Assembly: GCF_016612535.1 (NCBI RefSeq)
Contig: NZ_JAENXS010000001.1
Location: 1,258,501-1,322,500, forward strand
Source: Bradyrhizobium diazoefficiens
Lineage (GTDB): Bacteria; Pseudomonadota; Alphaproteobacteria; Rhizobiales; Xanthobacteraceae
Direction of reading: 5' to 3'
Length of the DNA: 64,000 bases
Shown: positions 1-64,000 of the stretch, piece by piece
How the letters are laid out: every line of letters starts with the position of its first letter
Position numbering within the stretch: position 1 is the stretch's first letter
Made by a program: the position numbers and the translations under genes
Notes under the pieces: generated by a model
The model's input: the letters and a program-made list of their open reading frames with translations, nothing else
Databases searched by the model: none
Told to the model about the DNA's origin: nothing

Positions 1-94
1 GCGGCGCGCCGCGCATGATGCGGTCGAACTGGTCCTGGATCTCCGGGGGATAAGGCGGCGCGAGCGGTACCATACGCGGCGTCGGGGATGACAT
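1..94 (-). CDS. N-terminus of a probable carboxymuconolactone decarboxylase-family protein (cut by window edge)
   Basis: The minus strand opens with ATG at 94 preceded by a good GGAGG ribosome site about eight bases upstream. It reads MSSPTPRMVPLAPPYPPEIQ, then QDQFDRIMRGAP, and runs off the window. A Pro-rich start followed by a helix ending in DRIMRGAP is typical of carboxymuconolactone decarboxylase/AhpD-like proteins, many of which act as alkylhydroperoxide or quinone-responsive enzymes. Only 31 codons are visible, so the family call is tentative. The gene is divergent from the HxlR regulator at 166 and shares with it the inverted-repeat array at 108-146, which suggests that the regulator controls it. 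Confidence 0.45.
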   Translation of the reverse strand, partial: MSSPTPRMVPLAPPYPPEIQDQFDRIMRGAP

Positions 95-107
95 GACCAC
101 CCTCCTT

Positions 108-146
108 GCTACAGTTGCTGTAGCACGACGCTACATTATTCGTAGC
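108..146. promoter_or_regulatory. Double GCTAC-N7-GTAGC operator between divergent genes
   Basis: Two copies of GCTAC-N7-GTAGC lie at 108-124 and 130-146. Their centres are 22 bp apart, about two helical turns, so dimers would sit on the same DNA face. The half-sites between them (120-124 and 130-134) also form GTAGC-N5-GCTAC. The array fills the gap between the minus-strand gene starting at 94 and the HxlR gene starting at 166. HxlR proteins bind as dimers to short inverted repeats, so this is the likely autoregulatory and target operator. Confidence 0.6.
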
Positions 147-165
147 AAGACGCAAGAGGGTCGCG

Positions 166-492
166 ATGGCAAAACAGGCAGTATCAGGGGAACGCCGCGT
201 GCGCGGCTCGCGCACTGGTCGGCCGATCATGGCGCTGCTCGATCTCCTCGGGCGGCGCTGGAGCTTGCGGATCTTGTGGGAGTTGCGCGACGCCCCCCTC
301 ACCTCGCGCGCCCTGCGCACGGCCTGCGACGAGGCCTCGCCGACGGTGCTGCAGGCGCGACTGACCGAATTGCGCGAGGCGGGGTTTGTGGAGCTGGGCG
401 AAGGCGGAGGCTATGGCTTGACGCCGCTCGGACGGGACTTGTGCGAGACGTTCATGCCGCTGCACCGGTTTGCGGAGAGGTGGAAGAAGTAG
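166..492 (+). CDS. HxlR-family winged-helix transcriptional regulator
   Basis: A 108-residue protein with the HxlR layout: a basic N-terminus, then MALLDLLGRRWSLRILWELR (about residues 22-41, first helix with the conserved WxxRILWEL pattern), a recognition-helix region ending in SPTVLQARLTELREAGFV, and a beta-wing GGYGLTPLGRDL. These regulators usually sense electrophiles or redox state and control a divergent enzyme gene. Here the divergent neighbour is a probable carboxymuconolactone decarboxylase-like protein. The start is the ATG at 166, with an AGAGG-like site upstream. No cysteine is placed like that of YodB-type sensors: the only clear cysteines are in TACDEAS and LCETF. Confidence 0.85.
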   Translation: MAKQAVSGERRVRGSRTGRPIMALLDLLGRRWSLRILWELRDAPLTSRALRTACDEASPTVLQARLTELREAGFVELGEGGGYGLTPLGRDLCETFMPLHRFAERWKK

Positions 493-529
493 GGCCGCGT
501 TACCCTCTCCTGGAGGGGTCCGAGACGAG

Positions 530-973
530 CTACGCCGCCGCGACCGTCAGATTCGCGCCATCCACCTGCACCACCTTCACCCGCGTCCCGGCCGGCGTAT
601 CCGGTCCAGCCACGCGCCACACCGTGTCGCCGATGCGCATGGTCCCGTTGCCGTCGACGATCGGCTTCTCCAGCGTGAACTCGCGGCCGAGCAACGCCTC
701 GCTGCGCTTGTTGAGGAACGAGCTGGAGCTCGCATCCAGCTTCGGCCGGGCGAGCCGGCGCCACACCGGCACCGCAGCTGCTGCGAACACCGCAAACATC
801 ACGAGCTGAATCTGCCAGGACATGACAACGGCGAACGAGATCAGGCCGACCAGCAGTGCTGCCAACCCGAGCCACAACAAGAACACCCCCGGCGCGATCA
901 CCTCCAGCGCCATCAGGATGAAGCCAAAGATCAGCCAATTCCAGGTGCCGAGCGATACGAACATGTCGGTCAT
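530..973 (-). CDS. NfeD-like membrane protein
   Basis: The start is taken at 973 (MTDMFVSLGTWNW), preceded by AAGAGG; 147 residues. Two or three hydrophobic segments cover roughly residues 8-70, with the WNWLIFGFILMALEVIAPG signature of NfeD proteins. A soluble C-terminal OB-fold domain follows (LLGREFTLEKPIVDGNGTMR ... GDTVWRVAGPD ... GTRVKVVQVDGANLTV). NfeD proteins partner with SPFH/stomatin proteins in membrane microdomain maintenance. The SPFH gene lies directly upstream on the same strand (ends 1079), so the two probably form one transcript. This is the short NfeD form without the N-terminal ClpP-like protease. Confidence 0.85.
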   Translation of the reverse strand: MTDMFVSLGTWNWLIFGFILMALEVIAPGVFLLWLGLAALLVGLISFAVVMSWQIQLVMFAVFAAAAVPVWRRLARPKLDASSSSFLNKRSEALLGREFTLEKPIVDGNGTMRIGDTVWRVAGPDTPAGTRVKVVQVDGANLTVAAA

Positions 974-1078
974 GACACGACCTCTTGATATTGGCGCATG
1001 CCCGCCGCGCAAACGCGTTCCGCGTTTGTCGCGAGGGAAAACCTGTCCCCACTTTTCCGGGGCATGCGCATAACTCTT

Positions 1079-2074
1079 TTACCGCGGCGGCGCCACGGGC
1101 GGCGTCGGACTCGTCGCCGGCACCGAGCCGCGGCGGGCGGCGGCTGAAGCGGATGCGGCGCTTTCGCCGAAGGTCGCCTTCGCGATCTCGCCGATGCCGG
1201 CGAGCGAGCCCAGCAAGCTCACGGCCTCCATCGGCAGCATGATGATCTTCTGGTTCGGCGCATCCGCGAACTGGCCGAATGCCTTGATATATTTGTCGGC
1301 GATGAAGTAGTTCAGCGCGGCGACGTCACCCTTGGCGATGGCCTCGCTGACCATTTGCGTGGCCTTGGCCTCGGCTTCCGCCGACCGCTCGCGCGCTTCG
1401 GCGTCACGAAAGGCGGCCTCGCGGCGGCCTTCGGCCTGGAGGATCTGGCCCTGTTTTGCACCTTCAGCACGGAGGATCTCAGACTGGCGCGCGCCTTCCG
1501 CCTGAAGGATGTCGGCGCGCTTGACGCGCTCCGCCTTCATCTGGCGGCCCATCGCCTCGACGAGATCGGCGGGCGGCACGATGTCCTTGATCTCGATGCG
1601 ATTGACCTTGAGGCCCCAGGGCGAGACCGCGGCATCGACCACACGTAGCAGGCGCTCGTTGATCACGTCACGGTGCGACAGCACCTGGTCCAGATCCATC
1701 GACCCCATCACCGAGCGGATGTTGGTCATGGTCAAGACGATGATCGCCTGCTCGAGATTGGAGACCTCGTAGCTTGCCTTGGCGGCATCGAACACCTGGA
1801 AGAAGGCGACGCCGTCCACCGTCACGGTGGCGTTGTCCTTGGTGATCACCTCCTGCTCGGGAATGTTGATCACCTGCTCCATCATGTTGATCTTGCGCCC
1901 GACGCGATCGAAATAGGGCACGATCAGATTGAGCCCGGGGCTCAGCGTCTGGGTGTATTTGCCGAACCGCTCGATGGTCCAGTCATAGCCCTGCGGCACC
2001 GTCTTCACGCCGGCAATCAGCGTGACGATGACGAGCAAGACCAGAACAATCGCGAAAACATCGAAGCCGCTCAT
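1079..2074 (-). CDS. SPFH/Band 7 stomatin-like protein (QmcA type)
   Basis: The start is set at 2074 ([13 protein letters not shown]) with GGAGG just upstream; 331 residues. A single N-terminal membrane segment (about residues 4-22) is followed by the SPFH domain with [20 protein letters not shown] and [16 protein letters not shown] coiled-coil region rich in [17 protein letters not shown] repeats covers residues about 195-260. The low-complexity Ala/Pro tail ([15 protein letters not shown]) is variable in this family. Members oligomerise in the cytoplasmic membrane and work with NfeD partners; the NfeD gene follows 105 bp downstream. The exact substrate or client is unknown. Confidence 0.88.
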
Positions 2075-2281
2075 ATGTCCTCCAAGGCGGGAAAAAGATC
2101 CTCCCCGCGCCGTCATTGGTCGGGATCATGACCCTACCGGTTCAGCGGTCGCTTTTCACGTCGGCATCCACACCATTCTGCACAAGACGCAGGGAGAGGG
2201 AATGGTCACGTTTATGTATTTGCGGAGCGCTCTTGAAAGCACGCAGCGCAGACCTACCGGCAAACGTTAAGAATTGCGCCG

Positions 2282-3250
2282 CTACTCGATGACATCGTTC
2301 GCGGTTGCGAGCAGGCTTGGGGGGAGCGTGATGCCGATCGCCCTGGCCGTCTTCAGGTTGATCGCGAGCTCGAGCTTGGTCGGATTCTGGACCGGCAGGT
2401 CGGCCGCCTGCGCGCCCCTGAGGATGCGATCAATATAGCTGGCGGCACGCCGCAGCTGCTCGGCGCTGTCGGTGCTGTAGGACATCAGCCCGCCCTCGTC
2501 GACGAAGGTGCGGCTCCAGAACATCGCCGGCGCTCGCGCTTCGGCAATCGCCGCCAGCAGATGCGCGCGATTGGCCATGGTGAAGAAGTCGGGCAGCACC
2601 AGAAAGCCGCCATCCCTGTGCGAGGCCAGCGCGGCGAGCGAGGCCGCGTCGTGGACCGGCGCGGGCTCGACCGTCACACCGAGCGTCCGCGCGGCGTCTT
2701 CGATGGTGCGCAGCATCAGCGGCGCGAATGGGGCGGTGGCGGGATTGTAGACCACGAAGACGCGAGACACTTTTGGCGTGACTTGTGCCAGCATCTCCAG
2801 CCATTTGCCCGCCAATGGACCATCGTAATCGGTGAAGCCGGTGATGTTGCCGCCGGGGTGGGCGAGGTTTTGGACAAAACCTTGGCTGACGGGATCGGTG
2901 ACCACGGCAAACACGATCGGGATTGTCGTGGTGCGCTGGCGCAGCTCCTCAACCGATGGCGTGCCGAGCGCGAGCAGGATGTCGGGCTTGAGCGCAATCA
3001 GATCGTCGGCAAGCCGCGCGATGCGCGCGCGATCGCCGGCGCCGCTGCGCCAGTCGACCTTGAGATTGTCCTGCTCCTTCCAGCCATGAGCGGCGAGCGC
3101 CTCAGCCAGACGGGTCTGGCCAATCACGTCATCGCCGGCGATCACCGAGAGCACCCCGAGCCGGCGCGTCGCATTCGGCTGCTGCGCCAGCACTGGGGCC
3201 GGCAGCGCCATGATCATCCCAAGAAGCGCCAGACATTCGCGGCGGTTCAT
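2282..3250 (-). CDS. ABC transporter substrate-binding protein (TrpX/YtrF-like family), orphan
   Basis: 322 residues with an export signal (MNRRECLALLGMIMALPAPVLAQ, cleavage near residue 22) and the periplasmic-binding fold of the uncharacterised ABC family PF04392. Recognisable blocks include RRLGVLSV, TRLAEALAAHGW, PDILLALGTPSV, IPIVFAVVTDPVSQGFV, PGGNITGFT and the C-terminal NLKTARAIGITLPPSLL followed by ANDVIE. Many paralogues of this type occur in Bradyrhizobium, often without cognate permease genes, and none is seen here. The start codon lies 9 bp after the hemH stop on the same strand, so it may be co-transcribed. The ligand cannot be inferred. Confidence 0.82.
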   Translation of the reverse strand: MNRRECLALLGMIMALPAPVLAQQPNATRRLGVLSVIAGDDVIGQTRLAEALAAHGWKEQDNLKVDWRSGAGDRARIARLADDLIALKPDILLALGTPSVEELRQRTTTIPIVFAVVTDPVSQGFVQNLAHPGGNITGFTDYDGPLAGKWLEMLAQVTPKVSRVFVVYNPATAPFAPLMLRTIEDAARTLGVTVEPAPVHDAASLAALASHRDGGFLVLPDFFTMANRAHLLAAIAEARAPAMFWSRTFVDEGGLMSYSTDSAEQLRRAASYIDRILRGAQAADLPVQNPTKLELAINLKTARAIGITLPPSLLATANDVIE

Positions 3251-3259
3251 GGGCGCTCC

Positions 3260-4297
3260 TCAGATCCAGCCCTGAAGCTCGCGCAGCACCAGCGTGCGGA
3301 TCACCTCCATGCCGGGATCGCTGTCATTGAGGCACGGAATCGCGGAAAACTGCTCGCCGCCATTATGCCTGAAGATCTCGGCATTCTCCTGCGCGATCTC
3401 CTCGAGCGTCTCCAGACAGTCGGCGGAAAAGCCCGGCATCACCACCGCAATGCGGCGCACGCCTTCCTTGGCGAGGCGCTCCATGGTCTTGTCGGTGTAG
3501 GGCTGCAGCCATTCATCATTGCCGAAGCGTGACTGAAAGGTCAGCAGCAGCTTTGTCTCGTCCATCCCAAGGCGGCGGCGCAGCGCCTCCGTCGTGGCGA
3601 CGCAATGGCCCTGATAGGGATCGCCCTTATCGACATAGGATTTCGGCATGCCGTGGAAGGAGGCAACGATCAGCTCCGGCTTGAACGGCAGCGTGGCGAG
3701 ATGCGTCTCGATCGAGGTCGCCAGTGCCTCGATATAGGCCTCGTCCTCGTAATAAGGCGGCGTCACCCGCAGCGTCGGCTGGTTGCGCAGGCGAGCAAAC
3801 ACGCGGAATACCTCGTCGCAGACGGTTGCCGAGGTCGGGGCGGAATATTGCGGATAAAGGGGAACGGCGAGGATGCGGTCGCACCCCTTCGCGATCAGTG
3901 CATCGATCCCCGCCTTGATCGACGGATTGCCGTAGCGCATCGCCCAGTCCACCACGACATGCGCGCGGTCCGACAGCGCGGCCGCGAGCTTGTCGGCTTG
4001 CGACCGCGTGATGGTCTTCAGCGGCGATTCGTTGCGCTCGTTATTCCAGATCTTCCGGTAGTCGAGCGCCTTGGTCCGAGGGCGACTGCGCAGGATGATG
4101 CCGTTGAGAACCAACTGCCATATCAGGCCCTGATCCTCGATGACGCGGGCGTCCGACAGGAATTCCTTGAGGTAGACCCGCACACCCGGGGCGTCGGCGG
4201 TGTCGGGCGTGCCGAGATTGACCAGCAGCACGCCGACGCGCGGCTGGGCCGGCTGCGCGACCGGCTTTGCGGTCTGGATGGAGGCAATGGCGGTCAT
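3260..4297 (-). CDS. hemH: Ferrochelatase
   Basis: 345 residues. HemH inserts Fe2+ into protoporphyrin IX in the last step of haem synthesis. The family start RVGVLLVNLGTPD is at about residue 20, with VRVYLKEFLSDARVIE after it. The catalytic/metal His is in VASFHGMPKSY (H215) and the acidic partner is in GFSADCLETLEEI (E297). The ATG at 4297 was chosen; an Ala/Gln-rich tail of about 19 residues precedes the domain. No [2Fe-2S] C-terminal Cys cluster is seen. No clear iron-control (Irr/RirA) motif was recognised upstream. The substrate-binding protein gene follows 9 bp downstream. Confidence 0.95.
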   Translation of the reverse strand: MTAIASIQTAKPVAQPAQPRVGVLLVNLGTPDTADAPGVRVYLKEFLSDARVIEDQGLIWQLVLNGIILRSRPRTKALDYRKIWNNERNESPLKTITRSQADKLAAALSDRAHVVVDWAMRYGNPSIKAGIDALIAKGCDRILAVPLYPQYSAPTSATVCDEVFRVFARLRNQPTLRVTPPYYEDEAYIEALATSIETHLATLPFKPELIVASFHGMPKSYVDKGDPYQGHCVATTEALRRRLGMDETKLLLTFQSRFGNDEWLQPYTDKTMERLAKEGVRRIAVVMPGFSADCLETLEEIAQENAEIFRHNGGEQFSAIPCLNDSDPGMEVIRTLVLRELQGWI

Positions 4298-4382
4298 GGT
4301 ATCCGTTGCGTCGCGCGTTGCACCGAGCTTGTCAAGTTTGGGCCGGTTTCGCTAGGCTTCATCGCGCGGGGGAGACGAAACC

Positions 4383-4781
4383 ATGATGCTCGCCGAATGG
4401 TGCGTGTTCGGAGCGGTGCTGCTCTATCTGTTGACGCTTGCGGGCGGCAAATTGACGGCAATTCGCCGGTTCGACAATGCCAATCCGCGCGATCCCGCCT
4501 TCTTCCAGGATCCGATCCGGGCCCGCGCGCTAGGGGCCCATCAGAACGGCATCGAGACCCTTCCGTTCTTCGCCTTTGCGGTGTTGCTCGCGGAATTCCG
4601 CGATTCACCGCAGCGCCTGGTCGACGAGCTCGCAGTGCTGTTCCTGATCGTCCGGATCGCCTACGTACTGACCTATCTCGGCAATCGCCCGACGCTGCGT
4701 TCGATCCTCTGGAACATCGGCTTTGCGATCAATCTCGGGATTTTCTTTATGCCGGCGTTGAAGAAGTTCTTGCCGGTGTGA
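4383..4781 (+). CDS. MAPEG-family integral membrane protein
   Basis: 132 residues with about four transmembrane helices. The MAPEG core is visible: a polar stretch RFDNANPRDPAFFQDPIRAR between helices 1 and 2, then RALGAHQNGIETLPFFAFAVLLAE, the hallmark R-A-x-x-N-x-x-E motif. The Arg and Glu in this motif belong to the glutathione site in eukaryotic members; the bacterial role is unknown. ATG at 4383 or 4386 are both possible, with GGGGGAG upstream. The gene is convergent with the NicO gene, and the palindromic element at 4795-4877 sits between them. Confidence 0.85.
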   Translation: MMLAEWCVFGAVLLYLLTLAGGKLTAIRRFDNANPRDPAFFQDPIRARALGAHQNGIETLPFFAFAVLLAEFRDSPQRLVDELAVLFLIVRIAYVLTYLGNRPTLRSILWNIGFAINLGIFFMPALKKFLPV

Positions 4782-4794
4782 GGCTTCTCGAATC

Positions 4795-4877
4795 GTAGCC
4801 CGGATGGAGCGAAGCGAAATCCGTGGCCTATCAGCGCCGATGCTGTCCCGGATTACGCTGCGCTCCATCCGGGCTAC
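4795..4877. repeat. Palindromic intergenic element with GTAG heads
   Basis: GTAGCCCGGATGGAGCG at 4795-4811 is repeated exactly in inverted orientation at 4861-4877, and inner segments also pair partly. Both ends begin with GTAG when read inward, the head sequence of REP elements. It lies between the convergent MAPEG and NicO genes and could also act as a bidirectional transcription stop. Confidence 0.75.
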
Positions 4878-4889
4878 CAGGCTTCTTGC

Positions 4890-5990
4890 TCAAAAACACG
4901 TCGTCCGTTCGGCGGCGATATAGCCGAACAACAGCCCTGCGCCGAACAGCAGCACGAGGGCGGCGGCGGCGAATTCGATGCCGCGCATGAACAGCGCGCC
5001 GCCGCCGTCGCGGCCCGCGCTCAGGCGGCCAGCGATGTCCTTGGCGGAGACCGCGACGATCGCGATGGCGGCGACCGTGATCGCCGTGCCGAGCCCCATC
5101 AGGACGGTCGCGGCGATGCCAGCCCAAAGCAGGCCCTGGGCCAGCGCGAACACCAGCACCAGGATCGCCCCCGAACAGGGGCGGATGCCCACGGTCAGGA
5201 TCGCGCCGAATCCGCGCCGCCAGCCGCCGGGGCCGGCGAGCTCGCTCGGCGTGGGGCCGTGGGAATGGCCGCAATGCTCGTCGTGGACATGATCATGATG
5301 AGCGTGTGCGTGACTGTGATCGTGGTCATGGTGATCATGCGCATCATGATGATGGTGATGGCCGTGATCGTGATGGTGTGGCACGCCCGCGATCGCCGGC
5401 ACCGGCTGCGCCGCCTGCAGCGCGCGGATGAAGGTGCCGCCCTTGACCCAGACCAGCCGCAGGCCGAACAGCGCGATCAGGCCGTAGCTCGCGATCTCGA
5501 TCGCCCCTTCCGCCTTGCACATGGTTTTCGCGGTGGCGTTCAGGATCCAGGCTGAGATGCCGACGATCAGGATCGCTACCAGTGACTGCATCAGCGCCGA
5601 GGCAAACGACAGCGCGATGCCGCGCCGCGCGGTCTCGCGGTTGGCGACGAGATAGGAAGCGATCACCGCCTTGCCGTGGCCGGGACCGGCAGCATGAAAG
5701 ATGCCGTAGGCGAACGAGATGAACAGCAGCGTCCACACCGCCGAGCCGTCGGATTTGGCGGCGCGGATGGTCGACGACATCTGGCGATAGAATTCCGACT
5801 GCTTCGCCAGCAGCCAGCCGATGAGGCCGCTGGCCTCGGGCTCGGCCGCTTGCGTAGGCCGCGGCGCGCCAAACGGGTTTTGCGCGAGGAGATCGTGGCG
5901 TGCGGCATCGGCTAGGCCGACAACCAGGAGAACGGCGGCGCAGACGATGAGCCCGCGCCCAAGAGGCGAGAGTTGCGGCTTCAAGGGCAA
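4890..5990 (-). CDS. NicO-family nickel/cobalt exporter (RcnA-like) with His-rich loop
   Basis: 366 residues with several transmembrane helices. The NicO signatures are FHAAGPGHGKAVIASYLVA (residues about 98-116) and VGIRPCSGAILVLVFAL late in the protein. A cytoplasmic or periplasmic loop of about 45 residues is packed with His and Asp (from GVPHHHDHG to EHCGHSHG), as expected for divalent-metal binding. The reading frame begins with TTG at 5990, which overlaps the DUF1007 stop by 10 nt; a second TTG at 5984 has the better ribosome-site spacing (GGTGGA). This overlap implies translational coupling. DUF1007 plus NicO is a recurrent pair. The substrate (Ni, Co or Zn) is not proven. Confidence 0.85.
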   Translation of the reverse strand: MPLKPQLSPLGRGLIVCAAVLLVVGLADAARHDLLAQNPFGAPRPTQAAEPEASGLIGWLLAKQSEFYRQMSSTIRAAKSDGSAVWTLLFISFAYGIFHAAGPGHGKAVIASYLVANRETARRGIALSFASALMQSLVAILIVGISAWILNATAKTMCKAEGAIEIASYGLIALFGLRLVWVKGGTFIRALQAAQPVPAIAGVPHHHDHGHHHHHDAHDHHDHDHSHAHAHHDHVHDEHCGHSHGPTPSELAGPGGWRRGFGAILTVGIRPCSGAILVLVFALAQGLLWAGIAATVLMGLGTAITVAAIAIVAVSAKDIAGRLSAGRDGGGALFMRGIEFAAAALVLLFGAGLLFGYIAAERTTCF

Positions 5991-6613
5991 TCCACCGTGA
6001 TCTTGTTGGCGAACATCATGCCGAAATTGACGTTCGGGCCATCCATGAAGTTCTGCTCGTTGAGCTTCTGCGCGCTCGCGGTGCCGTCGCTGGGACGATC
6101 GAGCTTCATCCGGCAGCCTGCGGGCGCGCCGACCAGCTTGACCGGATTATCCTTGGCCATCTGGAAGTCGATGAAGAAGGAGCGGTCGAACACTTCGAGC
6201 ACCAGTTGCTTGGGCTTGATGGGAGTCTTAAGCGGCAGCGTGAAGTGCAGGGTCAGCTCGGTATCCTTGTAGTCGAGGAAGTAGTCGACCGGCTCGTTGA
6301 AACGCTCTTTCTTGCCGTCGGCTCGCGCAAAGGTGAAGAAGGCATATTCCTTCAGCGACTCGACGTTGGTCTGTGCCAGCGGCCCCAGCTCCTCGCGCGT
6401 ATAGGCGCCCTTCTTCTTCGTTTCGAGCCCCTGCACCGCATAGGCCGAGAACATGTCGTCGAACGTCCAGACATGGCGAACGCCGGTGATGCTGCCGTCC
6501 TCGGCGTAAAGCAATTCGCTGGTCGCGGTGATCCAGACATGCGGATGCGCGCACGCCGCGCCGGCCCCGAGCATCACGGTGGCGGCGAGCAGCCATCCCA
6601 GCAGCGCGCGCAT
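5981..6613 (-). CDS. DUF1007 periplasmic protein, partner of NicO exporter
   Basis: 210 residues with a signal peptide (MRALLGWLLAATVMLGAGAACA) followed directly by HPHVWITATSELLY, the conserved start of DUF1007 proteins. Downstream blocks VWTFDDMFSAYAVQG and LKEYAFFTFARADGK fit the family. The N-terminal His-Pro-His after cleavage suggests metal binding, though this is inference. The gene starts 5 bp after the M3 peptidase stop and ends inside the start of the NicO gene, so the three genes form one operon. Confidence 0.87.
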   Translation of the reverse strand: MRALLGWLLAATVMLGAGAACAHPHVWITATSELLYAEDGSITGVRHVWTFDDMFSAYAVQGLETKKKGAYTREELGPLAQTNVESLKEYAFFTFARADGKKERFNEPVDYFLDYKDTELTLHFTLPLKTPIKPKQLVLEVFDRSFFIDFQMAKDNPVKLVGAPAGCRMKLDRPSDGTASAQKLNEQNFMDGPNVNFGMMFANKITVDCP

Positions 6614-6618
6614 GCCGC

Positions 6619-8700
6619 TCAGGCCGCCTTGGCGTCGTCGAGCAGGCCGCGGCGACGGAGCAGCGCATCGGGCTCGGGCGGGCGGCCGCGGAACGCCTCA
6701 TAGGCGGCTTCCGGATCGACGGAGCCACCGCTCGAATAGATGTCGTCGTGGAGACGTTTCGCTACCGCCGGGTCGAAGATGTTGCCGGCCTCCTCGAAAG
6801 CGCCGAAGGCATCGGCGTCCATCACCTCCGACCACATGTAGCTGTAATAGCCGGCCGCATAATGGTCGCCGGAGAAGATATGGCCAAACTGGGTGGGCCG
6901 GTGCCGCATCGAGATTTCCTCGGGCATGCCGATTTTCTCCAGCTCGCGTCTCTCGAAGGCGCGGACATCCTGCGCGACTGAGGCCGGCTGGGAGTGGAAT
7001 TCGAGGTCGACCAGCGCCGAGGAGACGAACTCCACGGTGGCAAAGCCCTGGTTGAACTTTCGCGCGGCGAGGAAGCGCTTGAGCAGGTCGTCCGGCAGCG
7101 GCTCGCCGGTCTGGTAGTGGCGGGCGAACTGCTGGAGCACCTCGGGCCGCTCCTGCCAGTGCTCATAGAGCTGCGACGGCAGCTCGACGAAGTCGGTGAA
7201 GACCGAGGTGCCCGACAGCGATGGATAGGTCACGTTGGACAGCATGCCGTGCAGGCCGTGGCCGAACTCGTGGAACAAAGTGCGGGCATCGTCGGGCGAC
7301 AACAGCGACGGCTCGCCGCCGGTGCCCTTGGCAAAGTTGCAGACATTGATGACGAGCGGCGCGATCTCGCCGTCGAGCTTCTGCTGGTCGCGCAGCGAGG
7401 TCATCCAGGCACCGGAGCGCTTCGACGGCCGGGCATAGTAATCGCCGTAGAACAGCGCCTTGTGCTTGCCGTCGGGGCCCTTCACCTCCCAGACCCGGAC
7501 GTCGGGGTGCCAGACCGGCACATCCTTGCGCTCCGCGAAGGTGATACCGAACAGGCGCGTGGCGCAATCGAAGGCGGCGGCGATCATGTGGTCGAGCGTC
7601 AGATACGGCTTGATCGCGGCATCGTCGAAATTGGCGCGCTGAAGCCGAAGCTTTTCGGCGTAGAAGCGCCAGTCCCACGGCGCGAGCTTGAAATTGCCAC
7701 CCTCTTCCGTGATCAGCGCCTGCATCTCGTCGCGGTCGGCGAGCGCACGGGCCCGGGCTGGTTTCCAGACCCGCTCCAGCAGGCCGCGAACCGCGTCGGG
7801 GGTCTTGGCCATGGAGTCCTCGAGCCGGTAGGCGGCGAAGGTCGGATAGCCCAAGAGCTTGGCGCTCTCCTCGCGCAGCTGCAGAATCTCGCCGATGGTC
7901 GTGTTGTTGTCGTTGGCATTGCCGTTGTCGCCCCGCGCCGTGAAGGCCTTGTAGACTTTCTCGCGCAGGTCACGCCTCGCCGAGCTCTTCAGGAACGGCT
8001 CGGTCGAGGAGCGCGACAGCGTCACGATGGCCTTGCCGGACATGCCGCGGTCTTCTGCCGCAGCCTTAGCGGCGGCCACAAAACTCTCCGGCAGGCCCTG
8101 GCGGTCGGCCTCCCCCAACTCCATGAACCAGTCCTGCTCGTCGCCGAGCAGATGATGGCTGAAACCGGTCGCGAGCTGGGCCAGCTTCTCGTTGATCTCG
8201 GCCATGCGCGTCTTGGCCTCGTCGGAGAGGCCGGCGCCGGCGCGGTGGAAGCGGGTGTAGGTGCGCTCCAGGAGACGGAGCTGCTCCGGGTCGAGGGCGA
8301 GATTGGCACGGTTCTCGTGCAGCTGGGCGATGCGACCAAACAGCACGGCGTTCATCATGATGGGATTCCAGTGTCGCGCCATCCGCAAGGAGACCTCCTT
8401 GTCGATGTCCAGGATGGCGGGGTTGGAATGCGCCGAGACCAGGTCGTAGAAGACCGAAGCGACCTTGTTCAGAAGCTTGCCGGAGCGCTCCAGCGCCATG
8501 ACGGTGTTGGCAAAGTCGGGCGCGGCCGGATCGTTGGTGATCGCGGCAATCTCGGCGGAGTGATCGGCGAAGGCCTGTTCGAAGGCGGGCAGGAAGTGCT
8601 CCGGCGCGATCTCGTCGAAGGGCGGGGTCGCAAACGGCGTCAGCCAGGCCCTCAGCAGCGGGTTGGTCTCGGAGTCCGTAGTTTGGCGGGGGTCTGACAT
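6619..8700 (-). CDS. M3-family zinc oligopeptidase (Dcp / oligopeptidase A type)
   Basis: 693 residues from the ATG at 8700 (MSDPRQTTDSETNPLLRAW). An upstream in-frame extension looks non-coding and lacks a ribosome site. The HExxH zinc motif is in TLFHEFGHGLHGML (His about residue 476), and the third ligand region FVELPSQLYEHW follows about 25 residues later, as in M3 peptidases. The N-terminal TPPFDEIAPEHFLPAFEQAF is typical of the Dcp/OpdA group. No signal peptide is present, so it acts in the cytoplasm on short peptides. It is first in an operon with DUF1007 and NicO genes; the functional link is unclear. Confidence 0.92.
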   Translation of the reverse strand: MSDPRQTTDSETNPLLRAWLTPFATPPFDEIAPEHFLPAFEQAFADHSAEIAAITNDPAAPDFANTVMALERSGKLLNKVASVFYDLVSAHSNPAILDIDKEVSLRMARHWNPIMMNAVLFGRIAQLHENRANLALDPEQLRLLERTYTRFHRAGAGLSDEAKTRMAEINEKLAQLATGFSHHLLGDEQDWFMELGEADRQGLPESFVAAAKAAAEDRGMSGKAIVTLSRSSTEPFLKSSARRDLREKVYKAFTARGDNGNANDNNTTIGEILQLREESAKLLGYPTFAAYRLEDSMAKTPDAVRGLLERVWKPARARALADRDEMQALITEEGGNFKLAPWDWRFYAEKLRLQRANFDDAAIKPYLTLDHMIAAAFDCATRLFGITFAERKDVPVWHPDVRVWEVKGPDGKHKALFYGDYYARPSKRSGAWMTSLRDQQKLDGEIAPLVINVCNFAKGTGGEPSLLSPDDARTLFHEFGHGLHGMLSNVTYPSLSGTSVFTDFVELPSQLYEHWQERPEVLQQFARHYQTGEPLPDDLLKRFLAARKFNQGFATVEFVSSALVDLEFHSQPASVAQDVRAFERRELEKIGMPEEISMRHRPTQFGHIFSGDHYAAGYYSYMWSEVMDADAFGAFEEAGNIFDPAVAKRLHDDIYSSGGSVDPEAAYEAFRGRPPEPDALLRRRGLLDDAKAA

Positions 8701-8834
8701 CGCTGGTCCCGTTTTTTCGCTGGTTTGTTGGGTCCAGCTATAGCACGCGATGGGGCTTTTTTGGGCCATTTGGCCTTGCTCCCGCCGGTGTTTTCGGGGA
8801 GATTGCGGCCCTCGAAACTACGGACCTCAACGCC

Positions 8835-9089
8835 ATGAACGCGCCTTCCTCGTCTTCCCGTCAGATCGTCTGGCCGAGCGTCATCACCGTCATCAGCGCC
8901 GCCATCCTGATCGGCGCCGAGGTGTTCGGCGCAGCGTTTGCCGGCGGCTGGGCGCTCGCGATCCTGTTCGGGCTCGGCGACCAGGGCGCGCACATCCTCC
9001 AGGCCGTGCTGTTCGCACTCGGCGTGCTGGTGATGACCGCCTTCGTCCGCGCGGCTCAGCGCGTCGAGCCGTTCTTCAAGCGCGGCTGA
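8835..9089 (+). CDS. Small membrane protein, unknown function
   Basis: 84 residues with two hydrophobic segments (about residues 14-34 and 47-68) separated by a GGWALAILFGLGDQGAH loop, and a basic C-terminus RAAQRVEPFFKRG. The gene is not recognised beyond being a two-helix inner-membrane protein. The divergent neighbour is the M3 peptidase, with 134 bp between starts. Codon use matches the neighbours, which supports a real gene. Confidence 0.6.
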   Translation: MNAPSSSSRQIVWPSVITVISAAILIGAEVFGAAFAGGWALAILFGLGDQGAHILQAVLFALGVLVMTAFVRAAQRVEPFFKRG

Positions 9090-9215
9090 CGCGTCGCGCG
9101 CGACAGAGTCACGCGCACGACACATAAAACTTAACGCGCGTTCATCTTCAGCGTCGCTCGCGCAACACTGCGCAAGCAGATGTTAGGCAATTCTGTCCGC
9201 AGCCTAAAAAAATTC

Positions 9216-9244
9216 TTGCGAAGCCGATTCAAAACCCTTATGTG
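9216..9244 (+). promoter_or_regulatory. Candidate sigma-70-type promoter for the ornithine decarboxylase leader
   Basis: TTGCGA at 9216-9221, a 17-bp spacer and TATGTG at 9239-9244 give a weak vegetative-type promoter. A start near 9250 would place the whole structured leader in the transcript. The -10 match is poor, so this is only a candidate. Confidence 0.3.
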
Positions 9245-9279
9245 CGTCTTGCCCAATTTCGCACGTGCCTGTGGTCGTG

Positions 9280-9550
9280 TGTCAGTCGGTAGGTATCCGG
9301 ACAAGAGGCCGGACAGCCGCCAAGGGGTGAAGAAGCCGAGGGGCTCTTCGGAAGTGCAGAAGTCAAAAGACCGAAAGGTCTGACGACGGAAAGCAAACCC
9401 GGAGCGTCCAGCATCTCTCTCAAGAGATGCCTTGTCGAAGGTGACTTCACTCTTTGCAACCGTGACTGGCAGCCGGAGGCGAACCGGCGCACCCCGCTCT
9501 CAACGGGGGACGCGACTTAAAGCAACGACGGATCGGGCTTTTTTGGTCTC
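9280..9550 (+). ncRNA. Structured 5' leader of ornithine decarboxylase, probable speF motif
   Basis: Upstream of the decarboxylase lies a 675-bp gene-free stretch with a run of strong hairpins: AGACC-GAAA-GGTCT (9368-9381, a GNRA tetraloop), GCATCTCT-CTCA-AGAGATGC (9411-9430), GCCGG-N7-CCGGC (9472-9488) and CCCCG-N7-CGGGG (9492-9508). A GGGC-T6 run at 9536-9544 could belong to an alternative terminator. The alphaproteobacterial speF RNA motif (Corbino et al. 2005) is a long conserved structure found exactly before this type of decarboxylase. The match here is by position and structure only. Nothing recognisable lies in the remaining stretches 9090-9215 and 9551-9750. Confidence 0.65.
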
Positions 9551-9764
9551 TACCGGCAGTCCAACGCCGGCGCGGGCTACTGAAAAGGCTTGTCCTTCAT
9601 TGCCAGGTGTGCGGGCGGGAAATTCCCAACCAATCCACGGCAGCACAGTCTGGTTTGAGTCTCGTGGCTTCGTCGCGCCTCCATCGCGCGATCTGGCCGG
9701 AGTGCTCATATCCGACGCAATTTTTTGAACGGATCCCCGTCGCTGGGCCGTTTGGGAGAGTGCT

Positions 9765-10907
9765 ATGACCGAACGTATTCAGGAATTCCTGCGCAACCGC
9801 CGCAGCGAGGGCCGGGACACCGAGCCCTGCCTCGTGGTCGACCTCGAAGTCGTGCGCGACAATTACCAGACTTTTGCCAAGGCGCTGCCCGACAGCCGCG
9901 TGTTCTATGCCGTCAAGGCGAACCCGGCGCCGGAAGTGCTGGCGCTGCTGGCATCCATGGGCTCCTGCTTCGACACCGCGACCGTCGCCGAGATCGAGAT
10001 GGCGCTGGCTGCTGGAGCGACGCCCGACCGCATCTCCTTCGGCAACACGATCAAGAAGGAGCGCGATATCGCACGCGCTTTCGCGCTCGGCATCCGGCTG
10101 TTCGCGGTGGATTGCACCGCCGAAGTCGAGAAGGTCGCCCGTGCCGCGCCCGGCGCGAAGGTGTTCTGCCGCATCCTCTATGACTGCGCCGGCGCCGAAT
10201 GGCCGCTGTCGCGCAAGTTCGGCTGCGACCCGGAGATGGCGGTCGACGTGCTCGACGTCGCCAAGGGCCTCGGCCTGGAGCCGTGCGGCATCTCCTTCCA
10301 TGTCGGCTCGCAGCAGCGCAAGGTGAAGGCGTGGGACCGTGCGCTGGCGATGGCCTCGCAGGTGTTCCGCGACTGTGCCGAGCGCGGCATTAACCTGACC
10401 ATGGTCAACATGGGCGGCGGCTTCCCAACCAAGTATCTGAAGGACGTGCCGCCGGTCGTGACCTACGGCCGCTCGATCTTCCGCGCGCTGCGCAAGCACT
10501 TCGGCAACCAGATTCCGGAGACCATCATCGAGCCGGGCCGCGGCATGGTGGGCAACGCCGGCATCATCGAATCCGAGGTCGTGCTGATCTCGAAGAAGAG
10601 CGACGAGGACGAGGTGCGCTGGGTCTATCTCGACATCGGCAAGTTCGGCGGTCTCGCCGAGACCATGGACGAGTCGATCCGCTACGCCATCCGTACCCCG
10701 CATGACGGGGCGGACATGACGCCGTGCGTGCTCGCAGGCCCGACCTGCGACAGCGCCGACGTACTGTACGAGAAGAGCCCGTATCCGCTTCCGGTGACGC
10801 TCGAGATCGGCGACAAGCTGCTGATCGAAGGCACCGGGGCCTATACCTCGACCTACTCGGCGGTGGCGTTCAACGGCATCCCGCCGCTGAAGACCTATCA
10901 CATCTGA
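9765..10907 (+). CDS. PLP-dependent ornithine (lysine/ornithine) decarboxylase, fold type III
   Basis: 380 residues. It decarboxylates ornithine to putrescine, feeding homospermidine synthesis by the product of the gene at 12201. The PLP lysine is in FYAVKANP (K51). HVGSQ, the Gly loop MVNMGGGFP and phosphate-binding EPGRGMVGNAG follow, and the catalytic Cys is in LAGPTCDSADVLYEK (C328). The length fits short eukaryotic-like/alphaproteobacterial ODCs rather than long biodegradative SpeC/SpeF. The start is ATG at 9765 after GGGAGAG. The long structured leader implies RNA-level control by a polyamine-related signal. Confidence 0.93.
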   Translation: MTERIQEFLRNRRSEGRDTEPCLVVDLEVVRDNYQTFAKALPDSRVFYAVKANPAPEVLALLASMGSCFDTATVAEIEMALAAGATPDRISFGNTIKKERDIARAFALGIRLFAVDCTAEVEKVARAAPGAKVFCRILYDCAGAEWPLSRKFGCDPEMAVDVLDVAKGLGLEPCGISFHVGSQQRKVKAWDRALAMASQVFRDCAERGINLTMVNMGGGFPTKYLKDVPPVVTYGRSIFRALRKHFGNQIPETIIEPGRGMVGNAGIIESEVVLISKKSDEDEVRWVYLDIGKFGGLAETMDESIRYAIRTPHDGADMTPCVLAGPTCDSADVLYEKSPYPLPVTLEIGDKLLIEGTGAYTSTYSAVAFNGIPPLKTYHI

Positions 10908-11040
10908 TCCGCCTCTCTTTCTGAGGCCTGACGAACCCCGGGGGCCGGCTTGCCGGCTCCTCCCTGACATCTTGATTTCTGACGACGCCTTGGACCGGCG
11001 TGCCGCGCGCACACAGGTCTCAAGCGGGGACTGACGCGCC

Positions 11041-11628
11041 ATGACTGCTTTTCGGACGCCACAAATTGCCCTCACTTCGAAGGCCGCTCCGTTCGCGATC
11101 CGTGCGGAACGTGCTGCCGACGTCGCGACGCGTGAAGCGCTGCTCGATGCCTGCTTTGGCGAGAACCGCCATGGCCGCACCTGCCAGCGCCTGCGCGACG
11201 GACGCGCACCTGCCGCCGGCCTCGCGCTCTCGGCTGTGCGCGAGGGGGCACTCGTGGGAACCGTGCGGCTGTGGCACGTCAGCGCCGGAGGCAGGCCCGC
11301 TCTGGTCCTCGGACCCCTGGCGGTCGACCCTGCCTGCCGCGAGCTCGGGATCGGCGCCGCGCTGATGCAACAAGCGCTGGCCGCCGCCCGGGCGCGCGGG
11401 CACGCCGCCGTGATCCTGCTCGGCGATGCCCCCTATTACGCCCGCTTCGGCTTCACGGGCGAGAAGACCGGTGAGCTGTCGCTGCCCGGCCCGTTCGAGC
11501 GCGACCGCCTGCTGGCGATCGAATTCCAGGCCGGTGCGCTGGATGGCGCTGAGGGGATGATCGTCTCGACCGGCGCGGCCCTTTCCAAACGGAGGGTAGA
11601 TCGCGCCCTCCAAGCGCACGCGGCCTAA
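11041..11628 (+). CDS. GNAT-family N-acetyltransferase (YhbS-like)
   Basis: 195 residues. The acetyl-CoA motif is in VLGPLAVDPACRELGIGAAL (residues about 90-109), followed by HAAVILLGDAPYYARFGF, the YhbS-type C-terminal block. The substrate is unknown. It sits 133 bp after ornithine decarboxylase on the same strand, within a polyamine gene group, so acetylation of a polyamine is possible but unproven. Confidence 0.8.
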   Translation: MTAFRTPQIALTSKAAPFAIRAERAADVATREALLDACFGENRHGRTCQRLRDGRAPAAGLALSAVREGALVGTVRLWHVSAGGRPALVLGPLAVDPACRELGIGAALMQQALAAARARGHAAVILLGDAPYYARFGFTGEKTGELSLPGPFERDRLLAIEFQAGALDGAEGMIVSTGAALSKRRVDRALQAHAA

Positions 11629-11763
11629 GTGATTGTCATGATGGCGACGACCGAAGCCGCGTCCCGCGGCGGTGTCAGCGCGCGCCCGAGCCTTTGGGGT
11701 TGCACGGGTCCCGGAAACGCCCTTTAACCCACGAAAATCCCCTTTCAGCCGAGACCGAAACCC

Positions 11764-12153
11764 ATGTCCCGACGCCTGATCTCCACCGGCTCTCCCTTCG
11801 AGAAGACCGCCGGCTACAGCCGCGCCGTGATCGACGGCGAGTTCGCCTTCGTCGCGGGAACCACCGGTTACGATTACACGTCGATGACGATGCCGGCAGA
11901 TGTCACGAGCCAGTCACGCAACTGCTTCAAGACCATCGAAGCCGCCCTGAAGGAAGGTGGTTTCGAGATGGCCGACATCGTCCGCGTCACCTACTACCTC
12001 ACCGACATCGGGGATGCCGATGCCCATTTCGCCGTCTGCGGCGAAGTCCTCGGCGACATCCGGCCGGCAGCAACGCTCGTCGGCGTCTCGGCGCTCTATA
12101 AGCCCGAGATGAAGGTCGAGATCGAAGCGACCGCCAAGCGCCGCAGCGCCTGA
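11764..12153 (+). CDS. RidA/YjgF-family enamine/imine deaminase
   Basis: 129 residues with the Rid fold: AGYSRAVIDGEFAFVAGTTG near the N-terminus, VTSQSRNCFKTIEAALKEGG in the middle and RPAATLVGVSALYKPEMKVE at the end. The C-terminal R-P-A-A-T plus E-x-E pattern is that of Rid proteins; the RidA-type Arg is replaced by the PAATLVG context, so it may belong to a Rid1-7 subgroup rather than RidA itself. These proteins hydrolyse reactive enamines made by PLP enzymes; a PLP decarboxylase lies upstream and homospermidine synthase starts 48 bp downstream. Confidence 0.85.
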   Translation: MSRRLISTGSPFEKTAGYSRAVIDGEFAFVAGTTGYDYTSMTMPADVTSQSRNCFKTIEAALKEGGFEMADIVRVTYYLTDIGDADAHFAVCGEVLGDIRPAATLVGVSALYKPEMKVEIEATAKRRSA

Positions 12154-12200
12154 GCCCCCTCACCCCCTTGCCCGCCAGCACGTTCCGGAGAATCCATCCC

Positions 12201-13643
12201 ATGAGCCCTCCCTCGCAGATCTACGCGAAGATCACCGGTCCCATCGTCATGGTCGGCTTCGGCTCCATCGGCAAAGGCACGTTGCCGATGATCGAGCGGC
12301 ATCTCGATTACGACAGGTCGCGCGTCACCGTGATCGATCCCAAGGACGAGGGCCGCAAGGCGCATTGCGAGAAGCAGAATGTGCGATTCATGCAGAAGGC
12401 CGTGACCAGGGACAATTATCGCGAATTGCTGACGCCGCTGCTCACCGAAGGCGGCGGCCAGGGTTTTTGCGTCAATCTCTCGGTCGACACCGGGTCGACC
12501 GACATCATGGAGCTCTGCAATGAGCTCGGCGCTCTCTATATCGATACCGTCAACGAGCCCTGGCTCGGCTTCTACTTCGACAAGACGAAGGGCCCGGAAG
12601 CGCGCTCCAACTATGCCCTTCGCGAAGCAACGCTGGCCGCCAAGAAGGCACGGCCTAAGGGCTCGACGACGGCGGTCTCCTGCTGCGGCGCCAATCCGGG
12701 CATGGTGTCCTTTTTCGTCAAGCAGGCGCTACTCAATGTCGCCGCTGACCTGAAGCTCAATGCCCCCAAGCCGAAAGCCAAAGCCGAATGGGCGGATCTG
12801 ATGCGGCAGGCTGGTATCAAGGGCATCCATATCGCCGAACGCGACACTCAGCGCTCGAAGTCGCCGAAAGAGCCCGATGTGTTCGTCAACACCTGGTCGG
12901 TGGAAGGTTTCCTGTCGGAAGGCGTGCAGCCGTCCGAGCTCGGCTGGGGCACTCATGAGAAATGGATGCCCGAGAATGCGCGGACCCACGAAGCCGGCTG
13001 CGGCGCTGCCATCTATCTGATGCAGCCCGGCGCCAACACGCGCGTGCGCACCTGGTGCCCGACCCGCGGCGCGCAGTATGGCTTCCTCGTCACCCACAAC
13101 GAGTCGATCTCGATCTCCGATTACTTCACGGTGCGTGACGCGTCGGGCACGGCGATCTATCGGCCGACCTGCCACTATGCCTATCATCCGGCTGACGATG
13201 CCGTGCTGTCGCTGCACGAAATGTTCGGCCGCGCGGCGAAGATGCAGGAAAAGCACCACATCCTCGACGAGAACGAGATCGTCGACGGCATCGACGAGCT
13301 CGGTGTGCTGCTGTTCGGCCATGACAATAATGCCTATTGGTACGGCTCGCAGCTCTCGATCGAAGAGACCCGCAAGCTCGCGCCCTATCAGAACGCCACC
13401 GGTCTGCAAGTGACCTCCGCCGTGCTCGGCGGCATGGTGTGGGCGCTTGAGAACCCGAAGGAAGGCATCGTCGAAGCCGACGAGATGGATTTCGATCGCC
13501 TGCTGGAAATCCAGCTGCCCTATCTCGGCCCGGTCAAGGGCTTCTATACCGACTGGACGCCGCTGACGGATCGTCCGGGCCTGTTCCCGGAAGACATCGA
13601 CACCAGCGATCCCTGGCAGTTCAGGAACATTCTGGTGCGCTGA
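12201..13643 (+). CDS. hss: Homospermidine synthase
   Basis: 480 residues from ATG at 12201, preceded by CCGGAG; an in-frame TTG at 12168 lacks a ribosome site. The enzyme uses NAD+ to join putrescine units into sym-homospermidine, a major polyamine of rhizobia. The N-terminal nucleotide fold GPIVMVGFGSIGKGTLPMI is clear, and FCVNLSVDTGSTDIMELC, YIDTVNEPWLG and SCCGANPGMVSFFVKQALL follow as in bacterial Hss. The length is normal for the family. Its putrescine supplier, ornithine decarboxylase, is encoded 1.3 kb upstream on the same strand. Confidence 0.93.
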   Translation: MSPPSQIYAKITGPIVMVGFGSIGKGTLPMIERHLDYDRSRVTVIDPKDEGRKAHCEKQNVRFMQKAVTRDNYRELLTPLLTEGGGQGFCVNLSVDTGSTDIMELCNELGALYIDTVNEPWLGFYFDKTKGPEARSNYALREATLAAKKARPKGSTTAVSCCGANPGMVSFFVKQALLNVAADLKLNAPKPKAKAEWADLMRQAGIKGIHIAERDTQRSKSPKEPDVFVNTWSVEGFLSEGVQPSELGWGTHEKWMPENARTHEAGCGAAIYLMQPGANTRVRTWCPTRGAQYGFLVTHNESISISDYFTVRDASGTAIYRPTCHYAYHPADDAVLSLHEMFGRAAKMQEKHHILDENEIVDGIDELGVLLFGHDNNAYWYGSQLSIEETRKLAPYQNATGLQVTSAVLGGMVWALENPKEGIVEADEMDFDRLLEIQLPYLGPVKGFYTDWTPLTDRPGLFPEDIDTSDPWQFRNILVR

Positions 13644-13744
13644 CAGGCGCACCAATCGGAGCTGCAATGAACGGGAGGCTAATAGCCTTCCGCCAGAGCG
13701 GATGCTAACCAACCGCCCGGTCGCACGGCAACCGGGAGGTCCGC

Positions 13745-15352
13745 ATGAAACATATCGCCTGCATCGCGGGAGGCGTCAGCCTCCTGATCGCGTCCCAAGT
13801 ATTCGCCGCGGACACCGGTCAGTTGCCCTGCAAGACCACGCAGGAATGCAACGAAAACGCCGCCAAGATCGGCGCCAACGCCGCCAGGGACGCGCAACCC
13901 TCAACCAGCAAGTCGGACGCAGCCGAGGACCAATTCTACTGGCTCAACAAGATCAACAAGGCTTCCACAGTAATGCTGGTGGAGGAAGGCATCTTCCCGA
14001 AAAGCACCGGCCAGCTGATCGCCGGAGGCGTGGACTACACGATCCGCCAGGCGCGTGAGCCCGATGGCAAGCGCCCGAGCGACGTCCTCCAGATCGAGAA
14101 GATCATGACCGACAAGGTCGGCGAGGAGGCCTCCGTCATCCACGCCGGGCGCAGCCGCCAGGACATGTACGCGACCTTCCGTGCTGCCAAGCTGCGCAAC
14201 CAGACGCTGGATTTTGCCGAGGCGCTGCTCGGCCTGCGCGCCAAAATGCTGGCCAAGGCGGCCGACAATCTGGATACCTTGATGCCCGGCTACACCAACG
14301 GTGTGCAGGCGGTGCCGATCACCTATGGTCATTACCTGCTGGCTTATGAGGAATCCTTCGAGCGCGACCAGCAGCGCGTCAGCGAAGCCTATCGCCGGCT
14401 CAACCTCAGCCCGATGGGCGTCGGCGTCATGTCCGACTCGGTCTGGCCGCTGAATCGCACGCGCCTCGCCCAGCTGCTCGGCTTTGACGGCATCGTCGAG
14501 AATTCGATGGATGCCAACCAGGTGATCCCATTCGACAACCAGCTCGAGGCCACCGCCATCGCCAATTCGGCCGCCATCCGGATCGGCGTGATGATGCAGG
14601 ACCTGCATACGCAATACGCCGAGGTGCGACCGTGGCTGTTGCTGCAGGAGGGCTCGACCTACACCAGCAGCTCGATGCCGCAGAAGCGCAATCCGGGTCT
14701 GATCATGCAGGCGAGGATCGCCGCTTCAGATGTGGTGGGGCTGTCGGCGGCGGCATCGATCCGCGCTCACAACGTCATGTCGGGCATGGTCGATTCCAAG
14801 TCCCAGTCCGAGGACATCGGCCTGTTCCCGCGTGCCGTCAACATGGTGACCGCCACCGACCGGGTGTTCGATGCGATCGTGGTCAACAAGGCCCGCGCCA
14901 AGGAAGAACTGGAGAGCGACTGGACCTCGACCATGAATCTCGCCGAGCTTCTGTTGCAGGCGCACCAGATCCCGTTCCGCGTCGGACACGGCTTTGCATC
15001 GCAGATGGTCAGCTATGCACGGCCGCTGGATCTCACGCCCAAGACCATACCCTTCAGCGAAGTGACTGACCTCTTCACCAAGACGCTTGCCAAATTCAAC
15101 ATGCAGGCGAGGCCGTTCCCGATGAGCGAGGCCGAATTCAGGGAGGTGATGTCCCCGGAATGGATCGTGGCGCACACCCAGGGCGTCGGCGGTCCGCAGC
15201 CAGAGGAGACTGCACGCATGCTGAAGGCGGCCCGGCAGCGCCTCGATACCGACAAGCTCTGGCTTGCCGCGCAGCGCGACAAGCTCGCGAAGGCCGATGC
15301 CGCGCTCGATCAGGCGTTTGCGGCGCTGTTGCCGAACGACGCAGCGCATTAG
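13745..15352 (+). CDS. Exported argininosuccinate-lyase-like protein (fumarase/aspartase superfamily)
   Basis: 535 residues. A signal peptide (MKHIACIAGGVSLLIASQVFA) implies export, which is unusual for this superfamily. Conserved regions are HAGRSRQD (133-140), MPGYTNGVQAVP (180-191) and the signature SSSMPQKRNP (308-317). In argininosuccinate lyase the second region reads MPGYTH, and the His takes part in catalysis; here it is Asn (N185). The signature Ser loop is intact. About 60 residues rich in Asn/Ala/Gln precede the lyase domain. The substrate is unknown. The gene stands alone, 101 bp after hss. Confidence 0.75.
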   Translation: MKHIACIAGGVSLLIASQVFAADTGQLPCKTTQECNENAAKIGANAARDAQPSTSKSDAAEDQFYWLNKINKASTVMLVEEGIFPKSTGQLIAGGVDYTIRQAREPDGKRPSDVLQIEKIMTDKVGEEASVIHAGRSRQDMYATFRAAKLRNQTLDFAEALLGLRAKMLAKAADNLDTLMPGYTNGVQAVPITYGHYLLAYEESFERDQQRVSEAYRRLNLSPMGVGVMSDSVWPLNRTRLAQLLGFDGIVENSMDANQVIPFDNQLEATAIANSAAIRIGVMMQDLHTQYAEVRPWLLLQEGSTYTSSSMPQKRNPGLIMQARIAASDVVGLSAAASIRAHNVMSGMVDSKSQSEDIGLFPRAVNMVTATDRVFDAIVVNKARAKEELESDWTSTMNLAELLLQAHQIPFRVGHGFASQMVSYARPLDLTPKTIPFSEVTDLFTKTLAKFNMQARPFPMSEAEFREVMSPEWIVAHTQGVGGPQPEETARMLKAARQRLDTDKLWLAAQRDKLAKADAALDQAFAALLPNDAAH

Positions 15353-15394
15353 CGGCGAACCGGGGTGCGTCATCCCGCACCCCGCCCGCTCACG

Positions 15395-16135
15395 TTACTT
15401 CGCCATGTAATCGAACGCCACGCTGCCGAGCCCGAGCGTCAAATCCGCTTTGAAGTGCAACGCCGAGACCACCTCGCGCACCGGCAGCCGGGCGACGTCG
15501 CAGAGCGCGTGAGGAAACAGGCCGAGCGCGGCTGGGCCGGTCCAGGCTTCCTTCAGCGTGATGTCCTCTAGATGGAAGCGCACCAGCTCGCAGATCCGAG
15601 GGTTGCCATCGACATGCGGAATAATCTTCAGGATGAAGTTCGGTGCCTTCATCGGCTGCAGCACCTCGTCAAGGTCGACCTTGCGGTGCTTGTAGCCCAT
15701 GGTCGCGGAGGCACAGAGCACCGAACCATAATGCAGCGAGCCGACCAGCACGTCGCTCTCGACCTCGATCTTCGGCCGCCCCAGCTTCTTCGGAAAGCCC
15801 CACAACTCGCGGCCGCCGGCGATCGGGCCTTCATCGTCGAGATACATCGCGTGGGTGTAGGCGCCGAGCTCACCCTTGAAGCGGACCGGGATCACTTGTC
15901 CGGTCTCGGTGTAGTCGCCAAAGCCGGTCGAGTCGGGCATGCGGATGAATTCGTATTTCACGACCGGCTCCGCCACCTCGAGCGGCTCGGGCACGATGGC
16001 GGCAAGGGCTTCGAGATCGGTCCTGTAGGTAATGATGAAATACTCGCGATTGAAAAAGTGATATGGCCCCGGCGGGAATGACGGGTTGGTGAGCGGCATC
16101 GAATAGGCGGTACGGCGGACGTCTTCGATTTTCAT
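15395..16135 (-). CDS. Acetoacetate decarboxylase family protein
   Basis: 246 residues from ATG at 16135 ([20 protein letters not shown]), the usual family length. The Schiff-base lysine lies in [14 protein letters not shown] (K116/K117), matching the adjacent Lys pair of clostridial Adc. Other family blocks are [20 protein letters not shown] and [11 protein letters not shown]. It probably converts acetoacetate to acetone and CO2 or acts on a related beta-keto acid. It is convergent with the lyase-like gene, with 42 bp between stops. Confidence 0.88.
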
Positions 16136-16250
16136 GGAAGGCCCCATCTGTCGGTTGTGCGACAGATTATGGAGCGGGCCGTACGCCAAGGCGAGATTGT
16201 AGAATTGGCATTCGTCGTCAAATGCGCGTCACAATACAATGCCGTCGCAG

Positions 16251-16583
16251 CTACTTCTCCTTGATCGGCGGCGCGACCTTCTCGGCGGGAGCTGGCGGCA
16301 ATGCGGGCTTGGTGGCCGCGCCTTGGGTCCGCGGATCGGGGCGCGCGGGCTCGGGCGCTGGCGTGGTCGGACGCTCGCCGCCGGGCTTGGCTTCCGCGGG
16401 CGTCCTGGTCTGACCGTCGGACGGCGTGCCCTGGAGCGGCTGTGTCGCTTGGGCCAGCTCCGTCCGGCTTTCGGCGCGGATTTGCGCGAGTGACATCACT
16501 GACACCACCGCACCCGCCGCGAACAGCGAGCAGGCGATTATCAGGTCGAATTTCAGTCTGCGCTTGTCACCTTGGCCGGGCAT
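16251..16583 (-). CDS. Membrane-anchored Pro/Ala-rich protein, unknown
   Basis: 110 residues from ATG at 16583 (MPGQGDKRRLKFDLIIACSL) with AAAGGCGG upstream. A basic N-terminus precedes one transmembrane helix (about residues 12-33); the rest is a low-complexity tail with many Pro, Ala and Lys (EAKPGGERPTTPAPEPARP), ending VAPPIKEK. The topology suggests a periplasmic tail. It follows mgtC by 82 bp. The family is not recognised. Confidence 0.6.
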   Translation of the reverse strand: MPGQGDKRRLKFDLIIACSLFAAGAVVSVMSLAQIRAESRTELAQATQPLQGTPSDGQTRTPAEAKPGGERPTTPAPEPARPDPRTQGAATKPALPPAPAEKVAPPIKEK

Positions 16584-16665
16584 GTCGATCACCGCCTTTG
16601 TCCGCGGAATCAACGAACTCGTGCGACCGCGGTTCCGTGCCCTATAAGGCTGGAACCGCAAGCGA

Positions 16666-17382
16666 TCAGTCGGTGGTGCTGACTTCCCAGGTCGCGTGGC
16701 GCACGCCCGGCAGGTGCTGGAGGTCGGTCGCCACGGCGTTCAGCTCGTTCGGGTCGACCGCGGTCGCAACCAGTTCTGCGACAATCTCGATGAGGTCGTC
16801 GCCGGTCTCGACCACGTCGACGTCAGCCACCGGATATTTGGCGGCCTCAAGCTTGTCGACCAGACGATCGCGCATGTCCGGCAAGGCATCCATTGCGACC
16901 GCCAGCTTGAAATAGTAGGTCGCCTCGGACGTCTTCTCATTCAGGGGGATGCGGTTGATGGCGTTCACCAGCGGGCGCAGCAGCGTGTTGCCGGCGATGA
17001 CGAACACGGTGAGGGCAGCTGCCTGGGCAACCATGTCGGCCCCGGCGCAGGAGCCGACCGCGGCCGAGGCCCACAGCGTCGCGGCGGTGTTGAGTCCGCG
17101 CACGTCCATGCCCTGCTTCATGATGACGCCGGCGCCGAGAAAGCCGATGCCGGAGACGACGTAGGAGATCACCCGCACCGCGCCGTCGGCGCCGGTCAGG
17201 TGCATGGCCAGATCGACGAAGGCGGCAGCCCCGACTGCGACCAGCACGTTGGTGCGCAGGCCCGCAGTGCGTTGGCGATACTGCCGCTCGGCGCCGATCA
17301 GCGTGCCCAGCACGAAGGCCGTGAACAGGCTGACCAGCGTGTCGGCGAAATCAGCGAGTTGGAAGGTCGTCAGAAACCGCAT
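16666..17382 (-). CDS. MgtC/SapB-family membrane protein
   Basis: 238 residues. The N-terminal part has about four or five helices with the MgtC hallmarks LGTLIGAERQYRQRTAGLRTN, VISYVVSGIGFLGAGVIMKQ and GLNTAATLWASAAVG. The C-terminal about 85 residues form a soluble ACT-like domain. MgtC proteins support growth in low Mg2+ and modulate F-type ATPase in pathogens. The gene starts 30 bp after the WD40 gene on the same strand, so it may be at the distal end of the zinc operon. Confidence 0.88.
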   Translation of the reverse strand: MRFLTTFQLADFADTLVSLFTAFVLGTLIGAERQYRQRTAGLRTNVLVAVGAAAFVDLAMHLTGADGAVRVISYVVSGIGFLGAGVIMKQGMDVRGLNTAATLWASAAVGSCAGADMVAQAAALTVFVIAGNTLLRPLVNAINRIPLNEKTSEATYYFKLAVAMDALPDMRDRLVDKLEAAKYPVADVDVVETGDDLIEIVAELVATAVDPNELNAVATDLQHLPGVRHATWEVSTTD

Positions 17383-17412
17383 GGCCCCATCTAGGGCCAG
17401 AACGATGACAGA

Positions 17413-18447
17413 TCAAAGCTCCAGCAGCCCGCCGTCCCCATTTTCGTCGGCGAATGCCAGCAGCGTGCCCTTGGCGTTCCAGGCGAGCGCAGCCACCGGC
17501 GGCGTGCCGTTGCGGCGGACCAAAATCTCCGCGCCGTCCTCCAGCCGCACCATCAGCACGGTGCCGTCGCTGTAGCCGGCGGCGAAGATGTCGTTCTTGG
17601 GGTGGCAGGCGACGACCGCCACGCGTGCCTGCAGCGGCGCGAGCATCGCGGGCTCCTTGCCCATCGGACCGTCTTTGCTGGCGAACGGCCATATGATGAC
17701 GGTGTCGGCGCCCGAGGTCGCCAGCCCCTTGCCGCCCGCGCTCCAGGACATCGAACGGACGCGGCCGGGATAGCCGGTCATGCGCATGTGCCGGTTGTCG
17801 GCGAGCCGCCAGCCGTGCAGGGCCGATTCGTGCATGGTGGTGACAAGGAATTTATTGTCCGGGCTGAAGGTGACGCCGAGATGCGATCCGGCCCAGGGCA
17901 GGAATTCGGCCGATCCCTCCATGTTCGGAAACCACAGCGTGGCGCCGTTGTAGTGGGCGATCGCGAGCCGCAGGCCCTTTGGCGCAAACGCAAGTCCGCC
18001 GACGGTCGAGGGCACCTCAAGCGATTTCTCCTCGGTCTTGCCGCTCCTGACGGTCGCCGTCTTGCCGGCCGACCAGGCGAAGGCGCCGTCCGGATGCAGC
18101 GCCACCGCGTCGATCCAGCGGCGCTTCGGGTCGGTGGCGAGCAGCGTCACCTCGCCCTTGGCGTCGAGCGACACGACCTTGCCGTCGTCGCCGCCCATGA
18201 TGAGGCGCTTGCCGTCGGAGGCGGTGGAGAGAATGCCACCGCTGTGCACGGCGACAGTGCTGATCTCACCCTTGTTGTCGGCAGAGTTGGCGTCGACGAA
18301 CGCGACATTCTCCTCACCGCCGACGAAGGCGGCGCGGGGCCCAAGGAAATGCACCGAGGTCACGCCCATGCCAAGCGTGAGCGGCTTGACGCGGTCGGTG
18401 ACGGAGACGATCGAGGCGGAATCGGGAGCGGGCGTAAACTCTTTCAT
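17413..18447 (-). CDS. WD40-repeat protein linked to the zinc operon
   Basis: 344 residues from ATG at 18447, which overlaps the COG0523 GTPase stop (ATGA), implying translational coupling. Repeated beta-propeller blades are visible, for example GGILSTASDGKRLIMGGDDG, RWIDAVALHPDGAFAWSAGK, HLGVTFSPDNKFLVTTMHES, VRSMSWSAGGKGLATSGADT, VAVVACHPKNDIFAAGYSDG and VAALAWNAKGTLLAFADENG. No signal peptide is seen, so it is cytoplasmic. Its position directly after a zinc-type GTPase suggests a scaffold role in metal delivery, which is inference. Confidence 0.8.
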   Translation of the reverse strand: MKEFTPAPDSASIVSVTDRVKPLTLGMGVTSVHFLGPRAAFVGGEENVAFVDANSADNKGEISTVAVHSGGILSTASDGKRLIMGGDDGKVVSLDAKGEVTLLATDPKRRWIDAVALHPDGAFAWSAGKTATVRSGKTEEKSLEVPSTVGGLAFAPKGLRLAIAHYNGATLWFPNMEGSAEFLPWAGSHLGVTFSPDNKFLVTTMHESALHGWRLADNRHMRMTGYPGRVRSMSWSAGGKGLATSGADTVIIWPFASKDGPMGKEPAMLAPLQARVAVVACHPKNDIFAAGYSDGTVLMVRLEDGAEILVRRNGTPPVAALAWNAKGTLLAFADENGDGGLLEL

Positions 18448-19487
18448 CGCGAGACGATGCAGCTCTCGAAGCCCGTGCGAATGAGCTCTTCCGGCAACTC
18501 GCGGCCGATGAAGACCAGACGGCTCTCGCGCGGCTCGTCGTCCTTCCATTTCCGCTGATGGTTGCCCTCCAGCATCATGTGGACGCCCTGGAAAACGTAG
18601 CGGTCGTCGTCGTCGTGGAAGGCAAGAATGCCCTTGGAGCGCAGGATCTTGCCGCCCTCAACCTGAACCAGGTTCTGCAGCCAGGGCATGAACACGTTCG
18701 GATCGAGCGGCTTGTCGGTCTTGAGCGACAGCGACTGCATGTCCTCGTCGTGATAGTGCTTCAGGCCGTGGCCGTGATCATGATCGTGCCCGTGATTGTG
18801 GTGATGATCATGGTCGTGGTCATGATCGTCGACCTCCAGAAAGTCCGGCTCGATGTCGAGGATGCGGTCGAGATCGAACGCACCGCGGTCGAGCACGTCG
18901 GCCAGCGCGACCGAGCAGCGCTCGGTGCGGTGCAGTTTCGCATAGGGGTTGATGCCGCGGATACGGGCCTCGACCTCGGCAAGCTCCGGCTTGGTGACGA
19001 GATCGGTCTTGTTCAGCACGATGACGTCGGCAAACGCGATCTGGTTCTTGGCTTCGGGCGCGTCCTTGAGCCGGTCAGACAGCCATTTGGCGTCAGCGAC
19101 CGTGACCACCGCATCGAGCCGCGCATTCTTTTGCACGTCCTCGTCGACGAAGAAGGTCTGGGCGACCGGCGCCGGATCCGCAAGGCCGGTGGTTTCGACG
19201 ATGATGGCGTCGAACTTGCCCTTGCGCTTCATCAACCCGTCCAGGATGCGGACGAGGTCGCCACGCACGGTGCAGCAGATGCAGCCGTTGTTCATCTCGA
19301 ACACTTCCTCATCGGCGCCGATGATGAGGTCGTTGTCGATGCCGATCTCGCCGAATTCGTTGACGATGACAGCGTATTTCTTGCCGTGGTTCTCCGACAG
19401 GATGCGGTTCAACAGCGTGGTCTTGCCGGCACCGAGATAGCCGGTCAGGACGGTCACGGGAATTTTGGAGGCGGTCGCTTCAGACAT
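18444..19487 (-). CDS. COG0523 (CobW-like) GTPase, putative zinc metallochaperone
   Basis: 347 residues from ATG at 19487 with GGAG upstream. Walker A is GYLGAGKT (residues 16-23). The metal-binding CxCC motif appears as GCICC (68-72), NKTD is the guanine-specificity motif, and a long His/Asp-rich segment (from VDDHDHDHDHHH to HGLKHYHDED) lies between the GTPase and the C-terminal domain. Proteins of this type (ZigA/ZagA group) move zinc to client proteins when zinc is scarce. The gene follows znuA by 52 bp in the same direction, placing it under the Zur-type box at 22296. Confidence 0.9.
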   Translation of the reverse strand: MSEATASKIPVTVLTGYLGAGKTTLLNRILSENHGKKYAVIVNEFGEIGIDNDLIIGADEEVFEMNNGCICCTVRGDLVRILDGLMKRKGKFDAIIVETTGLADPAPVAQTFFVDEDVQKNARLDAVVTVADAKWLSDRLKDAPEAKNQIAFADVIVLNKTDLVTKPELAEVEARIRGINPYAKLHRTERCSVALADVLDRGAFDLDRILDIEPDFLEVDDHDHDHDHHHNHGHDHDHGHGLKHYHDEDMQSLSLKTDKPLDPNVFMPWLQNLVQVEGGKILRSKGILAFHDDDDRYVFQGVHMMLEGNHQRKWKDDEPRESRLVFIGRELPEELIRTGFESCIVSR

Positions 19488-19539
19488 AGGAACTCCGGGG
19501 TCGGCTGGTCGCGCGACGCAAGGCGGGGTGGCCCCTGCC

Positions 19540-20403
19540 CTAATGGTCAAGCGCACTGGTCAGGGCCTTTATATTGTGCCTGACCATATCAATGTAAGTG
19601 GGTGCAGGCCCCTTTTCGCCGGTCAAACCGTCCGAAATCAGGGTCCCGCCGACCTTGGCGCCGGTCTCGGCCGCGATCCGCCGGATCAGGCGGTCATCGC
19701 TGATATTTTCCAGGAAAACGGCCGGGATTTTCTGGGCCTTGATCTGGCCGATGATACCAGCGATGTCCCGCGCGCTGGGCTCGGTTTCGGTGGAGACGCC
19801 CAGGGGAGCGATGAACTGGATTCCGTATTCGGCGGCGAAATAGCCGAAGGCATCATGGGTGGAGATCACCTTGCGCCGTTCGGGCGGGATCTTGGCCACG
19901 GCCTCGCGGACCTCGCGGTCGAGCGCCTCGAGCTTTTCCAGATAGGCCTTGGCCTGGGCGCGGAAGAGCTCGGCATCGTCGGGGTCAGCCGCGGCCAGCG
20001 CGTTGGCGATATCAGTCACATAGATTTTCGCGTTAGGGACGGACTGCCAGGCGTGGGGATCGGCGGCCGAGCCGAGCTTGAGCGGCGCGATCTCGGTGCT
20101 CGCGGTCACGACCGTTGCCTTGCTGCCGGAGGACTGTACGAGACGCGGCAGCCAGCCCTCCAGCCCGAGCCCGTTGACGATGACGAGTTTTGCGTCCGCG
20201 ATCCGCTTCGCATCTGATGGGGCCGGCGTGTAGACGTGGACGTCGCTGTCGGGGCCGACCAGCGTCGTGACCTTGACCCGGTCGCCGCCGATGGTGCGGA
20301 CGAAATCGCCGAGGATCGTGAAGCTCGCGACGACGTTCAGCCGCTCGGCGGCGTGCAGCGGCGAGCCAATCAGCAGGAGCACGCAAAGCAGGAGACGCTG
20401 CAT
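19540..20403 (-). CDS. znuA: Zinc/manganese ABC transporter periplasmic binding protein (ZnuA/TroA type)
   Basis: 287 residues from ATG at 20403, preceded by GGAAG; a GTG at 20409 overlaps the znuB stop. The signal peptide is MQRLLLCVLLLIGSPLHA. Metal ligands expected for cluster A-I proteins appear in DSDVHVYTPAPSDAK, ADPHAWQSVPN and ISTHDAFGYFAAEYG. It lacks the long His-rich loop of enterobacterial ZnuA, so Zn versus Mn specificity is not settled by the protein alone. The Zur-type operator and the COG0523 partner favour zinc. Confidence 0.88.
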   Translation of the reverse strand: MQRLLLCVLLLIGSPLHAAERLNVVASFTILGDFVRTIGGDRVKVTTLVGPDSDVHVYTPAPSDAKRIADAKLVIVNGLGLEGWLPRLVQSSGSKATVVTASTEIAPLKLGSAADPHAWQSVPNAKIYVTDIANALAAADPDDAELFRAQAKAYLEKLEALDREVREAVAKIPPERRKVISTHDAFGYFAAEYGIQFIAPLGVSTETEPSARDIAGIIGQIKAQKIPAVFLENISDDRLIRRIAAETGAKVGGTLISDGLTGEKGPAPTYIDMVRHNIKALTSALDH

Positions 20404-20405
20404 CG

Positions 20406-21275
20406 TCACGCTTCCAGATGCCGGCCGGGAAAAAGCTGCCGGACGATCCCGCCGACACGACCGAACAGGACGGAAACGATGTAGAGCATCGTCGCCACCA
20501 GAATGATCGCAGGCCCCGACGGCACGCGGGTCTGGAACGACAGCACCAGCCCGGCATAGCCCGAGACGGCGGCGGCAACGACCGCAATGCAGATCATGGC
20601 GGTGAGATCGCGCGACCAGAACCGCGCAATGCCCGCTGGCAGGATCATCAGGCCTACGGCCAGCAACGTGCCGAGCGCCTGAAAGCCGTTGACCAGATTG
20701 ATCACGACCAACGCGAGGAAGGCGAGATGCGCAGGCCCGCCGGCGCGGCTGACGGTGCGCAGGAACAGGGGATCGACACTCTCGATCACCAGGGGGCGAT
20801 AGATCACCGCAAGCACCAGCAGCGTGACCGTGGCGTTGAAGGCCACCACCAGCAGCGTCTGATCATCCATCGCGAGGATGTTGCCGAACAGCACGTGCAG
20901 CAGGTCGATATTGGTGCCCTTAATCGAGACGATAGTGACGCCCAGCGCCAGCGAGGCCAGATAGAAGGTCGCGAGTGAAGCGTCCTCCTTCAGCCCGGTC
21001 GAGCGCGCGACGACGCCGGCGAGGATCGCGACCGCAAAACCTGCGATCAGACCGCCTGCGGCCATCGCGAACAAATTGAGGCCGGAGAGCAGGAAGCCGA
21101 CCGCCGCCCCCGGCAGGATCGCATGCGCCATGGCGTCGCCGACGAGACTCATTCGCCGCAACATCAGGAACACGCCGATCGGCGCACCGGCCAGCGACAG
21201 CGCGATCACGGCGGCGAGCGCGCGTCGCATGAACTCGAATTCGGTGAACGGACCGATCAGCGCGTCATAGACCAT
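20406..21275 (-). CDS. znuB: Zinc ABC transporter permease
   Basis: 289 residues with seven to nine hydrophobic helices. Family features include MRRALAAVIALSLAGAPIGVFLMLRRMSLVGDAMAHAILPG (residues about 15-55), a signature of ABC-3 metal permeases, and VNLVNGFQALGTLLAVGLMILPA. It starts 6 bp after znuC and its stop overlaps the possible GTG start of znuA, giving tight coupling. Read as ATG at 21275; the ribosome site is weak, consistent with translational coupling. Confidence 0.92.
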   Translation of the reverse strand: MVYDALIGPFTEFEFMRRALAAVIALSLAGAPIGVFLMLRRMSLVGDAMAHAILPGAAVGFLLSGLNLFAMAAGGLIAGFAVAILAGVVARSTGLKEDASLATFYLASLALGVTIVSIKGTNIDLLHVLFGNILAMDDQTLLVVAFNATVTLLVLAVIYRPLVIESVDPLFLRTVSRAGGPAHLAFLALVVINLVNGFQALGTLLAVGLMILPAGIARFWSRDLTAMICIAVVAAAVSGYAGLVLSFQTRVPSGPAIILVATMLYIVSVLFGRVGGIVRQLFPGRHLEA

Positions 21276-21281
21276 CTGTTA

Positions 21282-22037
21282 TTACGCCGCCCGCGAGCGA
21301 GCATCGTCGGCTGCACAGGCAGCCGCGCTGTCGTCGAACGCCTCGCACATACGCATCGCGACCAGCAGGTTTTCCGGTGTCAGCACCTCCGCCGTCGGTC
21401 CCCAGGCCACGGGGCCGCGCGCCAGCACCAAGGTCTCGGCGAAGTGGGCGCGCACCATCTCCATGTCGTGCAGCGCGGCGAGCACGGTACGGCCCTCGCC
21501 GTGCCAGTGTTTCACCAGCGCCAGCAGATCGACCGTGGTCTTGCTGTCGATGGCGTTGAAGGGCTCGTCGAGCACGATCAGCCGCGCGTCCTGGAGCAGC
21601 ACGCGCGCGAACAGCACGCGCTGCATCTGTCCGCCGGAGAGCGTGCCGATCGGACGGTTCTCGAAGCCATTGAGGCCCACGGACGCAATCGCGCGCAGGA
21701 TTTTTTCGCGCGCGACCCTGCCAATGCCGCCGAACAGGCCGGTCCCGCGCCACAGCCCGGTGCTGACAAAATCGAACACCGAAATCGGGAAGGTGCGATC
21801 GATCTCCGCGCTCTGCGGCAGATAGGCGATGTCCCTGGCATCAAGCCCGCCGAGATGGATGCTGCCGTCCAGCGGCTTGAGGATGCCGACGATGCCGCGC
21901 AGCAGCGTCGACTTGCCGGCGCCATTCGGACCGATCACGGCGACGAGCGCACCGGAAGCGACCTCGCCGTCGAGGTGGTGCACGGCCGGATGGCGGTCAT
22001 AGCCGAGCGTGACGTTGTGGAAGTGCACGGCCGCCAT
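21282..22037 (-). CDS. znuC: Zinc ABC transporter ATP-binding protein
   Basis: 251 residues from ATG at 22037, which has GAGG five to six bases upstream; a GTG at 22043 overlaps the stop of the preceding small gene. Walker A is GPNGAGKST, the ABC signature LSGGQMQRV, and Walker B LIVLDEP followed by H-loop ALHD. It pairs with ZnuB and ZnuA. The extended C-terminus (MRMCEAFDDSAAACAADDARSRAA) carries two Cys and is unlike the core family. Confidence 0.93.
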   Translation of the reverse strand: MAAVHFHNVTLGYDRHPAVHHLDGEVASGALVAVIGPNGAGKSTLLRGIVGILKPLDGSIHLGGLDARDIAYLPQSAEIDRTFPISVFDFVSTGLWRGTGLFGGIGRVAREKILRAIASVGLNGFENRPIGTLSGGQMQRVLFARVLLQDARLIVLDEPFNAIDSKTTVDLLALVKHWHGEGRTVLAALHDMEMVRAHFAETLVLARGPVAWGPTAEVLTPENLLVAMRMCEAFDDSAAACAADDARSRAA

Positions 22038-22039
22038 TG

Positions 22040-22288
22040 TCACCTCATCGCCAGGAAGACCACGCCCCAGAGCACGACGCAGACGGCCAGTGCAGCCGCG
22101 AGGCGGCCAGCCAGGGTCATGCGCAGGATCGACCAGGGCGCGTCTTGGGCCGGATGCGGCGAGGCCGCATCGTGGACATGGGCGTGGCTGTGGTCGTGGC
22201 CGTGCGAATGCCCGTGGGCGTGGGAATGCTCATGGGAATGGCCATGCGCTTGGTCGTGGTGATAGGGCTTGGACGCGGCGGGAACCAT
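22040..22288 (-). CDS. Small His-rich single-span membrane protein heading the zinc operon
   Basis: 82 residues from ATG at 22288. Sixteen His lie in the first 45 residues, mostly in a HxH pattern with Ser, Ala, Gly and Asp (from PYHHDQ to HVHDAA). A transmembrane helix follows (about residues 60-80, LAAALAVCVVLWGVVFLA). The stop overlaps the GTG upstream of znuC. The protein could buffer or hand over zinc and may replace the His loop missing from ZnuA (inference). An in-frame ATG at 22312 is possible, with AGGGG upstream, but it lies inside the Zur-type palindrome. Confidence 0.7.
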   Translation of the reverse strand: MVPAASKPYHHDQAHGHSHEHSHAHGHSHGHDHSHAHVHDAASPHPAQDAPWSILRMTLAGRLAAALAVCVVLWGVVFLAMR

Positions 22289-22295
22289 GCCAAGG

Positions 22296-22324
22296 ATGTT
22301 ATAATATAACATTGCCCCTGTCCA
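22296..22324 (-). promoter_or_regulatory. Zur-type box over the zinc-operon promoter
   Basis: ATGTTATAATATAACAT (22296-22312) is a 17-bp palindrome, perfect except for its unavoidable central base, and matches the known Zur operator core ATGTTAT-N-ATAACAT. On the minus strand a -35-like TGGACA (22324-22319) is followed by 17 bp and TAACAT (22301-22296), so the box covers the promoter from the spacer through the -10. Zn-Zur binding would block transcription of the His-rich protein, znuCBA, COG0523 and WD40 genes. Confidence 0.85.
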
Positions 22325-22511
22325 CGCCGGGCTCAGGGCTTGCCCGATCACCATCGCGAGGGCGGCGGACACGGAAGGTTTCTGCCAACGGCCTGGGTCG
22401 ACCGGAGGGGATGCCCTTCTGATTAAGGGCGCCGCCGAGGTGGTGCAAACGGAACAATGACAGACCCGTGCGCGCGCCGCGCAGGGCTGGTTCGGCGAAT
22501 TCCGCACAGCA

Positions 22512-22539
22512 AAAAGGCGGCCGCGCATGCGGCCGCCTT
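22512..22539 (-). terminator. Rho-independent terminator of sodB
   Basis: A perfect 12-bp stem, AAAGGCGGCCGC and its complement, encloses a four-base loop and is followed on the minus strand by TTTTT. It lies 30 bp after the sodB stop. Confidence 0.88.
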
Positions 22540-22569
22540 TCCCGATTTCGTCAGTCCGAGGGCGGCGAC

Positions 22570-23166
22570 TTATGCCTTTTCGAACAGGGACTCGACGTAT
22601 TCCCAGTTCACGAGGTTCTCGACGAACGCCTTGAGATAGTCGGGGCGGCGGTTGCGATAATCGATGTAGTAGGAGTGCTCCCAGACGTCGCAGCCGAGGA
22701 TCGGGGTGGCGCCGTGCACCAGCGGATTCTCGCCGTTCGGGGTCTTGGCAATTTCGAGCTTGCCGTTCTTGACCTGGAGCCAGCACCAGCCGGAGCCGAA
22801 CTGGCCAACGCCGGCCGCCTGGAAGTCGGTCTTGAACTTCTCGAAGCCGCCGAGATCTTCTTTGATCTTCGTCTCGAGCTTGCCCGGCAGCTTGGTGCCG
22901 CCGCCATTGGGCTTCATCCAGCTCCAGAAGTGGATGTGGTTGTAGTGCTGTCCGGCATTGTTGAACACCGCGGGGTTCTTGCCGAACGAGCCCTTGACGA
23001 TCTCCTCAAGGGACTTGCCTTCCCATTCGGTGCCCTTGAGCGCGTTGTTGCCGTTGGTGACGTAGGCCTGATGATGCTTGTCGTGGTGGAATTCCAGCGT
23101 CTCCTTCGACATGAACTGGCCGAGGGCGTCATAGGCGTAAGGGAGTGGGGGCAGCGTGAATGTCAT
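22570..23166 (-). CDS. sodB: Superoxide dismutase, Fe-type
   Basis: 198 residues from ATG at 23166 (MTFTLPPLPYAYDALGQFMS). Metal ligands are in LEFHHDKHHQAY (His), FNNAGQHYNHIHFWSWM (His) and DVWEHSYYIDY (Asp, His). The Gln of FNNAGQ sits at the position diagnostic of Fe enzymes, and the Mn-type Gln later in the chain is absent (TPNGENPL), so Fe is favoured, though cambialistic use cannot be excluded. No signal peptide, so cytoplasmic. A perfect EcfG-type promoter (23200-23225) lies upstream, linking it to the general stress response encoded at 39-41 kb. Confidence 0.93.
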   Translation of the reverse strand: MTFTLPPLPYAYDALGQFMSKETLEFHHDKHHQAYVTNGNNALKGTEWEGKSLEEIVKGSFGKNPAVFNNAGQHYNHIHFWSWMKPNGGGTKLPGKLETKIKEDLGGFEKFKTDFQAAGVGQFGSGWCWLQVKNGKLEIAKTPNGENPLVHGATPILGCDVWEHSYYIDYRNRRPDYLKAFVENLVNWEYVESLFEKA

Positions 23167-23199
23167 GGGTTCTTGTCCGCAACTGGTGGGGAACGTTCT

Positions 23200-23225
23200 A
23201 ACGGTCACCCCTTATAGAAGGTTCC
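23200..23225 (-). promoter_or_regulatory. EcfG-type promoter of sodB
   Basis: On the minus strand GGAAC (23225-23221) is followed by exactly 17 bp and CGTT (23203-23200), the consensus of the alphaproteobacterial general-stress sigma factor EcfG. The -10 ends 33 bp before the sodB start. Confidence 0.7.
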
Positions 23226-23414
23226 TGCGCCGTTAAATACCGCCAATTTGCGAAAAGCCATGATGCGATCGCGTGGACCGATTGCACAACTTCGCCGCCG
23301 GCAGTTGGATGTTCACCCGAGTGTTGGGTACGCGCCCTGCAAAATATCATTGCCTTTGAAGCGCTTATGACAGAACGAATGCATCACGCAGCCCGGGACG
23401 CACAAGGCAGAGCC

Positions 23415-23942
23415 ATGAGCATCGAAATCGACATCCTGAACGGCGACGCCTCGTGGGCGATCGCGAAGCCGCTGCATCAGGCGGTGTGGGGACCACAGAT
23501 CGTCGAGAAGCTGCCCTGGGGGCACGTCAAATGGGCCAATGCCGATTTGCGCGTGCTGATCGAGACGCCCGAGGACGGCCTCGTCTGTCATGTCGGCATC
23601 TATTTCCGCACAGCCACCTGGAATGGACAGAAAGTGCATATCGGCGGCATCGGCGGGGTCTGCACGCGCGAGGATCGCCGCAACCGCGGCTATGCGACCA
23701 TGGCGATCGACGCGGCGGTGCATACCATGCGCGCCAACGAGGCGGTCCGCTTCGCGTTGCTGTTCTGCGAGCCGCACAATGTCGCGTTCTACGAGGCCCG
23801 CAAATGGCAAGCCTTCAAGGGCGAGGTCTATTGCGAGCAGCCGGAGGGGCGAATCCGCTTCGACCACATGGCGCCTTACGTGTTCGACATCGTCCGCGCG
23901 CCAACGCTCGGCACCATCGATCTCTGCGGCCTGCCCTGGTGA
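23415..23942 (+). CDS. GNAT-family acetyltransferase (AAC(2')-like fold)
   Basis: 175 residues from ATG at 23415, preceded by AAGGCAG; an earlier in-frame ATG at 23367 has no good site. The acetyl-CoA loop is in IGGIGGVCTREDRRNRGYAT (residues about 74-93), followed by MAIDAAVHTMRANEAVRFALL and NVAFYEARKW. The arrangement with a central GGVCT strand resembles aminoglycoside 2'-N-acetyltransferases, but the substrate is unknown. It is divergent from sodB. Confidence 0.75.
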   Translation: MSIEIDILNGDASWAIAKPLHQAVWGPQIVEKLPWGHVKWANADLRVLIETPEDGLVCHVGIYFRTATWNGQKVHIGGIGGVCTREDRRNRGYATMAIDAAVHTMRANEAVRFALLFCEPHNVAFYEARKWQAFKGEVYCEQPEGRIRFDHMAPYVFDIVRAPTLGTIDLCGLPW

Positions 23943-24043
23943 GAATTTCACTGGGGCAAATGAGCGCAGGGATGTGATTCCATCAGGCGTTGCACTATCC
24001 GAATATGCTGCTATTGGAGGCGCCTCCATTCCGAGGCCCTTCC

Positions 24044-24484
24044 ATGTCCCGCAGATTTGCCGCTCTCACCGTCCTCCTGGCCGCTCTGTCCGGCGCGACC
24101 GCCGCCAATGCGCAGAGTGCTGACGCAAGCGGGATCTGGCTGACCCAGGCGGGTGATGCCCGCGTCAAAATCAGCAAATGCGGTGGCGGCATTTGCGGAA
24201 TCATCGCCTGGCTGCGCGAACCTTACGACACCGCGACCGGCCAGCCCGCCACCGACAGCAAGAACCCCAATCCCGCGCTTGCCAGGCGTCCGATGATCGG
24301 ACTGCCGCTGTTCTCCGGCATGCAACCGTCGGGGCCGAACAAATGGTCGGGCCAGATTTACAATGCCGACGACGGCAGCAATTATGCCAGTAGCGTCACC
24401 GTGATGGGCGCAGAGACGTTGCGCGTCGAAGGCTGCGTCGGCGCGCTCTGCGGCGGCGAGACCTGGACGCGCGCGGGCCGCTAA
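24044..24484 (+). CDS. DUF2147 secreted protein
   Basis: 146 residues from ATG at 24044 with GAGG eight bases upstream. The signal peptide is MSRRFAALTVLLAALSGATAANA. The mature part has the DUF2147 pattern: ASGIWLTQAGDARVKISKCGGGICGIIAWL, PMIGLPLFSGMQPSGPNKWSG and YNADDGSNYASSVTVMGAETLRVEGC. Four Cys (two in KCGGGICG, two in GCVGALCGG) probably form disulfides. The role is unknown. Its TAA stop overlaps the TAG stop of the convergent DUF3095 gene. A 14-bp palindrome TGGAGGCGCCTCCA lies at 24015-24028. Confidence 0.83.
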   Translation: MSRRFAALTVLLAALSGATAANAQSADASGIWLTQAGDARVKISKCGGGICGIIAWLREPYDTATGQPATDSKNPNPALARRPMIGLPLFSGMQPSGPNKWSGQIYNADDGSNYASSVTVMGAETLRVEGCVGALCGGETWTRAGR

Positions 24485-25632
24485 GTCGCGGCCGCCATCA
24501 TCGCCTTGAGCGCCGTTGCTGCAGAGGCGTAGCCGCCGCGGGCACCATCGATGAAATGCACGTGGTCGCTGCGCAGCGCCGAGGGCGTGAAGCAGGTCAT
24601 CATCGCGGCATCCTGCTGATAGAGGCCGTAGCGAACGACGCCGTCGCGCGCAGCCGCCGCGAGACGATCGCTCAGAGCGCGCTCAAGTTCCGGCGTGCAG
24701 TCGAGGATCATGCGCAGGCCGTCGTCGTATTTGCGGAAGTCGGAATTCTCGACCACCTGGCGCTTATAGACTTTTGGCAGGAAGCCGCCGATCTTGATGT
24801 CGAAGCGCATCAGGACGTATGCGAAAAACGTATAGGCGAGCAGGCTGGCGCGGCGCTTGAACAACGATCCTCCGCGGATCGCCCGCGCCTCGTAGTCCAG
24901 GCCCTGCGGCGGCCATTTCAACGGCGGTCCCTGCGGCGGCACGGGACGGCCGGCATCCGGACTGCGCTCGACGAGATGGATGATGTCCTCGATCACCTTG
25001 CGGAAGGCCAGCGGGTCGGCGCCGCCCGCCGGCATCACCAGCACCGATAGGATCAGTCCGCGCGAAGCTGGAATCACCTCGAAACGGCAGGACAGGCCGG
25101 AGAGATCGGGCTGCGTGCCCGCGGGCGCTTCCGTGACCGCGAACTCACCACGCTTCATCGCGGCGTCGGCCCAGGCGAGCCCGCCGCCGGAGAACATCGC
25201 ATAGGACAGATTGGCCGACGGACCGAAGCGTGCGACGCGCACGTCCAGTCCCTGCGCGCGGATGGCGCTCACCGGCACCAGCGCGACGCGCATTTTCAGT
25301 TCGAGATCCTCCCGCACCCAGGTCGCGGTCGCGGCCAAAGCTTCACGAGCAGCGTCGAGATCGGACGGCGCGACCGCAAAACTTGCCCCGTCGCCACCGA
25401 ACACGAAGGGAAATTCGCGTCCCTCCAGCGCATTCGTCACGGCTGCGATCACCGCGGCCCCGGCCATGTTGACCGCCTTATAACGCTGCGCCGCGATCGC
25501 CTTGGTGGAATCGACGATGTCGGCAACGCCGATGCTCCAGTCCTCGGGGAGCGGCGAATAGAGCTTGGGCTCCATCAGGCTGGTGAAGCCGCGGAAAACG
25601 GGGATGCTGCCGTAAAAGGATGAGGCTGCCAT
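24481..25632 (-). CDS. DUF3095 protein (class III cyclase-like fold)
   Basis: 383 residues from ATG at 25632 (MAASSFYGSIPVFRGFTSLM). The N-terminal half resembles class III nucleotidyl cyclases: WSIGVADIVDSTKAIAAQRYKAVNMAGA (the metal-binding D-x-x-x-S-T-K pattern, Asp near residue 38) and FPFVFGGDGASFAVAP. Catalytic residues for purine recognition cannot be assigned, so activity is uncertain. The C-terminal half contains LLAYTFFAYVLMRFDIKIGG and VVENSDFRKYDDGLRMILDC, typical of DUF3095. The product is probably cytoplasmic or peripheral. Confidence 0.8.
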   Translation of the reverse strand: MAASSFYGSIPVFRGFTSLMEPKLYSPLPEDWSIGVADIVDSTKAIAAQRYKAVNMAGAAVIAAVTNALEGREFPFVFGGDGASFAVAPSDLDAAREALAATATWVREDLELKMRVALVPVSAIRAQGLDVRVARFGPSANLSYAMFSGGGLAWADAAMKRGEFAVTEAPAGTQPDLSGLSCRFEVIPASRGLILSVLVMPAGGADPLAFRKVIEDIIHLVERSPDAGRPVPPQGPPLKWPPQGLDYEARAIRGGSLFKRRASLLAYTFFAYVLMRFDIKIGGFLPKVYKRQVVENSDFRKYDDGLRMILDCTPELERALSDRLAAAARDGVVRYGLYQQDAAMMTCFTPSALRSDHVHFIDGARGGYASAATALKAMMAAAT

Positions 25633-25804
25633 CGCAGGGCCGGTCAGATCTTGCACGAGGACAGATACGAGGCGGGATCGATCCGGGTTCACCTGCCGGC
25701 TCACACGAACGACGGCGTATCATTGACCGAAATGGGGATGACAACAAGATACCCGCGAGGCCCAGCCTCGCTCAGCATTCGTCTGCAATATCCCAGGACA
25801 TGCG

Positions 25805-26020
25805 CTAATGCAGCTTCTCGTCCTGACGCTTGCGCAGCGCGGGCGCCGGCTTATCGTGACAGCCGATCAGCCGCACGAATTGCTGCGGATGCATTTCGTG
25901 GCCGTGGCTGCCGGAATTTTGATGCGACATCGGCGAGCAGCGGGCATCGTCCAATTTAGCGATCGATGGTTCCGCAGGAGTCCGGCCGTCACTCGCAGTG
26001 CTCATGTTTGGCGTGGCCAT
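25805..26020 (-). CDS. Small hypothetical protein with His/Cys/Met residues
   Basis: 71 residues from ATG at 26020, preceded by an excellent AAGGAG. It begins MATPNMSTASDGRTPAEPSI and contains MSHQNSGSHGHEMHPQQF and LIGCHDKPAPALRKRQDEK. No membrane segment or signal is seen. The His/Met-rich middle could bind metal, but the family is not recognised. The strong ribosome site supports a real gene. Confidence 0.6.
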   Translation of the reverse strand: MATPNMSTASDGRTPAEPSIAKLDDARCSPMSHQNSGSHGHEMHPQQFVRLIGCHDKPAPALRKRQDEKLH

Positions 26021-26147
26021 GGACTGCTCCTTCTTGTTTAGGGCAGTTCGATTGACGTAACCCAATCGATCACAAGGCATCTTACGACCAAATCCGGCTT
26101 GATGTCATTGCGCGGGATCAACCAGATTGTGACGGCAGAGTTCCGCC

Positions 26148-26870
26148 TTAGGCCGTGTTCCCCGCGTCAATCGTGAACACGGTGCCGGTGACGTTGCGAC
26201 CGCCCTCGCCGAGCAGATATTCCACCATATGCGCGACGTCGCCTGTCTGCGGCAGGCGGCGCAGCGCGCTGCGGCCGGCGATGCGCTTGCGGCTTTCGTC
26301 GGAGAGATTATGCGTGAGCTCGGTATCGATGAAGCCAGGCGCGATTGCATTCACGGTGATGCCGAGCTTGCCGACCTCGCGCGCGAGTGAACGGGTAAAG
26401 CCGGTGGCGGCGGCCTTGGTCGCGCCATAGACCGAGAGGCCGTTGTAGCCCGTGGTTGCGATGATCGATGAGATGTTGATGATGCGGCCGGCACCATCCG
26501 CCATCATCTGCCGTGCGACATATTTGGTGAGGATGATCGGCGACAGCACGTTGAGTTGCACCAGCGCCTCGATCTCCGAATTGTGCATGGTCGCGAGCAG
26601 GCCCTCGGTGCCGAGGCCGGCATTGTTGACGAGGCCGTAGGTCGGGCCGAACTCGTCACGCACGAGCTTGGCGAAAGCCGGGATCGCATCGATTACGGAG
26701 AGATCGCAGGCGCGGAAATGCAGGCGGCCCTCGGAGGCAGCGATCGCGGCCTTGAGTTCGTCGCCCTCGCGCCGTGCGGCCGCAATGACGTTGTAGCCGG
26801 CGCCAGCCAGGCGCTTGCCGATCGCAAGGCCAATGCCGCGGCTGCCGCCGGTGACGAGGACATTATGCAT
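26148..26870 (-). CDS. Short-chain dehydrogenase/reductase, FabG-like (3-oxoacyl-ACP reductase type)
   Basis: 240 residues. The Rossmann motif is TGGSRGIG (residues 7-14). NNAG lies near 88, and catalytic Ser-Tyr-Lys are in IINISSIIATTGYNGLSVYGATKAA with YxxxK at about 153-157. The start ATG overlaps the stop of the AMP-ligase gene by 8 bp, and that ligase overlaps the ACP gene, so the three genes form one translationally coupled unit. An acyl-ACP intermediate is the likely substrate. Confidence 0.88.
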   Translation of the reverse strand: MHNVLVTGGSRGIGLAIGKRLAGAGYNVIAAARREGDELKAAIAASEGRLHFRACDLSVIDAIPAFAKLVRDEFGPTYGLVNNAGLGTEGLLATMHNSEIEALVQLNVLSPIILTKYVARQMMADGAGRIINISSIIATTGYNGLSVYGATKAAATGFTRSLAREVGKLGITVNAIAPGFIDTELTHNLSDESRKRIAGRSALRRLPQTGDVAHMVEYLLGEGGRNVTGTVFTIDAGNTA

Positions 26871-28245
26871 CGGTGCGCGCCAGTTTTCCGGCAGGGGTAA
26901 CGTCGAGCGCTTCGACGAAGCGAATCACGGCAGGCACCTTGTGCGAGGCAAGCTGCGCCCGGCACTGACCCAGGATCTGGTCGCGAATTTCCTTCACCCG
27001 GGCCTGATCGGTACCGTCGGCCAGGATCACGTCGGCGACGACGATGCCGCCGGTGATCGGACTGCGCCGCGACTTCGCCCGCGACATCCGCACGTCGGGA
27101 TGACGGTTGATGGCGGCTTCGATCTCCTCGGGGTGAACTTTCAGCCCGCCGATATTGATGATGCCGCCACGGCGGCCGACGAAATAGTAACGGTCGCCGC
27201 GCAATTCGACGATGTCGCCGCTGTCGACAAAACCATCGCCATCTGCGAGCGCCGCAGCATTGCGGCCGATATAGGCGTGGGCCGTGCGCGTCGAGCGGAT
27301 GCGCAGCGAGCCGTCGACGACCTTCATCTCGACGCCATTACGATTGCCGAGATAATCGGCCGGAAAACCTTCGAGCCCGTCATTGACGGCGAAGCCGACG
27401 CCGGCCTCGGTCGAGGCATAGGCATGGCCGACAGAAGAGTTTGGGAATGCCGCCTTGAGGCCATCGAGCACGGCCTGGTCGGCGATCTCGCCGGAAAGGC
27501 GGACATAGCCGGGCGCGAACTGCACGGCCGAGCCGCTCATCAGGAGCTTGCGCCAGTGCGAGGGCGTGCCGGAAATATGCGAGACGGCGCGCGCGTTCAG
27601 GCGCGCGACGTGATCGGCGAGCGCCTCGTACGGGTCCGACAGCACCATCGAGCCGCCGGAGAGGATAGCGCGGAGGAAGATCTGCAGGCCGCCATAACGG
27701 CGGATGTCGTAGAACGTGGCCCAGACCGGCGCGGGCCCCTTCGCAGGGCCTTCGGCGACGATGGCGCCGGTGAGAGCTTCCAGCGTATGGCCGACGATCT
27801 TCGGTACACCTGATGTGCCCGAGGTGAGCATCAGCCATTCGGTGGCGCGTTCGGTCCGCGCAGGCGCCGTGACTTGAAGCGGCAATTGTGCGGTGACAAC
27901 CAGCAACACGCCGGTCGCAGCCCAGCGATCGGGCTCATCGGTGACGACGGCGTCGATCCCGGCATCCGCGATCAGTGCGTCGAGACGCGCGGGGTTGAGG
28001 TCCGGTGGGCACAGCAGCATGCGACGGGCAACTCCGTCGAGCTCGATCATGGCAAGGCCCGACCGAAGCTGGTCCGACAATTTCAGCAAGACGGCGCGGC
28101 CGGACAGCTCGCGCAGGCGGCCGCCGAGGACGGTCTGCGGCAGGATGTCGGTCAGCGACACGACATCATGCGCGTCCGACAGGGTACGGCCCGTCAGCTC
28201 CGCGCCGAGGTGGTCGCGGAGCGCAAAGGTCTTACGCAGGGACAT
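26863..28245 (-). CDS. AMP-dependent acyl/aryl ligase acting with a dedicated ACP
   Basis: 460 residues from ATG at 28245 (MSLRKTFALRDHLGAELTGR). Adenylation motifs are LMLTSGTSGVPKIV (A3, about residues 138-151), YASTEAGVGFAV (A5), DSGDIVELRGDRYYFVGRRGGIINIGG (A7/A8) and the final catalytic Lys in LDVTPAGKLARTDA (A10). It is shorter than most acyl-CoA synthetases. The start overlaps the ACP gene by 14 bp, which points to loading of an acyl or aryl acid onto that carrier protein. Confidence 0.82.
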   Translation of the reverse strand: MSLRKTFALRDHLGAELTGRTLSDAHDVVSLTDILPQTVLGGRLRELSGRAVLLKLSDQLRSGLAMIELDGVARRMLLCPPDLNPARLDALIADAGIDAVVTDEPDRWAATGVLLVVTAQLPLQVTAPARTERATEWLMLTSGTSGVPKIVGHTLEALTGAIVAEGPAKGPAPVWATFYDIRRYGGLQIFLRAILSGGSMVLSDPYEALADHVARLNARAVSHISGTPSHWRKLLMSGSAVQFAPGYVRLSGEIADQAVLDGLKAAFPNSSVGHAYASTEAGVGFAVNDGLEGFPADYLGNRNGVEMKVVDGSLRIRSTRTAHAYIGRNAAALADGDGFVDSGDIVELRGDRYYFVGRRGGIINIGGLKVHPEEIEAAINRHPDVRMSRAKSRRSPITGGIVVADVILADGTDQARVKEIRDQILGQCRAQLASHKVPAVIRFVEALDVTPAGKLARTDA

Positions 28246-28477
28246 TTTCGTAGGCCCGCACGAAATCGCCCACGGTGGCGGGGAACGCTGCGTCCTCGGA
28301 AATGGTGAAGGGGTCGACGCCGGTCTCGTCCTCGAGACGCGCGACCAGGATTGCAAAGGCGAGCGAGTCGAAGCCCGTCTCGTGCAGAGACAAATCGTCC
28401 GAGAGGGCGGGGAGCGCGACGTGCTGCTCTTTGGCGATCTGCTGGATCGCTTCGATAACCTTGGATCTCACCGACAT
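28232..28477 (-). CDS. Acyl carrier protein
   Basis: 81 residues. The phosphopantetheine Ser is S38 in HETGFDSLAFAILVARLEDE, a clear DSL motif, followed by TGVDPFTISEDAAFPATVGDF. It is not the housekeeping AcpP sequence. The start ATG at 28477 has GAGGCGAG upstream. It heads the ACP - AMP ligase - SDR unit. The region upstream holds AGTTAATTGATCG (28498-28510), which also occurs in the TetR operator at 49492. Confidence 0.87.
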   Translation of the reverse strand: MSVRSKVIEAIQQIAKEQHVALPALSDDLSLHETGFDSLAFAILVARLEDETGVDPFTISEDAAFPATVGDFVRAYENVPA

Positions 28478-28628
28478 GGCTTGCTCGCCTCATACTTAGT
28501 TAATTGATCGTGTTTGTTGCGGCGGCTCTTGACGACCGCCTCCCATGTCCGTGTGTTTACCGGACAGAAGTAAATGGGCTCTTGGACAATTCAGATAAAA
28601 TTGGACCTATCTCCCGATTTTGGCTCCG

Positions 28629-30443
28629 CTACAGTCGGATCGTGCCGTCCGCAATGTGCGCAAATGTCTCGGAATCGAGCGCGACATAGGCGCCGGATTT
28701 CAGCTCGAACATGAACAATGGATCGGCCGTCGCGGTCGGATCAAAGCCCTCGCGGGCGAGTTCGCCCTTCTTCTGCTTGAACGTCTCGGTCGCATCGAGC
28801 TCGCGCGAGATGCGGACGAAGACCGGGCGGGCATAGGCCGGCAGGCGCTGCGCGAGGTGGACAGGCAAAGCCGCAATATCAAAGCCCTCGTTCACGACAA
28901 TCGCGCTCATGCCGGCCCGGCCGTCGGCGCCTGGAATGCTGACGCCATAGGTGGTGGCATCGACCACGCCGGTGAAATCGCGCACGGCGTCGTTGACCTC
29001 GGAGGTCGCGACGTTCTCGCCCTTCCAGCGGAAGGTGTCGCCGATGCGGTCGACGAAATGGAAGAAACCCCTGTCGTCGAGCCGCATGAGATCGCCGGTC
29101 CGGAACCAGGCATCGCCCTTGGCAAAGACGTCGCGAAGAATCTTCCTCTCGGTCTCGCCGGCGTCGGTGTAGCCCTCGAAACGACCCCCGCCCTCGTCGG
29201 CCTTGCCGATGCGACCGATGGCCTCGCCGGCCTCACCACGGGCACAGGCGATGCAAAAGCCATCGTCATTGCGCAACGGCGCACCGCTGTCGGGATCGAG
29301 CCTGACGAGGCTTGCCGGAAAGCGATGTGCAAGCAGCGGCGGGATGCGGCCGATCGCGCCTGGCTGTCCCTCGACGTTGAACAGTGAGAAATTACCTTCC
29401 GTCGCGGCATAAAATTCGAGAATGCGCGGAATGGCGAAGCGGTTCCGGAAATCCTCCCAGATATCTCCGCGCAGGCCATTGCCGCAGACGAGCCGCAGGC
29501 GGTGCCGGTTTTCGTATTCCGACGGCGGCGCTTTGAGCAGATAGCGGCAGAGCTCGCCGATATACTGGAACATCGTGCAGTCGTGCCGGACAATGTCGGG
29601 CCAGAAGTTCGAGGTCGAAAATTTCTCGGCGATCACCACCGAGCCGCCAGCGGCGAGCATGCTGCAGGGCGCGACGATGCCGCCGACCGAGTGGAACAGC
29701 GGCAGACAGTCATAGAGCCGATCTTGCGGGGTGGCGCCGGTGAGGCCGGCGAACCAGAAGCCCCAGTTGAGGATGCGGCGGTGGCTGATGCTGGCGGCCT
29801 TCGGCAGGCCTGTCGTTCCGGAGGTGTAGATCAGCAGCGCGCGGTCATCGATGGTGACGTTGCCATGTTCTTCCGGCGAGAGTGGGCCGTCGTCGAGTGC
29901 GGCGAGCGCGACATCGATCGCACGCTCGCTGCGGGCATCGCCATGGGTCCAGATTTTGGCTTCGGTCTTCAGATGCGGCGCGGCGCTTCCCAGGATCTCC
30001 GTAAGCTCATGCGCGACGATGATGTGCGAGGGCTTTGCCACGTCGACGCAATGCGCGAGCGACTGCCCAACGAGCTTTGTGTTGATCAACGCTACCACGC
30101 CGCCGACGCGGCTGATGCCGAGCCAGGCCGCGACATAATCGACGCCGTTCGGCATGATCAGGCCGATCGTGTCTCCCTTGGCGACGCCAACCGAGCGCGC
30201 CCAACGCGCATAGCGATTGATGCGCCGCGACAGGCCGTCGTAGTCGAGGCTTGCCTGGTCCGTGGCCAGCGCAACACGATCGGGCTGGCGCCGCGCCCAA
30301 TCGTCAACGACGTCGGCGAACAACCGCCCCGGCAGCGTCTCGATCCGCGCCGTCAGCTCGATCGCCTTCAGCCAGATCTTTGAGGCCGAAGGTGCGCGCG
30401 CGGCTTTGGCTTGCTCGATGACGCCGGTGGTCATGCCGTTCAT
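28629..30443 (-). CDS. Long-chain acyl-CoA synthetase (FadD6/FATP type)
   Basis: 604 residues. The ATP/AMP motif is LLIYTSGTTGLPKAASISHR (residues about 208-227). FYAATEGNFSLFNVEG, FRTGDLMRLDDRGFFHFVDRIGDTFRWKGENVAT and the C-terminal Lys region TETFKQKKGELAREGFDP are as in very-long-chain/FATP-type synthetases. It probably activates long-chain or branched fatty acids. It lies 151 bp upstream of the ACP gene on the same strand and may feed the same pathway. Starts at 30443 or 30434 are both possible. Confidence 0.88.
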   Translation of the reverse strand: MNGMTTGVIEQAKAARAPSASKIWLKAIELTARIETLPGRLFADVVDDWARRQPDRVALATDQASLDYDGLSRRINRYARWARSVGVAKGDTIGLIMPNGVDYVAAWLGISRVGGVVALINTKLVGQSLAHCVDVAKPSHIIVAHELTEILGSAAPHLKTEAKIWTHGDARSERAIDVALAALDDGPLSPEEHGNVTIDDRALLIYTSGTTGLPKAASISHRRILNWGFWFAGLTGATPQDRLYDCLPLFHSVGGIVAPCSMLAAGGSVVIAEKFSTSNFWPDIVRHDCTMFQYIGELCRYLLKAPPSEYENRHRLRLVCGNGLRGDIWEDFRNRFAIPRILEFYAATEGNFSLFNVEGQPGAIGRIPPLLAHRFPASLVRLDPDSGAPLRNDDGFCIACARGEAGEAIGRIGKADEGGGRFEGYTDAGETERKILRDVFAKGDAWFRTGDLMRLDDRGFFHFVDRIGDTFRWKGENVATSEVNDAVRDFTGVVDATTYGVSIPGADGRAGMSAIVVNEGFDIAALPVHLAQRLPAYARPVFVRISRELDATETFKQKKGELAREGFDPTATADPLFMFELKSGAYVALDSETFAHIADGTIRL

Positions 30444-30669
30444 TCTTTCGGGCAGTATCTGCTTGTTCCCTCAAGCTTAGCCCGCGCGCCCTGCCCAGGT
30501 GTTAAGAGACAAGGTAAACCTCGGTTAGCTCTCGATTAACTGCGATCATCCTTTACCAAGCCGACGGGAACGGCGTGCGGCCTGGCGCGATTCTTGCGAT
30601 AGCAAATCCAGTCATTGGGGCGTGCTGCGCGGATCCCATCGCACCGATCGAGATGAACTGGAGGCCAGG

Positions 30670-31650
30670 ATGATCACCAAGCGACAGTTCCTGCAGACCG
30701 CCGCTTGTGCCGCGGCTACGCTCGCGGCGCCTCGTGCCTTTGCGGTCGGCAACCCGCCCTACCCCTCGCGTAGCGTGAAATGGGTGGTGCCGTATGCTCC
30801 GGGCGGGGCGACCGACGTGCTGTCGCGGCTGATCTGCCAGCGTCTGTCCGAGCGGTTCGGGCAGACCTTCGTCGTCGAGAACAAGCCCGGCGCCGGCAGC
30901 AATATCGGCACGCAGGCTGTGATCACCTCCGCGCCGGACGGATACACGCTGCTGCTGACCTCGACCGCGAACGCGATCAACGCCTCGTTCGATCCTGCGC
31001 TGCCATACAATTTCGCCAAGAGCATCGCGCCGATTGCCGGCGTCGCGCGCATTCCGCTGGTGCTGGTCGTCAACAACGATCTGCCGGTGAGGAACGTCGC
31101 CGATTTCATCGCCTACGCCAAGGCCAATCCCGGCAAGATGTCGATCGCCTCCTCCGGGATCGGCACCTCGCTGCATCTCTCCGGCGAGCTGTTCAAGTCG
31201 ACCGCCGGGGTGCAGTTCACTCACGTCCCGTATCGCGGCTCGGCGCCGGGCCTGACCGACGTGATGAGCGGTCAGATCCAGGGCATGTTCGACAACGTCA
31301 CCTCGTCCTTCGAGCTGGTGTGCGCCGGCAAGCTGCGCGCGCTCGGCGTCACCACGCGCGAGCGCTCAGAGATCCTGCCCGATGTGCCGCCGATCGCGGA
31401 CACGCTTCCTGGCTACGAGACGTCCTCGTTCTACGGGGTCGGCGCGCCCCATGACACGCCGCGCGAGATCGTCGACCTGCTCAATCGCGAAATCGACACG
31501 GTGCTCTCTAACGCAGAGATCAAGGCCCGCATTGCCGAGCTCGGCGCGATCCCGCTACACGGCAGCGCCGGTGAGTTCGGCGGCATGCTGACGGCCGAAA
31601 CCGACCGCTGGCGCAAGGTGGTGGAGCTATCGGGAATCAAGAAGGAATAG
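30670..31650 (+). CDS. Tripartite tricarboxylate transporter (Bug/TctC) substrate-binding protein, orphan
   Basis: 326 residues from ATG at 30670 after GGAGG. The export signal MITKRQFLQTAACAAATLAAPRAFA has a near twin-arginine look but only one Arg. Bug hallmarks are YPSRSVKWVVPYAPGGATDVLSR, VVENKPGAGSNIGTQAV and THVPYRGSAPGLTDVMSGQI. No TctA/TctB membrane genes are near. The ligand is unknown, usually a carboxylate. Confidence 0.88.
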   Translation: MITKRQFLQTAACAAATLAAPRAFAVGNPPYPSRSVKWVVPYAPGGATDVLSRLICQRLSERFGQTFVVENKPGAGSNIGTQAVITSAPDGYTLLLTSTANAINASFDPALPYNFAKSIAPIAGVARIPLVLVVNNDLPVRNVADFIAYAKANPGKMSIASSGIGTSLHLSGELFKSTAGVQFTHVPYRGSAPGLTDVMSGQIQGMFDNVTSSFELVCAGKLRALGVTTRERSEILPDVPPIADTLPGYETSSFYGVGAPHDTPREIVDLLNREIDTVLSNAEIKARIAELGAIPLHGSAGEFGGMLTAETDRWRKVVELSGIKKE

Positions 31651-31659
31651 CGGCCGGCG

Positions 31660-31950
31660 CTAGCCAGTTCTCCTGTGGCGCGGGCGCGGCGGCGCGCTCA
31701 GCGGATAATACGGATTGAGATCACAGGTCGCGGCGCGGCCTGCGGTCGTGGCACGGCACTGCGGCAGCGAGGTGAAGGAGCAATCATACCACTCTCCGCC
31801 ACCACCGCTTGAGCCGGAATAGACGTGCATGCAGACGGGATAGCGCGGGTCGAAGGTCTGGGCCTGCGACGGCGCCGCCGCGAGCAATGCGCCGACCGTC
31901 ACGATCGGGCGGAACGCGCCACGAATCAAGATATCCGGCCCAAACCGCAT
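31660..31950 (-). CDS. DUF3551 secreted small protein (copy 1)
   Basis: 96 residues. After an export signal ending PSQAQ, it shows the DUF3551 core YPVCMHVYSGSSGGGGEWYD, then CSFTSLPQCRATTAGRAATC and NPYY. Four conserved Cys suggest two disulfides. GAAGG precedes the ATG at 31950. It is adjacent to a second copy (31960-32241), with 9 bp between them. The function is unknown; the family is abundant in Bradyrhizobium. Confidence 0.85.
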   Translation of the reverse strand: MRFGPDILIRGAFRPIVTVGALLAAAPSQAQTFDPRYPVCMHVYSGSSGGGGEWYDCSFTSLPQCRATTAGRAATCDLNPYYPLSAPPRPRHRRTG

Positions 31951-31959
31951 CGCAGACCT

Positions 31960-32241
31960 TCAGTAAACCTTCTTGTGACGCTTGCGCGGCGGTGGCGGCG
32001 GCGGTTCGTCGAAGGCGTAATAGGGATTGAGGTCGCAGCTCGCGGAGCGGCCCGAGGCCGAGACCCGGCACTGCGGCAGCGAGGTGAAGGAGCAATCGAA
32101 AAAGTCGCCGCCACCGCCAAAACCGCCGGTGGTAAACACGTGCATGCACACAGGATAGCGCGGATCATAGGTCTGGGCGCTGGCATCTGCCGCGACGAAC
32201 AGCGTGACAATCGCGGTGAGGGTCAGGAGAGGGAGGCGCAT
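31960..32241 (-). CDS. DUF3551 secreted small protein (copy 2)
   Basis: 93 residues from ATG at 32241 with GAGGAAA upstream. The signal peptide is MRLPLLTLTAIVTLFVAADASA. The core YPVCMHVFTTGGFGGGGDFF, then CSFTSLPQCRVSASGRSASC and NPYY, parallels copy 1, followed by a Pro-rich basic tail PPPPPPRKRHKKVY. It is the upstream gene of the tandem pair. A GGAAC-N17-TGTT sequence at 32299-32324 may be an EcfG promoter. Confidence 0.87.
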   Translation of the reverse strand: MRLPLLTLTAIVTLFVAADASAQTYDPRYPVCMHVFTTGGFGGGGDFFDCSFTSLPQCRVSASGRSASCDLNPYYAFDEPPPPPPRKRHKKVY

Positions 32242-32298
32242 CGAACATTTCCTCGAATCGGTGGCACAGCAGGCTGTTATGACATTTCGATATGGCAC

Positions 32299-32324
32299 AA
32301 CAGCGCGAAAGTAGCGATCGTTCC
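32299..32324 (-). promoter_or_regulatory. Possible EcfG-type promoter of the DUF3551 pair
   Basis: GGAAC (32324-32320) is followed by 17 bp and TGTT (32302-32299) on the minus strand, one base off the CGTT consensus. The -10 ends 57 bp before the ATG at 32241. Confidence 0.35.
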
Positions 32325-32665
32325 TCACCATACCTCTCCTGCTTGTGACGCGCGCTCGAAAAAGGCGAGAAACGGCGCCCGGTTCGCGGCAAAGGAAAAA
32401 GAGCGCCCCTTACGGCCTGCATAGAACGCATATCTCGCTGCGTGCATCCTTCGACAAAGGTCGCAAGCGTTCGGCGCAGGATTCCTCTCGCAAGCCTCGT
32501 CGAAGGGACTAGTCTTCAGTCCGATAACGCTGGCCCAGGACCCTCGAAGTTCTGGAGCATCAACAAGCGAATGGCTGAAGGAAACGCAGATTCGCGCTCG
32601 AGCTCTCTCGGGCGCAGCTCCGCTTTGCGCGAGTAGATGCGCTGGCCAGTCGATGGTGTCAGGGC
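32325..32665. other. Intergenic stretch without recognised content
   Basis: This gap lies between the divergent DUF3551 and RND genes. Short open frames are present but have no ribosome site or recognisable motif. No clear terminator, repeat or promoter is seen; a promoter for the RND gene must lie here. Confidence 0.5.
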
Positions 32666-35600
32666 ATGCAAGAGAGCTTCTCGTCTCCGTTCATCCGCTA
32701 TCCGATCGGCACCTCGCTGCTGATGGCGGGCATCCTGTTCGTGGGCCTCGTGGCCTATCCGCTGCTGCCGGTCGCGCCACTGCCGCAGGTCGACTTTCCG
32801 ACCATTCAGCTCTCGGCGTCGCTCCCCGGCGGCAGCCCGGAAACGATGGCCTCTTCGGTGGCTCAGCCGCTTGAACGCCAGCTCGCGCAGATCCCTGGCA
32901 TCGCGCAGATGACATCGACCAGTTCGCTGGGCTCGGCGTCGATCACCATCCAGTTCGACCTCAACCGCAAGATCGACGCCGCTGCGAACGACGTGCAGGC
33001 CGCAATCAATGCGGCAAGCGGCCAGTTGCCGAAAAACCTGCCCTCGCCACCCACCTATCGCAAGGTCAACCCGGCAGATTCGCCGGTCATGATCCTGTCT
33101 GCGACGTCGGACACGCTGCCGCTGACCGTGGTCAGCGACCGCACCGATGCCCAACTCGCGCAGCAGATCAGCCAGATATCCGGTGTCGCGCAAGTGTTCG
33201 TCGGCGGGCAGCAGAAACCCTCGGTGCGCATACAGGTCGATCCGGCCAAGCTCGTGGCCAAGGGCCTGTCGCTGGAGGACGTGCGAAGCCAGGTCGCGGC
33301 CGCGACCACCGACAGCCCGAAGGGCAATATCGACGGTGCCAGGCGCGCCTACACGATCTACGCCAACGACCAGCTCACCCAGGCTCAGCACTGGCAGGAC
33401 GTCATCGTCGCCTATCGCAACGGCGCACCGCTGCGGATCCGTGACATCGGCCAGGCCGTGGCAGGGCCGGAGGACATGAAGACGGCGGCATGGGCCGACG
33501 GCAAGCGCGGCGTGTTCCTTGTCATTTTCAAGCAGCCCGGCGCCAACGTCATCGAGACCGTCGACCGCATCAAGGCGCAATTGCCGCGGCTGATCGCGGC
33601 GATCCCGCCCGCGATCGCAATCAAGATCATCAGCGACCGCACCATCACCATCCGCGCCGCGGTCGAGGACGTGCAAATCACGCTGATGACCACCATCGCA
33701 CTCGTGGTGATGGTAATCTTCATCTTCCTGCGCAGCTTCTGGGCCACGATCATCCCGAGCATCACCGTGCCGCTGGCGCTGCTGGGAGCCTGCTCGCTGA
33801 TCTGGGCATTCGGCTATTCGCTGGACAATCTCTCCCTGATGGCGCTGACGATCGCGGTCGGATTCGTGGTGGACGATGCCATCGTGATGCTGGAGAACAT
33901 CACCCGCTACGTCGAGCATGGCGAGAAGCCGCTAGCTGCGGCCTACAAGGGCGCGGCCGAAATCGGCTTCACCATCGTCTCGATCAGCATCTCGCTGATT
34001 GCGGTGCTGATCCCGTTATTGCTGATGGGCGGCATCATCGGCCGGCTGTTCCGCGAATTCGCAGTCACGCTGGCGATGGCGATCCTCGTCTCTCTCGTTG
34101 TTTCGCTGACGCTGACGCCGATGATGGCCTCGCGCTTCCTGCGCGCCAATCACGAGGCCCGGCACGGTCGCTTCTATCAATGGAGCGAGCGGATGTTCGA
34201 AAGGCTGCTCGGCGCCTATGAGCGCGGGCTCGACGTCGCGCTGCGCCACAGTTTCGTGACGCTTTGCATCTTCTTCGCAACCGTCGCGCTCTCGGTCTAC
34301 CTCTTCATCCTGATCCCGAAGGGTTTCTTTCCGCAGCAGGACAATGGCTTCCTCACGGCCGTGTCCGAGATGCCCCAGGACATCTCCTTCACGGAGATGA
34401 AGCGGCGCCAGGTGGAGCTCAACACCATCGTGCAGGCCGACCCCGCCGTCGATTCGATAGCGATGTTCATCGGCGGCGGCGGCACCGCACTGAACTCGGG
34501 ACGCATGTACATCACCTTGAAACCGCTGGAGCAGCGTGACGCTGGCGCGCAGCAGATCATCGCGCGGCTGCGGCCCAAGATCGCCAAGGTCGAGGGCGCC
34601 AAGCTCTACATGCAGGCCTCGCAGGACGTTCGCCTCGGCGGCCGCGCCACCCGCACCCAGTTCGAATTCACGCTCCAGGACGCCAATCTCGCCGAACTGA
34701 ACGAATGGGCGCCGAAAATCCTCGACGCGATGAAAACACTACCGCAACTGCGCGACGTCGCGACCGACCAGCAGACCGACGGCACGACGGTTCAGCTCAA
34801 GATCAATCGCGACACCGCCGCACGCTACGGCATCCAGCCGCAGCTGATCGACGATACGCTCTATGACGCGTTCGGGCAGCGCCAGGTCGCGCAATACTTC
34901 ACCCAGACCAACAGCTATCACGTCGTCCTGGAGATCACGCCGGACCTGCAAGGCCAGCTCGGCACGCTCGACAAGCTCTATCTCAAGTCGCCGCTGACCG
35001 GCGACGAGGTGCCGCTCTCGGTGTTCTGCAGCTGGACCAATGTGCCTGTGCGACCGCTTGCGATCTCGCATCAGGGCCAATTCCCGTCGGTGACGATCAG
35101 CTTCAATCTCGCCGAGGGCGTGGCGCTGGGACAGGCGACCGACGCGGTACTGCACGCGGTCGGCGAGATGCGCGCGCCGCCGGCGCTGGCGACGAGTTTT
35201 CAGGGCACCGCGCAGGCATTCCAGCAATCGCTCGGCACCGTGCCGTTACTGATCCTCGCCGCACTGGTCGTGGTCTACCTGATCCTGGGCGTGCTCTACG
35301 AGAGCTACATCCACCCCCTGACCATTCTGTCCACACTGCCCTCGGCCGGCGTTGGCGCCGTCGCGATCCTGATGATCTTCGGCTTCGACTTCAGCCTCAT
35401 TGCGTTGATCGGTGTCATTCTCCTGATCGGCATCGTCAAGAAGAACGGCATCATGATGGTCGATTTCGCCATCGCGGCCGAACGCGAGCAGCATCTCACC
35501 CCGGAGCAGTCGATCCGCCAAGCGGCGTTGCTGCGCTTTCGCCCGATCATGATGACGACGATGGCCGCCCTGCTCGGCGGCGTGCCGCTGATGCTCGGAA

Positions 35601-35803
35601 ACGGCACCGGCGCCGAAATCCGCCAGCCGCTCGGCTATGCCATGGTCGGCGGCCTTCTTGTGAGCCAGGCACTGACGCTGTTCACGACCCCGGTCGTCTA
35701 TCTCTACCTCGACCGCTTCTCCGACCTGCTCTCACGCTGGATGGAGAAGAAGCCGCCGGCCGCCGCAGCGCGCGACGAGCACAAGGATCACGCGGCGGAG
35801 TGA
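32666..35803 (+). CDS. RND-family multidrug efflux permease (MdtB/MdtC-like)
   Basis: 1045 residues with the 12-helix RND layout. The start MQESFSSPFIRYPIGTSLLM is the usual first helix. LPQVDFPTIQLSASLPG and the large periplasmic loops follow. Family helices carry TIAVGFVVDDAIVMLENITR (proton-relay Asp pair, near residue 400), and late in the chain GVILLIGIVKKNGIMMVDFA with the conserved Lys. It exports drugs or hydrophobic compounds by proton antiport. No membrane-fusion or outer-membrane partner gene is adjacent, so it must borrow one. It is convergent with htpG, 30 bp apart. Confidence 0.93.
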   Translation: MQESFSSPFIRYPIGTSLLMAGILFVGLVAYPLLPVAPLPQVDFPTIQLSASLPGGSPETMASSVAQPLERQLAQIPGIAQMTSTSSLGSASITIQFDLNRKIDAAANDVQAAINAASGQLPKNLPSPPTYRKVNPADSPVMILSATSDTLPLTVVSDRTDAQLAQQISQISGVAQVFVGGQQKPSVRIQVDPAKLVAKGLSLEDVRSQVAAATTDSPKGNIDGARRAYTIYANDQLTQAQHWQDVIVAYRNGAPLRIRDIGQAVAGPEDMKTAAWADGKRGVFLVIFKQPGANVIETVDRIKAQLPRLIAAIPPAIAIKIISDRTITIRAAVEDVQITLMTTIALVVMVIFIFLRSFWATIIPSITVPLALLGACSLIWAFGYSLDNLSLMALTIAVGFVVDDAIVMLENITRYVEHGEKPLAAAYKGAAEIGFTIVSISISLIAVLIPLLLMGGIIGRLFREFAVTLAMAILVSLVVSLTLTPMMASRFLRANHEARHGRFYQWSERMFERLLGAYERGLDVALRHSFVTLCIFFATVALSVYLFILIPKGFFPQQDNGFLTAVSEMPQDISFTEMKRRQVELNTIVQADPAVDSIAMFIGGGGTALNSGRMYITLKPLEQRDAGAQQIIARLRPKIAKVEGAKLYMQASQDVRLGGRATRTQFEFTLQDANLAELNEWAPKILDAMKTLPQLRDVATDQQTDGTTVQLKINRDTAARYGIQPQLIDDTLYDAFGQRQVAQYFTQTNSYHVVLEITPDLQGQLGTLDKLYLKSPLTGDEVPLSVFCSWTNVPVRPLAISHQGQFPSVTISFNLAEGVALGQATDAVLHAVGEMRAPPALATSFQGTAQAFQQSLGTVPLLILAALVVVYLILGVLYESYIHPLTILSTLPSAGVGAVAILMIFGFDFSLIALIGVILLIGIVKKNGIMMVDFAIAAEREQHLTPEQSIRQAALLRFRPIMMTTMAALLGGVPLMLGNGTGAEIRQPLGYAMVGGLLVSQALTLFTTPVVYLYLDRFSDLLSRWMEKKPPAAAARDEHKDHAAE

Positions 35804-35833
35804 GCGCCGCGAAGCGTGGGGCCCATGCTCGGA

Positions 35834-37711
35834 CTACCCGCCGAGTCCCTGCAACACCAACCGGTTCAGCCGTGCGGCAAACGCGGCCGGATCTTCCGGC
35901 AGCTCGCCGTCCAGGATCTGCGCCTGTTCGAGCAGGAGCAGGCTGAGGTCGTCGACCGTCGTCGAGCCGGCCTGCGCCCTGGTGATCGCCGTGACCATCG
36001 CGTGGCGCAAGTTGATTTCGAGAATCGGCTTGGTGCGCATGCCGCGGTTCTGCTGTGCCAGGATGCGTTCGAGCTCCCGGCTGGGGCCCTGGCTGTCGGC
36101 GACGAGGCACGACGCCGAGCTGGTGAGGCGCGTCGAAGCCTTGACGTCGCTGACGCGCTCGCCGAGTGCGGCCTTGATCACCGCGATGGTGGCGGCTTCA
36201 TCCGCCTCGGGTTCGTCCTGCTTCGCCTCGTTCTTGTCGTCGACCCGCGGGATCAAATCGAGGTTGAGGTCGCCCTGGCTCAGCGACTTCAGCGGTTTGC
36301 CCTCGAACTCCGTCGGCATCGAGGTCCAGAAGGCGTCGACCGGATCGGACAGCAGCAGCACCTCGATGCCGCGCGCGGTCGCAGCTTCGAGCCGCGGACT
36401 GGACTTCAGCCGCTCGATGCTGTCGCCGACGAGATAGTAGATCTCGGTCTGGTTCGGCTTGAAAGCGGCGACGACGTCCTTGAGCGCACGCTTCTCACCC
36501 GTCGTGGTGGTGAAGCGCGCCAGCGCCAGCAGCTTTTCACGCCGCTCGAAATCCTCGTAGATGCCCTCTTTCAGCACCGCACCGAAGGCATCCCAGATTT
36601 TTGCGAAGTTTTCGGCGTCCTTGTCGGCGAGGCTTTCGAGCTCGTTAATGACGCGGGTCGCCACGGCTTTGCGGATCTGCGCCAGCTGCGGGTTGTTCTG
36701 GAGCATCTCGCGCGAGATGTTGAGCGGAAGATCCTCGCTGTCGACAACGCCGCGGATGAAGCGCAGATAGCCCGGCAACAGATCGGCATCATCAGTGATG
36801 AAGACGCGACGGACATAGAGTTTTACGCGGCCTTTTCGGGAGGGTTCAAAGAGGTCGAACGGCTTTGTCGACGGCGCGAACAGCAGCACGGCGTAGGAGT
36901 AGCGGCCCTCGGCGCGGTAGTGCAGCGTCATGGCGGGATCGTCGAACGCGGACGCGATCTGATGATAAGCCTTCTTGTAGTCTTCCGCCGAGAGCTCGGA
37001 TTTCGATCGCTGCCACAGCGCGCTCGCCGAATTGATCTGGCGCGGCTCGCCCTCTTCCGGCGCGAGCTCGATCGGGAACAGGATGTTGTCCGAATAAGCG
37101 CCGACAACGCGCTCGATCTCGTAAGTTTCGAGATATTTCTTGGCGTCATCCTTGAGGTGCAGAACGATCTCGGTGCCGCGCGCCACGCGGGCAGCATCGT
37201 CCTCGCTCGCGCGCGCGATCTCGAAGCCGGAGCCTCCGGAGGACGTCCAGGTCCAGACGTCGCTCTCGCCGGCACGGCGGCTGACGACCACGATCTTGTC
37301 GGCGACCATGAAGGCGGAATAGAAGCCGACCCCGAACTGGCCGATCAGGCCGAGGCCGTCCTTGGCCTCCTTCAGCTTCGACACGAAGGCCTTGGTGCCG
37401 GAACGGGCGATGGTGCCGAGATGGTCGATCAGCTCCTGCCGCTCCATACCGATGCCGTTGTCGGCGATCGTCAGCGTTCCGGCCGCCTTGTTCGGGCTGA
37501 TGCGGATCTTGAGCGCGTCGCCCTCGCCCAGCAGCGCCGGGTTGGCGATCGCCTCATAGCGCAACTTGTCGCAGGCATCCGAGGCGTTGGAGATGAGCTC
37601 ACGCAGAAAGATGTCGGTCTCCGAATAGACCGAATGCACCATCAGATGCAGAAGCTCGGAAACTTCGGCCTGGAAAGGCTGCGTATGCGTAGCCGTATCG
37701 GACATCGTCAT
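35834..37711 (-). CDS. htpG: Hsp90-family chaperone HtpG
   Basis: 625 residues. The N-terminal ATPase (Bergerat) motifs are [35 protein letters not shown] and [20 protein letters not shown]. The middle domain contains [21 protein letters not shown] and [18 protein letters not shown]. Full length for bacterial Hsp90. ATG at 37711 or 37705 are possible. No CIRCE or ROSE-type element was recognised upstream. Confidence 0.96.
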
Positions 37712-37786
37712 GCATTTACCCGGTCAATCGGAGATGGAGAAAGCCGGGATATAACGCGATGGGACAGGGGATCAAGTGCACATACG

Positions 37787-37815
37787 AAATCGCCCTCGTG
37801 GCGAGAGGGCGATTT
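37787..37815. terminator. Hairpin terminator between htpG and a hypothetical gene
   Basis: AAATCGCCCTC and its exact complement form an 11-bp stem with a seven-base loop. On the minus strand it follows the stop of the gene at 37836 by 20 bp and ends in TTTCG, so it probably terminates that gene before htpG. Confidence 0.7.
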
Positions 37816-37835
37816 TCCGGGATCGCCGACGCGGA

Positions 37836-38237
37836 TCAGGTCACGCAGCGGCCGGGCTGCAGCAGTTTTGCGACCTCGGTCAGGGAGCTGACCATGGACT
37901 CGCAGGCGATCGTCGGCTTGCGGTCCGGCTTCAGCAGGAAGGGGGCCGGCTTGGCGTTACCGGTCTCGACCGCGGGGACCCGGAGCAGCACGGACGTATC
38001 GGCAAGATCGTTCAGTCGCATCGAGACGGTGCGGGTCGGAACCGCCGTCGGCTTCAGGTCGGCGAGCCGGTCAGACTTGCTGGTGCGATTGACATTGTGG
38101 CTTGCGACACTGGGACCCGGCTGGTCGGCGACCGCCTCCCAGCGGTCGGAAAGGTCATGGCCGGAAGCCAGCTGCGCAGCGCCGAGCGCGAATGTGATCG
38201 CGGCCGCACCCAAAAATGCTTTGTGAATCTGTGACAT
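37836..38237 (-). CDS. Secreted hypothetical protein
   Basis: 133 residues from ATG at 38237 with GAGGGA upstream. The signal peptide is MSQIHKAFLGAAAITFALGAAQLASG. The mature part (HDLSDRWEAVADQPGPS ... TVSMRLNDLADTSVLLRVPA ... PTIACESMVSSLTEVAKLLQ) ends PGRCVT with two Cys that may pair. The family is not recognised. Confidence 0.65.
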   Translation of the reverse strand: MSQIHKAFLGAAAITFALGAAQLASGHDLSDRWEAVADQPGPSVASHNVNRTSKSDRLADLKPTAVPTRTVSMRLNDLADTSVLLRVPAVETGNAKPAPFLLKPDRKPTIACESMVSSLTEVAKLLQPGRCVT

Positions 38238-38401
38238 GTCTGTCGGTCCCTCGCCCCATGGCGATCGCGGGAACAACGCGAGGAGAGGACCGGAGTTTCC
38301 CAGAGGTTAAGATCACTTAACCGTGTGTGAAAAGGCTGGGGTGTCCCGCGAAAAATTTGCAACCGCCTGGAACGACTCTCGCGCCAAGGAGTCCTCTCAA
38401 C

Positions 38402-38478
38402 AGCCGGCTATTCCCCCCTGCCCCATAAGCCGGCGATGTAGGGCGCGACTGTGGTGATGCCAGTCGCGCCTTACTTTT
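38402..38478 (+). ncRNA. Candidate small RNA with C-rich loop and rho-independent terminator
   Basis: In the 266-bp gap before the SnoaL-like gene, a stem GCCGGCT/AGCCGGC (38403-38409 with 38428-38434) displays a loop containing CCCCCC and CCCC. It is followed by GGCGCGACTG (38442-38451), a nine-base loop, the exact complement (38461-38470) and TTACTTTTG. No protein gene precedes this plus-strand terminator; both flanking genes run leftward. C-rich exposed loops plus a terminator are common in alphaproteobacterial small RNAs. An inverted repeat GGTTAAG-ATCA-CTTAACC (38305-38322) lies upstream. The 5' end is unknown. Confidence 0.4.
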
Positions 38479-38503
38479 GTCTGCAGCTCACCTTTGCTTC
38501 GAA

Positions 38504-39103
38504 TTATTTGGCCTTCCCCGCCAGCCAATCCCGCCCCTCGCCATAAAGCTTCTCGACCTCGCCACCGTCCAGGCCCGGCATGTCGCGTTTGACCTTGTAG
38601 CCGATCAATTCCTGCATGTAGGCGAGGTGGCGGTAGCCTTCGGGCAGCGCGGCCAGCGCCTGCTGGTCGAGGCGGAGGGTCGCTGCGGGATCGACCGGGT
38701 CGATCCGGTCCTTCTCGTAGATCGGCTGGCGGCGGACGATGCCCCATCGGCCTTTCCGCTTCTCCAGGAAATCGTAGAAGCGCCCGGTGCAGACGACGTC
38801 GCAGATCACGTCGTGCACCAAGGCACGCTGCGAGATGGTCATCTTGGTCTGTGCAATGGCCCGGTCAGCGGCGAGGTCGACGCTGGTGCCACCGAGGAAA
38901 TGCAGGATGCGCACGCCCTTGGCGAAGCCCTCCTGGCTGACCCGCATGAAATCCCGCGCCGGCCCCTGAAACCAGGTCGCGGACATCCAGCCCTCTTCGT
39001 GCCAGACGGTGGCAAAGCGCTCCCAATCGCCGGCGTCGCGCCAGATCGCCCAGTTCTCGACGAGGTCGCGGATAGCGAGGCGATCGAGCAGTTGCTGGTC
39101 CAT
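38504..39103 (-). CDS. SnoaL/NTF2-like protein
   Basis: 199 residues from ATG at 39103 with GGAG upstream. The N-terminal helix MDQQLLDRLAIRDLVENWAI then WRDAGDWERFATVWHEEG is the usual SnoaL_4 start; SATWFQGPARDFMRVSQEGF, ILHFLGGTSVDLAADRAIAQ and DVVCTGRFYDFLEKRKGRWG continue the alpha+beta barrel. Members are isomerases, hydratases or dehydratases, or binding proteins. The C-terminal 50 residues (YRHLAYMQELIGYKVKRDMP) are an extension. Substrate unknown. Confidence 0.8.
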   Translation of the reverse strand: MDQQLLDRLAIRDLVENWAIWRDAGDWERFATVWHEEGWMSATWFQGPARDFMRVSQEGFAKGVRILHFLGGTSVDLAADRAIAQTKMTISQRALVHDVICDVVCTGRFYDFLEKRKGRWGIVRRQPIYEKDRIDPVDPAATLRLDQQALAALPEGYRHLAYMQELIGYKVKRDMPGLDGGEVEKLYGEGRDWLAGKAK

Positions 39104-39271
39104 GGACGCGTCTCCAATTGGGGCGATGCGCGAGGTATGAGCGGCGAACGCGACGCCCGTCAAGCGGCTCAAACAGGCACGAAAAATCCGGCGTGCCTTG
39201 CAGCACGCCGGATTGGATCGTCATCGTGCCAGACGGCGCGGCCCCTTTAAGTTAAGCCGGCGGTGGCTTCC

Positions 39272-40078
39272 TCAAGCCGCGGGCGCCTTGGGCGCGCGGT
39301 TGCGCGAGTTGCGCTGGAAGAACAGCGCCTGGCTCGCCACCGCCGACACCATCGCGGGCTGGAACGGCTTTGAGATCAGGAACGCCGGCTCAGGCCGCTC
39401 GCCGGTGAGGAAGCGCTCCGGATAGGCGGTGATGAACACCACCGGCACCTCGAAGGTGCGGAGCAATTCGTTGACGGCATCCAGGCCCGACGAGCCGTCG
39501 GCGAGCTGGATGTCGGCGAGGATCAGGCCCGGCCGCCTGTTCTTGGCCAGCGCCACCGCATCGGCATGGGTGCGCGCGACGCCGACGACGTTGTGGCCGA
39601 GATTCTTCACCAGGCTCTCGAGGTCCATGGCGATGAAGGTCTCGTCTTCGATGATCAGCACATCGGTCGCGATCTCGGCCGCCATCTCGCGGCCGGCGCT
39701 GTCGGCCAGCCGGCGCGTCTCGGCGACGTCGGTGCCGAGCACGAAGGCGACTTCCTCCTCCGAAAATCCTTCGAGCGAGAGCAGCAGGAAGGCCTGCCGC
39801 GGCAGCGGCGTGATGTTGGACAGCCGCCTCTCCGGCGGCATCGGCAGCGTCGCCACCTCGGCATCGTCATTGACGGACACCGAATTCCAGATCTGCGTGA
39901 ACAGCCGGAACAGGCCGGCACGCGGCCCGTGGCTCTCGTCGAGGACCGACGGATCTCCGAGCATGGCTTCCAACATGGCGGCGACATAGGCGTCGCCGGA
40001 GGCCTGGTTGCCCGTCAGGGCGCGCGCATACCGGCGCAACAACGGCAAGTGCTCAGCAACAAGCTGTGAACGGGACAT
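39272..40078 (-). CDS. phyR: General stress response anti-anti-sigma regulator PhyR
   Basis: 268 residues from ATG at 40078, with GGAG five bases upstream; a GTG at 40084 is an alternative. The N-terminal half is an ECF sigma-like domain (LLRRYARALTGNQASGDAYV ... RQAFLLLSLEGFSEEEVAFVLGTDVAETRRLAD). The C-terminal half is a receiver domain with acidic pocket E144-D145 (LIIEDETF), phospho-acceptor D189 (LILADIQLADG), T217 (FITAYPERF) and K237 (SKPF). When phosphorylated it captures NepR and frees EcfG. Divergent from nepR-ecfG, with EcfG-type sequences between. Confidence 0.96.
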   Translation of the reverse strand: MSRSQLVAEHLPLLRRYARALTGNQASGDAYVAAMLEAMLGDPSVLDESHGPRAGLFRLFTQIWNSVSVNDDAEVATLPMPPERRLSNITPLPRQAFLLLSLEGFSEEEVAFVLGTDVAETRRLADSAGREMAAEIATDVLIIEDETFIAMDLESLVKNLGHNVVGVARTHADAVALAKNRRPGLILADIQLADGSSGLDAVNELLRTFEVPVVFITAYPERFLTGERPEPAFLISKPFQPAMVSAVASQALFFQRNSRNRAPKAPAA

Positions 40079-40158
40079 CCCCACTCCATTCGTCTTTGGG
40101 CCAAACTTGAAGAACCAGGCGTCACGAGGGGAGGCCCGGGTTCCCCTGCTCGGCTAAT

Positions 40159-40197
40159 GACGCCTCAGGATACAAAAAGTTCCCAGGACGGCGGAAC
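40159..40197. promoter_or_regulatory. Divergent EcfG-type promoter pair between phyR and nepR
   Basis: AAAAAGTTCC (40174-40183) and GGAACTTTTT (40193-40202) form a perfect inverted repeat, so each strand carries GGAAC followed by T5. On the minus strand GGAAC is followed by 16 bp and CGTC (40162-40159), close to the EcfG -10. On the plus strand 16 bp lead to AATT (40214-40217), a poorer -10. This fits autoregulation of both arms of the switch by EcfG. Confidence 0.6.
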
Positions 40198-40299
40198 TTT
40201 TTGTCTTACCTGGAATTGAACTCGTCCAGGGAACGGCTCCCGGTTGAGAAAACTTCTCGATTTTGCAGTTACTTAACTCGGGGAAACGTGGAACAGGTC

Positions 40300-40533
40300 A
40301 TGAAAGATCTCAAGTCTCAAGCCAGCAAAAGCACGACCCCCGGCAAAGGAGGCCTTACTCCGGAGATACAATCCCGGATTGGGCATCAACTGCGCGCGAT
40401 GTACGACGACGTCGTGCGACAGGGGGTTCCGGACCGGTTCGCGGAACTGATCAAGAAGCTTGATTCGCCGGGAGGCGGGTCTCAGAGCGAGAATGGGGCT
40501 GGGGGCTCCAACGACAACAATGGGAGGGACTAA
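40300..40533 (+). CDS. nepR: Anti-sigma factor NepR
   Basis: 77 residues from ATG at 40300; a GTG at 40288 with GGGGA upstream is an alternative start. The conserved NepR core is IQSRIGHQLRAMYDDVVRQG, then VPDRFAELIKKLD, flanked by disordered Ser/Gly/Asn-rich ends (SPGGGSQSENGAGGSNDNN). NepR holds the sigma factor EcfG inactive and is sequestered by phosphorylated PhyR. The stop overlaps the ecfG start by one base. Confidence 0.93.
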   Translation: MKDLKSQASKSTTPGKGGLTPEIQSRIGHQLRAMYDDVVRQGVPDRFAELIKKLDSPGGGSQSENGAGGSNDNNGRD

Positions 40534-41081
40534 TGCCTCTCACGAACTCCCTGCGTGACGACATCCTCGCGGCCGTGCCGAGCCTTCGCGCGTTCGCGAT
40601 CTCACTCAGCGGCAATGCGGACCGCGCCGACGATCTGGTGCAAGAGACGCTGTTGCGGGCGCTCGCCAACATCGACTCGTTCCAGCCCGGCTCCAACCTG
40701 CCGGCCTGGCTGTTCACGATCCTGCGCAACCTGTTCCGCTCCGACTATCGCAAGCGGCGGCGGGAGGTCGAGGATGCCGAGGGCAACTACGCCAAGACCC
40801 TGAAGACTCAGCCCTCGCAGAACGCCCATCTCGAATTCGAGGAGTTTCGCGGCGCGCTCGAAAAGCTTCCGCAGGACCAGCGCGAAGCCTTGATCCTGGT
40901 CGGCGCCTCCGGCTTCTCCTATGAGGATGCGGCCTCGATCTGCGGCTGTGCGGTCGGCACCATCAAGAGCCGCGTCAACCGCGCGCGCTCGAAGCTCGCC
41001 GCGCTGCTCTATGTCGACGGTGCCGAAGACTTCGGACCCGACGAGACCGTGCGCGCCGTGATCGGCGGCAGCGGCGGATAG
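40533..41081 (+). CDS. ecfG: ECF sigma factor EcfG (general stress response)
   Basis: 182 residues. Region 2 is RAFAISLSGNADRADDLVQETLLRALANIDSFQPGSNLPAWLFTILRNLFRSDYRKRRRE; region 4 is LEKLPQDQREALILVGASGFSYEDAASICGCAVGTIKSRVNRARSKLAAL, shortened here to the same family pattern. GGAGGGA precedes the ATG at 40533, which overlaps the nepR stop. EcfG reads GGAAC-N16/17-CGTT promoters; a perfect one lies before sodB at 23200. No PhyK-type histidine kinase gene is present in the window. Confidence 0.95.
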   Translation: MPLTNSLRDDILAAVPSLRAFAISLSGNADRADDLVQETLLRALANIDSFQPGSNLPAWLFTILRNLFRSDYRKRRREVEDAEGNYAKTLKTQPSQNAHLEFEEFRGALEKLPQDQREALILVGASGFSYEDAASICGCAVGTIKSRVNRARSKLAALLYVDGAEDFGPDETVRAVIGGSGG

Positions 41082-41111
41082 CGCGTCAATCGACTTAAGG
41101 CGACAGCTGTG

Positions 41112-41138
41112 AAGGCGGCCGTTTGCGCGGCCGTCTTT
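41112..41138 (+). terminator. Rho-independent terminator after ecfG
   Basis: AAGGCGGCCG (41112-41121) pairs with CGGCCGTCTT (41128-41137), ten base pairs with one G-T, six-base loop, then a short T run. It lies 30 bp after the ecfG stop. Confidence 0.72.
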
Positions 41139-41169
41139 GCGCGCGCGTGGGCCGCTGATTTTCGCTCGA

Positions 41170-41871
41170 TTACTTCTCGACGAACGTCACCGTGTCGGCG
41201 ACAGTCGCACGCGAGGTGCGGTAGCTGTTAATCTTGTGCGCATTGTCGGCATAGCCGAACGAGATGCCGCAGACGACGCGGCGATCGTCCGGCAGGTTGA
41301 AGTGGCGGCGGATCAGGCCGGAATGGCGCGCCAGCGCGGCCTGCGGAATCGTGCCGAGCCCGAGCGCTTGGGCCGCGAGCATGAAATTGCTGACATAAGC
41401 CCCGCAATCGATCGCACCGTAGATGCCGAGCGGCTCATTGGTGTGAATGATCGCCACATGCGGCGCGCCGAAGAAATTATAATTCTCCAGCGCCTGTTTT
41501 GCGTAGGCGCTTCTGTCGCCGCGCGCGATGCCGAGCGTGTTGTAGAGCTGGAAACCGCTCTCGCGGCGGCGTTCGAGATAGACGCCGGCATATTCACGTG
41601 GCGGCATAAAATCGTAATCGTCGCCGAGGCCGCCAGAGGCCTCCTTGTAGATCAGCTGGCGGAAGCGCTCCTTGGCCCCGCCGCTGGCGATGACGACCTG
41701 CCAGGGCTGGCTGTTGCACCAGGACGCAGTGCGTTGCGCCGTCGTCAACACATGCTCGATGGTCGCGCGGTCGACGTCCTTGGGCAGGAAAGCGCGCACG
41801 GAGTAGCGCTCGTTGAGGAGCTCTTCGAGCACACCGATGCGGTCTTGGTTCTGGCTCACTTTTGCATCCAT
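41170..41871 (-). CDS. Nitroreductase family FMN oxidoreductase
   Basis: 233 residues. The flavin-binding start LLNERYSVRAFLPKDVDR (residues about 18-35), TASWCNSQPWQVVIASGG (49-66) and the late region LAAQALGLGTIPQAALARHS, then VVCGISFGYADN, are typical of NfsB/BluB-like reductases. It reduces nitro or quinone compounds, or an unknown substrate, with NAD(P)H. It is convergent with ecfG. Confidence 0.9.
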   Translation of the reverse strand: MDAKVSQNQDRIGVLEELLNERYSVRAFLPKDVDRATIEHVLTTAQRTASWCNSQPWQVVIASGGAKERFRQLIYKEASGGLGDDYDFMPPREYAGVYLERRRESGFQLYNTLGIARGDRSAYAKQALENYNFFGAPHVAIIHTNEPLGIYGAIDCGAYVSNFMLAAQALGLGTIPQAALARHSGLIRRHFNLPDDRRVVCGISFGYADNAHKINSYRTSRATVADTVTFVEK

Positions 41872-41900
41872 GAATTAGCTCGCGCTTCTTTTCTTCCTAG

Positions 41901-41985
41901 GGTGGGTTAGCCGACGGCGTAACCCACCTCTTCTGCCAACGGGTTTGACGAACAGCGGTGGGTTACGCTTCGCTAACCCACCTAC
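41901..41985. repeat. REP/BIME palindromic element, GGTGGGTTA family
   Basis: GGTGGGTTAGCC-N3-GGC-GTAACCCACC (41901-41928) and GGTGGGTTACGCTTCGCTAACCCACC (41957-41982, in the opposite sense) form two hairpins facing each other. The right one has a GTAG head (as CTAC at 41982-41985), the left a CTAG variant. Same family as 44521, 52515 and 62178. Confidence 0.82.
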
Positions 41986-42002
41986 GGTCCTACGCTTCGA
42001 GA

Positions 42003-43247
42003 TCACCGCCCCTTGGTCGGAATCTTGTTATACGGCACGTCCTTGTCGACGCGGATGTCGCCCGGCAATCCCAGCACGCGCTCGGCGATGATGTTGCGCA
42101 AAATTTCGTCGGTGCCGCCGGCGATGCGCATTGAGGGCGAGGACAGCAGCATCTGCTGGAACTGGCCGTGCACGGTCTCCTCGTCCGCCCCGGTGAGAAC
42201 GCCGGCCGCGCCCTGGAGGTCCATGGCGTAAGTCGCGATGTCCTGGAGCATCATGCCCGACACCAGCTTGCCGATCGAATTCTCCGGCCCCGGCCGCTCG
42301 CCTTTCGACAGCGCCGAGATCGCGCGGTAGCTGGTGTATTTCAGCCCGCTCGACTTCACGGCCCAACTCGCGAGTTTGGAGCGCACGGCGGGATCGTCGA
42401 TAGCGAGACCGTCCTCCAGCATCAGGTTCGAGCAGAATTCGAACAGTTCAGGGACGCCGGTCGCAAGCCGCGAGCCGATCGACATACGCTCATTCATCAG
42501 CGTGGTCAGGGAGACGCTCCAGCCTTCGCCGACGGCGCCGAGACGCTGGCTGTCCGGGATCACGACGTCGGTGAAATAGACCTCATTGAATTCCTGCATG
42601 CCGTTGGCCTGCTTGATCGGGCGGACCTCGACGCCGAGGCTCTTCATGTCCAGGAAGAACATGGTGAGGCCCTTGTGCTTGGGCACGTTGGGATCGGTGC
42701 GCGCGATCAGCAGGCCGAAATCGGAATAATGCGCGCCCGAAGTCCAGATCTTCTGGCCGTTGATGATCCAGTTGTCGTCCTTCTTCTCCGCGCGCGTGCG
42801 CAGGCCCGCCACGTCGGAGCCGGCCGACGGCTCGGAGAACAGCTGGCACCAAATCTCCTCGCCAGAAGCGAGCTTCGGCAAATAGCGGCGCTTGGCATCC
42901 TCGCTGCCCCAGGCCATCACGGTCGGGCCGCACATTCCCTCGCCGATCTGGAACGGCTGCGTCAGCTTGCCGTAGACGCCTTCTTCCTGCTGCCAGATCA
43001 CGCGCTCGATCGGCGTAGCGCCGCGGCCACCATATTCCTTGGGCCAGTGCAGGCAGGCCCAACCGCCCTCCGCCTTCTTCTTCTGCCAGGCCTTGCCGAC
43101 CTCGACCATGTCATGCTTGGCAAGCCTGATGCGACCGAGCGAGGATTTCGACAGCTCCTGCTCGAACTCCTTCGGCGCGTTGGCGGCGACCCATTTGCGC
43201 GCGGTCTCGCGGAATGCGGCTTCCTGCGGGGTGTCATCGAAATTCAT
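42003..43247 (-). CDS. Acyl-CoA dehydrogenase (copy A of tandem pair)
   Basis: 414 residues. FAD-dependent alpha-beta oxidation of an acyl-CoA is the expected reaction. Family blocks are WACLHWPKEYGGRGATPIER, WCQLFSEPSAGSDVAGLRTR, WIINGQKIWTSGAHYSDFGL and the C-terminal IAGGTDEILRNIIAERVLGL. It lies 9 bp after a close paralogue (copy B, 43257) in the same order and ends the operon. Copy A and B share nearly all blocks but differ in several inserts (GVLTGADEETVHG versus GVVSGAEDAELAG). The true substrate is unknown. Confidence 0.9.
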   Translation of the reverse strand: MNFDDTPQEAAFRETARKWVAANAPKEFEQELSKSSLGRIRLAKHDMVEVGKAWQKKKAEGGWACLHWPKEYGGRGATPIERVIWQQEEGVYGKLTQPFQIGEGMCGPTVMAWGSEDAKRRYLPKLASGEEIWCQLFSEPSAGSDVAGLRTRAEKKDDNWIINGQKIWTSGAHYSDFGLLIARTDPNVPKHKGLTMFFLDMKSLGVEVRPIKQANGMQEFNEVYFTDVVIPDSQRLGAVGEGWSVSLTTLMNERMSIGSRLATGVPELFEFCSNLMLEDGLAIDDPAVRSKLASWAVKSSGLKYTSYRAISALSKGERPGPENSIGKLVSGMMLQDIATYAMDLQGAAGVLTGADEETVHGQFQQMLLSSPSMRIAGGTDEILRNIIAERVLGLPGDIRVDKDVPYNKIPTKGR

Positions 43248-43256
43248 GGCGGACCT

Positions 43257-44504
43257 CTAACCTCTTCCCTTGGTCGGGATCTTGTTGAACGGCACGTCCT
43301 TGTCGACACGGATATCGCCGGGCAGGCCCAGCACCCGCTCGGCGATGATGTTGCGCATGATCTCGTCGGTACCGCCTTCGACGCGCGTACCGGGCGCGCG
43401 CAGCAACATCGCCTGGAAACGGCCGGCGAGCTCGGCATCTTCAGCGCCGCTGACCACGCCGGCGCCGCCTTGCAGATCCAGCGCGTAGCTTGCGATGTCC
43501 TGGATCATGGAGCCCGCGACCAGCTTGCCGATTGAATTTTCCGGCCCCGGGCGATCGCCCTTCGACAGCGCGGAGATCGCGCGCATGCTGGTGTAGCGCA
43601 GCCCGCTCGCCTTCACCGCCCAGTTCGCCAGTTTCGAGCGCACCGCGCGATTCTCGATCGCCGGGCCATCCTCGAGCATCAAGTTCGAGCAATAGTCGAA
43701 CAGCTCCGGGAAACCGGTCGAGACGCCCGCACCTATCGCGCTGCGCTCGTTCATCAGCGTCGTCAGCGAGACGTTCCAGCCGTCATTGACCTCGCCAAGG
43801 CGCTGGTGGTCGGGGATACGGACATTGGTGAAATAGACCTCGTTGAAGTCGGAGGCACCGCTCGCCTGCTTGATCGGCCGCACCTCGACGCCCGGGCTCT
43901 TCATGTCCAGGAAGAACATGGTGAGGCCCTTGTGCTTGGGCACGGACGGATCGGTGCGGGTGAGCAAAATGCCGTAGTCGGAATAATGCGCGCCCGAGGT
44001 CCAGATCTTCTGGCCGTTGATCACCCAGTCGTTGCCGTCCTTCTCCGCGCGCGTGCGCAGGCCCGCGACGTCGGAGCCGCCGGCCGGTTCGGAGAACAGC
44101 TGACACCAGACCTTTTCGCCCGACGCGAGCGGCGGCAGATAGCTGCGCTTATGCTCCTCGCGTGCGAACGCCATCATGGTCGGCCCGCACATGCCGTGGC
44201 CGATGATGAACATGTGCGAGAGCTTGCCGAACGCGCCCTCCTCCTGCTGCCAGATCACGCGCTCGATCGGCGAGGCGCCGCGGCCGCCGTACTCCATCGG
44301 CCAGTGCAGGCAGGCCCAGCCGGCATCCGCCTTCTTCTTCTGCCAGGCCTTTGCCACGTCCAGAATGTTGGCATTCTTGAGCTGGGTGCGGCCGAGCGAG
44401 GATTTGCGCAGCTCCTCCTCATACTGCTTGGGCGCATTCGCCGCGATCCAGGCGCGGGCGGTTGCGCGGAATTCGGCTTCCTGCGGAGTGTCGTCGAAGT
44501 TCAT
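43257..44504 (-). CDS. Acyl-CoA dehydrogenase (copy B of tandem pair)
   Basis: 415 residues and almost collinear with copy A: MNFDDTPQEAEFRATARAWI, WACLHWPMEYGGRGASPIER, WCQLFSEPAGGSDVAGLRTR, WVINGQKIWTSGAHYSDYGI, EGGTDEIMRNIIAERVLGLP. The two probably arose by local duplication. A REP/BIME element (44521-44614) separates it from the third dehydrogenase although all are read in the same direction; GAGAGAG serves as its ribosome site. Confidence 0.9.
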   Translation of the reverse strand: MNFDDTPQEAEFRATARAWIAANAPKQYEEELRKSSLGRTQLKNANILDVAKAWQKKKADAGWACLHWPMEYGGRGASPIERVIWQQEEGAFGKLSHMFIIGHGMCGPTMMAFAREEHKRSYLPPLASGEKVWCQLFSEPAGGSDVAGLRTRAEKDGNDWVINGQKIWTSGAHYSDYGILLTRTDPSVPKHKGLTMFFLDMKSPGVEVRPIKQASGASDFNEVYFTNVRIPDHQRLGEVNDGWNVSLTTLMNERSAIGAGVSTGFPELFDYCSNLMLEDGPAIENRAVRSKLANWAVKASGLRYTSMRAISALSKGDRPGPENSIGKLVAGSMIQDIASYALDLQGGAGVVSGAEDAELAGRFQAMLLRAPGTRVEGGTDEIMRNIIAERVLGLPGDIRVDKDVPFNKIPTKGRG

Positions 44505-44520
44505 CAGGCTCTCTCGTCTT

Positions 44521-44614
44521 CCGTAGGGTGGGTTAGCCGAAGGCGTAACCCACCAATTCTGTTCATGCTCGTGACTGGCGATGGTGGGTTACGCTGCGCT
44601 AACCCACCCTACGG
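44521..44614. repeat. REP/BIME element inside the acyl-CoA dehydrogenase operon
   Basis: CCGTAGGGTGGGTTAGC (44521-44537) returns exactly inverted at 44598-44614, and each half is itself a hairpin (GGTGGGTTA..TAACCCACC). Both ends have GTAG heads. It fills the gap between two co-directional genes, ending 1 bp before the stop codon of the dehydrogenase at 44616. Confidence 0.88.
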
Positions 44615-44615
44615 A

Positions 44616-45743
44616 TTACGCCGCGTTCTTCTTGCGCATGCGGTCGATCAGCTGGTCTTCCCAATAGGACAGGCTGCCGAGCCCGAGCGCCATCGCATTG
44701 GCACGGCGGTAGTACATGTGGCAGTCGAACTCCCAGGTGAAGCCCATGCCGCCGTGAACCTGGATGTTGTTCTTGGCGCAGTGCTGGAACGCCTGCGTCG
44801 CGCTAATGCGCGCAGCGGCTGCCGCTTCAGGCAGCTCGCCCGCATTGGTGGAGAGTGCCCAGGCGCCGTAATAGCTGTTGGACCGCGCCAGCGTCGCCGA
44901 CACATACATGTCGGCCAACATATGCTTGACCGCCTGGAACGAACCGATCTGCCGGCCGAAGGCGATACGGTCGAGCGCGTAGTCGCGGCCCATCTCAAGC
45001 GCCCGATCGGAACCGCCGACCTGCTCGAAGGCGCAGAGCACGGCGGCACGGTCGAGCACCTGGGTGAGGATGCTCCAGCCTTCGCCGGCAGGTCCCAGCG
45101 GCTCGGCCCTGCAATCCTTAAAAGTGATCTCGGCCTGCCCACGGGTCGGATCGAGATTGGTGAGGCTTTTCACCTCAACGCCGCCGGCCTTGAGGTCGAC
45201 CAGGAACAACGAGATATCGCCGTCGCGTCCGCCCGATCCCGTGCGTGCGGCGACCACCGCAAAATTGGCGATCGCGCCATCAGCGACCGGCTTCTTGACA
45301 CCGTTGAGCACGCCATTGGCGGCCGTCAGCTTGACGTTCTTCGGCGACGGATTGCCCTTGCCCTCAAACAGCGCCAGCGTGCCGATCGCCTCGCCCGAGG
45401 CGATGGCAGGCAGCCACTTCTTCTTTTGTGCGTCACTGCCCGCGATCAGCAGCGCTTCGGCCGCGAGATAGACGGTCGAAGAGAACGGCACCGGCGCATT
45501 GGTCCGGCCCATCTCTTCCGCGATCACACACAGCTCGAGATGGCCGGCGCCCGCACCGCCGAATTCTTCCGGGATCGCGACACCGAGGAAGCCCATCTCG
45601 GCAAGACCCTTCCAGAGCTCCTTGTCATAAGGCGCCTTGCCGTCGAGCACGACGCGCACCGCTTTCGGCGAGCATTTCTCGGCGAGGAATTTGCGCGCTT
45701 GATCGCGGAGTTGCTTCTGATCGTCAGAGAAATCGAAGTTCAT
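44616..45743 (-). CDS. Acyl-CoA dehydrogenase (third, shorter subfamily)
   Basis: 375 residues, distinct from copies A and B. MNFDFSDDQKQLRDQARKFL, MGFLGVAIPEEFGGAGAGHL and FGRQIGSFQAVKHMLADMYV are followed by HGGMGFTWEFDCHMYYRRAN near the C-terminus, a pattern common in the smaller partner of two-subunit dehydrogenases acting on bulky substrates. It may pair with copy A or B (inference). It starts 27 bp after the feruloyl-CoA-synthase-like gene. Confidence 0.9.
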   Translation of the reverse strand: MNFDFSDDQKQLRDQARKFLAEKCSPKAVRVVLDGKAPYDKELWKGLAEMGFLGVAIPEEFGGAGAGHLELCVIAEEMGRTNAPVPFSSTVYLAAEALLIAGSDAQKKKWLPAIASGEAIGTLALFEGKGNPSPKNVKLTAANGVLNGVKKPVADGAIANFAVVAARTGSGGRDGDISLFLVDLKAGGVEVKSLTNLDPTRGQAEITFKDCRAEPLGPAGEGWSILTQVLDRAAVLCAFEQVGGSDRALEMGRDYALDRIAFGRQIGSFQAVKHMLADMYVSATLARSNSYYGAWALSTNAGELPEAAAAARISATQAFQHCAKNNIQVHGGMGFTWEFDCHMYYRRANAMALGLGSLSYWEDQLIDRMRKKNAA

Positions 45744-45770
45744 GGCGCGTGTCCGTGTTGATGATGTCGA

Positions 45771-47642
45771 TTACTTGAGAACGATGACGTCCTGGTCCGG
45801 CTGATCGGCATAAAGCCGCTCCACCAGCGTAGCGCGGCGTTCCAGGCTGGCGCGCTGGTTGATGTAGCCCTTGTCGGTGAGCTCGTTGCCATCGATCGAG
45901 GGAGGTTCGGCCATCAGCATGGCGCGGACGATGATGCGGCTGCTCGCGCCTTCGCACTCCCTGTTGTGGGCTTCCAGCCCGCGCCGGAAGCAGGCGATCA
46001 CCTCAGGATGCTTCACCGCATCCTCAAAACTCAAATCGGGATTGCCGACGAGCTGACGGCAAGCGTGCAGGTTCGGCCATGCGAGCAGGCCGATGAAGGC
46101 GCGATCCTGTCCCGCGACCAGTGCGTCATGCACGACGGGCGTCGCCGCCGCGATCGCGTCGGTGCGGAGCGAACCGACATGCACGAAGGTGCCCGTGGTG
46201 AGCTTGAAGTCCTCCACCACGCGGCCGGCGAAGATGATGCCCTTCACCGGATCGGCATCGTCGACGAAGACACCGGCGTCGCCGATACAGTAAAAACCTT
46301 CCTCATCGAACATCTTCTTCGTCAGATCCGGCTGGCCGAAATAGCCGGGTGTGACGTTGACGCCGCGCAGGCGCAGCTCGTATTTCGAGCCGCACGGCAC
46401 CATCTTCAATTCGACGCCGGGGAATGGCAGGCCGATCAGACCGACGCGCTCGGTGTCCCAATAGGTGCCGGTCGAGGTCGGCGCGGTCTCGGTCGAGCCC
46501 CAGCCGGTGTAGAACACGATGCGCTCGCCGGTGGTCTTCACGGCGAGCGCCTGCATGCGGTCGTAGAGATCGTCGGGCAGCCGCGCGCCGCCATAGGCCA
46601 TGATCGACAGATTCTTGAAGAACGAGCGGCAGAGCGCGTCGTCCTTCTCCATCGCAGCCGCGAGCGCAGCGTAGCCGGCCGGCACATTGGCGTAATAGGT
46701 CGGCGAGATCTCGCGCAGGTTCCTGATGGTTTCTTCGAGCTGCCCCGGCATCGGCCGGCCATCGTCGATGTAGAGCGTACCGCCATCGACCAGAACCGGA
46801 TGAAACGCGGCATTGCCGCCCATGGTATGATTCCACGGCATCCAGTCGAGCACCGTGGCCAGCGGTCCACCGGCGGTGCGCGGCCGCACCTGCATCATCA
46901 TCGCCGCATTGGCGCACATCATCTCTTGCGTGTTGATGACGGCTTTTGGCATGCCGGTCGAACCGGAGGTGAACAGCAGCTTGCCGACAGTGTCGGGCGT
47001 GATTTTTGCAATCGACGCTTCGACATCGGCGGTCACTGGCGTTGCCGCGAGCTCGGCAAAACCGACACTCTTGATGCCTTCGCAAGGCCGCGCCACGTGA
47101 ACGACAGTGACGCCGGTAAGGTCGATCGCCCTGAGCGCTTTCTCGAAGATCGGGCCGTCCTGCACCATCACCACGGCCGGCTTGATCAGGTCGAACAGGT
47201 ACTTCAGCTTGACGTGATCGTGGCTCATCAACGAATAGGCCGGCGACACCGGAGCGGCCGGCAGCCGAGCCTGCATCGCGGCCTGCGTCATCAGCGCGTG
47301 CTCGATCGAATTGCCGGAGAGGATCGCGACCGGACGTCCCTCGAGCTTGAGATTGAGCAGCGCCTGCGTCAGCGCATCCACGGTGCGCTTGGCTTCGCCG
47401 TAGGAGACTTTTCGCCATTCGCGGTTCGGACCGCCGCGCTGCGCGAGCCAGATGCGCTCGGGCGCTTGCTTTGCCCATTTCGCCAGCGAAGCCGGAAGGT
47501 GCTTCTCGTAAGCCTGCAAGGGAATGCGCGACTTCAGCACCACCGTGCCGTCGGCGCGGCGCTCGACGTGGATGTCGCGCGCCAGCCACTCGACCTTGCG
47601 AAAGGCGGGCTTCGCCATCACCGCCGCCGCATGCCCACTCAT
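45771..47642 (-). CDS. Feruloyl-CoA synthase-like AMP-dependent ligase
   Basis: 623 residues, the usual length for feruloyl-CoA synthases. The AMP motif is LLFTSGSTGMPKAVINTQEM. WMPWNHTMGGNAAFHPVLVD, YTGWGSTETAPTSTGTYW, GVELKMVPCGSKYELRLRG and SIDGNELTDKGYINQRASLE are strongly like this subfamily. It would activate a hydroxycinnamate or another bulky carboxylic acid with CoA. ATG at 47642 has GGGAG upstream. It is followed by dehydrogenases rather than the enoyl-CoA hydratase/aldolase and vanillin dehydrogenase genes expected for ferulate catabolism, so the natural substrate may differ. Confidence 0.83.
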   Translation of the reverse strand: MSGHAAAVMAKPAFRKVEWLARDIHVERRADGTVVLKSRIPLQAYEKHLPASLAKWAKQAPERIWLAQRGGPNREWRKVSYGEAKRTVDALTQALLNLKLEGRPVAILSGNSIEHALMTQAAMQARLPAAPVSPAYSLMSHDHVKLKYLFDLIKPAVVMVQDGPIFEKALRAIDLTGVTVVHVARPCEGIKSVGFAELAATPVTADVEASIAKITPDTVGKLLFTSGSTGMPKAVINTQEMMCANAAMMMQVRPRTAGGPLATVLDWMPWNHTMGGNAAFHPVLVDGGTLYIDDGRPMPGQLEETIRNLREISPTYYANVPAGYAALAAAMEKDDALCRSFFKNLSIMAYGGARLPDDLYDRMQALAVKTTGERIVFYTGWGSTETAPTSTGTYWDTERVGLIGLPFPGVELKMVPCGSKYELRLRGVNVTPGYFGQPDLTKKMFDEEGFYCIGDAGVFVDDADPVKGIIFAGRVVEDFKLTTGTFVHVGSLRTDAIAAATPVVHDALVAGQDRAFIGLLAWPNLHACRQLVGNPDLSFEDAVKHPEVIACFRRGLEAHNRECEGASSRIIVRAMLMAEPPSIDGNELTDKGYINQRASLERRATLVERLYADQPDQDVIVLK

Positions 47643-47685
47643 TTTGCGTCTCCCGGAATTGTTGTCCTTTGCGGATCATTCTCGT

Positions 47686-47760
47686 TCAGCGCCTGATATA
47701 GACAGGCTTTCGCTTCTCAAGGAAGGCCGACGCGTCGTTCTGCTCGATCAGCAGCGGTTG
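47686..47760 (-). pseudogene. 3' remnant of an enoyl-CoA hydratase gene
   Basis: Read on the minus strand, the segment encodes QPLLIEQNDASAFLEKRKPV, then YIRR and a stop. The pattern ASAFLEKRKPV at the very C-terminus is typical of crotonase-family enoyl-CoA hydratases. Nothing upstream continues the fold: the sequence runs into the hairpin repeat at 47806-47933. The remnant sits where a hydratase would be expected, between the SDR and ligase genes of a beta-oxidation-type operon. The call rests on about 22 residues. Confidence 0.55.
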
Positions 47761-47805
47761 AGAGTAAGCACTCCTGCTCGCCGCAGATTGCGAGCCGATT
47801 GCTGC

Positions 47806-47933
47806 GCCCTCTCCCCTTGTGGGAGAGGGCTTGTACGTCGTTCGCCAGGAATCCGCTTGGGTGAGGGGTCTGTCTCCGCGGAGAGAACCCCCATCCGGCG
47901 CTTCGCGCCACCTTCTCCCACAAAGGGAGAAGG
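47806..47933. repeat. Palindromic repeat, CCCTCTCCC family
   Basis: GCCCTCTCCC-CTTGT-GGGAGAGGGC (47806-47830) and CCTTCTCCC-ACAAA-GGGAGAAGG (47911-47933) are two hairpins flanking about 80 bp. The element lies between the hydratase remnant and the SDR stop, and may have accompanied the deletion. Confidence 0.75.
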
Positions 47934-47943
47934 GAAGAGGGGA

Positions 47944-48702
47944 CTACCTGGGCGCCATCCGGATGGCGCCGTCGAGGCGGATGGTCTCGCCGTTGAGCAT
48001 CGCGTTCTCGACCATGTGCACGGCAAGCGCGCCGTATTCGTTGGCGTCGCCAAGGCGCGAGGGATGCGGCACCTGGGCGCCCAGGCTCTTGCGGGCCTCT
48101 TCGTTCAGGCCCATCAGCAGCGGCGTCATGAACAGGCCAGGCGCGATGGTGTTGACGCGGATTTTTTGGCTCGCGAGGTCGCGCGCCGCCGGCAGCGTTA
48201 GACCGACGACACCGCCCTTCGAAGCGGCATAGGCGATCTGGCCGATCTGGCCTTCATAGGCGGCAACGGAGGCCGTGTTGATGATAACGCCGCGCTCTTC
48301 GCCGATCGGCTCTGCGGTAACGAGGCGCTCCGCGAACAGCCGCAGGCAGTTGAAGGTGCCGATCAGGTTGACGTTGATGATGCGCGCGAACTTCGCCAGC
48401 GGATAGACGCCGTCGCGGCCGACGATGCGCTGCGAGCCGCCGATGCCGGCACAGTTCATCAGCACCCGCGCGATGCCGTGAGCGGCTTCCGCCTTGGCAA
48501 TCGCAGCCTTGATGCCGTCCTCGTCGGTGACGTCAGCGTGAAGCGCGATCCCCTTCACTTCGGCGGCGACCTTCTCGGCGTTGTCCTTGCTCTGGTCGAT
48601 CACGCCGATCTTGGCGCCCTTGGCAGCCATGGCGCGGGCGGTCGCGGCACCGAGGCCCGAACCGCCACCGGTGATGAGAACGGCTACGTCTTTCAACTGC
48701 AT
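47944..48702 (-). CDS. SDR-type 3-hydroxyacyl-CoA dehydrogenase (HSD10-like)
   Basis: 252 residues. The Rossmann motif is ITGGGSGLGAATARAMAAKG (residues about 10-29), NCAGIG lies at about 84, and catalytic Ser-Tyr-Lys are in INTASVAAYEGQIGQIAYAASKGGV. The C-terminal VPHPSRLGDANEYGALAVHM, then LNGETIRLDGAIRM, is that of type-2 3-hydroxyacyl-CoA dehydrogenases. It would oxidise the 3-hydroxyacyl-CoA made after hydration. It is the first gene of the leftward catabolic operon. Confidence 0.88.
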   Translation of the reverse strand: MQLKDVAVLITGGGSGLGAATARAMAAKGAKIGVIDQSKDNAEKVAAEVKGIALHADVTDEDGIKAAIAKAEAAHGIARVLMNCAGIGGSQRIVGRDGVYPLAKFARIINVNLIGTFNCLRLFAERLVTAEPIGEERGVIINTASVAAYEGQIGQIAYAASKGGVVGLTLPAARDLASQKIRVNTIAPGLFMTPLLMGLNEEARKSLGAQVPHPSRLGDANEYGALAVHMVENAMLNGETIRLDGAIRMAPR

Positions 48703-48768
48703 CGTTTGTACCTTTCCTCTACCTTTTCCTTGGGCGTTTCTTCTCTAGACTTGAGAGCTTCGGCCGGA

Positions 48769-49446
48769 TTATCCGGCCGCGGCAGCTTCCTCGACTTGCG
48801 TGAGGATGCCGCCGCAGATCAGCGTTTCCATGTGCTTGATGTATTGCCGGCAGACTTCGTCGGTGACCGGGCCGACGCCGGTCGCGCGAGACATCGCGTG
48901 CCGGCCGAAGAACAGGTGATCGCACGCACCGATCAGGCTGGTGTAGAACAGCACCGGATCGGTCTGGCGAAACTCACCGCGGCTGACGCCCTCAGTGAGC
49001 AGGCGCCGGTGAAAATCGAGCAGCGGCGCGACGAAGAATTTCGAGACTTCGTCGGCGGAGCCTGCGTTGGTTTCATGTAAAAGGTAATGGATCAGCCGGT
49101 TCATATAGGGGAACCGATAGTAGGCGCGAATGATGCCGCCGATATGCAGCTTCAGCTTCGCGGTCGGCGTGATCGGCTGGGCCAGCAGATATCCGAGATT
49201 GGAGAGCTCCGTCCCCGCGTCGCGCTCGAGCAGCGCCAGCAGCAGGCCATCCTTGTTGCCGAAATGGTATTTGACCAGCGCGGCGTTGGCGCCGGATTTC
49301 TGGGCGATGTCTGAGAGCGATATCTCGATCGAGGAGCGTTCGATCATCAGCTCGCTGGCGGCCACGAGCAATTTCTCTGCCGTGGAATTCTTTCCGCTGG
49401 GGAGCCTGTTCGGTACGCTGGTAGTCACGGAGATCCCTGTCCTCAT
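48769..49446 (-). CDS. TetR-family regulator of the catabolic cluster
   Basis: 225 residues if started at ATG 49446; a GTG at 49428 has a better ribosome site (AGGGA). The N-terminal HTH is AEKLLVAASELMIERSSIEISLSDIAQKSGANAALVKYHFGNKDGL. The C-terminal ligand domain includes AYYRFPYMNRLIHYLLHETN. It is divergent from the thiolase gene and lies upstream of the SDR operon. A 20-bp imperfect palindrome at 49492 is its likely operator. The inducer is probably an acyl- or aryl-CoA. Confidence 0.87.
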   Translation of the reverse strand: MRTGISVTTSVPNRLPSGKNSTAEKLLVAASELMIERSSIEISLSDIAQKSGANAALVKYHFGNKDGLLLALLERDAGTELSNLGYLLAQPITPTAKLKLHIGGIIRAYYRFPYMNRLIHYLLHETNAGSADEVSKFFVAPLLDFHRRLLTEGVSRGEFRQTDPVLFYTSLIGACDHLFFGRHAMSRATGVGPVTDEVCRQYIKHMETLICGGILTQVEEAAAAG

Positions 49447-49491
49447 CGCATGAGCGGTCGCAGATAAGCCGAAGCAGCGCCTCCCCACAAG

Positions 49492-49511
49492 AGTTAATTG
49501 ATCGATTGACT
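49492..49511. promoter_or_regulatory. Putative TetR operator between tetR and thiolase genes
   Basis: AGTTAATTGATCGATTGACT is a 20-bp palindrome with 8 of 10 arm positions matching. It lies 45 bp upstream of the TetR ATG and 72 bp upstream of the thiolase ATG. Size and position fit a TetR operator. Confidence 0.55.
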
Positions 49512-49583
49512 AAACGATGTCTCGTCCCTTAAATCCGCCCCGACAACCCAACGCGATACAGAACAATCCAGGGAGAGACCGAA

Positions 49584-50756
49584 ATGGCCGAGGCTTACAT
49601 CGTCGCCGCTGCGCGTACCGCCGGCGGGCGCAAGGGGGGCCGCCTCGCCGGCTGGCATCCGGCCGATCTCGCCGCAAAAGTGCTGGACGAACTGGTCGAC
49701 CGCACCAAGGTCGATCCCGCGCTCGTCGAGGACGTGATCATGGGCTGCGTCATGCAGGTCGGCGAGCAGTCCAACAACGTTGCGCGCAACGCGATCATGG
49801 CCTCGAAACTGCCGGACAGCGTGCCGGGCACCTCGATCGACCGCCAGTGCGGCTCCTCGCAGCAGGCGCTGCATTTCGCCGCTCAAGCCGTGATGTCGGG
49901 CGCGATGGACGTGGTGATCGCCGCCGGCGTGGAATCGATGACGCGCGTGCCGATGGGCCTGTCCTCGCAGCTTCCGGCCAAGAACGGCTTTGGCAATTAC
50001 AAGAGCCCCGGCATCGAGCACCGCTATCCCAACATCGTGTTCAGCCAGTTCACCGGCGCCGAGATGATGGCGGAGAAGTACGGCCTGTCGAAGAATGACC
50101 TCGACGAGTACTCCTACAACAGTCATCAGCGCGCGATCGCAGCGACGCAGGCCGGTCACTTCAAGACAGAGATCGTGCCGCTCGAGATTACCCGCGCCGA
50201 CGGCTCCAAGGACACTCACCACATCGACGAAGGCATTCGCTTCGACGCCACGTTGGACGGCATCAAGGGTGTCAAGCTGATCGTCGAGAACGGCAAGCTC
50301 TCCGCGGCCAGCGCCAGCCAGATCTGCGACGGCGCCTCCGGCGCCATGGTGGTCAACGAGCGCGGCTTGAAGCAGCTTGGTGTGAAGCCTTTGGCGCGCA
50401 TTCATCACATGACCATGATGGGCGGCGATCCCGTGATCATGCTGGACGCTCCGCTGCACGCCACCAAGCGCGCGCTGGAGAAAGCCGGCATGACGATCGA
50501 CGACATCGACCTGTTCGAGGTCAACGAAGCCTTCGCCTCGGTGCCGACCGCGTGGCTGAAAACCACCGGCGCCGATCCGGAGCGTCTCAACGTCAACGGC
50601 GGCGCCATCGCGCTCGGCCATCCCCTCGGCGGCTCCGGCACCAAGCTGATGACCACGCTGGTCCACGCCCTGCACCAGCGCGGCAAGCGCTACGGCCTCC
50701 AGACCATGTGCGAAGGCGGCGGCATGGCCAACGTGACGATCGTCGAGCGGCTGTAG
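49584..50756 (+). CDS. Acetyl-CoA C-acyltransferase (thiolase)
   Basis: 390 residues. The nucleophilic Cys is C89 in TSIDRQCGSSQQALHFAAQA; the C-terminal His is in NGGAIALGHPLGGSGTKLMT and the second Cys in TMCEGGGMANVTIVERL. Length and motifs fit degradative thiolases. It would release acetyl-CoA at the end of the beta-oxidation-like pathway encoded on the other side of tetR. GGGAGAG precedes the ATG. Confidence 0.93.
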   Translation: MAEAYIVAAARTAGGRKGGRLAGWHPADLAAKVLDELVDRTKVDPALVEDVIMGCVMQVGEQSNNVARNAIMASKLPDSVPGTSIDRQCGSSQQALHFAAQAVMSGAMDVVIAAGVESMTRVPMGLSSQLPAKNGFGNYKSPGIEHRYPNIVFSQFTGAEMMAEKYGLSKNDLDEYSYNSHQRAIAATQAGHFKTEIVPLEITRADGSKDTHHIDEGIRFDATLDGIKGVKLIVENGKLSAASASQICDGASGAMVVNERGLKQLGVKPLARIHHMTMMGGDPVIMLDAPLHATKRALEKAGMTIDDIDLFEVNEAFASVPTAWLKTTGADPERLNVNGGAIALGHPLGGSGTKLMTTLVHALHQRGKRYGLQTMCEGGGMANVTIVERL

Positions 50757-50791
50757 GCCGAGACGTCGGTAGAGCGTTGCCACATTGAAGG

Positions 50792-50934
50792 TGTCGTCCC
50801 GGCGAAGGCCGGGATCCATAACCACAGTTGTGCGTGGTTGTGCCGGGCTGGGGCGGCAGCTTATTTCAACAACTATGATTTGTGGTTATGGGTCCCGGCC
50901 CCCGTGCGCAATTGCGCACTAGGTCGGGACGACA
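50792..50934. repeat. Palindromic element, TGTCGTCCCG family
   Basis: TGTCGTCCCG (50792-50801) returns inverted at 50925-50934. An inner 20-bp arm (50807-50826) pairs with 50881-50900 at 19 of 20 positions, and a perfect 16-bp palindrome GTGCGCAATTGCGCAC lies at 50904-50919. It fills the gap between the thiolase and ligase genes. Confidence 0.82.
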
Positions 50935-50961
50935 GCTTAGCTTGCCGCGAGACCTTCACTC

Positions 50962-52506
50962 ATGACCCATCCCTCCATCCACGCTCACACCACGCCGAAC
51001 AAGATCGCCTACCAGATGGCAGGGACCGGCAAGGCCATCACCTATCGCGAGCTCGACGAGCTCTCGAACCAGGGCGCAAACCTGTTCCGCGCGCTCGGCC
51101 TGAAGGCCGGCGACCACATCGCGCTGGTGATGGAAAACCGCCTCGCCTTCATGGAGATCTGCTGGGCGGCGCAACGCAGCGGGCTCTATTACACGGCGAT
51201 CAGCCGCTATCTGAAGCAGGACGAGATCGACTACATCATCGCCGATTGCGGCGCCAAGGTCGTGATCACCTCGCCGACATGCGTCGACCAGATCAAAGGC
51301 CTGATCAAGGGCACGGCGGACGAACCGATCTTCTACATGGTCGACGAACCGCAATCTGGCTTCCGTTCTTACGACACGGAAGCCGCCGCGCAACCGGTCA
51401 CGCCGATCGCGGACGAGGTGGCCGGCTATGACATGCTGTATTCGTCGGGCACCACCGGTCGCCCGAAGGGCATCAAGAAAGCCTTCGAAGGCAACAAGAT
51501 CGACGTGCCGAACGCCTTCCTGCGCGTACTCTGCGCCGACATGTGCGGCATGAACGCGGAGAGCACTTATCTCTCGCCGGCGCCGCTCTATCACGCGGCG
51601 CCGCTGCGCTTCAACATGATGGCGATCGTGCTTGGCGGCACCTCCATCATCATGGAGCATTTCGACGCAGAAGAATTCCTGAAGCTGGTCGAGAAATACA
51701 AAGTCACGCAATCCCAGCTGGTGCCGACCATGTTCGTGCGCATGCTGAAACTTCCCGACGAGGTCCGCAACCGTTACAACGTCTCGACGCTCAAAGGCGC
51801 GATCCACGCCGCCGCGCCCTGCCCGGTCGACGTCAAGGCAAAGATGATCGAATGGTGGGGACCGATCCTGATGGAATATTACGCAGGCTCGGAAGGCAAC
51901 GGCGTCACCGTCTGCAACTCGCAGCAATGGCTGGAGCATCGCGGCAGCGTCGGCCGCGCCGTGGTCGGCAAGATCAAAATTCTTGACGAGAACGACGAAG
52001 AGCAGCCGGTGGGCGAATCCGGCACGGTCTATTTCGCCGATGCGCCTGTTTTCACCTATCATAACGATCCCGAGAAGACGAAGAAGGCCTACAATGCCAA
52101 GGGCTGGTCGACGCTCGGCGACGTCGGCTATCTCGACGAGGACGGCTTCCTGTTCCTTACCGACCGCAAGTCCTACATGATCATTTCGGGCGGGGTGAAC
52201 ATCTACCCGCAGGAGACCGAGGACGTGCTGATCACGCACCCGGAAATCGCCGACGTCGCCGTGTTCGGCGTGCCGAACGAGGAGATGGGTGAGGAGGTGA
52301 AGGCCGTGGTGCAGCCGCACGACATGAAGCGTGCAGGCAAGGAGCTGGAAGCCGACCTGATCGCCTACTGCAAGACGCGCCTCTCCGCCATCAAGTGCCC
52401 GCGCTCGATCGATTTCGAAGCCGAGCTGCCGCGGACGCCCACCGGCAAACTGGTGAAGCGCCATTTGCGGGATAAATACTGGCCGAAGACGGTGGCAAAG
52501 ATCTAG
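50962..52506 (+). CDS. Acyl-CoA synthetase (AMP-binding)
   Basis: 514 residues. A3 motif YSSGTTGRPKGIKKAFEG; A5 region MEYYAGSEGNGVTVCNSQQW; STLGDVGYLDEDGFLFLTDR with SYMIISGGVNIYPQETED; and the catalytic Lys in LPRTPTGKLVKRHLRDKYW. It activates a fatty or aromatic acid with CoA. It lies downstream of the thiolase in the same direction, separated by a repeat element, and likely belongs to the same catabolic set. A palindromic REP element follows its stop. Confidence 0.9.
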   Translation: MTHPSIHAHTTPNKIAYQMAGTGKAITYRELDELSNQGANLFRALGLKAGDHIALVMENRLAFMEICWAAQRSGLYYTAISRYLKQDEIDYIIADCGAKVVITSPTCVDQIKGLIKGTADEPIFYMVDEPQSGFRSYDTEAAAQPVTPIADEVAGYDMLYSSGTTGRPKGIKKAFEGNKIDVPNAFLRVLCADMCGMNAESTYLSPAPLYHAAPLRFNMMAIVLGGTSIIMEHFDAEEFLKLVEKYKVTQSQLVPTMFVRMLKLPDEVRNRYNVSTLKGAIHAAAPCPVDVKAKMIEWWGPILMEYYAGSEGNGVTVCNSQQWLEHRGSVGRAVVGKIKILDENDEEQPVGESGTVYFADAPVFTYHNDPEKTKKAYNAKGWSTLGDVGYLDEDGFLFLTDRKSYMIISGGVNIYPQETEDVLITHPEIADVAVFGVPNEEMGEEVKAVVQPHDMKRAGKELEADLIAYCKTRLSAIKCPRSIDFEAELPRTPTGKLVKRHLRDKYWPKTVAKI

Positions 52507-52514
52507 ATGGTTTC

Positions 52515-52598
52515 GTAGGATGGAATAGCGAAGCGTAATCCACCTCTTCTCGTGCAGCACCAAAATGGTGGGTTACGCCTTCGGCTAACCCACCCTAC
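52515..52598. repeat. REP/BIME element after the acyl-CoA synthetase gene
   Basis: Starts GTAGGATGGAATAGCG (52515) and ends GGTGGGTTACGCC..CACCCTAC (52567-52598). It has GTAG heads at both ends; the left half is a diverged copy, the right half matches the GGTGGGTTA family. It lies between convergent genes. Confidence 0.8.
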
Positions 52599-52618
52599 CA
52601 TTCGGTGCTCGCGCCGCC

Positions 52619-53161
52619 TCAATCAAACAAGCTCGGCGTGTGGTTCACCAGCGCGCCTTCGATCTCGAGCATCTTCAGCTTGGTCACCACCCCGCCATTC
52701 GCGGAAAAGCCGCCGGGCTTGTTGCCGGCCGCGAGCACGCGGTGGCAGGGCACGACGATCGGGCACGGGTTGTGCCCGAGCGCCTGGCCGACGTCGCGCG
52801 ACAGCTGGACGCCGCCAAGGCGCTTGGCAATGTCGCCATAGGTGATGGTCTTGCCAGGCGGGATGGCGCGGGCGATCGCGTAGACGCCACGGTTGAAGTC
52901 GGGCACGCCGTCGAGATCGAGCGGGACGTCGGTGAGGTCGTCGGGCTCGCCCGCAAGCAGCTTGACGATACGGTCGATCACCTGCTGCACCTCGGCCGTG
53001 GGCTCGGCTTCGGTGGCGTCGGCATGGCGCTGGCTGATGCGGGTGCGGATCTTCTGCTCGCCGCCCATCGGCAGCTGGGTGCCGTTGATGCCGCGCGGGC
53101 CCCAGGCGATGGCGCAAAGGCCGATCCTGGTGTCGAACAGGGCAAAATGCTGGTCAGTCAT
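52619..53161 (-). CDS. ogt: Methylated-DNA-[protein]-cysteine S-methyltransferase
   Basis: 180 residues from ATG at 53161 with AGGAA upstream. It removes methyl groups from O6-methylguanine by suicide transfer to Cys. The active-site motif is VVPCHRVLAAGNKPGGFSAN (C139). TITYGDIAKRLGGVQLSRDV then GQALGHNPCP is the DNA-binding helix-turn-helix with the Arg finger. The N-terminal domain is the short Ogt type without the Ada domain. Confidence 0.93.
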   Translation of the reverse strand: MTDQHFALFDTRIGLCAIAWGPRGINGTQLPMGGEQKIRTRISQRHADATEAEPTAEVQQVIDRIVKLLAGEPDDLTDVPLDLDGVPDFNRGVYAIARAIPPGKTITYGDIAKRLGGVQLSRDVGQALGHNPCPIVVPCHRVLAAGNKPGGFSANGGVVTKLKMLEIEGALVNHTPSLFD

Positions 53162-53299
53162 GGCGTGGTTCCTGGCTTGCGTCCTTGTCGCATGCCCCAT
53201 CGTGATCTCCGGCTAAATCTAGGCTTGGAAATAGTTGCGATCCACCCGGTTTCCGGGAATCTTGCACAGGAGTTCCGCACACCTGTCCGCGAGCCCCGA

Positions 53300-54118
53300 A
53301 TGCAGAGCCTGCACGTCAACGGATACGACATGCCCTATCTCGACGTGGGCGAGGACAGGGACCGACCGCCGCTGGTCTGCGTGCATGGATCGCTCAACGA
53401 CTTTCGCGTCTGGGGCTGCGTGCTCGGCCCACTGACACAGCGGCACCGGCTGATCGCCGTCAGCCTTCGGCACTTCTTCCCCGACCGCTGGGACGGTGTC
53501 GGCAATACCTATTCGATCGCCCAGCATGTCAGCGATGTCATCGCCTTCATCGAGACGCTCGACCTCGGCCCGGTCGATCTGATGGGCCACTCCCGCGGCG
53601 GCCACATCTGTTTTCGCGTCGCGCAGGCGCGCCCCGCTCTCCTGCGGCGGCTGATCCTGGCCGAGCCCGGCGGCGAGCTCGATGCGAGCCTCGATCCCGA
53701 TTATGCCGGCGGTCCCTCGCCGCTGCTGGCGCGGTTCACGGCCTCGGCCGAGAAGATCGCGGCCGGCGATGTCGATGGCGGGCTCGCCGTGTTCGTCGAC
53801 ACGCTGGAAGGACCCGGCACCTGGCCGCGGCTGCCGGCGATGGTGAAGCAGAATTTACGCGACAACGCCTTCACCCTGATCGGCCAGGTCCGCGACAACC
53901 GGCCGCCGTTCTCGAAGGCGGATGCGGAGGCGATTAAGATGCCGACGCTGTTCATCCTGGGCGCGCGGACCAAGGGGCTGCTGCTGAACGTGCTGCATGC
54001 GCTGGCCGCGCATGTGCCCTATTCCAAGACGGCGATCATCCCGAACGCGACGCATCCGATGTTCGAGCAGGCGCCACAAAAATATTCCGAAGTGGTGCTG
54101 GATTTTCTGGCGAGCTGA
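53300..54118 (+). CDS. Alpha/beta hydrolase (tandem copy 1)
   Basis: 272 residues from ATG at 53300, chosen because the next gene starts with the same MQSxxVNGYDM block. The oxyanion region is PPLVCVHGSLNDFRVWGCVL, the nucleophile Ser is in VDLMGHSRGGHICFRVA (about residue 101), and the terminal His is in IIPNATHPMFEQAPQKYSEV. No signal peptide. The substrate is unknown. It is followed 2 bp later by a paralogue. Confidence 0.87.
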   Translation: MQSLHVNGYDMPYLDVGEDRDRPPLVCVHGSLNDFRVWGCVLGPLTQRHRLIAVSLRHFFPDRWDGVGNTYSIAQHVSDVIAFIETLDLGPVDLMGHSRGGHICFRVAQARPALLRRLILAEPGGELDASLDPDYAGGPSPLLARFTASAEKIAAGDVDGGLAVFVDTLEGPGTWPRLPAMVKQNLRDNAFTLIGQVRDNRPPFSKADAEAIKMPTLFILGARTKGLLLNVLHALAAHVPYSKTAIIPNATHPMFEQAPQKYSEVVLDFLAS

Positions 54119-54120
54119 TC

Positions 54121-54933
54121 ATGCAGAGCTTTCGCGTCAACGGCTACGACATGGCCTATCTCGAAGTGGGACGAGGCCATCCGCTGGTCTGCGTGCACGG
54201 CACGCTCGGCGACTTCCGCACCTGGTATTCGGTGCTCGGCCCGCTGTCGAAGAACCATCGGGTGATCTCGGTCAGCCTGCGGCATTTCCTTCCCGAGCAC
54301 TGGGACGCCGTCGGCGACGACTACAAGATGGCCCAGCATGTCGCCGACATGATCGCCTTCATCGAGCAGATCACACCTGCGCCGGTCGACCTGATGGGGC
54401 ATTCGCGCGGCGGCCACATCGCGTTTCGGGTCGCGCAGGCGCGGCCTGATCTGTTGCGAAAGCTGGTGCTGGCGGAACCGGGCGGCGATCTCGACGCCAG
54501 CCTGCCGGTGCCGGAAGGCACGCCGGCGCATCCGCCGCTGGCGGCAAAGACGGCGCGCTCGGTCGAGATGATCCGCGCCGGCGACATCGAGGGCGCGCTG
54601 CAGAATTTCTACGAAGGCATCGAGGGCGAAGGCTCGTGGCGGCGCGTGCCGGCGGCCGCAAAGCAGCAGCTGCGCGACAACGCGCTCACCTTCCTCGGCC
54701 AGATCAACGAGCAGCGCCGGGCCTACACGCTTGCGGACGCGCAGGCGATCAGGACCCCGACGCTGCTGATCGGCGGCGGCGCGACGACCGGCAGCCTGTC
54801 GGTGATGTGGCGGGTGCTGGCCGCCCACATCGCGGGCGCGCAGACGGCGGTGATTGCGAACGCCGGTCACTGGATGTTCGAGCAGGCGCCGCTGGAGTTC
54901 GGCGAAGCCGTGGACAGGTTCCTGGCGGAGTAG
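54121..54933 (+). CDS. Alpha/beta hydrolase (tandem copy 2)
   Basis: 270 residues, a paralogue of the preceding gene: MQSFRVNGYDMAYLEVGRGH, HPLVCVHGTLGDFRTWYSVL, VDLMGHSRGGHIAFRVAQAR and IANAGHWMFEQAPLEFGEAV. The triad Ser and His are in place. The two copies differ mainly in the cap region, which suggests divergent substrate pockets after a duplication. They are co-transcribed. Confidence 0.87.
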   Translation: MQSFRVNGYDMAYLEVGRGHPLVCVHGTLGDFRTWYSVLGPLSKNHRVISVSLRHFLPEHWDAVGDDYKMAQHVADMIAFIEQITPAPVDLMGHSRGGHIAFRVAQARPDLLRKLVLAEPGGDLDASLPVPEGTPAHPPLAAKTARSVEMIRAGDIEGALQNFYEGIEGEGSWRRVPAAAKQQLRDNALTFLGQINEQRRAYTLADAQAIRTPTLLIGGGATTGSLSVMWRVLAAHIAGAQTAVIANAGHWMFEQAPLEFGEAVDRFLAE

Positions 54934-55062
54934 GCGCCAGCCTCACCCCGCGAAAACAACCCCATGCACAGTAGAACGCCTCAATAAAACCAAGGGCTTA
55001 TCCGGCTCAAACATGACGGCGCGCAGGGCCGCTTGACGGCCTCCCCCTCCCACGATACCTTC

Positions 55063-55082
55063 GAATACGGAATTCCGTATTC
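55063..55082. promoter_or_regulatory. Perfect 20-bp palindrome, putative GntR operator
   Basis: GAATACGGAATTCCGTATTC is a perfect palindrome ending 19 bp before the GTG start of the GntR-family gene. FCD-type GntR regulators bind symmetric sites of this size, so autoregulation is likely. Confidence 0.72.
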
Positions 55083-55101
55083 CCTTTTCGGAGCTGCCGG
55101 C

Positions 55102-55779
55102 GTGATCCCTCTCGACCCGCTGCCGAACCTGATCGACCAGGTCTATGCCCGGATCCTGGAGGCGATTTCCGATCGCACGCTGCAGCCCGGTCAACGCATC
55201 CGGCAGAACGAGCTTGCCGACAAGCTCGGCGTGTCGCGCCAGCCGGTGTCACATGCGCTGCATCTGTTGCACCGGCAGGGCCTCGTCGCAGAGAGCGGCC
55301 GACGCGGCTTTGAAGTGACCCAGCTCGATCCCGCGCGCATTCGCCAGCTCTACGAGGTGCGCGGCGCGATCGACGCGCTCGCCGCACGACTTGCAGCTCA
55401 GCGTGCCGCAACCGATGCGGCCGCACGTGCGCGGCTCGACGCAGCACTTGCCGCGGGACGCCGCATCGATCGCAAGACGGCGCTCGCGGAGCTGATCGCG
55501 CTCGACGTCGAATTTCATCGTGGCATCTATCAGCTCGCCGGCAATCCCGTGATCGAGGAGACGATCGCGCCGCAATGGCCGCATATGCGCCGCTCGATGG
55601 CGACGGTGCTGTCCGAGCTCGATTATCGTGGCAGCGCCTGGGCCGAGCATGCCGATATCGCCAAACACATTCTCGCAGGCGACGCGAATGCGGCCGAGCT
55701 CGCGGCGCTGGCGCATGCGCAGACGGCCGGACGGATGACCGAGGAGAGATTGAGGGCGACGGACGAGGTGGCGGCGTAG
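55102..55779 (+). CDS. GntR-family (FCD) transcriptional regulator
   Basis: 225 residues from GTG at 55102, with GGAG eight bases upstream; the earlier in-frame TTG at 55033 would translate through the operator. The winged helix is LIDQVYARILEAISDRTLQP, then RIRQNELADKLGVSRQPVSHALHLLHRQGLV with the residues that follow. The FCD domain has the metal/ligand-binding D-x-x-F-H in ALDVEFHRGIYQLAGNPVIE and a later His in AEHADIAKHILAGD. It precedes a dioxygenase and an oxidoreductase, its likely targets. Confidence 0.88.
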   Translation: MIPLDPLPNLIDQVYARILEAISDRTLQPGQRIRQNELADKLGVSRQPVSHALHLLHRQGLVAESGRRGFEVTQLDPARIRQLYEVRGAIDALAARLAAQRAATDAAARARLDAALAAGRRIDRKTALAELIALDVEFHRGIYQLAGNPVIEETIAPQWPHMRRSMATVLSELDYRGSAWAEHADIAKHILAGDANAAELAALAHAQTAGRMTEERLRATDEVAA

Positions 55780-55834
55780 CGACACGCGCGGCGGCCACGA
55801 CGAGAAAAACAAAACGAACCAAGGAGGACGACCC

Positions 55835-56635
55835 ATGAAACTGTCGCAAGAGCAATTGGAGTTCTTCCACCGCGAGGGCTGGCTGTTCCTGCCCGAGCTG
55901 TTCAGCCAGGAGGAGGTCGATTTGCTCGCGCGCGAGGCGGTCGGCATTTACGACACCGACCGGCCCGAGGTCTGGCGCGAGAAGAGCGGCGCGCCGCGCA
56001 CGGCCTTTGCCGCGCATCTTTACAACGAGGCCTTCGGCATTTTGGGCGCGCATCCGCGCATGATCGACCCTGTCGAGCAATTGTTCGGCGAACCCGTTTA
56101 CATGCACCAGTTCAAGATCAACGCGAAATCGGCCTTCACCGGCGATGTCTGGCAGTGGCACCAGGATTACGGCACCTGGAAGCGCGACGACGGCATGCCG
56201 GAGCCGCGCGCGATGAACATCGCGATCTTCCTCGACGAGGTGATGCCGATCAACGGCCCGCTGATGCTGGTACCGCAGAGCCAGACTGCCGGCGATCTCA
56301 AAGCCTCGCATGACCTCGCCACCACGTCCTATCCGCTGTGGACGCTGGACGAGGAGACCGTCACGCGCCTCGTCAAGCAGGGCGGCATCGTGGCGCCGAC
56401 CGGCAAACCCGGCGGCATGCTGATGTTCCACGGCAATCTCGTGCACGGCTCGAGCGGCAACATCACGCCCTATCCGCGCAAGATCGTGTACCTGACGTTG
56501 AACGCGGTTTCGAACTACATCCGCACGCCGACGCGCCCCGAATACATCGCGCATCGCGATTTTGCGCCGATCAAGACGGTGGACGACGACGCGCTGGTGC
56601 GGCTCGCCCGTGCGCCGCGGCAGGCGGCGGAGTAG
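55835..56635 (+). CDS. Phytanoyl-CoA dioxygenase (PhyH) family protein
   Basis: 266 residues with a strong AAGGAGG before ATG 55835. The Fe(II)/2-oxoglutarate facial triad is visible: H109 and D111 in WQWHQDYGTW and H204 in NLVHGSSGN. TDRPEVWREKSGAPRTAF and MHQFKINAKSAFTGDVWQWH are as in PhyH oxygenases. It hydroxylates an unknown small molecule. It lies 55 bp after the GntR gene and is followed by a repeat and an NAD(P)-dependent oxidoreductase gene. Confidence 0.88.
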   Translation: MKLSQEQLEFFHREGWLFLPELFSQEEVDLLAREAVGIYDTDRPEVWREKSGAPRTAFAAHLYNEAFGILGAHPRMIDPVEQLFGEPVYMHQFKINAKSAFTGDVWQWHQDYGTWKRDDGMPEPRAMNIAIFLDEVMPINGPLMLVPQSQTAGDLKASHDLATTSYPLWTLDEETVTRLVKQGGIVAPTGKPGGMLMFHGNLVHGSSGNITPYPRKIVYLTLNAVSNYIRTPTRPEYIAHRDFAPIKTVDDDALVRLARAPRQAAE

Positions 56636-56643
56636 GAAACCCT

Positions 56644-56774
56644 CGTGCCCCGGACGCAGCGCAGCGTCTCTTCGACGATGCGCTGCAGAGCCGGGGCCCA
56701 CGCCACACGCATTTCTCTCTCTGGGTCCCGGCTCTGCGGAGCAGCGTTGCACGCTGCACCTCGTCCGGGACACG
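56644..56774. repeat. Palindromic element, CGTGCCCCGGACG family
   Basis: CGTGCCCCGGACG (56644-56656) returns inverted at 56762-56774 with 12 of 13 positions, and inner arms (TGCGCTGCAGAGCCGGGGCCCA-like, about 56680-56701) pair with the segment around 56722-56743. It separates the PhyH and oxidoreductase genes. Confidence 0.75.
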
Positions 56775-56795
56775 ATAATTTCGCAGGAATTTCCC

Positions 56796-58100
56796 ATGAA
56801 CCTCTTCCGCCTCCTCCAGGCCCGTGCCTCCGCCGGCAAACCCGTACGCGTTGCCCTGATCGGCGCCGGCAAATTCGGCTCGATGTTTCTGGCGCAGGTG
56901 CCGCATACGCCGGGGCTGGAGGTGCCTGTCATCATCGACATCGATCGCGACCGGGCGCGCGAGGCCTGCCGCACCGTCGGCTGGAGCGCCGAGCGGATCG
57001 CCGCGACCGTGTTCACCGATGATGGCGCACGCGCCATCGCGGGCGGCGCGATGGACGTGGTGGTGGAGGCGACCGGCAATCCGGCCGTCGGCATCAGGCA
57101 CGCGGGCGCCGCGATCGCGGCGGGCAAGCATATCGTGATGGTCAATGTCGAGGCCGACGTGCTCGCCGGCCCCCTGCTCGCCGAGGAAGCGCGCAAAGCG
57201 GGCGTCGTCTACTCGCTCGCCTATGGCGACCAGCCGGCGCTGACGGCGGAGATGGTCGACTGGGCCCGCGCCACCGGCTTTCGCGTCGTCGCCGCCGGCA
57301 AGGGGACAAAATATCTGCCGGCCTATCACGACGTGACGCCTGACGGTGTCTGGCAGCATTATGGTCTCACCGCCGGTGAAGCGCAGTCCGCCGGCATGAA
57401 TCCGCAGATGTTCAACTCCTTCCTCGACGGTACGAAATCGGCAATCGAAATGGCGGCGATCGCGAACGCCTGCGGGCTCGACGTGCCGACGGAGGGACTA
57501 CTGTTTCCGCCCTGCGGCGTCGATGATCTCCCGCACATCATGCGGCCGCGCTCGCACGGCGGCGTGCTGGAGCGCTCCGGCGTGGTCGAGGTCGTTTCCT
57601 CGCTCGAGCGCGACGGCCGGCCGGTGTTTCGCGATCTGCGCTGGGGCGTCTATGTTGTGCTGGAAGCGCCGAACGATTATGCCGCCGACTGCTTCAAGCA
57701 ATATGGCCTCAAGACCGATTCCAGCGGCCGATATGCGGCGATGTACAAGCCCTATCATCTGATCGGGCTCGAGCTGAACATCTCGGTGCTGTCGGCCGCG
57801 CTGCGGGGTGAGCCGACAGGACAACCGTACGGCTTCCGCGGTGACGTCGCCGCCGTGGCCAAGCGCAATTTGCGCGCCGGCGAGATGCTGGACGGCGAAG
57901 GCGGCTACACGGTGTGGGGCAAGCTGGTGCCGGCGGCCGCGAGCCTGAAGGCCGGCGCCCTGCCGATCGGGCTGGCGCATCGCCTCAAGCTGAAGCACGA
58001 CGTGGCCCATGGCGAGATTGTGCGCTGGAGCGATGTGGAGTTCGACGCGGGCAACGAGACGATCAGCACAAGGAAGGCGATGGAAGCGGCGTTCGCGTAA
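56796..58100 (+). CDS. NAD(P)-dependent homoserine-dehydrogenase-like oxidoreductase with SAF-type domain
   Basis: 434 residues from ATG at 56796 with AGGAA upstream. The Rossmann motif is VALIGAGKFGSMFLAQVPHT (residues about 19-38). VVEATGNPAVGIRHAGAAIA and HIVMVNVEADVLAGPLLAEE follow. The C-terminal part has AVAKRNLRAGEMLDGEGGYT, a SAF-like (antifreeze-type) domain. Proteins with this architecture act on branched or modified sugar acids in characterised cases, but the substrate here is unknown. It shares the GntR neighbourhood with a PhyH oxygenase. Confidence 0.82.
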   Translation: MNLFRLLQARASAGKPVRVALIGAGKFGSMFLAQVPHTPGLEVPVIIDIDRDRAREACRTVGWSAERIAATVFTDDGARAIAGGAMDVVVEATGNPAVGIRHAGAAIAAGKHIVMVNVEADVLAGPLLAEEARKAGVVYSLAYGDQPALTAEMVDWARATGFRVVAAGKGTKYLPAYHDVTPDGVWQHYGLTAGEAQSAGMNPQMFNSFLDGTKSAIEMAAIANACGLDVPTEGLLFPPCGVDDLPHIMRPRSHGGVLERSGVVEVVSSLERDGRPVFRDLRWGVYVVLEAPNDYAADCFKQYGLKTDSSGRYAAMYKPYHLIGLELNISVLSAALRGEPTGQPYGFRGDVAAVAKRNLRAGEMLDGEGGYTVWGKLVPAAASLKAGALPIGLAHRLKLKHDVAHGEIVRWSDVEFDAGNETISTRKAMEAAFA

Positions 58101-58336
58101 GAGCGATCGGGCACCACTATTCGGGGCGCTGCGGATCGGCCAAGTTTGAGGTCGGTTATATCCACAAAAGCGAGGCCAAAGCGAACCTCGTTGGATCTCC
58201 GCACCGGGCCATTTGCGGACGTCGCCACTGCGAATGCACAGCTGCGGCAAGAAAGGAGCCTTCGATGCCCTTGATTGGAACCTGACTTTATCGCTTTATG
58301 GGATACCTTCTTAAAGAAATAAACCCTGAGCTATAA

Positions 58337-59971
58337 GTGGCGCCCAAATATCTCTCGCATTTCCCTAAGCCTCTCCTGGAAGACTTGGTGAACGGCCGTT
58401 GGCTGCCCGTCGTTGGAGCCGGCATGTCGCTGAACGCCAAGCTGCCGCCGCCTGCCAAAATGCCGCTGTGGCACGACTTGGGCAAGACCTTCGCTGACGA
58501 ACTTCAGGACTATTCGCCAACGAGCGTCCTTGACGGTATCTCCGCCTATGAACACGAGTTCGGCAGAGCCCGGCTTATCGAACGGCTCGCCGAATTATTG
58601 CATCTTGATCGAGTTGAGCCAGGCCCGGCGCACAAGGAGTTCTGTAGCCTTCCGTTCGACATTGTCTGCACGACTAACTTCGATTTCCTGCTCGAAAAGC
58701 AATACGACCTGGAACGGCAAGACAACCGCACTGTTCATCCCGTAGTGGATGAAGATCAGCTATCCATCAACGTCGGAGCAACGGGCACGCTGCTGCTCAA
58801 ATTGCACGGGGATGTCCGGCATCCTAAGCGGCTCGTGGTGACTGAGGCCGATTACGATGGCTTTCTTACTAACTACCCGCTGATTGCAACCTATCTCTCC
58901 AACCTGCTCATCACCAAAACGGCGGTGTTCATCGGGTACAGCCTCGATGATCCCGATTTTCGTCAAATCTGGCATGTGGTTACCAGCCGCCTAGGTAAAG
59001 CCCGCCGCATGGCTTACGCCATCATGGTGGGCGCCAAACTAGGCGACATTGCTCGCTTTGAACGCCGCGGCGTCAAGGTCGTCAACTTGCCGGGCACGCG
59101 CGAGCGTTATGGAGCCGTGCTTGCCGAAGCTTTCGCCGAACTGCGCGAATACCGCCGAGAGCATGCAGGCCCGACGCTAAAGGCAACGGAAGAAAAACCG
59201 CTGGAGCAGTTCTTGCTCCCTCGTGATGCCATGACACGGCTTTGTCTATTTACTACGCCGCTTGATGTTCTGCCTTTCTATCGGGAGAACATTTTTCCGC
59301 TCGCGGAGGCCGCCGGCTTCGTTCCGGTCACTGCTGCCGACGTAGTAAACCTCGGCGACAGCACTAGCGCGAAGATTGATACGCTTATCGATCGTGCTGC
59401 CGTGATAGTCGTAGACGCCACCTCGCGAAATACGCAGCTTGAACTGGGATTGGCGATCTCACGCGCGCAGGAAACAGAAATCCGCCCCAATCGCCGACGA
59501 CTGGAAATTATAGTGGTGACAGAATTTGCGCAAATTCCGATCGTCCCGATCGAGCTATGGCACTTTGTCGAGCGCCCTGCGGTCCTATCGGAAGACAGTA
59601 ATTTTGTTGGGGAAGTCGCTCGGCACCTTCAGCGCCTGGGAGACGAAATGGGGTTTGCTCAACGCTTGGAGCCGCGCCGACTTCTTGTCGCTAAAGAATA
59701 TCGCGCGGCGGTTATATCGGCGATGACGCTGCTCGAAACAGACCTGCGCCAGCGGTTAAACAAGGCCCCGCGCGATACGGTGCGTAGACCGATGTCGATG
59801 CGCCAGCTTTTGGGCCTCGCAAAAGAGCAGGGCTTGGTTGATTTAGTCGATGATGACCCGTCCGAATGGACAAAACTGAGGAACGATGCGGTGCATACGG
59901 GTCGACCGGTAACACGCAACGAGGCAAAGCTCGTGGTTGAGGGAGTTGAACGCATTGTTGGCCTAGCCTGA
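58337..59971 (+). CDS. SIR2-domain multidomain protein, probable antiphage defence effector
   Basis: 544 residues from GTG at 58337. Residues about 1-270 are a SIR2 domain: NAD loop VVGAGMS (25-31), CTTNFD with N114, KLHGDV with H157, and GYSLDDPDFRQI (200-211). Residues about 300-415 resemble nucleoside deoxyribosyltransferase/TIR-like folds, with IDRAAVIVVDATSRNTQLEL and the conserved Glu (E369) in LELGLA. The C-terminal about 90 residues are helical with LRNDAVH, an R-x4-H motif (R515, H520) like HEPN RNases. SIR2 effectors deplete NAD+ during phage infection. Third codon positions are less GC-rich than in neighbours, suggesting transfer. No partner gene is adjacent. Confidence 0.8.
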   Translation: MAPKYLSHFPKPLLEDLVNGRWLPVVGAGMSLNAKLPPPAKMPLWHDLGKTFADELQDYSPTSVLDGISAYEHEFGRARLIERLAELLHLDRVEPGPAHKEFCSLPFDIVCTTNFDFLLEKQYDLERQDNRTVHPVVDEDQLSINVGATGTLLLKLHGDVRHPKRLVVTEADYDGFLTNYPLIATYLSNLLITKTAVFIGYSLDDPDFRQIWHVVTSRLGKARRMAYAIMVGAKLGDIARFERRGVKVVNLPGTRERYGAVLAEAFAELREYRREHAGPTLKATEEKPLEQFLLPRDAMTRLCLFTTPLDVLPFYRENIFPLAEAAGFVPVTAADVVNLGDSTSAKIDTLIDRAAVIVVDATSRNTQLELGLAISRAQETEIRPNRRRLEIIVVTEFAQIPIVPIELWHFVERPAVLSEDSNFVGEVARHLQRLGDEMGFAQRLEPRRLLVAKEYRAAVISAMTLLETDLRQRLNKAPRDTVRRPMSMRQLLGLAKEQGLVDLVDDDPSEWTKLRNDAVHTGRPVTRNEAKLVVEGVERIVGLA

Positions 59972-60159
59972 CCTTGATGACTCCAACCCGCCGCTAACTT
60001 TCTCTGGCCGGAGGACTATCGCTGCTTTCTCGGGAACGTCAGAAATGGGTCATACTCGGAACGACTCCCATTGAGCAAAACGAATCCGTCTTGCCTTGAA
60101 TGCGCATATGCAAGCGGCATGGATTGAAAGGAGTCCGTGTCGCGGCAGAGCGCGCCGAG

Positions 60160-61884
60160 CTAGCGAGCCGGCCTGACGTTGGGCATCAGGTCTATCAAGC
60201 CCAGATCCACGAGCGTGCGATGGAAACGACGCTTCCGTTCGGAAGCTGACGCGAAGTAGGCTTCTCCGCAATCATCAAGCAAGCTCGCGCGCGTGGCAAA
60301 TACCGGGTCAAGCGCAATGCCCGCCCGTTGCAGGGCAACAGTTCCGAGAAAGGCGATGTCGAGGTCGGCGGCCTTTCCCGGGGTGAAGTGGGGGATATTC
60401 AAAGCTTCGATCGCATAGAACGTACCAAACGGGCGCCGCCCATCTCCCGGCGCTTTTAACTGTCGATCGATCTGTTTCGTCAACACGGGTTGATGATCTC
60501 CGTAGTGCACGATGAGAACTGGCCGTCCAGGGAAGCTGTTTGCCAGCTTGGCCCTGAGCTTCCGCCAGGCAGAGGCGGTCTCTGCCAGTCGCGTGTAGTA
60601 CTCGACGTATCCGGCATCGGGGAAGCTGGCCATGGCAAAGGCGCGCTCCCTCTCGAACTGACCTGATGGCACGAGCCGCCGATGATGCGGACCGTGATTG
60701 AAGTTGGTCAGCGCATAAAGAAATCTCGGTGTCGGGTCGTCAGCGATCCTCCTGATATGCGCGTCGATAACCGCATCGAGGAACATCGCGTCAGAATTCG
60801 TCGCCTCGAAACGCCGGACATCGAACGGCGGCGGAAGTTCGTCGACGAAGATGCGCTCGTCGATGCCGATTGAACTGTAGAATTTATCGTAACTGAGAAA
60901 CCCGCGGCGGCAGCTGGATATGAGCGTCGTCTTGTAACGGAGCGAGGCCAACGAACGTGGCAGGCTGCTGTGAAAACGGCCGGCGCCCTTCTTGAAGAGG
61001 TAGTAGGCGCTCGAACCGAAGCTGGCACTTGAAAGACCGGTCAGCAGGCTGAATTCGGATTGCCACGAACCTCCGCCGAAGATGTCGACGTTCAGGCGCC
61101 CATATTCGCCCTCTGACGGGGACAGGAAGGCTTCGACGGCCGGCTCGACCGGCAGCCCGAAAATGCGCGGGTCGAAGACAGACTCGTGCTGGATGACGAT
61201 AATGTCGGGAGAACAGAAGGAACGCGCAGGCGTGGCCTCCCTCAGGGGCAACGGTTCATTTGCGATATCGCTCAGAGCCAGCCCGCCGAACTGGCGCCAG
61301 GAAGCGGGGTCAAGCAGCGAGGCCACGAAGGTCGAATAGAAACACCGCCCTTGCGTCAGACTGTGTCGCAAAGGCGTGGCGCCCTCTGACGCGTAAGCCT
61401 TTGCAAAGCCGATCAGCGCCAGAACGAACAAGGGAATTCGGAACGCGATCGGAATGGGAGATCCGGCCCCATAGAGCAGAACCCCGATCGAAGCGAAGGC
61501 GAAGAGCGTGCTTCCTGCCAGAACACCCAGCATCATGCGCGGATATTGCAGCACAAGAAATGGCACCGTACCCGCAAACGCCAGAGGCAAATCGGAAACG
61601 GTCAGTTTGAGCGCGCTATGGTTGAATTTGACTGACGATATGCCGGCGATCGCTACGGCCAGCATGCCGGACAGCAGGATCGCTCGCTCGACATCGGCCA
61701 GAAACATCAGCAGCAAAGCAGCATTGAAGAGAAGGGCCGCGACCGCAAGCGGAAGATGTTCAACGCTACGTTCCGTCAGCGCAATGGCGGCGATCGCCGC
61801 GACAACAATGAAAATCGAAATCATGGGATCAAGATGCCCCGAGCGTTGGAATTTTTCAATTTGGGTCTCGGCCTCCTCGCTCAT
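60160..61884 (-). CDS. LTA-synthase/MdoB-like sulfatase-fold membrane phosphotransferase
   Basis: 574 residues from ATG at 61884 (MSEEAETQIEKFQRSGHLDP). About five transmembrane helices lie in the first 190 residues, followed by an extracytoplasmic sulfatase fold. SPDIIVIQHESVFDP carries a metal-binding Glu; GGGSWQSEFSLLTGLSSASF matches the nucleophile Thr/Ser region of LtaS-type enzymes; HYGDHQPVL provides Asp/His ligands. It probably transfers phosphoglycerol or a similar head group to a periplasmic glycan. No operon partners are present. Confidence 0.8.
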   Translation of the reverse strand: MSEEAETQIEKFQRSGHLDPMISIFIVVAAIAAIALTERSVEHLPLAVAALLFNAALLLMFLADVERAILLSGMLAVAIAGISSVKFNHSALKLTVSDLPLAFAGTVPFLVLQYPRMMLGVLAGSTLFAFASIGVLLYGAGSPIPIAFRIPLFVLALIGFAKAYASEGATPLRHSLTQGRCFYSTFVASLLDPASWRQFGGLALSDIANEPLPLREATPARSFCSPDIIVIQHESVFDPRIFGLPVEPAVEAFLSPSEGEYGRLNVDIFGGGSWQSEFSLLTGLSSASFGSSAYYLFKKGAGRFHSSLPRSLASLRYKTTLISSCRRGFLSYDKFYSSIGIDERIFVDELPPPFDVRRFEATNSDAMFLDAVIDAHIRRIADDPTPRFLYALTNFNHGPHHRRLVPSGQFERERAFAMASFPDAGYVEYYTRLAETASAWRKLRAKLANSFPGRPVLIVHYGDHQPVLTKQIDRQLKAPGDGRRPFGTFYAIEALNIPHFTPGKAADLDIAFLGTVALQRAGIALDPVFATRASLLDDCGEAYFASASERKRRFHRTLVDLGLIDLMPNVRPAR

Positions 61885-62136
61885 CGCGTGTCGCTCATCG
61901 CGTGCCGTCACTGGCAGCAGCGGATTCTGCACCGCAACAGGGCACACTCCGCCCCGCATCGTCTACGCCGATCTCGCCAAGACCTACCCGCATTCGGCAA
62001 GAGGCATGCAAGCCTCGCCGCCTATCGCAACGAATCGCTCGCATGGATGCAGGTGGCGGAGCTGAGCTTCGGCGGTTTCATGATGCGAATGCGCACGAGG
62101 ACGTAGTTGCGGCGCTACGCGCACGATCAAACGACG

Positions 62137-62167
62137 AAAGCCCCGGAGATGTCTCCGGGGCTTTTTT
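62137..62167 (+). terminator. Strong rho-independent terminator (plus strand)
   Basis: AAAGCCCCGGAG (62137-62148) pairs exactly with CTCCGGGGCTTT (62153-62164) around a four-base loop, followed by further T. No intact plus-strand gene ends before it; a short frame ending at 62106 (…WMQVAELSFGGFMMRMRTRT) may be the 3' scrap of a lost gene. Confidence 0.85.
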
Positions 62168-62177
62168 GTCGGGTCTC

Positions 62178-62268
62178 GTAGGGTGGGCAAAGCGCAGCGT
62201 GCCCACCATTGTCCATCGCGATCCGCCGAGCGATGGTGGGCACGGCGCGTTGCGCCTTTGCCCACCCT
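62178..62268. repeat. REP/BIME element interrupted by the IS110 insertion
   Basis: GTAGGGTGGGCAAAGCG (62178-62194) starts the left hairpin, and GGTGGGCACGG..CTTTGCCCACCCT (62235-62268) is the inverted right one. The right head should read CTACG but is CTTGT here; ACGGG resumes at 63647 after the IS, so the element is split within its head. Confidence 0.85.
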
Positions 62269-62298
62269 TGTATTGGCGGGCCGGGCTATGATGGGCTG

Positions 62299-62472
62299 GT
62301 TCCGTGAGGAATGGCCCAGCCCGGGTGGCCACCCGGGCTGGGCCGCCGATCGATCGGATCGATGCCCACCGAAGCCCCTGAGAGCTGCGTTTCGTAGCAA
62401 GATCGCGGTCGGCACTTCATCGGGACCCGCATGGTTGAACGAACTTCAGGTTCGCATCACAAGGGAGGGTCG
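62299..62472 (+). ncRNA. Predicted IS110 bridge RNA
   Basis: Starts with a 14-bp hairpin from a perfect 32-bp palindrome (62313-62344). Then, in order: TGCCCACC (62363-62370), identical to the left target next to the core; TTTCGTAG (62390-62397), pairing with CTACGGGA of the right target with two G-U pairs; ATGGTTG (62431-62437), identical to the IS right end (63638-63644) next to the core; ACAAG (62459-62463), pairing with CTTGT at the IS left end. GACCC (62424-62428) and GGGTC (62467-62471) close the donor loop, and CGAAC/GTTCG (62440-62454) form its inner hairpin. A TATGAT -10 lies at 62287-62292. The 5' and 3' ends are estimated. Confidence 0.8.
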
Positions 62473-62478
62473 AGGAAG

Positions 62479-63450
62479 ATGGCCAAACGTAACACGATCT
62501 GTGCCGGAATCGATACTAGCAAAGACAAGCTCGACGTGGCGCTCGATGGCAGTTCGGAGGAGCTGCAGGTCAAGAACACGGCGGAAGGTCACCAGGAGTT
62601 GGTGGAGTGGCTGAAGCGCCACAAGGTCAAGAGGGTTGGGATCGAGGCGAGCGGTGGTTATGAGCAGGCGGCGGTTGCCGAACTGCGACGCAAGCGGTTT
62701 GTCGTCATCGTATTTCAGCCGATCCAGGTCCGTGCCTATGCCACGTTCCATTTGCAACGGGCCAAGAACGACAAGATCGATGCTGCGTTGATTGCGGCCT
62801 GCACCGCCGCGGTCAAGAACATCCATCCCGCTCCAGACCCCCGGCTGCAGCCCTTTGCCGTGCATCTGACGATGATCGACCAGATCAAGGAGGACATCGC
62901 AAAGCTCAAAAATCGGCTGGAGAGCTGCCGTGACGAGCGTATCCAGAAGTTCTGGAAGGAGCAGATTGCTCTGTTGGCCAAGCACAGACGAGCCGAGTTC
63001 AAGGCCTTGGTGGCAGCGATCCGCAAGCATCGCGATCTCGCCGCACGTCTCGATCTGATCTACAGCGTTGGCGGCAGCGGCTTGCCGACCGCGGTTGCCA
63101 TCTTGATCAGGATGCCCGAGATCGGTCGGATCACCCGCGAGCAAGCCGCAGCCCTCACCGGACTTGCGCCTTACGATGACGACAGCGGCAAGCATATCGG
63201 CGCCCGTCGAATTGACGGCGGACGCCAGCGCTTGCGTCAGGCACTCTACACCGCAGCTCTTCCGGCCTCCTTCCGCTGGAACCCGCAGCTCATGGCCCTG
63301 TACAGCCGGCTGATCGCCGCCGGCAAGGGCCACAAGCGCGCGCTCGTCGCCTGTGCCAGAAAGCTGATCGTCATCATCAACGCCGTCGTCGCCCGCGGAA
63401 CACCGTGGGTCGCTGAACCGCCCAAAACCGTGAGTGTGTCCGTCACCTGA
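62479..63450 (+). CDS. IS110-family transposase (DEDD/serine recombinase)
   Basis: 323 residues from ATG at 62479 with GAGG upstream; an ATG at 62431 is part of the predicted donor guide. The RuvC-like DEDD set is D12 (CAGIDTSKDKLDV), E56 (GIEASGGYE), D98 and D101 (KNDKIDAALI). The C-terminal Tnp20 domain has YSVGGSGLPTAVAILIRMPE and DDDSGKHIGARRIDGGRQRL with the probable catalytic Ser S236. The frame is intact, so the element may be active. It would use the bridge RNA encoded just upstream. Confidence 0.94.
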   Translation: MAKRNTICAGIDTSKDKLDVALDGSSEELQVKNTAEGHQELVEWLKRHKVKRVGIEASGGYEQAAVAELRRKRFVVIVFQPIQVRAYATFHLQRAKNDKIDAALIAACTAAVKNIHPAPDPRLQPFAVHLTMIDQIKEDIAKLKNRLESCRDERIQKFWKEQIALLAKHRRAEFKALVAAIRKHRDLAARLDLIYSVGGSGLPTAVAILIRMPEIGRITREQAAALTGLAPYDDDSGKHIGARRIDGGRQRLRQALYTAALPASFRWNPQLMALYSRLIAAGKGHKRALVACARKLIVIINAVVARGTPWVAEPPKTVSVSVT

Positions 63451-63663
63451 TCGCGTTTCTTGGTTCGACCAGGCGACCGTTTCTTCGTCCCGACCTGCCG
63501 TCAAGACGACGCCGCGCACCGCGGCCGTCAAGGATGGCCGTCGCGCGCGTCTCACCTCACATCAACTGCCGCCAGGCCACGCCTTGACGGCCGCGGCGCG
63601 CGGCGTCAGCCTCAAGGCTATCGGGACGCCATACTTAATGGTTGCTACGGGAATCGCGCTCGG

Positions 63664-64000
63664 TCAGTTCTGGTCGTCACCGAGCGCTGCGACCAGCTTG
63701 TCGTAGTACTTGCCGACGAGATCGATGTTGCCCTTGTTCTCGACCGCGGGCGCTGGCGTCTTGAGGGCCTGGTTGAGCTCGTCGAGCGCTTCTTTTTTGT
63801 CCTTGGCCGGCATCTTCTTGTCGGCTTCGACCTGGGCGATCTGCGACTTGATGACGGCGTCATTGCCGACGTATTTCTTGGTCGTGGGATCGAAGCCGCC
63901 GAGCACCAGGCTGATATTGTCGACGACGTTGTTGTAGTCGTCATAGCTGGCGAAGCCATGCTTCTTGGCGACGCCGTCGAGCTGGGCAATCACCTTGGCG
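63664..64000 (-). CDS. Hypothetical protein, C-terminal part (start beyond window)
   Basis: At least 111 residues are open to the window edge: VIAQLDGVAKKHGFASYDDY, NNVVDNISLVLGGFDPTTKK, then KSQIAQVEADKKMPAKDKKE and GNIDLVGKYYDKLVAALGDD before the stop at 63664. Helical, Lys/Asp-rich, no membrane segment in the visible part. The family is not recognised. The IS110 right end is 17 bp downstream of the stop. Confidence 0.65.
   Translation of the reverse strand, partial: AKVIAQLDGVAKKHGFASYDDYNNVVDNISLVLGGFDPTTKKYVGNDAVIKSQIAQVEADKKMPAKDKKEALDELNQALKTPAPAVENKGNIDLVGKYYDKLVAALGDDQN

Follow-up and report, generated by a model that had tools for sequence, protein, structure and literature searches.

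A predicted bridge RNA in a REP-inserted IS110-group element of Bradyrhizobium, with guides that change along with their targets

The left end of an IS110-group insertion sequence (IS), found at the end of the window (the whole 64,000-nucleotide stretch of Bradyrhizobium diazoefficiens DNA that was analysed), almost certainly encodes a bridge RNA, the interpretation offered in an earlier note made from the sequence alone. It is supported because the co-change of guides and targets that it predicts is seen; the evidence of sequence further comprises the guides themselves, a choice among site classes, exact empty sites and conserved RNA loops, and we infer transcription, binding and catalysis from the work on IS621. 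That is, the joined ends of the excised circle would create a promoter from which the RNA would be transcribed, its second loop would pair with the joined ends of the element itself, the recombinase, aided by two handshake guides, would exchange strands at the CT common to target and donor, and the element would be inserted with no duplication beyond CT. The element is a new, well-supported case of a mechanism known for the IS110 family; this is the mechanism published for IS621, to which the note had referred for the family.

The element and its guides

The IS is bounded by CT cores at 62267-62268 and 63645-63646, and its ends measure 210 nt (left) and 194 nt (right); a left end of this length carrying the guide RNA is as in the IS110 group, and the right end is not short. 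The recombinase has both domains of the IS110 family, DEDD (RuvC-like; Pfam DEDD_Tnp_IS110) and Transposase_20, with catalytic D, E, D, D and S, and its best solved relative is that of IS621 (PDB 8wt6, E = 1.3e-25). The four acidic residues and the DDSG serine were as in IS621 in all 56 distinct proteins examined, the serine being assigned from the HMMER alignment and the invariant DDSG. A near relative (L009, B. iriomotense) is 85% identical. The genome of the window contains six full copies of the IS, besides two partial ones that lie at contig ends. In each full copy the left junction is TTTGCCCACC-CT and the right junction CT-AC, with outer flanks that vary. The partial copies L007 (right end) and L008 (left end) have left target AAACCCACC and right flank CTGTGG, and if they belong to one copy it would be a seventh insertion, with a site that pairs with the guide partly via G-U. 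The features are as follows, in window coordinates.

62178-62268: target REP dimer (GTAG-tagged palindrome), into whose right arm the IS has inserted at the CT core; the remainder is AC at 63647-63648
62260-62266, + strand: left target GCCCACC (P1-P7), identical in 6/6 full copies of the genome
62267-62268: left CT core, the first two bases of the right donor CTTGTAT (62267-62273)
62287-62292, + strand: -10-like hexamer TATGAT, 17 bp from TTGCTT
62299-62472, + strand: predicted bridge RNA within the limits given in the earlier note, starting 7 nt past the -10; its 3' end may reach the recombinase start
62299-62312 and 62313-62344, + strand: two 5' stem-loops
62345-62413, + strand: target-binding loop, closed by 62345-62352/62406-62413 and 62357-62360/62401-62404 (helices 1 and 2)
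62363-62370, + strand: left target guide (LTG) TGCCCACC, P0-P7
62390-62397, + strand: right target guide (RTG) TTTCGTAG
62398-62399, + strand: handshake guide CA after the RTG, complementary to donor TG left of the core
62423-62471, + strand: donor-binding loop, closed by 62424-62428/62467-62471, with inner hairpin 62441-62444/62450-62453 (helices 4 and 5)
62431-62437, + strand: left donor guide (LDG) ATGGTTG
62456-62463, + strand: right donor guide (RDG) AU-(C)-ACAAG, split
62464-62465, + strand: handshake guide GG after the RDG, complementary to target CC left of the core
62479-63450, + strand: IS110 recombinase, 323 aa, with D12, E56, D98, D101 and S236
63451-63644, + strand: right end, 194 nt, including a conserved hairpin at 63508-63607
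63638-63644, + strand: left donor ATGGTTG
63645-63646: right CT core

Direct reading placed the bridge RNA and all four guides where the earlier note had put them, and confirmed the order 5' stem-loop, LTG, RTG, LDG and RDG, with the guides in two internal loops; covariance models matched there at 62295-62478 and 62343-62478. The guide pairs, proposed to lie 19-21 nt apart, are 19 and 21 nt apart, and the stem said to enclose the donor pair is present. The statement that every guide is exact up to the CT core needs amendment for one of them: the other guides were found as given, but the RTG is exact only over CGTAG, forming against CTACGGGA five exact pairs from the core and then two G-U and one A-U, and over the six full copies of the genome the right target is constant only over CTAC. 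The RDG is present as the ACAAG that was listed, but is longer, with a split extension AU (62456-62457) that can pair with the next two donor bases when one nucleotide is skipped. The bases after the LTG (P8-P9) are GA and those after the LDG are AA; neither left guide reaches into the CT core. To the four guides already recognized we add two handshake guides and a predicted promoter found only in the circle, which had been missed. Chance agreement, which had been judged unlikely, is indeed so by simulation, with TGCCCACC, CGTAG, ATGGTTG and ACAAG occurring in order in 0 of 200,000 mononucleotide shuffles of the left end.

Guides and targets change together

Of the 265 genomes of the genus, 66 (counting that of the window) had recombinase matches at E <= 1e-40; in the order, matches at E <= 1e-50 occurred in seven of 397 genomes, three of these in the genus. 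From the fetched loci 119 distinct copies were built, of which 113 were parsed; the unparsed ones (L017, L018, L019, L032, L164 and L138) stand outside the guide counts, and L056, whose left target is without one base, stands outside the guide-pairing, permutation and asymmetry counts and inside the RTG count. Copies that agree in near flank and left end enter as one, so that five of the genome's six full copies are among the 113. We distinguished by identity clades A (at least 60%, n = 69), B (49-57%, n = 26), C (43-45%, Rhizobium and kin, n = 3) and D (37-40%, n = 15).

Across 112 copies that are related and thus not fully independent, some of whose shared flanks may be duplications, LTG positions P1-P7 paired with the copy's own left target, by Watson-Crick or G-U pairs, at 769 of 784 positions; shifting the guide by 1-3 nt gave 32-55%. 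Counted by copy, 88 were exact, 14 had G-U pairs only, and 10 (L014, L068 and L158 among them) had one or more mismatches. When targets were permuted among the 47 families, whether freely or within clades, none of the 20,000 trials of either kind reached the observed score. On the other side of the core, RTG positions P8-P11 paired in every one of the 102 copies whose right target could be read (100 with Watson-Crick pairs throughout, two with G-U at P10), pairing being loose from P12 on. Pairing is asymmetric at P6, where in clades A and B a guide U stands at T 25 times and at C eight times and a guide C stands at C 60 times and at T once, the asymmetry that would be expected for RNA pairing to the bottom strand.

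On the recombinase tree of clades A-C, P1 changes six times in the guide and six times in the target, and the four independent pairs on supported branches gave on average 3.8 agreeing and 0.0 opposing; P6 changes seven times in the guide and 10 times in the target, with 3.3 of four pairs agreeing and 0.2 opposing. Sign tests on the tree cannot reach 0.05 because only four supported pairs are available. The covariation of target guides with insertion sites that the earlier note had suggested as a check is thus seen repeatedly, and within one genus. The note had also held that copies with different flanks and identical target guides would speak against its reading; the six full copies of this genome are of that kind, but all lie at sites of one sequence, TTTGCCCACC-CT-AC, as the guide demands.

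Of the handshake guides, the one in the target loop was complementary to P7 of the non-cognate DNA in 101 of 101 cases, and the one in the donor loop formed 107 Watson-Crick and five G-U pairs among 112. Donors vary little; co-change on the donor side occurred in G030 (position 13) and in clade C (CTTGG with CCAAG). The G030 case, in L085 and L086, joins left end CTTGTCT to a right donor guide AGACAAG that is contiguous, not split, and is a donor-side compensatory change. In G233, all four copies (L066, L109, L110 and L111) share one mismatch, left donor ATAGTTG with guide ATTGTTG. Guide and target also fit poorly in L158 (G159), with TGCCACCC at TGCCCACC, and in L014, with ACCCACC at ACCCATC; these are perhaps decayed or recently changed guides.

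Choice among REP classes

Bradyrhizobium genomes contain at least three REP classes, reading GCCCACC, ACCCACC or ACCCATC ahead of CTAC. GTAG-tagged REPs (GTAG-3 and GTAG-14) have been reported in Bradyrhizobium (PMC3733652), and the consensus sequences given for Br-REP1 and Br-REP2 (PMC5082802) differ from the target REP here. The CGTAG of the RTG reads CTACG, that is, it holds the complement of the REP's GTAG tag, and since the right guide reads this tag typical of REPs, the IS appears to rely on their most constant part.

We counted free REP sites in 12 genomes, chosen from the 66 with matches mostly by copy number; the classes differed widely in abundance (GCCCACC 10-279, ACCCACC 6-127, ACCCATC 2-50). 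The availability test used fetched copies only, 74 of 75 after L105 (AGCCATC), which fits no class, was set aside. Insertions lay in the exact class of their guide in 67 of the 74 cases, where availability alone predicted 32.4 and the maximum in 20,000 draws was 50; with G-U allowed all 74 were compatible, against 46.6 expected. The genome of the window has 12, 127 and 14 free sites of the three classes in the above order, and its six full copies, with guide GCCCACC, are all in the GCCCACC class; G233 has 218, 6 and 14, and its four copies, with guide ACCCATC, are all in the ACCCATC class. Two IS lineages share genome G088, each in the class of its own guide (4/4 and 1/1).

These counts bear on an alternative in which the recombinase itself recognises REP palindromes and the guide matches only reflect sequence common to the left end and the REP. 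It would suit the facts that nearly all copies of clades A and B are in REP-like sites, that CTAC is present in all 91 of these whose right target is readable, and that IS of five families, some outside IS110, are associated with REPs (PMC1525189). However, recombinases of the same clade are found in REP classes that differ with one or two bases of the guide, the two lineages of G088 and the availability test both follow the guide, and the targets of clades C and D are other sequences, yet mostly match their own guides; we consider this alternative very unlikely.

Guidance by a bridge RNA is further supported by the empty sites. A search with joined flanks found intact orthologous sites, reading CCTTTGCCCACC-CT-ACGG, in G022 and G105; the orthologous site is without one base in G031 and differs by two bases in G176. 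Since these sites are uninterrupted, insertion was exact at CT, with no duplication beyond the core. Two pairs of divergent IS110 elements lie head to head in G241 (C1:7059253-7061626 and 2600518-2602890; L072 and L117), apparently with one element in each arm of a single REP dimer.

Core pairing and the junction promoter

Each of the four pairings of IS621 includes the core (PMC11208160), a trait of that element that we do not take to characterise the family as a whole. Core pairing by LTG or LDG, at P8 or P9, was found in none of 68 clade A copies, and the first core base was paired by both left guides in all 44 copies of clades B, C and D. Mapped on the recombinase tree (A-C), this amounts to one change per left guide, with A parted from the rest, and from the distribution among copies the loss of left-guide core pairing looks lineage-specific. 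The contact of IS621 residue N84 was considered as the cause of the loss and rejected, the residue being Q in clades A, B and C alike.

The joined circle ends form a predicted sigma-70-like promoter, TTGCTT-17 bp-TATGAT, as IS621 reportedly does at its circle junction (PMC11208158). TTGCTT arises only in the circle, when TTG of the right end (63642-63644) meets CTT (62267-62269); at that position, clade A copies that are integrated have ACCCTT or ATCCTT. In circle form it was present for 41 of the 48 distinct left ends, the other seven being without a readable right end. The hexamer 17 bp on matched TATAAT at a mean of 4.65 of six positions in clade A, 4.18 in B, 4.0 in C (not unique) and 3.75 in D. 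Here the core lies within the -35 box; a donor of IS621 that was cut to 22 bp around the core lost its -35 box (PMC11208160, PMC11208158).

Conservation of the RNA loops

Over 35 aligned loop regions of clades A-D, the named loop structure was paired in 91.0% of cells, against 81.4% in shuffled and at most 52.7% in slid controls. In the stem that closes the target loop, five pairs have both sides changed, and an exhaustive scan placed this stem at the top for its number of pair types; the inner hairpin of the target loop pairs in 75.2% of cells. Further pair types in the loop alignment (21) were not above those in shuffles (22.1).

A segment that ends at the likely recombinase ribosome-binding site and folds better than shuffled sequence (z = -3.1) might be no more than a 5' untranslated leader with regulatory hairpins for the recombinase gene, but its loop bases change together with DNA flanking the element and its helices keep pairing through separate changes, so that this explanation is more improbable still than recognition of REPs by the recombinase.

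Covariance model R1 was rejected as a test of distant kinship, antisense hairpins scoring like clade D left ends (23-32 bits); with E up to 1 it gave no match in the IS621 locus (L138). In its place we used R2, a loop model without the 5' hairpins, which recovered held-out left ends, three of them near (94.8-112.2 bits) and four remote (25.9-47.5 bits), the latter being L032 (Thiotrichales), L028 and L037 (Lysobacterales) and L164 (same order); other matches were at or below 12.4 bits. With E up to 10, R2 had no match in the IS621 locus or in the remote loci L038-L040 and L044-L047 (Peptoniphilus among the remote loci). The structural likeness to IS110 bridge RNAs, which the earlier note had made a test of its reading, therefore extends to held-out IS110 left ends, Gammaproteobacteria included, but IS621 itself was missed.

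A second structured part at the right end

Folding of the 194-nt right end, into a hairpin at 63508-63607, is far superior to that of shuffled sequence (z = -7.33). Over 23 right ends of clade A, the hairpin is paired in 98.7% of cells and has six pairs with both sides changed, against 95.4% and 2.3 in shuffled sequence. The right end is short and without the hairpin in L015 (a parsed clade A copy) and in clades B and C, where it measures 6-13 nt (10 nt in C). Clade D right ends look hairpin-like by eye and were not counted, as the hairpin model R3 gives no match there.

R3 matched in 162 of the 265 genomes of the genus and in 13 of the 397 of the order; with the recombinase in 66, at least 96 genomes have the hairpin without a close recombinase relative. 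Among 31 loci with weaker R3 matches, the hairpin lies 3' of a transposase gene in 22, which belong to two other IS110-family lineages (domains were checked in one protein per lineage, and the DEDD domain of the second, L197, was below the cut-off); one has a transposase gene not facing the hairpin, and eight have no such gene in the stretch examined at the locus. Five copies of the G193 element, which is among these, were compared, and to the eye it has subterminal inverted repeats, the mark of the IS1111 group. In the 22 loci the hairpin is oriented opposite to the transposase; in clade A the two run in the same direction. Across lineages (28 sequences), in an alignment that was fitted to the structure, 96.6% of cells pair and 74 cells have both sides changed, against 23.8 when shuffled.

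On these alignments the covarying hairpin looks like a second, lineage-specific feature of the right end, though it also lies beside two other IS110-family lineages. It could be a transcript-end structure, a DNA hairpin or a passenger. We tentatively suggest, at somewhat under even chances, that the clade uses two structured parts: a bridge RNA whose left-guide core pairing was lost on one branch, and an apparently undescribed right-end hairpin, kept by compensatory change 3' of at least three IS110-family lineages (reversed in two), which would serve transposition as RNA or as extruded DNA.

Relation to known systems

Likeness to IS621 of E. coli (PMC11208160, PMC11208158; PDB 8wt6) extends from the layout, a left-end RNA with a 5' stem-loop followed by the target loop and then the donor loop, to the use of strands (the left guides pair with the bottom strand, the right guides with the top), the CT core, the split RDG, the handshake guides (described in PMC11208158), the circle-junction promoter and a REP target read by RTG = GTAG. 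Differences from IS621, besides the placing of the -35 box, are that the recombinase is about 32% identical, the LTG here reads GCCCACC, the LTG and LDG are without core pairing, and the right end has 194 nt with a hairpin of its own.

Natural re-direction by guide change is shared with the seekRNA of IS1111/IS110 elements (PMC11187229), although in the examples given there (ISEc11 and ISXne4, of IS1111 type) a long non-coding region that carries the RNA is downstream of the transposase gene, whereas here the RNA is upstream. ISPpu9, ISPpu10, ISPa11 and ISRm19 (PMC1525189) are likewise IS110-family elements in REPs, but in other hosts and other REPs, and were described before guide RNAs were known.

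The earlier note had thought this guide set undescribed. We found no description of it, or of the right-end hairpin, in open-access full text; the element may already be catalogued in ISfinder or in the supplement of PMC11208160. The mechanism and the covariation, in turn, are already in print: mechanism, covariation, handshake guides and junction promoter have been published for IS621 and thousands of IS110 relatives (PMC11208160, PMC11208158), the covariation being drawn from 2,201 donor and 5,511 target pairs (PMC11208160).

What the present elements offer is a natural guide-swap, in which related elements of one genus, with guide changes of one or two bases, go to different REP classes in the same genomes. 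For a recombinase family in use for genome engineering they suggest rules that may hold in vivo, namely tolerance of G-U at P6 and four constant bases in the right target; the lost core pairing and the right-end hairpin pose direct questions for reconstitution.

The right-end hairpin matched no Rfam family at gathering level. The one Rfam match at that level in the window was a speF leader at 9551-9709 (56 bits), and both non-coding ends had weak matches below it.
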